Made by a program: the position numbers and the translations under genes. This document shows positions 1-64,000 of a stretch of 64,000 nucleotides of DNA, one piece after another (positions within the stretch are counted from its first letter, which is position 1; every line of letters begins with the position of its first letter). The notes beneath the pieces are model-generated. The model made no database searches. It was not told the origin of the DNA and saw only the letters and a list, made by a program, of their open reading frames with translations. This stretch comes from Eudromia elegans (taxonomy: Eukaryota; Chordata; Aves; Tinamiformes; Tinamidae), in contig PTEX01000133.1 in assembly GCA_003342815.1 (NCBI GenBank), forward strand, positions 1,170,484-1,234,483. Direction: 5' to 3'.

Positions 1-165
1 GAAAATGTGACCCTTAAGTTCAAGATATTTCACAATATTTCACAGCACACATGGACCTGCAGAAAACTGCAGGCAATTTCTTCCTGCTTCCTGTTCCAGT
101 TGGAGGTCTGTGCGAGTCTAGCACTGACAGGAAGGTCAGTGGGAAGCAGTTTATCCCCCGCTCAC

Positions 166-3100
166 CCTGATGGACGCCTTGTTGCAGTAGACCCGAGTGA
201 TGGCAAGCCAGGTGGGCAGCTCCAGCACATTCTGCAGCACCTCTTCGTCCAGCTCCAGGTTCGTCAGTTGTCCCTGCCCTTTCAGTGTGCTCAGGTTGAT
301 CTTGTCCGGCGAGAGGTTCTTAGTAAACCTGCAAGAGAAGGAAGAGAAGAGTCTAACAACTCCCAACAAAGCTTTAGCTGAGGCTAAAGGAGTCTTTAGA
401 GACTTCTTTTAAGTCTAGGAACCTAGCAGATTTGTGCTGCTTTGTGAAACCCCTCCTGACATATTTGAACCCAGGGCATCTCAGTCACCTCACGGGAAGA
501 AGAAAAAAAAACCCTGACTCTTGGAGGTCCTTTCAAATGAAATTCAGGACCAAAAAATGAAAACTCCTTCTAAAGCACCAGAAACCTGAACTGGTAGAAT
601 TGCCCAAAGGCAAAAGCAAAGCAAGGGGAAAAAAAAAGCACACACACACACACACATGAACAAGAGCAAACAGTTTCATGCCTTGGCAGGTGCTAGATCA
701 GGAGTAAACATCCAATTTTCTCAATTCTTTTCAAATTCATTGACAGAGGAAAGTAAAGGGCCCTTAATAAACCACTTACACAGCTGTGTGACTGTTCGTT
801 CAGCATACCCAAGCATGCAAGCAAACGCCCTCCTTAGCGATCGAGCTCCAGGCCCGTCCTCCTCTTGGCCACCAGCAGCTGCTCCTCTCTCTACTCTCCA
901 TCACGCCCCGTTCTGCCCTTTCCCCTGCCCCGGCATCTATGAATCCCTCGGGTGCTAGAAATATAAATGCCAAGAGGGAAGCGGTGTCAGGAGCACTCCG
1001 GCTCCTGGGATAGAGCCGTGAGCACCTGCATTGGCTGAAGGCACCATGGGCCCTGAGGAAGGACGGGTGGGTTGGTGGGCACCGGACCACCAGGGTAACA
1101 CGCGGGTTGCCAGCACCTTGCCAGGGTGATGCTTCCCTTTCCGCGTGGAAGGGGAAGGCTCCCAGCTCGTGGCCAAACGTGGTGGCCATTTCCCCCTCTC
1201 CTCTGCACTAATTCTAATGCTGAGCAGCAGCCTGGGCAGCCAGGGGAAAAGAAAGGGCCCTTTTGTGTAGCAGAGCAGGATTAGGCCCTTGCTTAGTCAC
1301 GCGCTGCCCTTTCCAAAGCCCCTTGCCAAAAGGAAGGGCTTGCTGGGCGAGGAGCAGCCGGACGGCGCCGAGCCGCTGACGCCAGCCCTGCCCCACGGTC
1401 GCAGCAGCTCCCGGAGCAGGGGGTGACGCAGGAGCTGCGAGCTGCCACAGTCACATCCATGCGGGCCTGGATATGGAGAACAAAACAAGAGGAGCCTGAA
1501 GAGGGAGGTCAAATGCACTGGGCAGCTGGCAGGTTCCCGGGGCGGCCGCGGGCAGCGATCAGCTCACGGAGCGGTCAGGCCGAGACCAAACCAGCGTCTC
1601 GACCCTCACCTGGTCCCAGCATGGCCAAAGGCAGCGGGTCTCGCCCAGAATGGTTGTGCTGGAGCAAAGGGCACGGACACATCTGAAAGGGAGCATTCCT
1701 TCTCCGCCGCGCGTACGCACATGGAAAACGAACAGCGCAAAGGAAGCTGGAGCTGGGAAACCAGACACTGGGGGAGGGCGATACGAAAGGCGACCTAGCT
1801 ATAACAAATAACTATTTGTATTCACAGCTAGGGCTGCAGAAGTCCAGGGGAGATGGAGAAATAGGAGTTTTGAACACATCGAGAAAATTTATATGTAAAA
1901 CTGAGATAAATTCTCTCCTTCAAACCACACACTCAACATTCCTCAGCCTAATCCTATTACCAGCTCCAATGCTCTCAGTTTCTCACCCCATAAAGGGAGC
2001 TGAGACCTTCAGCTGGAACTGCCATCAAAGTTGAGACATTTTGATAACACAGGTAGTTGCGACTTACAACCAGGGAACAGATGAAGTGTGTTTGTGATAT
2101 TGGGAACTTCACAGATAGCAATTTTTTTATCTTTACATCTTGAAAGAAGCTGCTTTGATCTCTCGGGAAAGGCAAAGGCAGCGAGAGCGGATACGATTTG
2201 AAATATTTCTTGGCAGTCGCGCTCCATTCATACTCATCAACAGCCACATTTTTGGCAGCACGGATTACTGGCTTGGAGAAAAGTGAATGAAAATACTTGG
2301 TAGCTATTAGGAAATCTATTATGAGTGGAATATTAGCACTTCTTTCTTTTAAAATCTTCTACCATTAAGCCATTAACCTTGAAGGCTCCTTTTGAACCTG
2401 TCAGGATTAACATGACAAACAGATGAAAGCAAACCCCTTTCTCCCATCTTCTAAGGAGCCCTCCTTGCAGAATCACTACCTACACCCACGCACTTACAGG
2501 AGCACGGACACAACCCCACGACCAACCCCGTGAGCAACACTGAGGCTCCTGAAGCATCTGCCAGCTACACACGTCCGTCTGCTGCACACTTGCTAAACTG
2601 CTCCATCAGAGCCACTAGCATCCCCAAAATGTTCCCAAATGGCCAAAACCAGCTTGCTGTTCTCACAGTGAAGGCCATGGGAAGCACAAGATAGATGCTC
2701 TGAGCAGTGACAGCTGGAAAGACCTGCTCTGTCAAGTGTTCTCCCTAACTCAGAGGTCTGTGGAGATGAGTTTTCCCTGTGGTCCATTCTCCACTGCTTC
2801 TTTCCATGTTCAATGGCACTAGCCTTAATGATTTCCACCAGCTCTTATGAAAAAAACAGACACAGTCATTAACAGCACTATCCTGATTTCTCAGCAGAAT
2901 GAAGGTCTCTTTCCTTCCTAAGAAGCTAACAACACTCAGATGATTTACACCTCAGTGGCTTCCTTTGGACTTGGCCTAAAAGAATCTTTATGGAAGCCAT
3001 CAGCTTTCTTGAGCAGTTTCTGAGATGATGATTTGATATGCTTTAAAGCCTCATTTTATTTTTTAGCTGGGGAAGATACACGATCATCGACCTATTTGCT

Positions 3101-6100
3101 CAGTCATCAACTTGAAAAAAATATCAAATGATCTCCCTGCTGCTGCCCAAATCATCAGCTTGTGCATCCAGAGGCCACAAGCCCAGTGACTGCAGGAGGG
3201 AGCTTTGCCAAATCTGATTGCCAGCCTGAAGTCAAGCTATAACCATAAATAATAAAGTTATGCTCACATTTATAGCTGTCTGGCAGCACTGTCTGCAACC
3301 AACCAAGTACATAGACAGAAAACGTCAGGAAAAATGTCTGAAATCATAAAACTTCTCCTCAGCTCCATCTCTCTTCATCTTGTCACCATGTGGTACAGAC
3401 ACTTTGTCCTCAGGAGGTTCAGCTATTCAAACCAGATTTGCTGCCTCAACTTCTTTGCCTGCAATTATTCAGTAATCACAGTCAATTGTAGGCGACCAGC
3501 ACCTGCAGCTGAGTGCATTAATCTCCATTAGCCTGTTTGTTACTGCGGTTATTATACACACGAACTGATGAGCAGCACACCAGTGACCTTGATTTTACTT
3601 AGTGACAAGACTAATCTATTGGCACAAGCAAATAACTGTCCAACTTACAGTGCTCGCCACAGTTGCAGACAGCAGATGGAAAAAACACTCCAAATACAAT
3701 TAAGCCAGGAAGAGGGTAAGTTGTCAGCTGCAACCTGAAGAAAGACAAGCAACATTAAGAGCCCCCGGGAAGGCTCTACAGACAGGGTTTTTGCCTTAAC
3801 AAGGGGAAGAGCATGGAAGAGATTAAGAACTTGCTTTAATTTGGAGCACAAACAGGTAATTTAAGTAACTACGGCAGACTGACAGCGACTGGACATGGAC
3901 AAGAACTACATTCTGGTCACTGCAGATTTGTTCTTCACTCAACTTCTTTCCCAAAGTCTTTCTGGGTTTGGGTTAGAGCACGCCACATAATGTGAATTCC
4001 ACTGTTTACTTTGGAATGTGCTTCTACAATCTCCATTACAGGACATTTCCTTTCATATTAAAAATCCTTATCCCAGGTGCCAAAGATCATGTTCACTTGG
4101 GAAAAAGAGGTGTGTGGTTTGTAAAAGGAAAGATCAACGACCTCCAGCATGGAGAAGCTTTCAAGGAAGACAGGAGCAGAAGCTGAAATACTAAATATAT
4201 GATGAACTTGGGCAAGTGTCTGAGAATGAACTTAAAAATAATTGTGGAGGAAATAAAATTGGGCAAGTGACCAAACTTCTGTAAAAAGGGAAAAAATTAG
4301 CTGTCTTAGAGACATATAGAAAGGAGAAGTAAAAGCCCTTTTGGGGAAGAAAAGCCAATTTACTAACTCAGAGTTTTGTACAACCGTGGAATAATCTCTC
4401 TGGTAAGTGTATATATAGCACTGCTCAACCAAGAGCAAGATTTGGGGACCAAAAAGAGGAATACATGGAATCAGCAACAGGTTACACTAATCAAGACCAT
4501 CTGATACTTTGCATTAATCTAGTCGGTATCATATCATATTGGCCTAATTAGTACGGAAGGCATCACATTTTGCTGATGGAAGTTATCTCCACAGCCAGGG
4601 CCTTGTGTGCGCAGTACTGGTGCACCCCCCCTTAGATAACAGTGTTTTCTTAGGGTGGTCACTGAGGTCCCAGGGTGATGAAACAGCTGACCTCGCCCTG
4701 CTTAATTTACAGAACCAGCCCTGCAAACGGGTGAGCCTTTAACACTGAATTAGCAAACCTGTTAGGCATATCAGCAGGCTTAAATACTAAGACTACATGC
4801 TTTTTTTTTTTTTTTTTTTTTGCCCTTAAGAGAAAACTGGGAAATTATAGAGGCTCCAGGTCAGATGCATTTCTCCCACCACGGCCACGGCTCCTCCTGC
4901 ACAAGCGGAGCTGCAGAGCAAACCAAAGTCAATATACAAAGAAAAGAGGCACATTTTTTTTTTTTGGCAGGAGCAAAACACCAAGGCGCCAAGTAACTCT
5001 TCTGCTATTTGTAGGCCATCAGCTGGAAGCCCAGGGAGGTTTAAATGGCAGCACCCTGTGCTCTGAAACCTGGAACGTGAAGCTGTTCCAGCTGCCAGGG
5101 AATTTCCCCTGCTAAACCTCAAGCAAATAGTAACTCACAAGAAAGAAAACTAGAAAGAAACGTTTCAGTACAGCATTTCTATCACCCCACTGCAAGCCCC
5201 CTCTTTCATGTTTTAAGCCATTATCCGTCTTGCAGTCTGATCTGCAATTTTGTTTCCAATGCGTAGAAAATAAAAGGTTATTTCAGAGCTCAGACACAGC
5301 TGAGGGACTGCGGAGGAGGTAAGAACAGAAGGGATCTGGGAGAAACAGCACCAGCAAAGATGACGCAGGCTAAACAGCCCGTTTTTGTGGCATTTTCCTC
5401 CTAGCCTGAGGGGTAACTGAGGTTTGGTGCAAGGCTATGGAGAACCTCGGCAGCTGCCATGAATATACATCCATCCATGGGGGTATCCAGGAGCCGCAGG
5501 AGCTCCTGGACTGCAACTGGTTTTTGCTGCAACAGGAACCTATTTAGCATTCCAGAAACGGCACACGCTCCTCCTGCGAGCCGAGGGGAAGCGGTTGGAA
5601 ACAGCTCCCATGCAGCAGCCGACAGTGTGGGGCTTTGGGGAAACTGCAGCGCAGCAACCCTGATGTTAGAGATGAATTGTGCGAAAGGGAAAGGCCACGT
5701 CCTGTCATGCGGGCGCTCTGTTCCCACCCCCATCTGCAGCAGAGAAGCGGTGCCTGCTTATCACTTCACCCCACCATGGTCTGGGAATCGGTCTCTCCAC
5801 AGAGGACTCCTCTATATTGAAATAAAGATGCATATTACTGAAACAAATGCATATAATACACACAAGATAAATGCAAGCCAAAAAACTACCCAATAACTCC
5901 TAAATGATAGGGATTAGATGCTGTTTCTCGCCTGAAGAACTGCTCTGCCTCTTCTCCTTGTATTTTCTGGAAGAGAAAGGAATGTGCTGTCCCTTGGGAT
6001 AATGCATCTCACTGGCACTTCTGCCACCCAGCCTCTCAGAGAAGCTAGAACAGCAGCATGACCACCGGGTGCAACAGACTCTGCCCTGTCTTGACAGGGC

Positions 6101-9100
6101 CAGCAAAGGATTTTGAGATTCTGAGATCAAAGTCATGAAATAACAGCCCCCACAGAAACATTCCTGGCTAGTCACCTGCTGCTGACACCCACACGCTTGT
6201 AAATGCTAAATGGATCTACAAGAAACTACAGATAAACTAAAGGCTTGCCTGATACTCTCCCTTCCACGCTAGCTGTGGTTTTATTTGCCACAAGGATTAC
6301 AGGCAATTGCAAAAGAAACGTGGAAAGAGTCAGTGCAACCCTGCCTGTAAAAGGGGCTACAGATCCCAAACAACCGTGAATTGCAAAGAAAAAGCCTCTA
6401 CTGTCTTTTTCGAGGAGTTTGGGAGCGTTACATAAAAGCAATGCTGTTTCTTTTGGCGGTGCATTTGAATATATTTACAACCATGATCATATTAAAACCC
6501 ACACATGCTATTCAACTCTTTCTATTTTCTACTTCTTTTTCTAAAAAAAAGATGGTTTTCTAAACCCGGTCTTATTTATCCAAAAAAGGTGGCTCCACCA
6601 CCGTGCTGTGAAAGGCAGCTCTGCCACTTCTCCCGAGACCTTGTATTCCTCTTCACACCATCTGCACAGGGGAAGAACAGGACAGTTTATAGCACCATCG
6701 ATGAACCCAGCAGCACAGGCTGGCACCTGCCAGTGATAATTTGGCTTCAGCTTCATCACAGCCGCTGCACTCTCCAAAACAGTTACCCTCCATCCAGCAC
6801 CCTCCAACAGCAGGGCAAGGAGGAAGCAAACAGAGCAGCCAACAGAAGCCAAATACAAAGTGGCTGCCACAGAAAACATTGCTGCGAACATCATCTCCCA
6901 ATCTTACCTTGCAGGTAACGTCCCAAGCGCCAGGCAAAAACAGCAGCCAAGATCCATGCACTGTGTGATTTGGGAGAAAGGCCAATTTTGGCCCATTTTG
7001 GGAAAAAGGGCCCCCAAGAGCATCAGACCCTGTTTTACAAGCACAGCTCTGGCAAAGACAAAACCATCAGCTCCCTATCTGCTCTATTTTTGTTGCACAC
7101 ATCTGCTACCGGCCGGGCCAGCTGCCTGGATCGCAGCATCAGCACAGCACTTGTCCCTCTGCAAACACCACTAATTCCTCACATTTTTCCTTCCTCTGCC
7201 TTTTTCCCCCCCCACGATAGTGCTGATGCTACCACTCAAAGACACCTGATGCTCCTCCTTATCCCTGTTTCTCCAACATTTCTGTCAAACTCACTATTAT
7301 CCCGAGTCTTTTCCCCACCTGGATTTCATTCTGTACTTCCAAACGCAAGGACTGCCCTAGTGCTTTCTGTCTAGGAAGCACTTAAAATGCACACTTAGAA
7401 GGCCTGTTAGGGCGAGATTATAAGGACACTTCACAAGCTCACCCATCTTAATGCATGCAATAACAGGAAAATTCACAAATCGCTTGTCAGATCTAGCAGA
7501 GGATAAAAGCTTCTTAATGAAATTAAAGAAAAATTATCTTCCATAATGATTTCCCCAGCACTGCTGAGAGCTCCAGCCCTGAAGTGCTAAGTGAATCCCG
7601 GCAGTTTAGCCACCTTCATAATGCCCCCAGATTAAGTATCTCCTATGGCTGTACTGAGTATATTAACAAAAAGGAGCTACTTTCAAGCAAGAAAAAAAAA
7701 GAAAAAAACAGACAGAGGTAAGGCAAATCACTGTAGAACTGCAATACAGACAGTTGATTTTTTTTTAAATATTTCTGTTTTTGTTTTAAACCAACAGACA
7801 AGGCGTCACTACTAATTCGAGGCTGGCAAACACAACCCAAGCGCTGCCATCACCGTCGCCTCTCAGGAGGCCAAAACAGATTTGAGTCCAAACACACACG
7901 AGCGCCCGTGCTTTAGATAGCTCCTGCCGAAGGTCCTTTGCTCCAGATATAACAGTTTTATGCTTAGTTATAAACAGTCTCCTGCAGAATTTGCAATCCA
8001 AATTGTAATCGTGTGCCAATGCAGGAAAAAAAAAAAAAATCTGTTTTCCAAACTAAATATAGGGGGAAAGAGAGAAAAGTGCAGCTGGTGAAAGCAATTT
8101 CAGTTCTTAGATTCTGCTGTTCTAGGAAATGAAGCTTTAAACATAACACAGCTGAGCCTTATGAAAGGCACTCGTAGGTCAGCTCTGACACTTACAGCAA
8201 AACCCAACTTCAAATACAATGACTGGCCATTTGCAGGGATCTGTGCATGCCATTCATTGAACCTGAACAACAGGTTCTGAGCTCTTGGTATGAAGTAGCT
8301 CCTTCCCGTTGTCCTGATTCCGCTGCCTCTCATCCCTTCCTTGCAAATGCCCAGATACAGAAGGAACAAAAACACCCCATGCAGAAACAGCTTCAAATGA
8401 AGGCACAACAAAAAGAACAAGGAATTAATTCATATGCAAATAGAAACCAGAAAATAAAGGCAGATTAATGATTCAGTAGCAACATTCTTCCAGGCAAACG
8501 AGCATAGCTGAAAAAAAGAAACCCAAAGGGAGTATGAAGCGGAGGTAAAGGAAACAAAACTGCAATGTAGAATCATCATCCTTTTCTTAACGTTCAAAAC
8601 ACACTAGTGCAAAATGTTGGTACCACTTATGGAGGGCAGCATCTGCCCCAGCAGCCCAAAACACAGAGCACCCATTGGTGCTTCCCCTTATCCCCACCCC
8701 CACCCCCGACTCCCTGTCCTCACCACAACTGCCCAAAGACTTGGGGAGCCCTCCAAGAAACAGCTGGGTCAGCAGGAAAAAAAAAGGGCACTTTGAGCAG
8801 GAAACTGCTGTAAGGGCACCAGAGTGATTGGTGACATTAAGCAAAACGATTAGGAAGCCCAAAGACATGAAAAGAGCTGGTATTTGAATGAGAATTACAC
8901 TCCAGAAGAGCATTAGCGTCCTTTAATCCCAGGAGGAGCAGTACCCAGGAATACAACTGAGCCCCGTCTGAGGCTCCATTAACAAACGCTGTCATCTCCC
9001 CCTGCCTGTTGGAAACACTCCAGTGCCTCCTGACTAGAGGGCCGGATCCAGGCAGAATGGACAGCATTCCGGATGGAAACGCTGGTCCGAGGTGGGATGG

Positions 9101-10420
9101 AGGGAAACCCCAGAGCTTTGCCATGTCAGGTCCAGCAGAAACGCACTTAAATCAACGCGCTGAGTGGATCTAGCAGCGGGCTCTGCTACGCTGCTTTTCT
9201 GGTCCAGTGCCTGGAAAGCAACTGGTGACTCAGAACCGCCTCGCGCAGAGCAGGCTGCTCATTTAAAGTTTGCAAAGATCCTTCCGCGATTCCAGAAACT
9301 CTCGAGATTCATCACCAGCCTCCGAGCAGCTGGTACAACCCAGGCACGGAGATGCAGGATTCCCAGCTTCCCATTCCCTGCTCTACCGCAGACGTCGGGT
9401 TGTTTCAACCCTCTGCAGGCCGTCCAAGCCCCTTACTCTGCACCCGGGTTTCTCCTCTGGTGAAAAGGAAAAGCCCCCAATGCCCTGCGGCTCTCGGAGC
9501 GCTCGGCAGAGCGGCACGGGCCACGGTGTCGGTGTCCTCGGGGACGCGTCGCCCTCCTGTTTCGTCACGCTGTTCTTGTCTTCCAGCAACGCGCGGGCAG
9601 GACTTGCCCGTGGCCAGAGGTAGCCAAGAACCACCAGCTCTTGCGCAGTCGCCCTCAAACTGCGGCGCCCCGAGATGCCCAAGGTCAGGCGGCGAGACGG
9701 GCGCAGAGCAGCAGATAAACCCGCTTTTATCAAGCCCCGGGCTCTCCCGCTTTCGGCACGAGACGCTCTTCCGCAGCGCGAGGATTAGCGCTGCTGACAG
9801 ACTTCACGGAAAAGGGCAAAGCATCATTGAAAACAGCCGAACGGGGCCCAGCTGAGCCCGTGCGCGGCTGTCACCTCGGGCCCGGGGCCACCTCGTCCTT
9901 GCGCTCTGCACCGTCCCCCTTCCACGTTTCCTGCCCGTTTCCCGAGGCCTGGCCCTCGCTCCGGAGGGACGGGCACCGCAGCCGCCCCAGGCGCCCGGCC
10001 GGTGGTGGGGAGGGTGGCGCTGGGCACGGCTCAGCCCCACAGCGACGACGGCGGGACCCCCGGGCTGCTCCTCAGCCCCCCGCTCAGGCCCTGCAGCCCC
10101 AGTCCGCTCCCCCCACCCCCCGCACTCCTAACGCTCCCAGCCTCAAGTGCCCCCAGCTCTGGGCCTCGGCCCCCAGCCCCGAGCCCTTGAGACCCCTGGC
10201 CTGGCTCGAAGCGTCCCCCAGAACCCCCCCCAACCTCCCCGCCATATCCCGACTCCTCAGCCCTTAATTCCCCCTCACGCTCCCAATACCTCCACCCGCC
10301 CTTAACGTCCCCCGCTTCGCCCGCCCTCCAGGCCCGAGGGGCTCCCCGCGCGGCTCCCCCCTGCGGCGGCTCTCACCGGGAGAGGTGCTTCAGGATCTGC
10401 TTCTTGATGATGGCGGCCAT
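166..10420 (-). CDS. UHRF1BP1: UHRF1BP1 (BLTP3A), 5' part: coding exons 1 and 2
   Basis: Partial gene on the minus strand. Coding exon 1 is 10377..10420 (44 nt; ATG at 10420-10418; donor GTGAGA). Coding exon 2 is 166..328 (163 nt; acceptor CTTGCAG; donor GTGAGC). Joined, they give 69 codons in one open frame, beginning MAAIIKKQILKHLSRFTKN and ending NKASIR, which matches the start of vertebrate UHRF1BP1. This is the chorein-type N-terminus of a bridge-like lipid-transfer protein of the VPS13 superfamily, thought to move lipids at endosome/membrane contact sites. The human protein is about 1440 aa, so over 95% lies left of position 1. The exon junction splits an Arg codon (CG|G). The 5'UTR and promoter fall in the N gap that starts one base upstream of the ATG. 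Identification is firm; the exon 2 donor is placed by phase and consensus. Confidence 0.95.
639..656. repeat. (CA)9 microsatellite
   Basis: Nine CA dinucleotides directly follow an A-rich stretch in UHRF1BP1 intron 1. Confidence 0.95.
4801..4821. repeat. T21 homopolymer
   Basis: Uninterrupted run of 21 T in UHRF1BP1 intron 1. The flanks show no recognised retroelement body or clear target-site duplication. Confidence 0.9.
9480..10420. promoter_or_regulatory. CpG-rich flank of the UHRF1BP1 promoter
   Basis: GC- and CpG-dense sequence runs from the first exon into intron 1. It is the visible half of a probable CpG-island promoter; the transcription start side lies in the assembly gap. The limits were judged by eye. 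Confidence 0.55.
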
Positions 10421-10755
10421 NNNNNNNNNNNNNNNNNNNNNNNNNNNNNNNNNNNNNNNNNNNNNNNNNNNNNNNNNNNNNNNNNNNNNNNNNNNNNNNN
10501 NNNNNNNNNNNNNNNNNNNNNNNNNNNNNNNNNNNNNNNNNNNNNNNNNNNNNNNNNNNNNNNNNNNNNNNNNNNNNNNNNNNNNNNNNNNNNNNNNNNN
10601 NNNNNNNNNNNNNNNNNNNNNNNNNNNNNNNNNNNNNNNNNNNNNNNNNNNNNNNNNNNNNNNNNNNNNNNNNNNNNNNNNNNNNNNNNNNNNNNNNNNN
10701 NNNNNNNNNNNNNNNNNNNNNNNNNNNNNNNNNNNNNNNNNNNNNNNNNNNNNNN
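10421..10755. other. Assembly gap (335 N)
   Basis: Every base is N. The gap starts immediately upstream of the UHRF1BP1 ATG and ends inside a tandem repeat, so it probably contains the 5'UTR, the promoter and further repeat units. Its true length may differ from 335. Confidence 1.
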
Positions 10756-11110
10756 CCTGCAGCACCGCCCCCTGGCAGCCTCCAGCACCGCCCCTACGCA
10801 GTACCGCCCCCTGGCAGCCTCCAGCACCGCCCCTACGCAGCGCCGCCCCCTGGCGGCCTCCAGCGCCGCCCCCGCGCAGCACCGCCCCCTGGCGGCCTCC
10901 AGCACCGCCCCCGCGCAGCACCGCCCCCTGGCGGCCTCCAGCACCGCCCCCCTGCAGCACCGCCCCCTGGCGGCCTCCAGCACCGCCCCCGCGCAGCACC
11001 GCCCCCTGGCGGCCTCCAGCACCGCCCCTACGCAGCACCGCCCCCTGGCGGCCGCCAGCGCCGCCCCGCCCCTACGCAGCACCGCCCCCTGGCGGCCGCC
11101 AGCGCCGCCG
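10756..11110. repeat. 39-bp minisatellite with a CTCF-like motif in every unit
   Basis: The 11-mer CCGCCCCCTGG starts at 10765, 10804, 10843, 10882, 10921, 10960, 10999, 11038 and 11082. The period is therefore exactly 39 bp for eight units, then 44 bp for the ninth, which follows a 5-bp insertion. The first two units read CTGGCAGCC where the later ones read CTGGCGGCC. The array abuts the N gap, so the true copy number is probably higher. It sits between the UHRF1BP1 start and the SNRPC 3' end. Because 39 is a multiple of three, open frames run through it on both strands; these Pro/Arg/Ala-rich frames are artefacts. Confidence 0.95.
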
Positions 11111-11603
11111 CCGCCGCGCGGGCGGCAAAACCCTAAGGGAAAAAGGAGCTCCCTCGGCCACAAACACCCAACTCTCGTTTTTTCACACCCAAAATCTCTC
11201 AGCGCAGCGTCTCAGCTCACGCTTGTGGTGGAGCTGGTGCCTGGGCGGCACTGAAGGAGCCCCTGGCCCTCACTCCACCTGCACCAGGGTGGTACAGCAC
11301 AGCAGCACCATCTCACTGCGTGGCACCGTCTCCCTCATTAATACCACGGTGTTGTTCTGAGGCCTTATTACTAAAACCAAACATAATTCCCATTTTGAAG
11401 ACTTTATAATGCAGACACCGATACAGCCCTGGATGTACAGTGTGTAAAACAGACTGCTGAAGGAGAAAGGAGAGGGAAGGCAAGGCAAGCTCAGTGCAGC
11501 CCAGGGGCTGAGAGGAACCCCCAGCAACCAACACATCTGTGTCGGACAGAAAACCACACACAGAACAAGGCTCAGACGCTCCTTACACAAACCAGCATCA
11601 ACA

Positions 11604-11609
11604 TTTATT
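11604..11609 (-). terminator. Distal poly(A) signal of SNRPC
   Basis: AATAAA on the minus strand, about 210 nt downstream of the SNRPC stop. This fits the short 3'UTR expected for the gene. Confidence 0.6.
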
Positions 11610-11764
11610 GGCGTTTTGCAATTCAGTTGCGGGGAAGAACAGTTACAAATGCGTCTGTAGGTCCAGCGTGCACATAGGTCAGACCTTCTGCCATGTGAAG
11701 CAGCAGCAGATCTCCTCTACACACTGTTTTAATACAAAATCCTAGGGATCTAGGTCTATGCCTT

Positions 11765-11770
11765 TTTATT
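11765..11770 (-). terminator. Proximal poly(A) signal of SNRPC
   Basis: AATAAA on the minus strand only about 50 nt past the stop codon. It may give a very short alternative 3'UTR. Confidence 0.5.
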
Positions 11771-11819
11771 GCATGGCAGATCATACTGTGAGGAGAGAAG
11801 CGTAGCTCCCCTTCCACCT

Positions 11820-14800
11820 TTATCTGTCCGGACGGGTCATTCCTGGCCTGGTTGGCACCATCATGGGCCTGGATGGCGGTCTCATCATCGGAGGCCCCGG
11901 CATCATTGGCATGTGTCCTCCCATGGGCGGCCTCATCCCTGGAGCTACATCAGGAAAAATGGGACACTCGAGACGCTAGGAAAAGGCTCTTGGGAAGAGC
12001 AGCAGCAGAGATGTATCCGTGTGGGCTGCAGATTCCCACGCCCACAGGGAGCTCTCGTGTTGTGAGCTGATGGAAGGAGCTTCCTGGCCTGGAAACTGGC
12101 CGAGAGGGACTACACTTCTCTGAAGGATATTAGCAGTTAGCAGAGGAAGAACCAAATGTCTGAGTGATATGGCCAGCTTTGACAGGATAATCTATGTCAA
12201 CCACTCAAAAGAGACTCCAGCTCAGTTGAATTGGAAAGTTTGCTGGGAAAGTGCTACAAGATCCTCAATTATCCTCAAAAATAGCCTAGTGTACTTCTTA
12301 GAGCCTTACCAGAAGAGCAGGAGCTTTAATAAAAAGTATCAAAATAATGGTTTCCATCCAAATCCTCCATTTATTCTCAGACAACCATTAAAGTGCCTAA
12401 TATCTTTGACTATACCCATACTTTATGCCTTTAGAAAACACTTAAGGAACACTCTATTGAAAACACAGTATTGCAAGGATACTTCAATACATTTACTGTG
12501 CAGAAATGTACTCAGATTTGTTCCAGTAACTACTCCAGTAGCTCCCCCTGAGAATTCTTCAAATACCAAAAAGTGCAAAAGCAGAACAGATAATCAAGAC
12601 ATTTTAGTTTGTCTTTGCTGTTCTGAAAATACTTTCTAATGCATGTTATTTTTCTGGGATACAGTACTTAGAGACACTCTAAAAGATAAGCTTCATCTAT
12701 TGCTGGAATTTATCCCTAGTGCAAAAAAGAAAATGAAAACAAGACAAATACAATTCCTTAAAGATGAGAGTGCTAAAAAACTCAAAAGATAGAACAGTAG
12801 AAAAAAAACCACAATTTACCGAGCACAGAATTTCAACTGTACAGCAAGGCTCATAAGCGTGCTCTCAACAGCGACTTTGTAGACACTGTAGAACTGTTTC
12901 GTGTCTCACCACAGAGGGGTAAAGCATCAGCACATACGTGGGTGGTATGTGCACACTGAAATACCCCACCTGAGGCTGTCCATCCATGCAGCAGCTCTAA
13001 GTGCTGCCTACAACGCAGCCAAAGGCTGAAACATGCATCACTGCAGCTGGCATCCAGCTGCTGCAGCTGCTTCATGCTGTCCACTGAGCTGCTTTTACAG
13101 CTATCAACACTCCCATAGCAGCTCGATGGAAAATGCCCCCCAAGTCCCCTGTGAACCAGACCAGCAGCAGCGCTGTTACAGAGAACCGTTTATTTCCAGA
13201 CTTACCCGGCCCCACTGGCATCATTCCTGGTGGGGGAGGACCCATCATTGGCATCATGGGAGGTCCACCCATGTGAGGGGCTGGCATCATCCCAGGTCGT
13301 GGCGGGCCAGCTGCACACAAACACAGATCAGTAACGTATCTGACTGCTTCCACACTCACCAGCCACTTGCAATGCAAAATTATTATAAAGCCTTACAGGA
13401 ATTCTGGCTAAAGTTCCGTAATCAATAAGCTGTTGTGAAGGACTTAATGATTCCATCTCCCACGGCAGCTACCAAGCAAGTGAAGGAGCACACATGAGTA
13501 ATGTGCTCTGCATGTCTAAACACAACAAAATAAAGATGACCACAGCCACTCTTATAGAGCGTTCCCTTATATTTTGGTATTCCTGAGATCAAAACTTCTT
13601 AGCTTTATTTTATTTGCAAGGCCATGAAGTGTGAAGGAAGGCTGCAGCACAGCTACAGAAAGACTTACGGAGGCTGGGAGGGGGAGGTATCATGGCTCCT
13701 CCGGGAGGCGGCGCGGAGAACGGTGAAGGGGGGATCTTCCCTTGCTGAAATGCAGCAGCTGCAAGGACAATAAAAACAAATGAAAAGAATACATAAACAG
13801 GAAAAAAAAAAAAAAAAAAAACACAGCTACAAGGTTGGTGAAGCACCCGTGTCAATCTTCCTTCCCATGTTAGGCATCCAGAGTTGATGTCACACCTAGG
13901 ATTATTAAATTGAGCTGCTCTAATTGATAAAGGTTGAAAGCAAATGACCTAGGCAGGTGACCAGAGGCATGAAAATCATCTTAAGTGACAGAGAGCGGAA
14001 GAGGAGACTGGAATTAATCAGAAGGAAGGCAAAAGATACGGAAGATGGAAATGACTAGAAAACTAAAGCTGACAGAAAGTTAACAGAGCATTTGCATTTA
14101 TCCTGTTTACAGAGAAAAGGATTGATATCCTTGGGGAAAGAAAAAAAGTAAGAGGAAAAGAGCCATTCAAAGTGAGAATAAATGCTTCTCATTTTATTCA
14201 GTCCATTAACACTAAGAATGGAAAAATCAATACCACGAGGGAGCTGAGGCCAAAAGACTCTATCCACTATTTGCTCTCCTACCTCTTAGATTTTTTTTTT
14301 ATTCAGGCTGTTCACATAAATGTGTCACTACTAACAAAAGCAAAAACAAGGCTTAGGCACTAAAAACCTCTCTTCTCAGCTATTTTGTGGATGAATGGAA
14401 ACAAATTTGTTTTGCAAGCTTCTCAAAGCCTTCAGACACCTTTTAAACTCACAGGAAATTCTAAAAACTAGCAGAGTTTGCATAAAATTCAGCTGTCCAG
14501 AAGGACCCTTGACCCACAGTAGAGCAAAGTCTGCCTGCAACAAGCCCTTATGCAGAGCTCTTGGTCTCTTCAGCAGAAACCTCCACCCTGATAAGTTCAG
14601 GCCTGAGTATCTGAGTGATGTTCCTGCTTACAGCCCCCACAGCAAGAAAACCATCACAGAGCGAGGCAAAATCATCAGGAAGAGCAGACAATAAAACACA
14701 CGGGGAAGAGACAGGAGTGATGGCAACACCACTTTCAGATAAGGTTAGTCTTACTCGTCTTGTCAATGAGGCTCTGGGCTTGCTCCTCCATCCATTTCTG

Positions 14801-15339
14801 GTAGTAATCTTTCACATTCTCTTTGTGCTTTCTGCCACTGCAGTGGGTTTTTCTCACAGACGGCTGAGAAAAAAATAACAGAAATCCAGAAATTACTGAA
14901 ACGTTTGTCAAAGTAAGGCCATGTAGCTTAAAAAATCTAACACTGGCTGATGTTGGAGCACAGGCAGAAAATGCTGCGGAGCCGGCCAAGTCACTCCCCT
15001 GCTTCTGGCTCTTCTGGTCACAGCACATCAGAGCAACAGGATGTGGCTGCGGGGAGTTTCTCACCTCCCCACGCACCGTTTTCACCCCGCGGGACGCGGC
15101 ACTCACCGAGTCATGGGTGAGGTACGTGTCGCAGTAATCGCAGTAGAACCTGTGGGGGAAGAGCCCGTTATGGCCGACACCCCTCCCGGGCGCGCGCGGG
15201 CCCCGAGGGGGCGCCTGGCCCCGGGGAAGGGGCAGAGCCCTGAGCTCGCGATGACCGCGATCCACCCCCCCGACCCGCTTAGCCACCGGGACCAACGGAA
15301 CCGGCCCCGGTACCCGCGGAACGCCGCTCACTTAGGCAT
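11820..15339 (-). CDS. SNRPC: SNRPC, U1 small nuclear ribonucleoprotein C
   Basis: Complete gene with six coding exons: 15332..15339, 15107..15149, 14755..14863, 13669..13758, 13206..13310 and 11820..11944. The total of 480 nt encodes 159 aa plus stop, the same length as human U1-C. The N-terminal U1-C zinc finger has ligands C6, C9, H24 and H30; the cysteine pair is in exon 2 and the histidine pair in exon 3. Residues 31-52 include the [15 protein letters not shown] helix. From about residue 60 the protein is Pro/Met-rich with MMP- and GPP-type repeats and ends in TRPDR. U1-C stabilises the pairing of U1 snRNA with the 5' splice site in the spliceosome. All junction phases match and all introns are GT-AG. 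Exon 1 holds just 8 coding nt. Its start lies in a CpG island divergent from ILRUN. Confidence 0.97.
11945..15331 (-). other. SNRPC introns
   Basis: Five introns: 15150-15331, 14864-15106, 13759-14754, 13311-13668 and 11945-13205. They contain no recognisable second gene. Intron 3 carries an A20 run (13802-13821) just upstream of exon 4 on the plus-strand map. Intron 5 is AT-rich with one 156-codon plus-strand open frame that resembles nothing known. Confidence 0.8.
13802..13821. repeat. A20 homopolymer
   Basis: Run of 20 A (poly-T on the SNRPC coding strand) in SNRPC intron 3, 43 nt upstream of exon 4. Confidence 0.9.
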
Positions 15340-15460
15340 GGTGCTCCCCGCCACCGGCGCCGCCGGAAGTGACGCACTCACAGAGCGCCACGGTGCCGCT
15401 GCAGCGCGCTTTAACCGCACTCGGCTGCCGCAAGAGGGCGCCCCAGCGCCCTGGCGCAGC
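15340..15460 (-). promoter_or_regulatory. SNRPC promoter region
   Basis: CpG-rich sequence directly upstream of the SNRPC ATG. It contains CCGGAAGTGACGC (15363-15375), an ETS site fused to a CRE half-site, typical of housekeeping promoters. At 15428-15442 it contains a CTCF-like CCGCAAGAGGGCGCC. No TATA box is visible. The transcription start is inferred, not located. Confidence 0.6.
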
Positions 15461-16600
15461 CTCAGCCGCCCACGGTGGCTTGCGAGGGCCAAAAGAGGCG
15501 CGGCGGCTTCGCGTTGGTGGCTGGTGCCAGGACTGGGTGGTGAGACATAAAATAGGTGGTTCTAAAAGGGGATTAAGGACGAGGATTGTTTAAAAGATGA
15601 CTCAGGCAGGCGGCAGACACACGCTTCATCCTCCAGTGGCTCTCACCACGAGACGAGTTGGTGGTTTATTGTATTTCCTGAACTAAGGGTTGGCATCAAT
15701 AAGACAAAACCAGCAGCTCTCCAGGCAATCTGTCCTCCAGGCTTCATGAAACGCAGCTCCACGTTTAACACGGTTCAGAAAGTGGAAGTTAAAGACATTT
15801 TCTGGGCACCAGGAAGTAAAACTTAATGAAGCAAAGAGAGTGTGGAAATCACGTGCGCTTCACGAGGGATGACACAGGATTCAGGAGGACCAGGGGGATT
15901 CGGGAAGTTTTCTTTAGGACTTCGCCACGAGACAGCGTCAGAGGCTGCCAAGCTCACATGACTAGGGCACTCAGAAATCACATTTTGAGCCAAACTGCAT
16001 GGCTAGCAGTGGTGGTGGGAAGGCTGGTAGAGGTGCCAAGGGAGCTTGGGCACCTCTGAATCATTTGTTGGGTCCATTACTCATCAAATGAGGCACCCAT
16101 TATAGCATACAATAAATACCATTCCACAACGTGCCGTGTTTGCTTTTCCAGATGTTTTATTCTGTATTTTGTTGTGCATTCCCTGTTTTGACTTTGAAAC
16201 ATTGGGGGTTTTGGGTTTGCTTTTGGCATTTTTTTTCTTGAAGTCAGATTACCTCTTTCCCTACTACATCACAAACAACGTCTTCCATTTGCAAGCCTCA
16301 GTAAATCTCAGGACTACCAGAACCTGCCGCTTCCTAGCACTGCCCCCAAAGCCCTTTCCCCCGCAACGCCATTAGTTCTGCCAGGAACTTGTTTTCCTTC
16401 CGAATCGCCCCACTCTTCCCTCGCAGCTCTGTCGTAATGTTTACCGAGCAAACACAGCAGCAGAGGAACCTCCTCCTCGGTCAATATGGGACACGATAAC
16501 GCGGGGACTTTGTCTGGAAGAGACACCGGGTGCACACTCGCAGGAGGACGAGAAGGGCCCCCCCTTTCCCATTTATGTTTCTCTAAAGGGATAAAATCGG
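15461..16600. other. SNRPC-ILRUN intergenic spacer
   Basis: About 1.1 kb between the two promoter regions. CpG content falls to the level of ordinary AT-rich sequence and rises again after about 16.6 kb. I see no gene or recognisable repeat. Confidence 0.7.
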
Positions 16601-17164
16601 GCCCGAAGGCGGTTGTTGACGCGGGGCATGAAAGTGGCGCGCAGCTCTGCGGAAGCCTCCGCCATCACCCACCGCCTCCTCCCAGCAGACCCTGCGCAGC
16701 CTCATTTGCATAGCCTCCTGTGACGCCGCACGCGGCTCATTTGCATACATAAACACGCGCCCTCGCCACCCGCGCCCGATGCCATATTTGGAAGCGAGGG
16801 CGCGCGCGGCTGCTGCGGGGCGGGGACCCGCCTCGCGTGACGCGACCGCCCGCCGCGCCGCGGCCAATCGGGAGCGCCGCCTCCAGTGTGACGTTTGCAT
16901 ATGCAAATCAGTCCTTTCCATACGGCGGGCCCTCGCCCTTGCGCCTCTCCTGCCGCGCCGGGGCGCCCGCGCTGACGTCACAGGCAGTGCGGCGGCCCCG
17001 CGCGCGCGCATGGGCGGGGCGGCGCGTGCGCAGGGCGGCCCGCGGCTCGCGTCGCCCGCGCCCCCTCCCCCGCGGCCCCCCCCCGCGCGCGGCCCGCGCT
17101 CCCCCCTCGCCCCCATGCGGCGCTGAGGCGGCGGCGGCGGCCCCGGGGCGGCGGCAGCGCCGCC
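16600..17164 (+). promoter_or_regulatory. ILRUN CpG-island promoter and 5'UTR
   Basis: Dense CpG island containing many classical elements: octamers ATTTGCAT at 16704-16711 and 16739-16746, inverted octamer ATGCAAAT at 16901-16908, CArG box CCATATTTGG at 16782-16791, GC box GGGGCGGGG at 16817-16825, CCAAT at 16864-16868 and full CRE TGACGTCA at 16973-16980. A three-codon uORF (ATG at 17115, TGA at 17124-17126) sits in the leader. The main ATG at 17165 has a near-ideal Kozak context, GCCGCCATGG. The transcription start probably lies between about 16.98 and 17.1 kb; this is inferred. Confidence 0.75.
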
Positions 17165-20100
17165 ATGGAGGGCATGGACGTGGACCTGGACGCGGAGCTG
17201 ATGCAGAAGTTCAGCTGCCTGGGCACCACCGACAAGGACGTGCTCATCGGCGAGTTCCAGCGGCTCCTCGGCTTCCAGCTCAGCCCCGCCGGCTGCGCCT
17301 TCTTCCTCGACATGACCAACTGGTGAGCGCGGCGCCGCGGCGGGAGGCCCCGCGGCCGCCTCGGGCCCGGCGCGAGGCCCCGCGGGGAGGCCGGGCCTGC
17401 CCGCCCGCCGCAGGCCCGGCCCGGGGGGGGCGCGTTGTACCGGGCGAAGCGGCGGGCGCTAAGGGGAGCTCTGAGGTGGGGGGGTCTCTAACATGGCAGA
17501 ACCAGGGAGGGAAGCGGCAGGACGGCGGTTTGTCCCCTCCCGGGGCCAAGGGCCGCGGGCGGGTAAAAAGTGACTAATGGACGGGGAGGTTGAGGGGAGT
17601 TTTCATGACCCAGTGAGCTATGGGAGCGCCTGGGCCTGTGGAGGTGTCTGGTCCCCCCCAAAAAACAACTCGGGGAGGGAGAGAAGAGCTATGGGGAAAG
17701 GGGGGAAGGGGCCTGGGAGCTGCCCCCGTCTCCCTGCTGGAGCTGCCTGGGTGTTTGGTGAAACTTTGCATCCTCTGGCAACCTCTGGTGTTTGGGGAGG
17801 GGGGATTTGGGCTCCTTTTCACCCGCCTCCATGGAGTTTATTGCTGCTCTGGGGGAGGAGGAGGAAACTCGAGGGGAAGATGTGGAAAAGGTGCAATCCG
17901 ATGGTGGGAAGGAGCATCCGGGGGTGCTGGGGGCTCCGGGGCTGGAGCTGCCGCTGCCTGAGCTCTCGGGCTGGGTGCTGAGGGCCCTGCCCTGGCGCCT
18001 GGGGCATCCTCCCCCCTTCCACTTGTGCTCCCGCTCTGCTAAAGGACACAGGAGAGCGAGGCGGCTCTTTCTACTGCAAGTGTCATCAACAGGGATTACG
18101 GAGCTAACTTCAGTTAATAGTTTTTCCTATTTTGGGGGGTTTCCCAAGTGAAGGTCTTGATATCAACAGTTGGAAAACTTTGGTGAAATCACTGAGCTAA
18201 TCAAGGAGTTATAAGGCAACTTTGTTATCTTTGCCCTCCATTTCTGTCCTCTTTCGGCAGTCCTATATTACACTATATTGGCAAATTTGCTTCTGCAGAG
18301 GGAGGAGAGCATTGTCAAATATAGGGTAATTTGCAAATCGATATAGTATGAAGGTAGGTCTGGCTAGAAAAGTTTGCTTTGGATAACTTTTTTTACAGCA
18401 GAAGGTGCTTTTATACTTTGTTTATGTTGTGTGAATAATACTAATAAACCAGTCTGAACTGCATACATTGCTTTATAACATAATTCCAGCTTTTATGCGA
18501 TGTTCCTTGAGAGACCCAAAAGCCTAACAGAGACAACTTGAACCTTACTCACAAAGACAGTATGTGTAATCCTAGTATTCCTGGTGTGTCTTTAAATAAA
18601 CATCATTTCAGTAGTATTTTTTAATGTACAATCTGATAACTCATGGGGAGTTCTTAAGCATTGCATCTTTTACTTACAGATGAAGAGAACCTAAAAAAAA
18701 TTGGTCGTAACAGCCTAAAATTAATTTTCCAAATTTCAATGGATGGCTGAGCTCCATTTCTTAAAACATACTGAAAGTTTTCAGCTCTTTTCGGTGTTAA
18801 TTGATAGGCCTTGCAGATGCATGGGAGAGTGTAAATAGGAAATCTGTTGAATTGGTGTCAGGTATACAAGAGTGTATTAAAAAACAGCAGCCCAGGTTGT
18901 GGTGCGGTGGCCTAGGGAGCCCTTCGGCCCCGCTGCCCTGGGTTGTGGTGCTGGCAGGTGCTGCGCGTTTCCCTCCGCTGCCCTCTGCTTCCTCCCTGGC
19001 CTGCAGAGATGTTTGTTGTGCCTCTTATTGCACGTTTTGCACTTCTGCTGTTAGGCCAAGCTGTCCTGCAAATAACCTGTCTTGATGAGACTAGCGACTC
19101 CTTTTTTCCTTTTACTAAAGGCACTTATGTTCAGCAATGATCCTTTCACTCCTTATGTATCAGGACCAATGTTCATCTGCGAGAAGCAGAGAAGGACTTC
19201 ACAGCAGGGGCAAGAGAAATGTGCTTATTTGGTAGACCAGATTCCTCATTTTAGCTTCATCTATGTCATACTTGTCTATGTGTTAATTAAATACATGTGT
19301 ATATATACACATATGATTTTCACTATAGCTTTTCTCACAAGAGTGGGAAGCTGCTCTTTGAGGACAATTATATAGTAACCAGACCTCGTGCTGCTTCCTT
19401 GTGCATGTTTGAAATATTGTGGGGTAAGTAATCTGAGCTGTAATGTGTTTTGAAAGAGTATTTCAAATAGTGTCATTAGTAATTGTATTTAAAATGCTTA
19501 AGATGAATTTGCAAGTCTACGGGGAGAGATTGATTGTTTTAAAATAGCTTTTTGGGGGCATAATTTGGGGAAAGAACTAGTGCTTGTCTGTGGAACAGGA
19601 CAGACTTGCTTGTAGTAGCCTTTTAAAGTCTGTCCCCTTCTGTACTTTACCTACAATTGCTCAATGCACTTTCAAAGTATTTGGCAGACTTAGGGCAGTA
19701 TTAAGAACCTGCCAGCTGGTTTTATTAGCAATATTGAAAAACTGCTTTAGGTAGAACATATGCATCCTAAGTTTCTGAGACTGTTCCTTGATCTTCAAGA
19801 AATGCAGGTTAACTCCTTCAGCATGTTTTCTTTTTCTGTTATTTATTAAACAGTTTCCTAGACCTCTTCTTAATAACACCTTGAATTCTGTGTTTGGGCT
19901 GCTTTATTTTCTTAGGGCTCTGCTGTGGTGCATGAATCCAACTTTGTCCTCGCAGTGTCTGGGCTATATATTCTTTAAAGGCAGCAAACATTGCCCTCTT
20001 GTTTTTGCTTTTTCCTTTTTTCTTCCTTGTTGTTGTTGTAAGGAATTCTGGGATTTTAAAGTGAGATCTTGAGCTTTCACTTTTGAACTTTAGACTTTCG

Positions 20101-23100
20101 CCTAGCACCAAAAGTTAACTGTCTGAACAGATGCCTTGACACCAAAATCTCTTCCTGGAGGACAAACCCTAGGCAGGGGAGTTGGAGGGCATTTTGCTGC
20201 CATTGCTTCTAGGCTAAGATCCCCCCTCGTTAAATGGCACGCTTAGCTGTCCCTCTGCTCCCTTCCCCCCTCCAGATGTTATGTAATCCAGACACGCGGC
20301 GGTTGGCACGCTGAAGCGCATCCAGCACCCTTGGTTTAAGGGAGGGGGCTCCGTGGGCTCTTAGAAGTGATTTTTGTGGTGAAGGCAAGTTCCAGGTGTT
20401 GTCAACAGCTCTGCAGGGTTAGCGATAGCGGGGCAAGAAACGTGTCTGAACATGTCCGGAGCTAGTGATGTCTAATTGTATCTGCTGAAGAAATTCTTCT
20501 TGAAAAGCGTTTGGGTCAAGGTTTTAATTTCAGAACGTTTAGGGCAGGCAGTTAATGCTGAATGAGCCTGTGCTGGAAGCCCTGCAAGCAAACTCTGCAG
20601 CGCAGGAGCGGCTTGGATCCACGGGCAGATGGAGCCAGAGCATATTCAGCTTTTGGAAGGCAGCAGCAAAACAAAAAGTTCTTAAATGAGTGCCTGGTCA
20701 TCAGCGATGTGGATCAGAGTGAGGGTAAGAGCAGAGGAAACTTGATTCAGATTTTTTTTTTTTTTTTTTTAATATCTAGTTATAACCTACATTCTAAAAC
20801 TCACTGGATTCTTGTTAAGTTGATATGGAAACTGTGCTATAACAAGGAAGAGGATTTTGTTCTTAATAGGAGAGTATACTGGCAGTGGTGAGGGTGAGAA
20901 GCTGTAGAAGAATACTTGGAGTTGCTTTAATTCCAAGAAAAAGTGGAATAATTCAAATTGAAGTAGTTAATAATGCTGGATTTGAAATTCATATTTCAAC
21001 ACAATTGGCTGTGAAGGTGTTCCTGACTTTGGAGACTCACTTTAATTCCGCAGTTAGCATATAATATTTGTTTACATTCGTTTCTGTTTAGAAAGGGTTT
21101 TTTTAGTAGGTGTGAGATGTGGTTGAGTTTTATCAAGTAATGATTTCCATTGTGCATTTAAAAAGATTGTAGCAAATAAGCTTTTTTGAACAGAAAATTA
21201 GACTGTCTTGTAAGGCAGTCTTTTCATGGGACATATTTGTTCTGGAAGAACCATTATTTTTACTTAAAAGAATTTGTAGCTGCAGCATGGTTTAACTAGT
21301 GCTCAAAGGAGGAGGATGTGCATACAAATATTTATGAATTATCTTTATATTTTATCTCTGAAAATACTACAGCAAACTGCTGCAAAACCCCTTACCAAAT
21401 TGTGTAAGGTGTAGAGCGTTTCTGTAGGTATGAGTGAGGGAAGCCAGTGGGAAGTAGGGATTAAGTATTTGCAGGGCTGATTTTACGTCAGAAATCTGAC
21501 ATTTTTCTCTCTTCGTAATGAAAATTTATTTATTATTTATGCAGTTGCTTTATTAGTCTTGAGAAAAGCTCCTGCCTGAAAAATACATGTTGATCTCTCT
21601 TAAGTGTGCTGCTTAAAACACCCTTAGTTCTTTATATCATATGAACCCCCTATATTGTCTAGAAGTGGGTGCACTTGATCAGGAGTCTGAAGGCTGTTTT
21701 AGCTAATAGGTTTATTGCTCTTGCTAAATGCTTGATTTCTGGTTTTAGCACAGTAGACACGGTGATACTGTCAGTAATACTCTGCTCTGGAGAGGAATGC
21801 GTCTTAATATGGGGGGTTTTAAATGCTCTATCTCGGAGCTCAAGTGTAAACAAGTGACCATGTGATGTCTATAGGATACTACTACTCGTGCATAGGCAGC
21901 TCCGTCATCTTCCTCGATGTAATAAGCTTTTTCTGTCAAAGTAAATTGCAGTTTAGTGTAGTTAGTTAGCTCCTACGCAGACTAAATCATCATTCAGTAA
22001 CTTTTCTTCTTTTTCCTTCACCTAGCTGTGTTCTGTTTCAAGGATCAGTGGAACAAAACATATGCAGAAGGCAGATATAAGGAGACACACAGATTTTGCA
22101 GCCATAAAGTTTTAGGCGTTTCCCATCAGGACATGAATACTGAGATGGAATGTGTCATCTTAGCTGCATCTGTCTCTGCACCATCAAGGCTTTTATCATG
22201 TGGTTTTATCAAAAGCCAGCTTTATTGATTACAACATACATAATAAATGTAAAGCTTTTATGTCCGTGTAAGCATCATTGGATTTGCTACAAAGATTTAT
22301 GCTCTCACAAGTAGGGAGTTGTGATGTGTGCTTTACCTCAGCAGAGTTCGAGGATCCCTGCTGTCTGTGTTTTGTCTGCTCTCTGTCTCAGTCCATGGGA
22401 CTCCTGTCACTTCCCTTTGGCTAATCCATGTTCTGATTAATCTGAGGAAAACTTCCTCTGTGCCCTGTATAAATCTCAAGCTTAATCTAGGGCTGTTTTC
22501 CTTTGGAGAGGCTTGTTGGGGGGATCCCAAGTTGTCTTATCATGGAGGAGGCAGGAAACCTGAGGAGAAAAACGAACTTTTAGGTAAATCCTTGTTCTCT
22601 CTTAGAAAATTTTGGGGGTTAATTAAGTGCTCATCCAGGCATCTAGGAAGGCAATGATAGTGATAGGAGGGAGGTCATATTATTTCCTTCTCTTCTTCCT
22701 ATATATAAAAGTCTCGTGCTGTTTATGCACCTCAGTAAATGACAAGTGTTTTAAGTGATGTGTCTCTTAATCCGCTTCTAGTCAGATTAATATTTGTAGA
22801 TGCTGTCTAGTTGAAAACTGGCTTTAAGAAATTATTCAGAGTTTTGGAAAAGTTAAGCAGGGAGTAGGGAAAGAGGAAGATGATAATTTAAATAAGATAT
22901 TCTTAACCTAGTGATAAGCTACTGTGCTAAGGGACAGAAAAGAGTAATGTCTCTATGTATAGAGACAAGCCTGGTGGCTCTTGAAGTTGCCAAAATGTCA
23001 GGGGAGTGAGTTGCAGTCTCTAGGAGTAGCTCTTGTTGAGTGAAGTGTAGATAGGGTCATTCATACTGTGTGTCTGGGGAGCAGAAAATAGTATTTTACA

Positions 23101-26100
23101 TGTGTAACCCATTGTGGCTAACTTAAAGCATAGGGGATGTCTTTTTAGTACATGTTAACTATTATAAAATTGCATCTGTGGTGGCCACAACTGTCCCTTG
23201 ATGCTACTAAAATAATGAAACCATAGCATTGGTTAACCAATCGAAAGCTTTTTACTTGGATAGCTTTTATTCAGTGTATTAAAAGAAAAACATAAAATAT
23301 AAACATAAAAGAAAAACATAAATCTCAACATAAAGTCTCATAAGCAATATGGCAAATATTTGACCTGATTATTCCAAAGAAAAAGTAGACTTATATTAAT
23401 TGGATTTTTAACTACAAATTATACTATAAACTGTGCTGTGTTCCCAAGTTGCAGAACTTCCAAAAGTTGGTGGCACCTGATATGGAAATGTAGGCAGACA
23501 ACTGTAACGGGAGGAATTGGGTACACTCTGATTTTAGTCAGATGGGGCGGCCTCACATGCCTGAACTTGTTCTCAAACAGTTTCTGTGGCTTAATCCCCC
23601 TTTAACACCGACAGTTATGAATTGGTGACATAGTTTATGCTGAAGAAGAAGTAGTAGTTAAAAATCTTCGGCAGACTTGGCAGCTCCTGGTTCCTTTGCA
23701 GTGCGAAGAGCTCCCTGCCTGTTTGGAATAGGGGAAAGCAGCTCCTGGTGGGACATTCTCGGGATGTTCCAGCCTGCACTTAATGCTCCCGACCACCTGC
23801 TTTAGGAGGGCTCAGCTGTGGGGGGCGGCTCTTGCTTGAGCAGCCTCCTCTCTCCTCTTGTGCCGATTCTGCCACCGAGACCCTGCTGTCGGTCTCCTGC
23901 AAGGCTCCGTGCAGTGACAGGATGGTGCTTAAGCTGTCAGCATGCTCGCTTGTCCGAACGCAAAACCACTTCAGGGAGAGTGATTCTCTGTGGTGCCTTG
24001 GGGTGCAGCGCTGTGAGAACGGTGCACCTCTTCTGTGCGAGTTCTGACTCTTTCCCTGTGTTGTCACTGTACAGAGTGTGATACTGCTGCTCATTGCTGC
24101 AGGTTTTTCTCTTTGTCCTGGAATATCCCCTTTGGATTTTGGACCTGGCTGTTTGCAACACAGATGTTGAAATATTTTTTGTGGCTTAGTGTAGGAGAAT
24201 GTGTGAGCTTTAAATTAGCCAGGTGTTTTCCTTTTCTCCTGCAGCTGTGTATTTTAGCTTACAACTCCTGTCTTCTCTCAGTGGCTTTTTGGTAAAGGTA
24301 GTTACTGAAACTTGTGGTTTGATGTAAGAGAGGTCAAGAATGAAGATACCTGATATATGATTTTGGCTTTCAGAAAGGGTGTCTGTTGAAAGCTATTTGC
24401 TGATTAAAATTTCCAGTCCTTCAAACCATCTTGAGACTTTCCATTTAATTGCCACTACTGAAAATGTTTGCATTGAAAATTCCAGATGAGAGTGTTTCCC
24501 TGTGGAGCAGTGAGCACATTTCCTAAGTGATCTTCCTTTCACCCTCGCTAATCTTCAGCCTTCTCCAAGACATAGGTGTCTCCTGCTTGAGAAAGGAGTG
24601 TGTTGAGGACTGACTCATTTGGAGGTGCTCCATATACAATTTTAGTCGTTCCCACCTGTATCATGTAGTGATGTTCATTTTTTTTCTTTTTAGGAGTGAG
24701 AATTCACCCATCTGCTGCACTTTCTCTCCTTGTGTGTTTTTCCTCTGTTCTTAGCAGTGGACACTTTATGGAGTATTACAGAGCCTGATTATGTTCCAGA
24801 TTTGGAGAATGAGACCTGGGGGCAAATTATGAGGGCTGAGGATTCGGTGTCAGAAAATGTGAATATTCTATGTAATTCTATGCATTCTATATAAATGGAA
24901 CATTCTGTATAAAGTGTAACTGAGATTTTGCCGTTCTCTACTGTCACTATTTGTTTTGTGTTTTGCATCCTTGCAGATGGATAACACCTGAGTAGTTATT
25001 TTCATGACAAATATTCTGCCATATGTGAGGATCAAGAACATACAATATTCATTCCGCATTGGACCCTTGCCTGTGTTTAAAGTGAGAACTGTGGAAAGCC
25101 CCAGAAGGAGAGAATGAAACTTGGCATTCACTTAATTAATTTGTCAGTGTTTTCTACTTGACTTAAACATCCTCAGCTTACTGTGTGTGTACGGCTTAAA
25201 GGCTAAATCCTGTGTAAAATATCGAGGAACTGCGTGTGGCTAAATGGGTGTTTCACAGAAAAGTGTAGCCTGTTTTTTCTTCCTGCTAGGTCAGGAAGAG
25301 AAGATCAGTACAAACTCTCACCCACTTTAGCTAGGGATGAGTGATAGTGAGTGTAGGAACAGGGAGGAGCTAATAAGACAGCCCCTTGGGTTTGGATTTT
25401 TAGAGGATTTTCATCGGAAAATAGCAAAGAATTTGTCAACGAAAAAAAATTACAAGCTTCCTGTAACATTTGTAATGAAATTTGTAATCTTAATTTTATA
25501 GTGTAAATGTTATTTTTTTGAGAATTCTTACACTCCACAAAAATACACCAGAGAACTATCTTTTCAAATTGGCCTTGACATAAGGGATTATTTTTTCTCT
25601 CTGTGGTTCAGATCTTGAAGCAGCTGGAGTGCAAACAAAACCCAAACATCGTTCTGTGCGCGGCACTTGCAGAGAGGTGTTGTGGGAAGGCTGCGTTGCC
25701 GGACAGCATGCCATTCTCCCGATTAACTTCTATTTTGAGAATATTTGTTTGACAGGAATCTAGTATCTCTTGTGTGTTAAAAATGCCACTTTCTGCTGCT
25801 TTCCTTCCAGGGTGCTCTCATTGCATGAAGATGTTGGAAGAGCAATGTGTTTATTGGCTCCAGAAGGATTAGGTGTTCTGCATGTGCCCTGCTTTGCATA
25901 AGGGCGCAGTAAGCCTGAGCTGTGCCTCAGTTTCTTCACTCTCATAACAAGGAATCGGATTCAGTTAATACCAAAAAATGTTTGCAATCACCCAGTGCTT
26001 GCAGGTCCCATGGGTAGAATGACTTTTCTCGCAAGAGTTTTCACAACTGTTAGGTTGAAGAAAGTGGGTTCTAGATTGTGAATTGATTTGAGAGAGTTTC

Positions 26101-29100
26101 TTTGGCTTCTCAATACTGCATGGTGATCTACTTAATTGAGAGTAATTATAGTCTAAATATATTAGTCTAATATAAGAAGAGGCTGTCTGGAAAATAAACT
26201 GGAGGGGAAAGAATGGCTCAAGATAAACCACCTCTTAGCAAACACTTAAGAGTTGTTAAGGGACATCTCCAGAGCTATTAGTGGAGAAGTTTAACTTCCC
26301 TATCATAATTCAGCTCCTGGGGATTGGAGGAAAGCAACAGAGCAGAAGAATAAATGTTAAAAAAGAAAAAAAAAAAAAAATGCTGGGCCTGTGTGTGGGT
26401 AGCATTTTGTTGGAGAAGCACTTGTGCTTCCTTGGAAAGTTGTGCAGCCCTTGGAAAGAATGAGATAGCAATGGTTGGATAGTAGGGATCGGGTCGATAC
26501 TGTGGAGCCGCAGTATCGGATCTGCCATCTCCACCATCCCTCCAACCTCTTTCCTGAAACACTGCTCATGTTTAGGACTGAATATTGTTTTAACCAGGCC
26601 TACCTGGTCACAGCAGCGACTTCAGTTGCCAGCCTTTCTGCAGCAGTTTGAAGGCAAACCCCGTCAGACCGGCTCTGTAAGTAGGGTTGAGCCACAGAGC
26701 ATCGCAGGCCAGCTCTGCTGTAAAAATGGAAAAAAATTGCTTAATTTGGGAAAGCTAAGCAGGACCTGACACCTGAAGGGCTCTGTTGAGACAGAGCTAT
26801 GGCCGTGCCTGTAATTAGGATGGATCAGTCACGCAAATTACACCGGCTGCATTTGGCACGCTCGCCTCCCAGTTTCAAAGCTGCTCGGCTCGTAATAGTA
26901 ATTTGCTGTATGCGGCAGAGAGCAAGCGAAGCCACCAAGAGCTGGCTGATCTGTAAAGCCCTTGGAGGGGTTTAAAGCCATCTTGGTGGCAAAGCAGAAT
27001 GGCTCTCAGGGGGCTGCCTTATGTGGCACAAGTCCTACCTGCGAGGCGTGAACTGGGAGGGAGGCAGGGACGTGTAAGCAGAAGCTTTTGGATGATAAGC
27101 CCTTCTTATCAGGTTAAACTTCTCATACCTGTCCCCAAAGCACAGGCAGCTGGTGCGAGGCAATTGTAAGTGGGGCATGACAGTAAAGACCTTAAAATAA
27201 AAGCAAATTTCAGTGACTTAAGTGTTTTTGACCCTGAAAAGACCTCCTTTCTTACTAAGGCTTGCATTTGGTTGTAAATTCCCAAATTACTGAGCCTGTG
27301 GATGCATTTTATGCCAACTGCTGCAAGCAGCTTCACATGCTTGCGGTGCAGAGGCCTTGCTCGTGGAACCCTCTGAAAATGCTGCTTACTTTTCCAAAGG
27401 GAGGTGCAGCCTTCAAACTACTACCGGGGGGTTTGCTGGATAAGAGCAGCGTTTCTTGGACGGAGCGCTTGGCGCTTGCAGGAATGGGTTGCTCTGTGCT
27501 GCTTGTGCAGCAGCGGAGCGCGTGCAGGATCTCTCCCAGCAGAGCGGGGCCTCCCGGCCACTATCTTTGCAGAACCTGAACTTCAGATCTGCTTTGTCAT
27601 CCTGACTCTGGCCCTCGACACTTTCAATTTCCCTTTGGTTTCTGGAAGCTTCCTCATCAATTGCTCACAGAGAGGTTGAGATGGGTCCAAACAAACAGCA
27701 GGGGCTCCCACCCCTCCAGCAAAACCTGATATTCACCCAAAGGGTGCGAGTGGGAGGGGTTTGCTGATACCTGACCCACAAAAGGTGTAAATGTGCTTTT
27801 CAGCAGGCACTCTCCTTGAGTTAGTTTTTAACTAAATTCTGCTGCGGCCTGGAGCTGTTTCCCCGAAGGCAAGCAATGAAATATGACACAGGGAGGGAAA
27901 GGCAGTTGGCAACGGGCCTGTATGCACAAATAGCCCACTACCTCTGCAAGCGTCTTTACAGGCAAGCAAACAAAAAAACAGCACAGGCAAAGAATCACCG
28001 TGGAAATCTTCCCCTTGCAATTCAGTGTTTTCTTTCTCTATAATGTAAATAAAATATTACAGCTCATCCCAGAATCGTGACACACGGGACGATGTGTGGA
28101 TTTGTGCGGTGGGGAATGACAAGAGCCCAGGGCTATGGGCTTTTGTTGCTGGATTGCCGCAGTGAAGGCACGAAATTTTAGTGCAAACTTGACCTCTGGA
28201 GCATAGTGTAACTGGTCGAGTGAACAGGAGGCTCCTGGCACGGCCCCTTCATGAGTTATGTAAATCTTGTGCCATGTATAAGCAACAGGCGGCTGGTGAC
28301 GTAAAGCTGAGCATTTGTCTCTATTTATTGGCTAATGTGACATACACCCTTCCTGTAGCGTTTGCCTGAGCTGGCTGTATTAAATATAGCCCTGACACTC
28401 CTCGAAAATGCCTAGAGGTGAATAATGTTTCCTCAACTGGAATTTATTGTTCTAAAGGTAAAAATCTCACGTGGTGGCTCTTGGGAACGGTCTCAAAGTC
28501 CGTTCCGTGCGTGATAATGGCAAAAGGTCCCATGTAGATCTCGGCGTGCTGGACTGTGCAGCCAGGCGAACCATGTTGGGCAGCACATTCCTCTGGTGCC
28601 TCCTCGTGCACGAGGTTTGTTTGGGGAGACTCAACAGGATGTTGGTGATTCCTGCAGTTACTGCAGTGCGATTATCTCTGTCAGTGGTGATGGATTAACA
28701 AACCGATCCTGCTGCTTAGGGCGCTTCCTGCCACCCTGGGTAGCGCTTGGGTCTGCCAAGTGGTGCCTTCACCCACTCTGGTCTGAGCATCCCTGTTGCT
28801 CCTGACTCCTTGAGTCTCCTGTGTTTCCTGCACGGAGATATTTGTGGTATTTCTCTGAGGCAGTTCTGTTTTCATGCAGGATATGTCTGATTCTTTTTTA
28901 TTTTCCCCTGAACACTGTAGGAATTGAACAGGAGGCAGTTGGTTTGCTCTCTGTTCCAAGCCCCTTTCCAGCTGGCAAGCTCTCCAAAAAGCCCTATGTT
29001 TGTTCTTTCTCAGGGTCACGCTGCAAATGTTTCTCTTGCTTCACCTTGGCTTTTTTGGCTTCAGTTTAGATACAGGACACTTCACCAAACAATAGCAACC

Positions 29101-32100
29101 CTCAATAAATCCTCTTACCCCTGTAGTGCAGCTTCTGACTGGTCTTTTACATGGCTTTCTTTCAGTCCTGTGGGTTTTCTTGTTCTTTTTTTCTTCCCCA
29201 TTTTGCTCAAAAGGGGAGCATAAGTATTTGTAGTCAAGAATAAGACCCAGTAGTTAAACCTATTGCTTCTGGTGAGATTTTATTCATCTCTGTCCTCACA
29301 GCACCTACTCACAACATATAAATTTAGGGTCACAACTCATGGCCAGGCATGAATAGAGGAGCTGGAGGACTTGCCAAGTGCTTATATAATAATCTAATAG
29401 TATATCATGGAAGAGCAGCTCGGGCTCAGGAACGTGCTGCCTGTTTGCTCTTCTTTTCAAATGAATTCTCGTGAGTTTGTTTCCAAATGTCTCAGGAATC
29501 AATGGCACTTGTAGCTCTCTGAATAATTTAATATATCACAGGTTTCCACTGTCCTTTGTCTTTATTCAATAAGAATTTTTTCCCGAGATGGTTTTAAGCT
29601 GTGATTTTTTCCTCAAGAGCTGAGCTGGCTCTTATGGGTTAATAAATAGTCCTAGAGAACCCGTAACTCGTACGTGACCACATGGTTCCAGAGCAGCAGA
29701 GCTGGAGTTCTTATCCATAGCACTGATGCACCTTTGGCCTTGAGAGTTATCTTCAGTGTATTCTCTGTATTGTGTTCAGCCTGAGCTCCCTGGGGCCTTT
29801 TGTGCCAAAATAAAACAAAAAGATTCAGTTTGCTTAAGTTATCTCTAGGAAACCAGGCTTGTCTAACGAAACGGCTCGGTTGTTTATATGTTGCTGCGTA
29901 GCCATTTGCTCAATGGCTCTTGAATTTCTTGATAAATCTCAAAAAGAGCTAACGGGTTAGAACCTCAAAAGCTGAATTTCATGATTTTCAGGGAACTGAG
30001 TGGGAAAGTGGTCCAAAATACTGTGCCTATGAAGTAAAAGACAGTTTTGAGCTCAGTAATTGTGGAGGAGTCACATGCAATAGAGATGAAAATTTCCAGG
30101 AAGATGTGAGCAATAGGTCTAATATAGTATGAATAACATTTTTGCTTACCTGTCTAGGGCAAAATACATAAAGCTGTGCAAAGGACCTTGACTCACCTGT
30201 GCTTAAGGTTGCATTATTTATTTATTTGCTTTTTTTGTAGGAATCTACAAGCCGCCATTGGAGCCTACTATGATTTTGAGAGCCCAAATATCAATGTACC
30301 CTCCATGTCCTTTGTTGAAGATGTCACCATAGGAGAAGGAGAGTCCATCCCTCCTGACACCCAGTTTACAAAAACATGGAGGATACAAAACACAGGTAAG
30401 TCCTGTAGGCTTTAGCCAAGCCCGTGTTGGATGTATTCCGTTATACGGGTGGCACATACAGTGGAAGAGCTTTGATGGAAACTCTTCAATCTGAGAGCAG
30501 ATTAAGCTATGCTTGTTTCTGATCACTTGCCACAAATGAGATAGTGGAAATCGTTGGAGAGATCTCTTTTAATCTCAACATGTTTTAACTCATGAACAGC
30601 CTATATATTATAGCCACTCTTAGTCGTACAGCTTTTCCTGAATGTCCCCATCGTGTGGTTGTTGTACTCTCTGTAGAACTGTGTGTATAGGCAGAGGCAT
30701 CAATGCAGTGATCTAGCTGAGAAGGGATGACTATGCAGCGTAATGTGGCAGATACTCTTTACTTGTAATACACTTAAAACAGAAGTGCTTGTTCATGTTT
30801 TGGGAGGATGCAAGGCTGGAGAGACCACATTCCAGTATGAGATAAGTCAACACAGTGGCTGGAATCCAGGAAGTGAGACGAGGCTAAAGACATTCTCAGT
30901 ACTTAGTCTGTCGGGATGTACTTGGAGGGGGGAAAAAAGAGGATCCATGGATGTAAAGGGAAATACCTTGTCCTCAAGTGTGGCAATGACAGGATGTAGC
31001 ATGAATGTTTAACCCACGTGTCTGAATTTAATTGACCTGCTGGCAGTTTTATAAAGAAGAATGATAGCCCAACGAGTCTAATGTCATGAATCATCAACAG
31101 CAAACTGCAGGTGTGTTAATATTGTTGCTTTTAAATGACTGTGGTGCTTCAGTACTGTACAGATTTATGCTAAATACCGTAGTGTAATGACACTAAAGCC
31201 ATGCTAAAAAGCTAAGGATATTTCAGGAGGACATCATAGGTGAGATGACTTCTTTCCCTCCTCCACCTAGTATGAGCCCTAATTTATAAAGACTGTATTC
31301 AAGAGAGAAGGCATAATTATTTCCTTTCACTTTTTTATTTAGTTGAATCAGTGAAATGCAAAGCTGATAGGTATCGCTTACTCAAGCTCCCATCGTTTGC
31401 AAAATTGGCCAGTGAATGTTTAAGAGTCATGCCTCAAACAGAAGTCCTGCAACTGTAGCAAATTAACAGATTCTGTGTCCTCTTGTGTGGTGTTTTTTCT
31501 TTTTTTTTTTTTCTTTGTGGCATCCAGACTTAATTTAATATCCTAGTTTTAGCAACATTTCATTATTCCTGGAACGTTTAACCTCCTGCAAGCCATGTAT
31601 CTTCTAAACTGAAGAAGAGGGGTTAATGTTGACTTAGAAGTTCCTGGCAAGGCCAGGATTTGTTTTGGCTTCGGTATGAGTTAAATATAAACTTCTTAAG
31701 AAGTACATCTGTAGTCTAACATTGATGCTGGAGGCCAAATCTTGTTAAAACTGTGCTGTTGGGGCATGTTTCAGTTAAATCCAAATTGGTGTATGGTGTT
31801 ATGACTCTGCAGTTTAGGTAGGACCATACTATTTTACAACCATTTTAAGGTTTAATTGAGATATAATATCAAAGGACTACAGTGTTCCCAGATAATATCT
31901 GCTTGTTAGGTGGATTATTGAAGTAAAGCCAAGGTTTTTAACAGCTCTACAGACACTCTTGATGAAATGACTTCAGTTCCACAACACACAATACCTGAGG
32001 CTTGTGTCACCAGAGCATGCAGCGGCTGATGAGCAGAGCTTTGGAGAGATTGTTGGTTTTAAGCATGCAAGCAATAAGCTAGTTTCAGGCAGTTTTTTGT

Positions 32101-35100
32101 ATGTGTTGTTAAAAACTAATACCCTGCTCTAATACCTTCCAGGACTCTGCTTGGTTTGTCTGCCAAAAGACCAGTTTGTACAGTAGAACCATTGCTGAAA
32201 GAACAGCAGGATTTAACAGACTTATTTCCTCTTCCCTCTCTCCTCCCAGCTGCTGCTGGCTTTGCAGGACAGTTACTACAATTTATCATCTCCTGAGAGA
32301 TGTGCTTACTGAAATAGAATGACATAATCATCATTTCATTTTATAGAGCTTATCAGTTGCAGCACTCTAGGCACCTTGCAAGCCTAAAACCATTAAAACC
32401 GATAAAAATCACATAAATAATTTAAACTAAACCATGTTGCTGGGCTGCCAACCCTTTCAGATGAGACTTCATACACGACTCCCACACACTGTAGTGTGAG
32501 GTCAGTTAATCACTCGGCTCCTCTTTCAGAAACCTCTCTACTGTAGCAATATCCCCCGTGCCAGAGATCCCATGTTGTTTATTCGTATCACGCTCTCGCT
32601 GCAGGACTGTAAATTTCACACATCGGGAGTCGACAAGAAAGCCAATCCCTGCCATGCCTTCCCTGAACTATCTACTGGGATTAAATTATCAAGGAAGCCT
32701 TTGGAAAGGGCACTCTTTGAGGCTGCCTTAGGTAATGATCAGCATCCACTGTCCTTGCCTCAGAAAAGGCTTAGAGTTGTTCTAAGCTTCCTGGTGGATC
32801 AGGCTTTCCTTAACTGTTGCTACCAACCTGAAGCAAGCAGCAGTTTTCCCAAGTCAAGCAGTATTCCCAGTGTCAGTTACATGGATTTTCTTTTTCAGTT
32901 GCTGCACAGAGTAACTGCCAGGTCTTTGAGTTTTTTCCTGTGGAAAGAAGAGCTAGAGGTTATTTAAAGAGGAAATGGGAATTCTCATGGTGGTTGCACA
33001 AGGACCAGTCTTGTCTGAGCAATGCACTTTACCATGTTCCTTGTGGGTTGCATGCATCTTGAGAGCCCTTGGACTGTTTGGCAGTTGCACAACTGCTCTA
33101 ATGAGGATATTTTATCCCTTTTCATACAGCCTGAAAGCTTTTCCCGGTGCACTGTCGTTAAGCCTTCCTTCTTCTTAACCCTAGGGACGGAGGCCTGGCC
33201 CCCAGGAGTTTGCCTGAAGTACGTTGGGGGAGACCAGTTTGGCCACGTCAACATGGTGATGGTCAGGTCCCTGGAGCCCCAGGAGATGGCAGACGTCAGC
33301 GTGCAGATGTGCAGCCCCAGCACGGCAGGGATGTATCAGGGACAGTGGCGCATGTGCACTGCCACAGGACTCTATTACGGAGGTGAGTGCTTCCTTCTTC
33401 GGAATGCTCCCATTCCAGGCAAATTAGATGTCCTTGCTGGCCCCTTGCGGGTGCTCTACTGATATCTAAATGATATTTTAGCCATGTTCTTTCCTCATGT
33501 GACTTACTGCAATGCTGCTGGCACATTGCTACCCTCTGTGAGGATGCAGCTGACTGGGAAGGTCCATGGTTTCCAGTCAAGAAATCTAGATGACTGGCAG
33601 ATTTCTAGTCCTCTGGAAATCTGATGGCTGGTGCCCACTGCATTTAACCCTGAAGAATGTGACTCTGGCCATGTGCAGAAGGCAGAAGTCTGCCAGCTCG
33701 GAGGTTAAATATAGAAAATAAAGAAAACACTAAGGGAGCTCTATTTTCTTGGTCAGCACAGGTTTGTTTTCTAAGCTGTGGGATGAACTGTAGATTACAC
33801 AGAGCACTGGAGAACACTGGAGAAGGAAGGAACTTCGGGGTGTCTCCTTGAGACTCTTTGTGTCTGGGCAGTTGGGAGCATGGGCTTGAATGAGAAACAG
33901 TGACCCTGAGTCAGAAACAGCATGGGTCTTCTGCGCAGAATTGTGAGAAACCGTTTCAGTAACCCTACATTACACGTTTTGAGAGAAAACAACTGCAAGT
34001 CAACATGTGCTTATTAAACGGCAGCTTTTGCCTCCCGGCGGGTTTGGGGCTGGTCCCCGTGTTGCAGCCCTGGTTTTGGGGGCGTTTTGCACCGTTTCAG
34101 CGAGCCAGGGGTGGCGGCGCCGCGGGCGGGCGGCAGGGGGCGCCGCAGCGCTGCCTGGCGGCGCCCGCCGCGGGCCGCCCGCTTCCCGGGGATTTGGGAG
34201 CCTCGGGGCTTTTCCGTAGGGATTTCCAACCTTGCCAGGATTTAAGGGGTATAGTTGTATATATGTGCAGGGCACAGATAAGCATAGGTAAGAGTAAATA
34301 TCTTCTCTGTTCATATAGTAGTTGTTCTATCCAGTAGGTTGAAAGTTCATATAGTAATATCCCAAAGGTAGTATGTAAAATACCTAATGTATTTTTTATA
34401 GAACTAGTTTCAAAGTATTGTTTCAGAGTGAATTGTCATAGCCTATGAACCTTTTAAATGACTCTCTTAAAAGATTTGACTACTGAAAAACAACAAAACT
34501 GAACAAAAAAGAACCCAGGCTTGTACCCTCAGAGCAAAAATTTGGGTGGTATTTCTTGGACACTTGGTTTTACAAGTGCATCCTTGGATAAAGTTGCTTT
34601 AAGTTTTCTTTAGCAGTAAAACTCCCACTGGCAATCTGCAGTACGGAGTTTCAGATGAACGTGACAGTTTGTTGGGATTGTTTTTGTTTTTTAAATTAAT
34701 TTCTCTAAACTTTTTTTGAGAGTTTTCTCCCATTTTCCTTTTTTTCCTGCCATTGTAAAGGATGGAATCCGTGTTCTGTTTTCCTCTTCTCGTCCCTTCT
34801 CCATAGCTCTATTCAGTGCTGACCTCAATGTCCTTCCCTTTCCCTAGATGTCATCTGGGTGATCCTCAGCGTGGAGGTTGGAGGACTTCTAGGAGTAACA
34901 CAGCAGCTGTCATCCTTTGAAACAGAGTTCAACACACAACCGCATCGCAAGGTAGAAGGAAACTTTAACCCATTCGCCTCTCCACAGAAGAACAGGCAAC
35001 CAGATGAAAACAACCTAAAAGACCCTGGGGGTTCCGAGCTAGGCACAATCAGCAAAAACACATGGGGGCCTGCTCCTGACCAAATTGAACAAGATCAGAA

Positions 35101-38100
35101 TGGACTGTCACAAAACTCTGTAAATCTCTCCCCCAGCAGTCACTCGAACAACTTGTCGGTAGTGACGTACAGTAAGGTAGGTGCCCTGGGAGAACAGGAG
35201 AATGGGTAGGTGATGAGACTGTGCTGTGTCTGTAATAGTTCTTCGTTACAAACTGCAAAGCCCTTCCCTTCTGCTTCTGCCAGACCTGCTAAGGAAGGTT
35301 TCGAATTTGACTGTCTGACTCTGCCAACTCCTCATGTTACATTAAAATACCTTTGCCTCTGATAGACTCTACCAGATTCACCTTTTTTCTTTTTGCTTCA
35401 AATCCTTAAAGTTTATATAATCTTCTCTGGGTGCTGTAACTATTAGTGGCTGGAGCCTACTCCAGTTACATGTGCAAATAAGTCAAAATATCTCTCTAGC
35501 TGTGCTCCAAATTCTACATTACAAAGGCTTTAAAAAAATAAAAGACCACCCCTCCCAAAACGGAAGATGACTCAGACAACTTCTTTTTAACTGGTCTGGA
35601 GACTACAGAGCTCAACATTTTGCTCCCAGAATCTATCTGTCAGGAATAGTCCATCAAAGGATTGTTCCTGTCTGTGTCCTTGTCTTGTTTATAATTGTAG
35701 GTGGCTTTTAAATTATCCTTACTTTAAATCTCTCTCAAAAAGCTTGCTTGATGGATGCTATATGAGTCTGAGTGATATTTTGACTGTTTTTATTTGCTTG
35801 TGTGTGAAAATTGAATTGCAGGATTATTTACAATTCAGAATCCACCTGTTAATGCAACCGGTATGTGTAGGTGTGTACTATCATATGTCAAAATAGTTTG
35901 ATTTTAAAATCCTTTAAAAACGCTTTACTGTACTTTAAGCAGGCTGTGTAGGACAATAACACTTGGTTGCTGAATGACTTAATAAAGCCCTAATATTAGT
36001 TCACCTACAGCACTATAATTCCTAACTGGATAACCTGCCTGTCCTATGTCAGTGGAGGGTATTTTAGTGTCCTACTTTGCACCAGGGTTATGCATTTTTA
36101 GTTTTTTACTGATGGCATGCGTGGGAATGACTTTGGCAGATTACCAATCACCCCGTTCACGTTTTGCACTTCAGACATCAACTTCTGTAAGGCTCCTGCT
36201 TTGAGGTTCTCAGTTACTGAAGATCAGCTGAACAGTTTAGGAAATGGAAGGAAATAAAGCCCTTCTCCCCTGGCCTGTCTAAATCAGCAGCGACTGGAAG
36301 TTGCTGCCGTTTGGCAGTTGCTTGTAGGTTGCAGTGCACGTTTTCATAGCAGTGCTCTTTGAAAAGGCCATGGTCTGGCCTGGCAGAAGTCATGTATATA
36401 TTGATGCAGCTTCTCTCCCTCAAAAAATGATCTCATTTGGGTGCTTCATGTGGGGAAAGCTGCTGTGGTCCGGTCTGCCGGCGCACCCCAGCAAGGGCTG
36501 GTCACAACTGACTTGGTGCAGCAGTGAGAAAAGCTGAAGTAAAAAATTGGATAGTTTTGGTGAGCTAGTGGACTAACTAGCCTTTCATTGCTAAAATATA
36601 GCCTTTCATTGCTGAAGTGCTACGTTTGATTTGGATAGGAGTATCCAGTCTCAGTTTGGATGATAAGCCCTAGGTTGAATTTGCCCTTTCTTTTTTCCCC
36701 CCTTGCTTGTTTACCGTGGGTGCCGCTCTGTGCAGTTGCTTCATAGCTGATTTGCACTTGCAGGTGGCTGGATGCAGAGCTGCTGTTACATGTGCTTCCC
36801 AGACAGGGTCTTGTGCAGAAATGCTGGGTGTGGGTTTTGGCAGTGGCCAGCTCAGTTGGCCTTCAGTTTCTGCTAGGTCTCTTTCCTTGCAGTAGATTTC
36901 TGTGCCCTTCCTAGTGAAATGAGTGCTGTGTGTACTAAAAGGTCAATTGCGTCGACAGAGCTGCCAAGGAGGATTAGAGCACTATGTATTTTCAGGGAAC
37001 AGAGGTGTAAGCTACCTGTACCTGCTGGAGGTGCAGAGGGCACAGCAAATGTCAACTATGCCATGGAGAGGAAAGGCCCAAAGGAGAGTGAAGCACCAAG
37101 AGATGTAATTTCACTGTGTTTATGCAGCCTGTAATAACTCCAAGTTCTCGCTCAGTACTGTTATGCTGTGAGTCATTGTAATCTAGCCTGAGGTGCAGGG
37201 TAGGTGACCTCCTTTCTCTTGCTCCGTGTTCCTTTTTGTATTTACAGAGCATTTTGGGATGGGTTTGAGTAGATTTTCTGAGACAAAAGCAGAAATTTTG
37301 ATCCTTTCTTTCTTCAAAGGAGAAATTCAGCCCTTTTTGGTAAAGGCTGGTCCATTTATTGAGGTTTCTGTCTCTACTGAAGAGTTCCTATTGGTGACAA
37401 AATAAAACATTTTTTGCTTTAGGGGACATTTTAAGGCAGTTCTGAAGGTTAAAGTGCTTTGCCCAGCAAATCTGGTCCATCCAGGGCGAGATGAATCTGA
37501 CCCCACAGCTGGTCCTCATGTTGAGACTTAGGGGTGGTTTCTTGAGTGAAAGGTTCATTAAGCTTGATCTCCTGAACACTTGGTCTCCTTAAAAATTGCC
37601 GAGCAAACATGCTTACATCCCATGGCTTAGACCTGCCTGCCTTCTTCCTGCAAGCTGGAAGTCTTTCTGGAAAATAAGTTTTTAATTTTTTTCTCCCTGC
37701 TACAAGGGGAAAATGTGTAACCAATATCCCCAGAGGGATCTCTCGGATTAACCAGGGAAGGGCTTCCTAGGGGTGACTTTAGAAGTCCTAACGCACCTGA
37801 GCAGCAGATGGTGTTCAGGTACCCGTTGGTAGAAGTTGCATCTCACCATCTGCTCAGGTGGTTCCGTCTTTGCCGCTTCCCGGGGCCCGGCTGCGACTCT
37901 GCTGCTCGGAGGTGAAAGGAAGCCACTGTACTAGAGCTGCTGCTTCCTGACCGAATGCTGACATGGAAGGCTTTTTTCCCAATTTTAGAAGCACAGAGTC
38001 TTGGAGGCTGATAGCAGCAGGCTAGGATACCTGGATTTTCATTTCCTTTGGGCAGAACCTGTAGGACTCATGTCTGTTTTCATGTGCCCAGTGAATGGGG

Positions 38101-41100
38101 TGAATACCCAGTTATGTTTAACAGCAGAGCGGTGAAGTTTAGTTAAAATGTGCAGAAGAGCCATATTTAGAAGTAAAACAAGCCCTGAAGTGTTCCTCAG
38201 ATCATCATTGGGGTTTCCTCTCTGCCAAGAGATCTCAGGGAAGCCCAACCATGAGGTTGCACAAGACCATAACATTTTTGAGACAAAACTAGTAGTTTCT
38301 GGCACCGTAGGAGCCAGTGATAAAATTGCAGCTGTAAAACAGGCCCGAAGCTGCCAAATCGTGTGTGTTAGTCCTCCCTCTGGTACAGCTGAGCAAGTGT
38401 GACTTGTCCTCTGAAATTCCCCCATGGAATCTGGATTTTTGACACTGATGTGCCATCTGCTGCTGAATTAGACAAGGATATTAATGTTTTGCATATAAAA
38501 CATTCGGAATGCTTTTCTACAGAGGTGGAGGGAACACGTGGATGCTGTGCTCAGTGAAATATGCTTTCTTAAAAAGAGGAATGAGAAAACAACATTGAAT
38601 TCCCTACGACGAGATAAGATTAAACCTGTGACCTAGTCGAAACAACTTGGCAGTGACCTTTATACCCATCCCAGCATGCGGCTTCCCTGCCCACCTCACT
38701 TGTCTTATCAATTACATCCTGGAGAACCGTGGATCAGAGTCTGTGTTCAAGGCTTTGTTTTAAGCATGTTCTTATATCCATTCCCAACACAGGTTTTGCA
38801 TGTTCTTAGAATTACACATACACTTAAGTGCAGGATAGTGCTTATCTCAGGAGAAGGGTGAGCTGTATTGCAGACCAGACATACCTGTGTATGGGTCTTT
38901 TCTTCTCCTGTTTGGCAATCACTTTATCTCCATATTCCCAAGAGAGATGTGGCTAATACAGCTTCCTTCTGTCTACTTACTCCTGTCTCACAGCAACGTT
39001 GTCGAGGTCCCTGCTGCTCTCTTGTGACTGTCTCTTACATTAAAAGCACAAGATGCAGTCGTTTGCTGTCTGGAGAGTTAAAATTCTTAACTAAGAAAAG
39101 AAATCTTCAGGTTTTGGTACCTCTAAGAGCTGAAGCAGGTTGCCATGCATGGACATGGAGCGTGTACTTGTCACTTGCATTAAAAATAACTACCTAAATC
39201 TGAGAAATTTAGTTGCCCACCCATCTGCTTTGAGGAAATGCTACTTTCTGGTGAATGTAGAAAGCTCTCTGTGGAAGCTCTGATTCTACAAAGATACACC
39301 CATACAAAACAAAAAGTCACTGCCATTAAGGACATGCTACAGTTTGGTAGATATTAACCTATTAATATTCATTGCTCATAATACTCTTAAAATCCCCTTG
39401 AAATATAAACCTACATGGAGTTCCCAAGGTTAAGTTCTTAGCATTCTTGCCTGTTGCATTTATGCCCCCCACCTTATTTCAGTCTGTGTGCAGCTGAATT
39501 CTGATCCATACTACTAAACTAAAATTTTCTTTAAGGGAAAACCAGAAATCCCTCTGTCTTTTAAGCCCTTAGCTGGCCTCTCAGCTGACTTTATAAGTCT
39601 CTACTGCTCTGAGATGCTTCCTCCAAATGAGGGCACTTGATGTGCCTATTTTTGGAGAACCTCTGCAGAGTTGAGAGAGGTATTTTTTTCCCCCAGTAAT
39701 TATTTGGTTACCAAAGCACATTTGGGTAAGGATAATGCCTCAGAAATATGTTTTTAATCATGCTTGCTTTCTTTTCCCTTAGCTTCCCTGTAGAAGAGGT
39801 TCTCCTATCCCAGCATTTGGGCTTTAAGCTGGACTAGTTACCCCATGGTTAAACTCATTTCGAGCAAAGTGGGAGAAAGTCAGGACTCAAAGCTACCATT
39901 GCTGCTCTTTGACAAGCACATTACTGCATGGTGTCTGCAGGCTAAACTGATGCTGCATGAGCTGGTTTGCTTTTTTTGGTAAAAGACTAATGTGCTTGGA
40001 TGCTGCATGTTAGCTCATCCATGAAAACCAATAGTCCACGTGCTCTTGAACTGTGGGAAACGTGTGATAATGTGATTTTTAGCTTAACTTTGCTCCACCG
40101 GAGACCGGCAGTTTCTCTCCTCTTTTATCTCCGCAGACTAAAAGCACGCAGTTGATTAAGTTCCAACAGCTGAGTTGTTGCATGGTAACTTAACCGTGTA
40201 CCCAAACCCTCGTGTACCTAATCAGTTCATGCATCTAAACCAGTAAGAGCAGCTGCTCGCTGAGACAGTTCTCCGCTTTCTGGTGGCCTTAATTGCCGCC
40301 CTATGTTTGCCCAGCATGCGTGGAATTAAACAAAAATACCCGCTAGGTGCTTTGTTCTTCTGTCTGTGTTCAGTCGACATGAAGGTTAGTCGAAGGGCCG
40401 CTGTGTAGTTTGGAGAAGCCCTGGCTCGGAAGCAGGGCCGGGGAGTTGCCTGTCGCTGCTGCGCGCTCCGAGGCTCCTGTACCGCTTTGCAGCTGTGCAT
40501 CAACCTCCTGTCTCTGAGTTGTACCTCTTCCTGAGCTCCCCTCGGCACAAAGGTGAAATAAAGACAGCTCTTTGAAAGCCTGTGTTGTGATGGTTTATGC
40601 AAGGTTAACTTAAGCTTGGTTTTATTTCAGTGTTGACTAAAAAGAGTCTACTCAAGAACTGTTCTGTTGGGAGAGCAGGTGGGAGCCTGTTTGTTCCACA
40701 GGTCCTTGCTGGGAGGTGAGATGAACACACAGGGTTTTTGCTGTGTGGGTTGTGCCTTCCTTCTGGCACCGGTACCTCCCTTGAACGTGTGGAAAGAGCC
40801 CGGCATTCGCAAAGACCTTGAACTTTCTAGAAGCTCTCAATTTCCTTTTGGACACTGGAGTCAAATGATTATTTATATCAATAATTCTCATGTCGAGTCT
40901 TCTCTTGAAAAACACGATCCTCTCTTCTCATGCATTTATCTGTCTGAACAGCCAGGGTGTTTTCAGTAGCAAGGTAGCAATTACTGCTGTGGAAGATAAT
41001 AGAAGAACTAAAAGGAAATTTGCAGAGCTGCAGCTGAGCTTCTGTTAAAAACAGTGATCTTGCTTTGAGAATGGAAGGGAATTTGCCAAAAATAGTGTGA

Positions 41101-43595
41101 TCCTTCAGCTGAAGTAATTCAGAAAAACTGCAATTGTAGGTAGGTTTTCTCACATTTATGGCGTAAAGACCTGCATGCTGGGATGATGATCCTTGGTGAT
41201 ACCTGATGGTGGAGATTTACTGCTGCAGCACAAGTAGCAGAAGTTGTCAGGTATCAAGACACTGTGGCCCTGTGCACATTGAAAACATATCGGAAACAAT
41301 TCCTGCTGCTAGAGCTTGCAGTCTGACCTGGATCAGGTGGATAGGAGCAAGAAAAAATGCTCTCAATTTACAGAGGTGGTGAGGGTTTCTTAACTCAGGG
41401 ATGTTGCTGGAAGGATAGGTCAGTACAAACACCTGAAAGGAAATGTTAAACCCCTTTATTTTTTTTTCCCCTGTGCAGGAGATCTGTACCTTTTTAGGCA
41501 GGTTGAATATTGTGTAAAACCAAATCTACTCTTGATCTTAAAGGAAATGAATTTCTAAAAATTCCTTACGTTCTTAAGCGCAGTCATAAATCTCAAGGGT
41601 AAATGAGATGCAAAATAGAGTTCCTTTGTGTCCTGTGTTGCATATGATAATTCCCAGCAGCAAAAACTCGGGGCTTCTTTTTGAGTGGAATTCACTGCGT
41701 TAAAAGAAATTCCCTTGACCCACGTCCCCCGATTGTCCTTGAGTTGATGTGGTGGGAGCAGCTCCCCTGGAGGTGCCGCTTGGCACAAAACTCTGGCTGC
41801 TTAGAAAGCTGACACTGAAGGTGAGCTAAATCCTGCTTTTAATTAACATAGTATTAGCAGAGCTGGGAAACTTTAAACTAGATACGGCAGAAAATGATAT
41901 TGGGAGACCCAGAGGAAGGTTTTTTCACCGAAACTGAGGCCGCTCGAGAGGGTTTCTTGGTGCGTGTGACCCACGGGCGTTAAGGACCTTGTGTCTCCCT
42001 TGCCCAGGTGAGCAGTCCACTGGCCTGAGCTCCCTTGGGGGTCACACTTCAATCCCGTGCGGCTGTGGGGTGTGAGGAAGCTGATGGTCTGTATGAGGAG
42101 GCACTGGCTCTCTGTGGGCAGGCTGCTGTCGTTGCAGTACCTGCAATTAAAAGATAAAGCAAATTCTGGCCAAGGTCTGTGCAGGTGATCAGCAACAAAT
42201 CCCGTTTTTCCTGTGCAGAGCATGGCAGCTCAAGCCCTGGGTGATGAGGCTGCTTGGGGTCTTGTTTCCCATGTTGTTTTCGAACACTATTTTCCGTGTG
42301 TATCCTGTGGTTTTCCTTGTTGATGCTACTCACCTCCATGCATTATTTAAGTGCACTGTCTCTCCTGCTCTTCCTGTTCCAGTGACTTTTTCAGAAATGT
42401 TCTCCCTTTCACTGGGAACTGCTGGTTTCAGAGCCAGACTCTTCTGGGATCTGCTTCCTAAAGAAGAAACATTTTTTTTCCCCCTATTTTGTGCTCTGTT
42501 TGCAGATGTCCTGCTTAATAGTCTGCTACTCCTTGCCCCGTGCTGGATTTAGAGTGACCCTGGAGGTGCTCGATTTTACTGTCACCCTGTGCTGTCGTTC
42601 AATCAGTCCTAGGGGGTGAAGCTTTTTCTCACTAGCTGCAGCAAAACTGTAGGCTTCTCTAGCACTTACTAAGTTCACAATGTAGATAAAATAGAGCTGT
42701 TGAACCTGGGATGTTGCACAGAGGTGGGACTGCTCAGAAAAGCAGTTGCTGGGTTTTCTTGCAGCTTTGCTAATGAAATCTAATGAGCTCTTCCCTCCTC
42801 TCGCTTCTTCATCTGTTATATCAAACTTTTATCGCTGTGACTTGGATCTTTCGCCTTCCTTCCATTCTTTTTTTTGCTCCCTGATGAAGTACTTGATGAA
42901 TCATTTGAACATAAGAACTTACAGAAAAGAGTTCCTGTTGAATTGGGACCCGTTATATTAGAATCTGGCATTTAAGTCCTTCACCTGACAACGTAAAGGA
43001 AAAGAATTGTGCAGTAAGTTTTTGATTGAATGTAGTTGGTTTTTGTTAGGAGAAAATGTATATCCTTACCTTGACGTAGTGGCAAGTGGGAACATGGATT
43101 TTGAACCACTCTTTTTAAAATAGACTCTTCCACTGTTTACAACCTTTCACTGATGCTTACTGCATGGTATAGGCTGGTATAGACTCCATGCTTGGCCTCA
43201 CAAGTGTTGCAGCATCTATAGAGGGTTGCTACACTGCTGTAGAAGACCTCCCAGACAGCCCTGGGACCCAGTAACACCTGAAAAACACTTTTTTTCCTGG
43301 CTATTGTCTGACCTAAATAACAGCTGGAAGAGGTAAGTGGTTCTCCAAGGAGACCAGGCACAGGCTCTGAGCCCTGTGTCCCAAGAGTGTTTCCTATGGC
43401 TGGACCACAGAGGTGACCCTCGTGCTGGGGAGAGGGTTCCGTTTGGAAGCACTGGGATGGGATGGTCAGGATTTGTGGGCACGCACTGTTTTGGGGCATA
43501 CACTACTTGGTTTTGTTGCTTGCCTATTGAAATTGATTATGTCTCCAACTTTCTTTCAGGGTTTCCACGGTCCTTATCCCTTCGGACAGTCTTAA
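17165..43595 (+). CDS. ILRUN: ILRUN (C6orf106), UBA-like and FW-domain regulator of inflammation
   Basis: Complete gene with five coding exons: 17165..17322, 30241..30395, 33185..33382, 34848..35176 and 43560..43595. The total of 876 nt encodes 291 aa plus stop (human about 298). The N-terminus begins MEGMDVDLDAELMQKFSCLG. A UBA-like helical domain covers about residues 20-65. An FW (four-tryptophan, NBR1-like) domain covers about 75-185, with W99, W109, W159 and W174. The Ser/Asn/Gln-rich tail ends in GPYPFGQS. In mammals ILRUN binds IRF3 and p300/CBP and dampens interferon and NF-kB/TNF transcription; that role is known for the family, not shown here. The last exon encodes just 11 residues and the stop. 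All phases close and all introns are GT-AG. The shorter length relative to human appears to lie in the disordered tail. Confidence 0.97.
17323..30240 (+). other. ILRUN intron 1
   Basis: 12.9 kb. The first few hundred bases continue the promoter CpG island; the rest is AT-rich. It contains a T19 run (20752-20770). Two non-coding stretches look compositionally unlike the surroundings: about 26790-27000, with homeodomain-type TAATTA and AAATTA cores, and about 28240-28400, with TGACGTAA and A/T-rich MEF2-like cores. I recognise no gene or retroelement. Confidence 0.75.
20752..20770. repeat. T19 homopolymer
   Basis: Uninterrupted T run in ILRUN intron 1. No retroelement body is recognised next to it. 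Confidence 0.9.
30396..33184 (+). other. ILRUN intron 2
   Basis: 2.8 kb of AT-rich intron. I recognise no coding, RNA or repeat feature. Confidence 0.75.
33383..34847 (+). other. ILRUN intron 3 with an internal CpG-rich patch
   Basis: 1.5 kb intron. Most of it is AT-rich, but about 34020-34205 is strongly GC/CpG-rich with sharp edges. This patch includes a CTCF-like core CAGGGGGCGCC at 34134-34144. See the separate entry. Confidence 0.75.
34035..34205. promoter_or_regulatory. Small intragenic CpG island with CTCF-like core
   Basis: About 170 bp of GCG/CGC-dense sequence in AT-rich intron 3 of ILRUN. It contains CGGCAGGGGGCGCC (34131-34144) and several short inverted GC-rich segments. It could be an intragenic regulatory element, an alternative promoter or an inserted GC-rich fragment. 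No transcript evidence is visible. Confidence 0.45.
35177..43559 (+). other. ILRUN intron 4
   Basis: 8.4 kb intron before the tiny last coding exon. The sequence is AT-rich with short open frames on both strands that match nothing I know. No transposon or RNA gene is recognised. Confidence 0.75.
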
Positions 43596-46500
43596 AACAC
43601 ACACAAAAAACGGGTATCGACGAGGAGAATTTAACAAAGAACTGACTAATGGGGGGAGGGAGGGGGATTCATGTGGCAGACACAACATGGAGCCCCCTTC
43701 TCTGCCTCCGTATCCTGGATAAAGAAGAAAAAACAAAAACCCAGTAACTTAAGACTAGCTGTTTCCACAGGAAAATGCAAAATCTAAGTATGCATGTGTG
43801 AATGCTGAGTTTAAGGAGTGTTGTTTAATGCTATGAGAAAGAAAATACACCAACACCTTGGTTTTGTTTCTTTTTTTATTTTATTTTAGAAGTCATTTTC
43901 ACATAATTAGGTAGCTTAAAGTTTTAAAAATGAAAACGAAAAAGCCATCTTTGGGGGGAAAAAGTATTTTGCCTACGGAGCGGTTGTAGTTTGAGCAAAT
44001 GTTTAATTTTTGTTTGTTTCCTGTTCGTATTTTTTTTAAATAAGGGACAGCGTGCGTTTTTATGGAACTGTCATGTTTTGCTTGCTACCGAATGGGAGTT
44101 TGCTTAGCCCCTGCTGGGGTTTGTGCAGTGACTTAGTTTGTTTGGACATTTTTAATGAGTGGGTCTTCACCCAGCTCCTCGTTTTAACGGCACCTGCTGG
44201 CTTTAGTTACAACTTTTTAATCTTCTGTTAATTCTTCTGTTTTTTATTTCCTTTTGGTTTGGGTGTTGCTGTTGGTTGTCCTGCTCGTCACTGAAAATGG
44301 TGCTGAAACAAGGTCTCAGGATCCCAGTTAGAGAACTCTGGGACTGGCTTAAGGTAATATGGAGAACTCATTTCCCTTCCCGTGTACGTGAAGTACTCGT
44401 AAATAGGCACCCATGTTAACAAGAAAGATTTATTAAAGTTCCCAAGCTGTCCTTCGTGGTTAGCATTTTAAAATAACTTTTTTGTTAACCCTGTACAGTA
44501 GCTGTGCCTAGAACAACCAAGCAAGCGTATCAGTCTCGTGCCAAGAGGACACTCTCTGTGGGCATAATTCATTTGACAGTAGTTGTAAAGCTTCACCTAA
44601 GTCCTGTCCCTTTAGTTTTGAACCCTCCATCCCTGTCTCTCTTAGGCGGAATAAGTTTCAATTCCTTTCTCAGTGATAAAGTATTAGCTTAGCAAAGGGA
44701 GGCTAATTCATTGCATTCTTGAATGTAGAGCAAGAGTTAGTATCACCAGCTGGATTCTGTATCGCCTTGTATTCATTTGCCTTCATCTTACCGGCTCGTA
44801 GCTTTCTGAGGCTCTCGCCTTCTATGTGGGCTCTCCAGGCCTTGTTTTCGGAGGAGGAGCCAGTGCTCGGACGTGGGCTGCTCCGCTGTTCCTACAGCAA
44901 GTGTCCATGGAGTTAGAGGCCGGGGAGCCCTGTGCGAGGAGGGTATTTCTGAAGCACCGTAGCAGTGAGGTGAGGGAGCCCTGGCTCTCTCAGATACTTG
45001 AACAAGGCCAGAACAGCCATCTGCCAAAGATAAAGCAATATGCAAAGTCCCCAAAGCCACCACCTTTCAAATCCTTCCAGCGTGGGCTCCCTCCTGGGAG
45101 CAGAGCATGGCCCTGCTACCTGGCTTCTTCAGGCTGGTTATTCCCCATGGATTGTTTTTTTCTTGGATGATTTTGAAGAGGAGGTTCAATTTTGGCTCAT
45201 CTGCTGAGGCCTCTTATCTTACCTAGTGCATACAGATGGATCTTCTAGGAGGGCAGTGGGAGTTCCCTTATATCGAGCAGAGGGAGGAACTGGACCTTAG
45301 GGAAAACACTTGGACATTGTCGCTCCAGGCAGGGTAACTGCTTGCTGTTAATTCCTTGGAAAGAGCTGATAGATCCTGTTTGTATTTCAGAGGTTTGGTC
45401 GCTAAAGGTCACCATGTTATCTGAAGTCTCCCTTCAGACTTTTTTTTTTTTTTTTGCATGGAGCGACAGGTTTAAGGTAAGAAGTTATCTCCAGGAAAGA
45501 AATTTGGCCTGCTCAGCACTTGCACACGTGGTCTGGCACGCACGGCGCTTTGCTGGAGCTGCGTGAGCTGGTGCAGATGCAGATTGAACCGCTCTGAAAT
45601 GTAAACGTGGAAGGTGGTGCTGCACTTGCTAGTGCAGCTGCAGTGCTTGGTTCTTGTCCTGTAAAAGGCTTTTTGCCCTCAGAGCTGTCTTCTCTTGGTA
45701 GCTGAACCCAGGGCATGGTTTGCACCATTGCAGTGTAGCACGGGCAAGTGGATTCATTCTGTGCTCCCTCCTTGAGCAGCTGGCTACGGTGACTAGCTCT
45801 GAAGGCACGAGACCAGCCCTGACCTCCTCGAACACTGCTGCTTCCCTTCTGGAAGTGTTCACAGCGCTGGAGGCCGGTGTTTGTCCTGGCGACAGGGTGG
45901 TTCCTTATCTTTGTTAGCTCCTTTCAGCAGCTGGTAAGGAAAGAAAGGGGGAAGAGAAAGTGTGGGTGTGCACGGCTGGTGCTGCAGCCCTGGCCTTGCA
46001 TCAGCAGAGCAGCCCGGAGAGCCCCATTCCAGCTTTTTTCTGCTCCCAGCATGTGTGCTTCTCCCTTGGGGAATGGCTCTGCGCCCGTGTCCCTGCGCTC
46101 CCGCCCAAACTGAATCCCATTCTTGGAAGAAGTTGCATGTGCCCCACATCGACCTGTGCTTCCCTGCTCAGCGGGCCAGCTCCTTTAGCAACGGGTGAAG
46201 GCAGCCAGGGCCGTGTCGAGGTGTCTGCAGCCTCTTGCTGCTCACGTCATGTTCCCAGGTAGCCACTTGCGTGTGGGAGCGATCGCCCACGGGTAACCCA
46301 TGAAGTTGAGGGTCTGGCTTGTAAATTCCACCGGGACACTGGGAGAGGGATTAAACTGGTGGCTGCCCTCTCTCTCTGGGGCTTTCCTCTAGCCAGAGTT
46401 GTTTCGCAGAGGCCAAAGGTGGTCTTGTCTCCTCTAGGTTTTGTGGTGCGACTGGCCCCAAGTTGCTCCTGCTGTCAGGTCTCCAGCTGTTCAGAAGGGG

Positions 46501-47210
46501 CAGAAAGGCTCTTGGCAGGCAGCTTCAGGGCACTGCGGTTGCACGGGCTGCTCCAGGCTTGATGCCTTTGGACCCGGAGTCTGGCGTTGTGTGCATGAAG
46601 CAGGAGCTGACCCTTCAAGGTGCTGAATGCCAGTTTTTTGGGAGCGCGTGGGTCTGTGTGCAGGTGGCAGCTCGGGTAGCTCAGCTGAGCACGTTGAACT
46701 CTCGGGCCCTTTGGAGGCCAAGGAAATGGGCCGGTTTGGGACTGGTGAAGCAGCAGCAGCAGAGGACAGGAGTGCCTGAGCCCTTGAGAAGGGGGAGAGA
46801 AAGCAAGATGTGCCCTTTCCTGTGCTCCGAGAGTGGATCCTCGCGTCGAGCGGGAGCCGTTTGGGACTTGGAGCCTCGTGGCTGAGCCGGGACAGCCTGG
46901 TCACCCCATCCATACCGCAGCAGGTTGGAGTGCGACATACCCAGGATGAACCAGCCGGCTCTGGAGAGTCGGATACCACAGAGGGACAGGGATGTGGGGT
47001 GCAAGGAGTGCACGCTGTCCCGCGCCGGCTTCCCCTGGGCTCCCCAGCTCTGTGTTTTTCCCTTGTGTGAGTGAGCGGGTGGTTCTGCGACCCGGCCCTG
47101 CCGCGGCACCGGGGCACGTGCGGAGCCGGGCGCTGCATTGTTGAGTCTGGGGCGAGTCCTGTGATAGCACGTTGGGGGTGAAAATAAAAAGGAAGCTTTT
47201 TCCTTAATGT
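43596..47210 (+). other. Probable ILRUN 3'UTR and downstream sequence
   Basis: Non-coding sequence after the ILRUN stop. About 43.6-44.7 kb is AT/U-rich, as in long vertebrate 3'UTRs, with a weak poly(A) hexamer ATTAAA at 44432-44437. From about 44.8 kb it becomes GC-rich. A canonical AATAAA at 47183-47188 could be the distal end, giving a UTR of about 3.6 kb. Which signal is used cannot be decided from sequence. A T16 run lies at 45440-45455. Confidence 0.5.
47183..47188 (+). terminator. Candidate distal poly(A) signal of ILRUN
   Basis: Canonical AATAAA, followed within 30 nt by T-rich sequence. It is the best hexamer between the ILRUN stop and the GC-rich intergenic region. Confidence 0.4.
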
Positions 47211-50200
47211 ATAAATGAATATTTGTATGATTAAATTAACACAGAAAAAAAAATGCTCTATAGCTGTTGAGAGTTTTATTGAAGCACCCAGTATTTCCAA
47301 ACCTCTGATCTCGTAGCTAAACGGACCCTTTGGGCTTGCTTTTCCAAGGCGTTTGTGGATGCTGCGATACCTGTATGGGCAATGCGATCCCTGGCTTTAC
47401 CCAACACCCTTTAAAGAGAAGAAACTCAACGTGTCTCGAGTTTATCAAACCAATGGTCCAGTCCAGGCAATTGCATCCCAAGAGCGCAGAGAGGGGGAGA
47501 CCGTGTGGATCCATCTGGGAAGGGAGGCCTGGGAGCTACTACAGGGCGTGAGGTTAGAGCCAGACTGGCCATTTCCCAGAGCAGGAAGGGGAGAGCAGCC
47601 GGTGGGATGGGCCTGAGCTCCCTCCTCCGTCTGCATTGCGAGGGTTGGGACGAGCAGAGGCCGTGGGGGACACGGGGATGCTGCAGCCATGTCCCCTGCC
47701 AGCGTGGGTCAGCAAGGGGCTGCCTGGTAAAGCCGCAGTCTCCTGCAGAAACCAGCCCGGGCTGATGCGTGCAGTGCCGAGCAGAGCCTGGCTAGGAGAG
47801 GGCTGAGCACATGGGAGCCGGAGCGCCGGGAAAGGACTGAGCATGTGGGAGCTGGAGTGCCGGAAAGGGCTGAGCGCACAGGAGCTGGGAAACCATCGTG
47901 GTGCTGTCAAGTGCCTCGAGCATCAGCACGGCCGTCGTGGGCTGACCTGCGCTTCTCAAGCCCACCCGAGCCCCGGTATTTGCCTGTGCAAACTCCCCAT
48001 GGGAGCAGCGCAGCCCAAGCTGCCGTTCCACCCGCAGGTGCCTCTGTCCCTAATCCTTGTGAGAAGCCTCCGTGCGAGCGCAAGCCCCGGGCTGCGTCGC
48101 ACCATTTGAATAAGTGCCTGGAGCTTTTCATGCGCTGTTGAAGCTTGTCCGAAGGCTCTCCGGGAAGAGCCGTCCCGCTCCCCGCGCCGGCTGGTGTTTG
48201 CTCTGCGCCTCGCCATGAATGCGCCCCTTGAGCCGGCCGCTCGCAGGTGTCGTTAGGACCGTTCGCTGTTTGGAGAGGTTCACGTCGCCTCCCCTTCCTC
48301 CCTCCCACCCTCTTCCTCCCTTTTCATTTACTCGGTGTTTGCTTGAAAGGATCTGTTTGCCTTTAGGGTTGCAACCTGTCAGGAGCTCATCAAAGCAGGA
48401 CAATATGATCACACCTTCCTTCAAACACTATCTTAGGAGCAGGCAAATAACAGGAGCTATTGCTAGAGTGGAGGTCGTCTTACGTCCCCGGCCGTTCGCA
48501 GCGCGGGGTGTGGTGCGAGGCAGGAGGCCAAGGCAAATAGCTGCTGCAGTCGCCCATGGACTGTTTGGGTTTGCTTTTCCTCCTCGCCAAATTCGGGGTT
48601 TTGTTGAAGGAGACCAGGTCTTTGTGCATTGAAGGTCATGAAAGTCTCATTTTGGGTCTGCTACGTTGGGTTCAGGACATGGTGGCTGTTGTAGGTGGGT
48701 GGCTGCAGCTACGATGGAGCCTCATGGAGCTCCTGTTGGCACCTCTTTGGTGGCGCTCGAGCCCGCGGTCCCCTCGGTGCCGAGTGCATTGGGATGGGAA
48801 TGACTTGCCCGGAAAAGAACCAGATGCGGCATGGGCCAAAGGGGGCCAGTTTTGGTGGTTACCTCATCCTATATGTGGGTTGGAGCCACCATGGGCTGCA
48901 AGATGCTGAGGGCTGCATCTGAATCCGCCTCACCAAATCCTTTGGGATCCGCTGTAAAGCAGGGGAGAAGCCAAATGGGAAAATAGGCTGTGCCTAGTAA
49001 GGAGAATTCTGCGCTGTGAAAGGACATCCATGGGGAAAAGCATCCGTATGTCTGCTTGCACACAAGGAGCCGGGAAGAGCTGCTGGTGCTGAGGGCCTGG
49101 CTTTCCTAACGCCTCTCGCTGCCGAGTTCATTGGAAAATACCCAATTACACAGAATTAATCTAAGGAAACCTCATCTCCCGCGTGCGCTTCCCGCTGGAA
49201 GCGGCGCGGGAGCAGCTGGCAGGCGCACAGGGAGCAGCCGTGTTTGTGCTGCCCCATTCCCGTCATGCGGAGCCGCGCCGGCTCTGGAACCTTGTCCCTG
49301 TTCCCTGGTTTTGTTCACACCGTGGCCTGCCCCAGGGCTCCAACAGCCTGAGGTGTTTCCATGGAAGAGGCTCCCTTAGCCTGTCTGACGGTGGAGCGAT
49401 CCCTGCTCCTCCCAGGCTCCCACTGCAGGGAAAAGCAGCCTGTGTTTTGGGGGAAAAAGAAGGAGAAATGGGTGCTCCTGCTCTGCCTCTGTCTCCAAAG
49501 GAAGCTCCGGCTGTTGACTTGAAAAAACAGCGGCCGCTTCCCAGCTGCTGTTCCCAGAGTGCCAGCGCATCCCTGCATCCCGCGGGAAGCTGCTCGCAAG
49601 GGGCTTGTTGGTGCCAACCTGGGCCAGGGAAGCACTGGAGCCGACAGAGGGAGCCAAGCGGGCTCCGCATCCCGGGAAAGGAGCGCCGGGGTAGGGAGCC
49701 GCGGGGCAGCCGCGCGTCGGAGCGGGGCGAGCGGCAGCCCCGCCGCCTGCTCCTTATCTAATCGGCCCTGTTTGCCCGGCCGCGTTTCCTCAATTACGGC
49801 CACCGGCTGCCGGCTGCGCCCTGACGTCACCTGGGAAGCGGCCGCGACCCCCGCGGGACACCCGGGATCCCCCCGACCCCTCGTCCAGGATGCGCCAGGA
49901 CCCGCTGGCAGCTCCGCGCGACTGCGGCTGCCGGAGCAGCCGGTTTGCCCGAGTGCTCCGGCGCTCCGGATAAATAGCGATAAAGCCATTATTTAGAGAG
50001 CAAACAACTGGGAAGTGCGAAAGCTGCTCGGGTCTTTCCCTGTTTTTTTGGGGCAGGGCGGCAATGCTGCCGGTGGGAGCGGATCCCAGCAGGGCCGAGG
50101 TGCGAGGGGGCAGCTCCGTAGGGAAGCAGCTGCTGGATGGCTCCAGGTTTCCTTTCATCCTCCTGGGATGGGTGGGATTTCACCCCTCGGGAGGGTGAAG

Positions 50201-53200
50201 ATGCAGACTCTGCCGCTGGCTTTCCTGGCCTGTGCCCTTTCCCAGCCCCTCTTTCTCCTGGCCCTGGGGGCTCATCCCAACCTGAGATCCCGCTGTGTGG
50301 GCCAGGATGAGCCCCAGGGCCGAGGCTGCTTCCCAGGAGGCCACGTTTCCTTCAGAGCCGGTGACTCATGGCTGAGTCAGAGCCCAGAGCCAGAGCTCGT
50401 TGGGCACCTGCTCCCCAGGGGCTTTTCCCCTTCCCTGGCCAGGCCAGGGGGGCCCTCCTGTTACCCTCACCCTGCTTTTGGGCTCAGAAAGGCTGAGTTT
50501 GGGTCTCTGGAATCCCCGCGGGAGCTCAGAGGAGCTTGAGCTCAGCGCTGGAGTGTTCTCCCGGCACCGGGAATAGCGTGGAGCATGGCCAGCATTCCCA
50601 CAGGGAGCTGCTCCCAGAGCTGGGATCGTCCCCGTGTGGGGGGCCGAGCATCGGAGCAGAGCCGGGAGCTCCCTGCATCCCTGAGCCGCCGCTTCCTGGC
50701 ACCGGCCCACGGTGACTTCCCGGCTTAATCTCGGGAGAAAAAAGGCAGCCGGAGGAGGCAGAGAGCCGGGAACAGCAAAGGCAGCAGCTCCCTGTGCTCC
50801 GTGCCTGGCCCGCGTCACCCGTGCCCGAGGGGTGACACCCCCTGCACCCGCTCTGCTCCGCAGCCGCTCCCAAAGGGAGGTGCTGCCCGCGGGGTCCCCT
50901 CGTTCCGCTGCTCCCCTGGGAGCTGCTGCCGTGTTGGGAGCAGCTGGTTCTGGATGGGCCAGGTTGGGATTTGAGGCTCTGGAGCGATGAGGCTGGTTTG
51001 AGATCTGCATTTCGACCGATGGTCCCCCCTGGATCTGTGTCGTGGGAATAACACACGGAGGGGCTTTTAAACACATGTGCGGGCCGGCGGGAAGCGGGAC
51101 CGGGATCCCCATGCGCAGCTCCATCCTCCCCGCGGTCCCTGCACCCGCCAGCCCCGTGTCCGGCTCCGTGGCCGCGTTCGCCCTCGCGGCTCCCTCAGAG
51201 GGAGGGAGGGAGGGAAGGAGGGAGGAAGCGCCGACCTGAGCAAACATCCAGCCCGGAGCAATTAAGATTACGGGCAGCAGGAGGGGAGCGGGCGGCAGGC
51301 GGCTCCCGGCGCGGCCGCTGCTGCCCTTCGGGATCCCCGGGATCCCCCTCGTCCCGGACCCTTCTCCTGCTTTGCTTCCTGGCGGGTTCCAAGCGCTGCT
51401 CCCTTCTCCGCAGCTCCTGCAGGGCGAATCCCACCTGCAGCCCGTGAACGGGGCCGCGTCCTCGCGCTGCGGCCACGTGCGGGGACCCCCTGCAGGGGAC
51501 CCCCCTCCGAAGCCCCGCTCCGTGCGGGACACCAGGAAGCGCCGCGCGGCTGCGGTGAGGAGCGCGGGCTCGGCTGCCCCGCTTCCTGCAGTGACATCAA
51601 GCCCCTTCAATGGCTCCATTATGTCCCCGTGTCCCCGGGCTGCTTCTCTGTTATTCTTGCACTGGAGCCAGCGATTCGTCGCAGGGGGCGGCTGGGGAGA
51701 GGCCTCCGACCTCGTTCCCAGCCCCTTTCCCTGCTCTCCACGCTGCTCACGGAGGCTGCGGCGTCGCGGGATGCCGGGAGGAGGAACGGCTCCAGAACCG
51801 GAGCCCACACGGCACCGCAGCCGGCCCCGGGATACCCCGGCCCGCGCCTGTTCCTCGGGTGTCGCAACCTTTCCTCTCGCTGCTTTGCATATGTAACCGG
51901 AGCGTTCGGAGCAGCGCGTGACCCCGGCGGGATTGCGAAAGGCAGGAGCCGCCGGAGCCGCCGGGGCGGGAATCGCCACCCCGGCACCTCTCCCTGCAGG
52001 GACTGGGGCTTCCCCTGGCAAGTCCCAGGAATGGCCTTATCCAGGTGCCGACTGCCGTGATGCTCTTCCCAGGCCTTTACCTGGGGCACACGGATCCCGG
52101 GATGCCCTTGGCACCTTGGCTGCATCCCAGTGGCTCCGTGAGAGCCTCAGCGTGCGGCTCAGAGCAGGTCCAGCACCAGCCCCTTGGCCAATGTGGAGGA
52201 TTTTCCATGTTTTCCTAGCTCCGTGCTGCCCAGCCGCCCCGCTCCGCCCCAGACCGGCACGGCAATCACCCCGGGAAGCCGGGCGAGCGCTCTCCCCATC
52301 CGTGTATTCCTTGTGGGAGTCCCAGGCATCGCAGGGATGGAGCAGGAAAACTCTTTGGGAGCCAGGTGTGGTCCCTGGGCACAGGCAGGTTGGGCCGGCT
52401 CTGCGGGATGCGCCCGGACCGGGATGCAGGACCAGGCGCTCCGGTGGATCCATCTGATCCATGCACCAGCTGCCTCTGGTCCCAGCCCTTATCCCCTTTG
52501 CTGTTTCCCCACAAGCTCCACACACTCGACCCTCCACCTGCGCATGATCCCATGGAATTGCCGCCCCAGGAGCGCCGTGTGCTCCAAATGGGATAAGTGC
52601 AGCCCGGCGCCTCCGGCTGCCTCCGTGTCCTGCCGTGTGTCCCGGGCCCGGCTGCGTTTTCCCAAGCGGATGGGAGCGAAGCTGCAACCTGGCGGGAGCG
52701 CCTTCCCCCACCGACCAGACGACGTCGAGGGGCTTGGACAGGGGGTAGAAGCCCCGATGCCCAGGGTGCCTCCTGGGGGGATTTTCCCCTCTCTTTTCCC
52801 TCTCTCCAGGTGCCGGGTTCCCTGGTGGTGCAGCCGGAGCCAGCTCGGGGGAGAGCTGCGGGTTATGGCCGGGGCTGGGCTGGCCTGTGCTGACGCCTCT
52901 GCAGAAATGCGGGTTCGGAGGCCGTGGGAAGCTCGTGTTTCCCCACGGCGGAGCCGGGTGACCTGCGATGCCGCCTCTGCGGCTGCCAGCACAGTAAATT
53001 CCAGCCCGGTATCTGTCTCGCTCAGAGCAGCTTTTTCCAGCTCGTGCTGGTGGAGACACCCGGGTCCCTGCGTGCCCCATGCGGCCGCCGTCCCGGGCAC
53101 GGCAGCGCTTCCCGCGGCACCCGCGAGACAGGACCCTGTGCCCATGGCACGGCAGGGCTGGAGAGGGGCGCGAGGCTCTCCCGGCGTGGAGCCGCCACCG

Positions 53201-53203
53201 CGG
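47211..53203. other. ILRUN-SPDEF intergenic region
   Basis: About 6 kb of GC-rich sequence. Long open frames exist on both strands (up to about 550 codons at 50366-52021, minus), but they are low-complexity Pro/Arg/Gly/Ala/Ser frames stacked in several phases at once, as expected from high GC. I see no conserved domain or convincing exon. Features noted are a three-copy 33/34-bp repeat near 47.8 kb, paired AP-1 sites at 50362-50379 and a CpG-rich stretch at 51.1-52.0 kb. Confidence 0.7.
47803..47900. repeat. Short 33/34-bp tandem repeat, three copies
   Basis: The core CTGAGC recurs at 47803, 47837 and 47870 within similar units containing GGGAGC and GGAAAGG. The copies are diverged. Confidence 0.7.
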
Positions 53204-53425
53204 AGCATCCTTGGTGTGTTCAGGCATCCGCAGGAGTTGGAGCATCCTTGGGCAGATGGAGCCAACTCCGTGTTGTATCATCCTAGGTGGTTGGGAGCAT
53301 CCTTGGTGGACTGGAGCATCTTAGGTGGTTTGGAGCATCCTTGGCAGGTTGGAGCATCCATGGCATGTTGGAGCGTCCTTGGTGGACTGGAGCATCCCCA
53401 GGAGTTGGAGCCTCCTTGGCAGGCT
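53204..53425. repeat. 19-bp minisatellite upstream of SPDEF
   Basis: Units built on AGCATCCTTGG plus a GTGGACTGG-like tail start at 53296, 53315, 53334, 53353, 53372 and 53391, exactly 19 bp apart. Degenerate units extend left to about 53204 and right to about 53425, for about 11 units with one phase break. It lies about 350 bp upstream of the predicted SPDEF promoter. Confidence 0.85.
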
Positions 53426-53749
53426 GGCTCAGAGCATCACCAGCCAGGAGGGAGCAGCCCTGGCAGGTCGGAGCATCCCGACCTTGGCCCCCGCCGCCCC
53501 TGCCGCTCTCCTGCCCCGTCGCCCCCGCCCCGCTGTTGTGTTGTGCACGTGGGGAGCCGGTCCCTGCGCTGCAGCCCCCGGAGCGGGGCAGGAGCAGAGG
53601 AGCCTCCAGAGCAGGGAGGGAGTGGGAAGGGCTCACCAGCATCCGGCTTCCCTCCGGCAACACAGGGCCGAGCCCATGGCGCTCGACGCGCCCCTCAAGG
53701 GTTAACCCCGCTGGGGCTATCCGAACACCTCCAGCTGAGGTAAGCGCCC

Positions 53750-53815
53750 GCTTGTTTGTTCAGGTAAATAAGGAAGGAGCGGGATATAATGGGCCGAGGC
53801 GGCGCCTGCGGAGCG
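53750..53815 (+). promoter_or_regulatory. Predicted SPDEF core promoter
   Basis: Contains forkhead-type motifs TGTTTGT (53753-53759) and GTAAATA (53764-53770), followed by a TATA-like TATAAT (53785-53790). A start about 25-30 bp downstream would fall near 53815. FOXA factors are established partners or regulators of SPDEF in secretory epithelia, so the motif pair is plausible. The promoter call is inferred from motif order and the nearby donor site. Confidence 0.5.
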
Positions 53816-53918
53816 CTCTCCTCCGGCTGCCCCGTGGCGTGCGCTGAGCGCCCGCGGGCGCCGGGGCCATGCGCGCCGCGCCGGCACCCCCGCAGCCCTG
53901 AGCCGCCCGCGCGCCCAG
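53815..53918 (+). other. Predicted non-coding first exon of SPDEF
   Basis: GC-rich leader ending in a consensus donor, CAG|GTAGGA, at 53918/53919. It would splice to the acceptor GGCAG at 56828, placing the start codon in exon 2, as in mammalian SPDEF. A 10-codon uORF (ATG 53869, TGA 53899-53901) with a purine at -3 lies in it. An alternative donor, GAG|GTAAGC, is present at 53739/53740. No transcript evidence is available. Confidence 0.45.
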
Positions 53919-56828
53919 GTAGGACCGCGGGCAGCGCCCGGGGGGGTGTGGGGTGCGCAGCCCCCGCTGCCCGCGCTGCTTCGCACGTCGCCCCTCGCAC
54001 CCCGGCGGCACCGGGAACGTCCCGGTGCTGCCACCGCTGCTGTCACCGTCCCGCTGCCGCCGCCCCCACGGGAATGGGAGCCCAACGGAGCCGGTGCCGG
54101 CAGGTGCCGCGGCTCCGTCTGGCTTTGGAGGCACCGGGGGCATCTCTGCCACCTGCATCCAGCCTGTCCCCATCCTCCCCGAGCCGCCGGCTTCGTGTCC
54201 CGCCGCGCCGGTGCCAAAGCGCCTTGTCTCCGCGCTGGGTTTTGGTGGTTCTGCTCGGTTAGCGAAACACAAACGCGCCGGGGCTGCCAAGGCCCCACCA
54301 TGCGGCCCGGCCACCGGCGCTGCGAGGGCGGCCCGACCCGCGCGGCCGCTGCCCGCGGGGACACCCGGAGCTGCCGGGGTGGCCGCGACCCTCGGCGGGT
54401 GCACAGAGGGGGGTTGCAGCCGGAGCCCGAGATCCATCCGGAGCCACATTCCCGCCGGCATCCCCCTGTCCACACGTCCCAGGAATCCGCCCTGTCAGTG
54501 GCTCCGGGCTCTGTAGCAAGACCCCCCCCTCTGTGTCTGTGCTGTCTGCGCCCCCCCCGCAGCACCTCAGGGCCCCGAGTCCCTGCTCCGGCCATAGGGA
54601 GACTCCTGCCCATGCAATTCCCGCACCTCGGAGCATCCCGGCGACTCCTGCTCCTCTGCAGCGGGAAGCGCCAGCTACCACCCATGGCCCCACCCCGGTG
54701 CCACTGAAGCAGCTCCTGGTCTCAGGACCCTGTCTGGGGGATGGTCACAGAGGGGACATCGCCCTCCCGGTGGGAAAGTCCTGGAATGCGGGAGCACCTG
54801 CTGCCAAACCCCAGGAAAAGGGGGCAACCCCCCACCTCGCACCTAAAACGGGACATGAGGCTGGGAAAGGGCTCTTGGAAGCGCCCTGGGATTTGGGAGC
54901 TCTCCCGACTCGTCTCCCTGAGCTGGGCCACCGCACAACCTGTTTAACCGCAGATTTAATTTTAATTAACGGGCCCATTGTTCGCGGGGCTGGGCTGGAG
55001 CCTGCCTTTCTTTCCCCCTTGGCCGCGCTTTCTCCGGAGTCGCTGGTGCGGGTTGTGCTCGGGCACTGGGGCAGGCAGTGCCGGGGCACCCGCCCTGGCT
55101 GCGGGCCGGAGCGCTGGGCGCTGACCCGCGTCCCCCGGGGCGCACGGAGCCCTCGCGGCCCCCTCGGCCTTCGCACGGCTCTGGAGGGAAGCAAAAACCT
55201 CGGAAAAGCGCCCGGGGCCCCGCGGCTCGTCCAAGTTGGTGGCACTTGTTTGTCTAAAGTGTTGCAAGAGCTAATTCCCTAATCGCTTCCTCTGCTGCCC
55301 GCTGCCATTTTGCCGTGGCCGAGCGCCCGTCGGGGCCGTTGCGGATCCCCACGTGCCGCCCGGTGCGCGCGGAGCGAGCGGAGACCCCGGCAGCGCCCGG
55401 AGCTCGGAGCCGGGGACGGGCACGGGGGCTCCCGGCGGCTCCGTCCGTGTCCGCAGCGCCCGGGCGAGCAAACACGTCCCGCCCAGCGCGGGGCCGGGGC
55501 CGCTCGTGCCAGCGCCGCGGGAAGGCAAACAGGGGCCCCCGCCCTGGGAGTACAGCCGGGTTTGCCGGCTGCCTCCCTGCTCCCGCCGCAGCGGAGCCTC
55601 CTTCCCCGGGAAAGGGCCGGCCGGCCCTGCCAGGCTGCTCCGCACGGCTCTGCTGGAGGGGAGAGCGGGAGCCGCGTCCCCGGAGCATCCCAGAGGCTCC
55701 AGAGCGGGACCTGCATCCCCGGAGCATCCCAGAGGCTCCTGAGTGGTACCCGCATTCCTAGAGCATCCCAGAGGCTCCTGAGTGGTACCTGTATCCCCGG
55801 AGAGCATCCCACAGGCTCCAGAGTGGTACCCGCATTCCTAGAGCATCCCAGAGGCTCCGGAGTGGTACCTGCAGCTTGGGGGCACCCCGGGGGCTCAGCC
55901 CTCCCGGCAGGTTGCGAGGGGCCGCTCCGCACAAGCTGTTGCCGCTTCTCTTTTGTGCCGGGAGCAGCGTGAGGTTGGATTTAGGGCTGATCCGCTAAAG
56001 CTCTGCACTTAATCCAGAGCAAATGAAGCAGAGGTTTGGGAGCAGGCGGCATCTCCAGGGGAAACGGGCTGGAGGGGAAGTGCGGGGCAGGGATGTGGTC
56101 CCATCCTCCCTCCTCACTCCGGCCTTCACGGGACCACCAAAAGCACCCCATTGGCTTGGTGGATGGCACCAGGGATCACAATTTCCTGCTCCGGAATGAG
56201 GGATCCCTTTCCTGGATCCCCATCTGTGCAGCTGGGATGGAGGCGAGCCCCTCGCCGGCTTCTCCAGTGCAGGGCAGTGATTTTCCCAGGCCGTTGCACC
56301 TACTTTTAGTGTGGAGAAATAAATAAATAAATACGTGGCCCTCCAGCACCTCCCTGCTCGTGGGCTCCTCTTCTCCCGGTCCTGGGGCTGCCGCTGCGAG
56401 GTTGCCATGGCAATGCAGCAGGATCCGCTCCTTCCCGGTGTGGATGGGATGGGGCTCCACCGGCAGCGCCGTCCCCGCAAAGCCACCGCAAAGCCGTGGG
56501 GTGCTCGGCGGGTGCTGCAGGGCACCAAGGCAGTGGCACCGCTTTCCCTGTGCAGAACCGGCTCCCTATGGCTGGGACGCCCCGCACCGCTTCCCTCCCG
56601 TGCACCAGCCCGGCCAGGGCACTCAGGGGGCCTCGCACCGTCCCCGGCAGCACCCGGCACCGCACGCGCCGTTGCCGTCCCCGCGCGCTGCCCGCTGACC
56701 CAGAAGCCGCCCCGCGCGGCGCTCGGCTCCCCGCGCGGCGCCGTTCCCCCTCTAACCGGCTTAGCCGCTGCCTTTGAGCTCACCGCGAGCGTCCCGCGAG
56801 CGTCCCGCTCTCCCTTGTGTCCCGGCAG
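53919..56828 (+). other. Predicted SPDEF intron 1
   Basis: 2.9 kb of very GC-rich sequence between the predicted non-coding exon and the first coding exon. It contains a 39-bp minisatellite at about 55.7-55.9 kb. Long overlapping open frames occur on both strands and are composition artefacts. No other gene is recognised. Confidence 0.6.
55675..55880. repeat. 39-bp minisatellite in SPDEF intron 1, five copies
   Basis: AGCATCCCAGAGGCTCC-type cores start at 55684, 55723, 55762, 55803 and 55842, giving spacings of 39, 39, 41 and 39 bp. Alternate units share GTACC and CATTCCTAG segments, suggesting duplication of two-unit blocks. The sequence is unrelated to the 39-bp array at 10.8 kb. Confidence 0.9.
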
Positions 56829-56857
56829 GCTCGGAGCAGGCAGCGCACAGCAGCAGC

Positions 56858-58273
56858 ATGGGCAGCGCGGGCCCCGGACCCGCTCTGCTGCCGCCGGGCC
56901 GGCCCGCGGGCCCGGGCGCGTGGGGACCCGCGGGCAGCACCGGCCCCGTAGCACCCACCGCCCTGCCCGCCTTCAGCGGGCACTACTGCGGCGTGGCGCC
57001 CGCCGAGCATGCGGGCTGGGCACCCAAGGGCCCCGCGCCGGGCGGCCGCGCCGCGGCGCCCAAGGAGCCCGAGCAGTGCCCGGTCATCGACAGCCAGGGC
57101 GCGGGGCCGCCCGGCGCGCTCGACCTCGCGGGCGGGCTGCCCCTGGAGGAGCGCTCGCTGGAGCAGGTGCAGAGCCTCGTGCTCGGCGAGGTGCTCAAGG
57201 ACATCGAGACGGCCTGCAAGCTGCTCAACATCGCCGCAGGTGGGTGCCCGCCGCGCCCCCGCCCCGCGCCCCGCGCCCCGCGCCCACCGGGTCAGCCCAC
57301 GCTGCGCCCCCTCCGCGCAGACCCGGCCGACTGGAGCCCCGGCAACGTGCAGAAGTGGATCCTGTGGACGGAGCACCAGTACCGGCTGCCGCAGCTCGGC
57401 CGCTCCTTCCAGGAGCTCTCGGGCCGGGAGCTGTGCGCCATGTCGGAGCAGCAGTTCTGCGAGCGCTCGCCGGCCTGTGGCGACGTGCTGCACGCGCACC
57501 TCGACATCTGGAAATCCGGTGCGTGGGTGGGTGCATGGGTGGGTGGGGAGCCCCCTGCAGCCCCCGCGGCCCCCGTGGGCCCCCCTCATCCCGAGCGTTT
57601 CCCTTCCAGCCGCCTGGATGAAGGAGAAAGCCGCGCCGGGCACCGGGCGCTACTGCGGTGAGTTGTGTGTTCCCCGCTGCTGTTCTTCTGCTGTTCCCCA
57701 GTCCGTGGCAATTCCCTTGCACGCTGCCGTGTCCCAAACGCGAGCACTTTGGAGGGGAAGCGCCGGGAGAGCCTCATCCCCATCCCCTTCACCCCCGGCG
57801 GGTGCTCGGGCTGTGCCCCAGGGGTGCGGAGGGCCCGGGCGCCCGCGCTCACCCCTCCGCGTCCCCGGCGCAGCGGGCGACGGCGCCTGGGCGGACGGCG
57901 AGGTGGACTCGTCCTGCGCCGGGCAGCCCATCCACCTCTGGCAGTTCCTCAAGGAGCTGCTGCTGAAGCCCCACAACTACGGGCGCTTCATCCGCTGGCT
58001 CAACAAGGAGAAAGGTGGGTGGTGGCGGGCGCCGGCTCCGCCGCGGCCCCCGCGCTGCCGCTCGCGGGTCCCCACGGCGCCGCGCTCCCCGCAGGCATCT
58101 TCAAGATCGAGGACTCGGCGCAGGTGGCCCGGCTCTGGGGCATCCGCAAGAACCGGCCCGCCATGAACTACGACAAGCTGAGCCGCTCCATCCGGCAGTA
58201 TTACAAGAAGGGCATCATCCGCAAGCCCGACATCTCCCAGCGCCTCGTCTACCAGTTCGTGCAGCCGCTGTGA
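56858..58273 (+). CDS. SPDEF: SPDEF, SAM pointed domain ETS transcription factor
   Basis: Complete CDS in five exons: 56858..57239, 57321..57518, 57610..57657, 57874..58014 and 58095..58273. The total of 948 nt encodes 315 aa plus stop (human 335). The start MGSAGPGP was chosen by similarity to human MGSASPG and by the acceptor at 56828. Residues 1-70 are Pro/Gly/Ala-rich and diverged; [11 protein letters not shown] marks the return to conservation. The Pointed/SAM domain is about residues 128-194 (WSPGNVQKW to HLDIWKS). The ETS domain is about 228-313, with the winged-helix core [11 protein letters not shown], the recognition helix [17 protein letters not shown] and the end YQFVQPL. The protein binds GGAT/GGAA sites in the nucleus and drives goblet and secretory epithelial differentiation. 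The introns are tiny (81, 91, 216 and 80 nt) and third positions are almost all G/C. Confidence 0.96.
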
Positions 58274-58875
58274 GCGGGGCCAGGCTGTGCCGGGGGCCGC
58301 GCGCCGGCCTCGGCTGCCACGGAGCAGGCTGGGCCACGGAGACGCTCCCAGCAACGGAGCGCCGAGCAGCCCGTGTCCCCCGCGCCCACCCGCACCCTGG
58401 GGACACCAAGGACGAGGCCACCGGGGCGTCCCCGCCGCAGGGACGCAGCCCCTCCGGGGAGGGATTTTTGCCCCAGAGGTGACGGCAGACGGTGGCCCCG
58501 GTCCCTCCTGCGGCCACCCGCATCCCGCAGCTTCCACTGCCCGTCCCTGCTCCGGGGAAGCGGGGCAGGACACAAGTGAGAAAGAAAAACGCACTTTTAG
58601 CCGTTTCCCTCGGGAAGATCGATCTGAAACCCAAAGAGCCGCAGCAGAACTTGGACGGAGACCTGGGGCTGTTTATCCTGCGCCTTTCATAAGAGTCTAA
58701 GTTACCCGGCCTTGTTGATCTTTAATATTATAGGGTGGTTTTTTTATTGTTTGTTTTCCTTTTGGTTTTGGCCGCCGCCGAGCTGTGGTTTAGGTTCACA
58801 GGAGGAGTAAAGAAGGGAGCCCCGGATGCCCGTGAAACGCTCTGGGAGAGTCTAAGGCCGAGGGAAAATAATAAA
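58274..58875 (+). other. Proximal SPDEF 3'UTR
   Basis: Non-coding sequence after the SPDEF stop up to the first canonical hexamer AATAAA (58870-58875). A T-rich stretch follows it. The true end may lie further right. Confidence 0.45.
58870..58875 (+). terminator. Candidate SPDEF poly(A) signal
   Basis: AATAAA about 600 nt after the stop codon, followed by a T-rich tract. A minus-strand AATAAA (58901-58906) lies 26 bp away, so the same spot could also serve a transcript from the opposite side. Confidence 0.4.
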
Positions 58876-61164
58876 CCCGGGTGGCTTTTTTTTTTTCCCC
58901 TTTATTTTTTAACTCAGAAGAGCTGCCTGTGGCGGCCGCTGCCTTTTTCTCGTCTTCCTGAAGGTTTTGGGCCCTTTGCGCGGCTGAGGAGCGCAGAGGA
59001 GGAACCCGGCCCTCGTCCCGGCAGAAAGGGGATAAATGAAATAATGTGGGAAAAAAGAATGTGGAATGTGCGTGTGGTGCTTTCCTCGTGGCACTCGTGG
59101 GGTGGAGCCGAGGGGAGGGGGACCCCCGTGTCCCCCGGTCACCCCGTGCTGCTTGGGGAAACCCCCTTTGTCCGGCATGGGGAGGGGGGGTTCTCCCAGA
59201 CCCCTCCCAGGGAGGCCCGGGGTGCCCTGTGCTCTCCCACGATGCCGGGACTCACCCACCCCAGCGTCGCCCCGGCCCGGGGGTCCCAGAGGGGTCTCCA
59301 GCATTGCCGCAGACCCAGGGTGCCCTCGGCGCCGCGATCCCGAGATCCCGGCGAGCGGATCGTCGCTCCCACCGCCCATTCCCTGCTACAGCTCCGCAGA
59401 CCTCGACCTGCCACCCAAAGCGCCCCGGATCCCTCGTCCTGCCCCAGCAGCCCCAGCCATGCCCCAGCTGGGGCAAAGGGAGCAATCCCAGAGCATCCCG
59501 CAGCTCGCGCGCAGGGAAACGGGGCTCCATCCCGAGGGCTCGCCCGGCAGCCGGTTCTCGGGACGCGACGAGACGGGCGCGCGGGCGGACGAGCCCCAGG
59601 GCGGCAGGACACTCACAGAGCTCCATTATTTTCACTTGCTGTTTTTTTCTCTTGTTGTATCCACGGTAATACAATCACAATATATATATATATTATATAT
59701 ATACTTCTTAAATTACACAATCAATGTACAAAAAAACGGGGTGCATTGCTGAGACAGGTGGTCGTTTGGGTGGGTTTTTCTTGACTTCTTATTTTTTTTG
59801 TCCCCCCCTTCCCCATCGGTGTGACCTGCCCTGCTTGGGGGAGCACCCGCTCCCTGGGGCCAAGGGATTCGCCAGCCCACGGACCGGGAAAGGGGCGGGA
59901 TGCGGGAGAGGGGCGCGGGACGGAGCGGGCGATGCAGCCGGGGCGATGCCGTAGGAGCCACCCGGCCCCGTGCCCGGGTCGGAGGGGCTACGTTACCCGC
60001 CGGCAGCGACGGGATGATCGGGGTTGTCTTCACCGGCCCCTTCTCTGCTGTTCCCGCCGCTGGGCTGGGGTCTGCTTCCCACTTCCTCGTCCTCCCAGAT
60101 GCTTCCGAGCTCTTCCCGCCCGGGCTCCCGGCTGGATGCGGCTCCGTGCCCCGGGCGGGGAGCAGAGAGCCCCATGGAAGGCTGCCCGTGCCCTGTCCCC
60201 TCCTGCCAGCACGAAGCCTGGGGCCACCCGATCTCCTCCTGTCGCTCGTGGGATGTCACCTGTGGGAGAGGGAGGCCCAGGGGGCCGTCCCTGGGAGCCT
60301 CCGAGCGGGATTTGGCCTCACCGTGCTGCTTGCGAAGGGGCTTCCAGCAGCAGGGAGCCAAGGCTGCGAAGAGCAGCCACCTTGAGCCTTGATCCGGCCC
60401 CGCGGGGACCGATCGAGGCCGCTCTGCTCCTGACCCTGGCTCTGCAGCATCCGCCCCTTCCAGGGACGGCATTTCCAGCAAGATGTTGGCGTCTCCGGGC
60501 AGAGAAGGGACCTGGCCTGGCCCGGCAGGGGCGGCTGGGGAGGTGTCACCAACCTACATGGCAGGGAAGCCCCAACCCTGTCTGGACATGGACATTCCCG
60601 TGGGGCGGGAAGGGGGCGGCTCTCACACGGGATGGATGATGCTGGAGGAGGGGGATGTTCATCCCTTCCCTTGGGGAGGGGGAGATGAACTGGGGAGAAG
60701 AACTTGGGAAACTCAATAAATAAATGGAGTAAACCTCCATTTCCTCTCCTTTTTGGGGTGCGAATCGGATTGGTCCCAGGAGCACTGTGTGTTTCAGATC
60801 AGTTCAAGCCAATCAGAAGGTGGCTCTTGATTTCAGTATCTTTAAAAACCAGCCAGTCAGAAGCTCTCACTGGTTGGGCTTTAAGATCTTGAGGTGTCGG
60901 CTTTTCCCTCGGAAAACCAACTAAAGTAGCAGAAGGGCCGACGTCCTCTTTCGCTTCACATTATCTTAAGAAGAAGTGACTATGCAAAATACTCTTCAGA
61001 GACAACTCTTAAAAAAATAAAAGCTTGGTCGGAAAATATGTCTGAATCTCTAAGTGTGAGGAGTGAAGGACCAGACGGCGAAATGGCTGCTTGGCTGGTG
61101 GACAGATGGAGACAACGGAGGGTGGATTTATCTGCTGACGGCAACGAGGAGAACACCACAAGAC
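58876..61164. other. Region between the convergent SPDEF and PACSIN1 ends
   Basis: 2.3 kb that probably includes the PACSIN1 3'UTR, which is long in mammals. No close minus-strand AATAAA follows the PACSIN1 stop, so its end was not located. It contains an AT dinucleotide tract (59680-59703) and, at 60769-60863, a CCAAT-containing local duplication. I recognise no gene. Confidence 0.6.
59680..59703. repeat. (AT)n microsatellite
   Basis: Alternating A/T tract with one TT interruption in the region between SPDEF and PACSIN1. Confidence 0.9.

Positions 61165-64000
<2,836 letters not shown>

Follow-up and report, generated by a model that had tools for sequence, protein, structure and literature searches.

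The array between SNRPC and BLTP3A

The window, which is the whole 64,000-nucleotide stretch analyzed here, lies on contig C39 of the 944 Mb, 723-contig assembly of Eudromia elegans. It contains a GC-rich unit of 39 bp that is repeated nine times head-to-tail (10759–11114), between the 3′ end of SNRPC and the first coding exon of BLTP3A (UHRF1BP1). Both genes are on the minus strand. The ATG of SNRPC is at 15337–15339, with a match to zf-U1, and AATAAA at 11604–11609 (minus strand) is the likely SNRPC poly(A) signal; the array starts ~490 bp beyond it. The first coding exon of BLTP3A (MAAIIKKQILKHLS...) was identified as a minus-strand open reading frame (ORF) at 10378–10420, with its ATG at 10418–10420. 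The minus-strand ORF beside the assembly gap described below reads MAAIIKKQILKHLSR. The next exon (ORF 151–408) matches the Pfam entry BLTP3A_B. We take the gene to be BLTP3A in preference to BLTP3B from synteny with the neighboring genes. To the right of the locus is an ORF presumably of ILRUN, for which Pfam gave no match.

Unit alignment and TRF (10759–11109, period 39, 8.9 copies, 91% matches) both bear out an earlier note on this DNA, which had described nine copies of a 39-bp unit with one spacing of 44 bp. The step from motif to motif is 39 bp seven times and 44 bp once, and unit 8 is 44 bp long. With head-to-tail units in the range of ~10–100 bp, the array is a minisatellite. Its minus strand is the G-rich strand and carries the motifs discussed below. 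The CpG observed/expected ratio is 0.84 at a GC content of 0.83, which suggests that most units have been free of germline methylation.

Between the array and the BLTP3A start codon there are 335 N (10421–10755), which puts the two 336 bp apart if the assembly gives the gap its true length. Earlier assemblies of several vertebrates, birds included, are reported to have tended to lack GC-rich promoters and 5′ exons (PMC9516821). Since the gap abuts the left edge of the array, its true length is concealed and nine units are a minimum; since the gap also adjoins the start codon, the transcription start site (TSS) may lie inside it. The array had been placed at the UHRF1BP1 promoter. It is indeed next to the BLTP3A start codon, but the gap conceals the TSS. 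The exact 20-mer GCCGCCAGGGGGCGGTGCTG occurs at six places in the 944 Mb assembly, all within the array, and a dispersed repeat family was rejected for this reason. A 21-mer of the unit was not found in viral contigs, a result of little weight.

CTCF motifs, core CpG and upstream motif

The units were scored with the CTCF matrix MA0139.1 (maximum 26.1 bits). This is the matrix named for scans of 12 genomes, including galGal5 (PMC9077971). Units 3–9 carry a CTCF core motif. Units 3–7 (10837–11031, core CCGCCAGGGGGCGG) score 18.65 bits in unit 3 and 18.95 bits in units 4–7, and units 8–9 (11032–11114) score 20.69 bits. Units 1–2 (10759–10836) have a decayed core, CTGCCAGGGGGCGG, and reach 10.27 and 10.86 bits. 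All nine motifs lie on the minus strand. Compared with the published 14-base core (as given in PMC10287918), units 3–9 match 10 of the 11 specified bases and units 1–2 match 9. With seven strong motifs at steps of 39 and 44 bp, the array has the motif arrangement of a clustered CTCF site (2xCTS) and is a candidate for one.

These results agree with much of the earlier note, which had all copies pointing the same way and the standard unit, read on the minus strand (GGCCGCCAGGGGGCGGT), agreeing with the quoted CTCF consensus at 15 of 17 positions. Matrix scoring of each unit with MA0139.1 left the CTCF reading standing in seven of nine units. The single-base change noted in units 1–2 (CTGGCAGCC on the plus strand) is also present, but it is far from mild: the base altered is the second C of the core, and the scores given above compare with 18.95 bits for the standard unit.

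Within the surrounding 314 kb (301,746 called bases), units 3–9 outscore every other CTCF hit, the next being 18.23 bits. By itself, the 14-base core is no rarity in GC-rich DNA: the same 314 kb holds 12 other sites with at most one mismatch from it, including two exact matches. Two other sites are near the SNRPC start. A single CTCF-like motif of 16.56 bits (15425–15443, plus strand) faces the opposite way from the array, 86 bp upstream of the SNRPC ATG. At 15201–15214 (plus strand) there is a perfect 14-base core, CCNNNAGGGGGCGC, yet its matrix score is 11.47 bits.

In seven units a CpG occupies the core step C2–G3. Within the core, only a methylated CpG at positions 2–3 is reported to matter, weakening CTCF by 0–2 kT, and an optimal upstream site is reported to cancel the effect (PMC10287918). 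This is in line with the methylation sensitivity that the earlier note expected from CpGs inside the motifs. In units 1–2, CCG at core positions 2–3 is replaced by CTG, as would be expected from deamination of a methylated CpG.

The upstream motif contacted by ZF9–11, sought 2–8 bp before the core, was found in none of the nine units. The best match was 5 of 10 bases except in unit 9, where it was 6 of 10; this is the level of 5,000 random positions. Only about 13–15% of all CTCF sites are described as having such a motif, although most of the insulators surveyed do (PMC12885311). No unit therefore has the form of a CTCF insulator with an upstream motif, and the suggestion that the array is an insulator or boundary loses ground, since the motif reported at characterized insulators is absent from all nine units. 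Given a methylation-sensitive core CpG and no upstream motif, the array, if bound, should be methylation-sensitive within the range of 0–2 kT.

Nine of the 39 unit columns are variable, one of 14 in the core and eight of 25 outside it (Fisher one-sided p 0.08). Even this value is generous, given the relatedness of the copies and the uncertain alignment of unit 8 in its last columns. Core conservation within the array is not significant by this measure, and selection on the core inside the array is unsupported.

Chance, and comparison with other arrays

The window contains seven hits of at least 18 bits, whereas 20 block-wise dinucleotide shuffles averaged 0.25 and never gave more than 1. Nine independent hits were rejected as a description of the array, as the copies share one origin. 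Significance was therefore computed for a single unit and for arrays genome-wide. Of 20,000 mononucleotide shuffles of the unit, two reached 18.95 bits, and dinucleotide shuffling gave the same result (2 of 20,000). Among 69 tandem arrays in the 314 kb (43 with GC of at least 0.6), only this one exceeds 8.81 bits. The window holds other GC-rich minisatellites at 53279–53419 (period 38), 55672–55873 (period 39) and 61706–61845 (period 32), whose best CTCF scores are 5.19, −0.83 and 8.81 bits, respectively.

Across the assembly, a strict 12-base core occurs in same-direction pairs at no fewer than 15 places with a spacing of 22–52 bp and no fewer than 12 with a spacing of 53–83 bp. The same search with the core read backwards, a control that contains a CpG and is not an exact match, gave none in either range. 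Among the matches listed, the pairs fall on ten contigs: C39 (this array), C81, C103, C125, C136, C184, C202, C236, C245 and C347. Seven of the nine other contigs were scored, C202 and C245 (one core pair each) being left out. A 19-mer of at least 12 bits is present at the pair on C81, C103, C125, C136, C236 and C347; C184 has none at its core pair. On C125 (L037 578–631), two same-direction CTCF-like motifs are 35 bp apart, and one of them, at 22.38 bits, scores above any hit in the window.

Only C39 and C136, among the matches listed, have seven or more motif copies. The C136 array (L033 998–1405) resembles the present one in having eight same-direction CTCF-like motifs, seven with the core CCGCCAGGGGGCAG, in a GC-rich repeat. 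It differs in its unrelated spacer, in its steps of 35–62 bp and in its scores of 13.3–13.7 bits. It holds one N, which is spanned by its 35-bp step, and a reading by eye of ORF lists covering 8.5 kb turned up no recognizable gene.

These counts bear on a neutral explanation, which we regard as a serious possibility. In it, the array is a GC-rich minisatellite grown from one G-rich unit that happens to contain a CTCF core, and no role of the core, whether bound or not, is under selection. Recombination and GC-biased conversion in birds would favor CpG islands, so that promoter islands grow and homogenize GC-rich repeats; zebra finch recombination is reported to overlap CpG islands (PMC12047795). 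Repeats with at least seven copies and a period of 22–83 number two in 302 kb, this array included. The mean probability that shuffling a local unit yields the core is 0.0007 (43 units). By a rough scaling, one or two such repeats per 302 kb correspond to ~3,000–6,000 in 944 Mb, of which 2–5 would bear the core by chance, compared with the two seen; this estimate rests on two long repeats in a GC-rich region and may be too high, which tells against the neutral explanation to that extent. The count of core-bearing long arrays is close to the chance estimate and gives no ground for enrichment. The p value of 0.08 for core against spacer also favors neutrality. The rarity of the motif argues against it, both in the 2 of 20,000 shuffles that reach the unit score and in the one local array of 69 that exceeds 8.81 bits.

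Possible roles of the array

The interpretation that we favor, tentatively and with less than even confidence, is a promoter-proximal minisatellite whose unit holds a CTCF core, probably occupied by one or a few CTCF molecules when unmethylated and with an effect on BLTP3A. The GC-rich minisatellite would have arisen by tandem duplication of one strong-core unit in a CpG-rich stretch upstream of BLTP3A. The outcome is a homotypic cluster in one orientation, in which seven cores are good and two have decayed. As long as this stretch lacks methylation, CTCF would most likely sit on one or a few units at a time and rebind quickly, so that the array would raise local CTCF occupancy instead of holding nine molecules. 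CTCF is described as placing ZF3–7 on 15 bp and ZF9–11 on 9 bp, joined by a linker of ~5 bp, or roughly 30 bp in all (PMC12885311). With a footprint of this size and a period of 39 bp, neighbors would be tight and nine molecules at once unlikely. Of the multivalent CTCF platform suggested in the earlier note, the strong cores are borne out in seven of the nine units; the two degraded units and the improbability of full occupancy weaken it.

All of the array motifs are forward relative to BLTP3A and point into the gene, for which reason a promoter-proximal effect on BLTP3A would be likeliest, be it activation, enhancer contact or a block to antisense transcription. Stalling of cohesin at the array is a second possibility. 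In mouse cells, forward motifs just upstream of the TSS are reported to activate genes, and CTCF sites further upstream to block antisense transcription (PMC12695661). Which of the two would apply at the array depends on the TSS, which is hidden by the gap.

CTCF-bearing tandem repeats are already known. Human simple tandem repeats and SVA VNTRs are bound by CTCF and BORIS; there, too, GC-rich CTCF-like units form a clustered site, and binding in vitro is described as sensitive to CpG methylation (PMC5007689). Those arrays were characterized by ChIP and EMSA and are co-bound by BORIS (PMC5007689), whereas the present one is known from its sequence. The accounts of clustered 2xCTS share with it two or more closely spaced CTCF motifs and associate them, unlike single sites, with promoters and active transcription; they differ in being ChIP-defined, with at least two motifs per peak and often both CTCF and BORIS, and in not being described as minisatellites (PMC4562119, PMC10832218). 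The SLC6A4 promoter and intron VNTRs are likewise gene-proximal and reported to bind CTCF, but their units of 22–23 and 16–17 bp are unrelated in sequence and have known alleles and reporter effects (PMC2848977). Published work also covers synthetic CTCF-site arrays (PMC7200164) and insulators made of CTCF sites in tandem (PMC7087399). The report on chicken and zebra finch gives no full BORIS orthologue for either, only a 108-bp trace in chicken (PMC2515639). With BORIS reported as missing from these birds, a CTCF-only version would be what differs from the human arrays. The present locus is named in none of the titles listed by literature searches made with terms other than the gene names.

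If CTCF occupies the array, the locus would offer a natural series of near-identical, same-direction cores, with two single-base variants at the methylation-sensitive step, beside a promoter. It would allow a direct test of site number and spacing against CTCF occupancy and promoter output, and could show whether methylation-sensitive sites can be preserved through conversion among repeats. If CTCF does not occupy it, the array would be a GC-rich promoter minisatellite of the ordinary sort, and a warning that a single lucky unit, copied nine times, mimics nine pieces of evidence.

A more elaborate proposal, which we consider improbable, is a methylation-gated CTCF array that maintains itself in a lineage without BORIS. 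Each good core has its CpG at the one methylation-sensitive step, with no upstream motif as a buffer. If the CpG island is a recombination hot spot, GC-biased conversion among the units might offset the decay of CCG to CTG seen in units 1–2, and the number of copies could set CTCF occupancy and hence tune the output of BLTP3A and SNRPC.

CTCF could also be incidental to a promoter array of GC boxes. SP/KLF and EGR-type zinc fingers bind GGGGCGG boxes, and in this unlikely alternative they would drive BLTP3A. The minus strand of the array holds 18 GGGGCGG, three GCGGGGGCG and one full GGGGCGGGGC, and the array is upstream of the BLTP3A ATG. Most boxes, however, continue with T or C instead of G, leaving a single perfect SP1-type 10-mer.

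We infer CTCF binding, its control by methylation and an effect on BLTP3A in the promoter-proximal minisatellite that we prefer. Alternatively, the locus could be a domain boundary: the array, facing left, and the motif at 15425, facing right, would flank SNRPC as divergent CTCF sites that keep two contact domains apart. Motifs of at least 14 bits occur in the order minus at −11920, the array, plus at 15425 and plus at 34127, which is the divergent class reported as enriched at human TAD boundaries (PMC7422557). However, shuffles give a mean of 1.35 hits of at least 15 bits per window (maximum 4, 20 runs), compared with two outside the array, so the partner sites, including that at 15425, may be due to chance. 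The divergent pair was therefore rejected as proof of a boundary. With no upstream insulator motif in the array either, we consider a boundary very unlikely.

Least probable of all, and hardly to be expected, is a G-rich terminator or R-loop element that halts SNRPC read-through before the BLTP3A promoter: a start ~490 bp beyond the probable poly(A) signal of SNRPC and a G-rich non-template strand (plus-strand skew −0.39, G4Hunter 1.10) would suit it, but G-quadruplex motifs with loops of up to 12 bases were looked for in the array and none was found, and the single-strand fold of units 3–4 is ordinary (z −1.18; 26 of 200 shuffles as good).

A cruciform was considered and set aside; the single-strand fold, computed for units 3–4 only, was not unusual. 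Units 8–9 (11032–11114) hold a perfect 14-bp palindrome, CTGGCGGCCGCCAG, beside the core; in units 1–7 one base of it differs.
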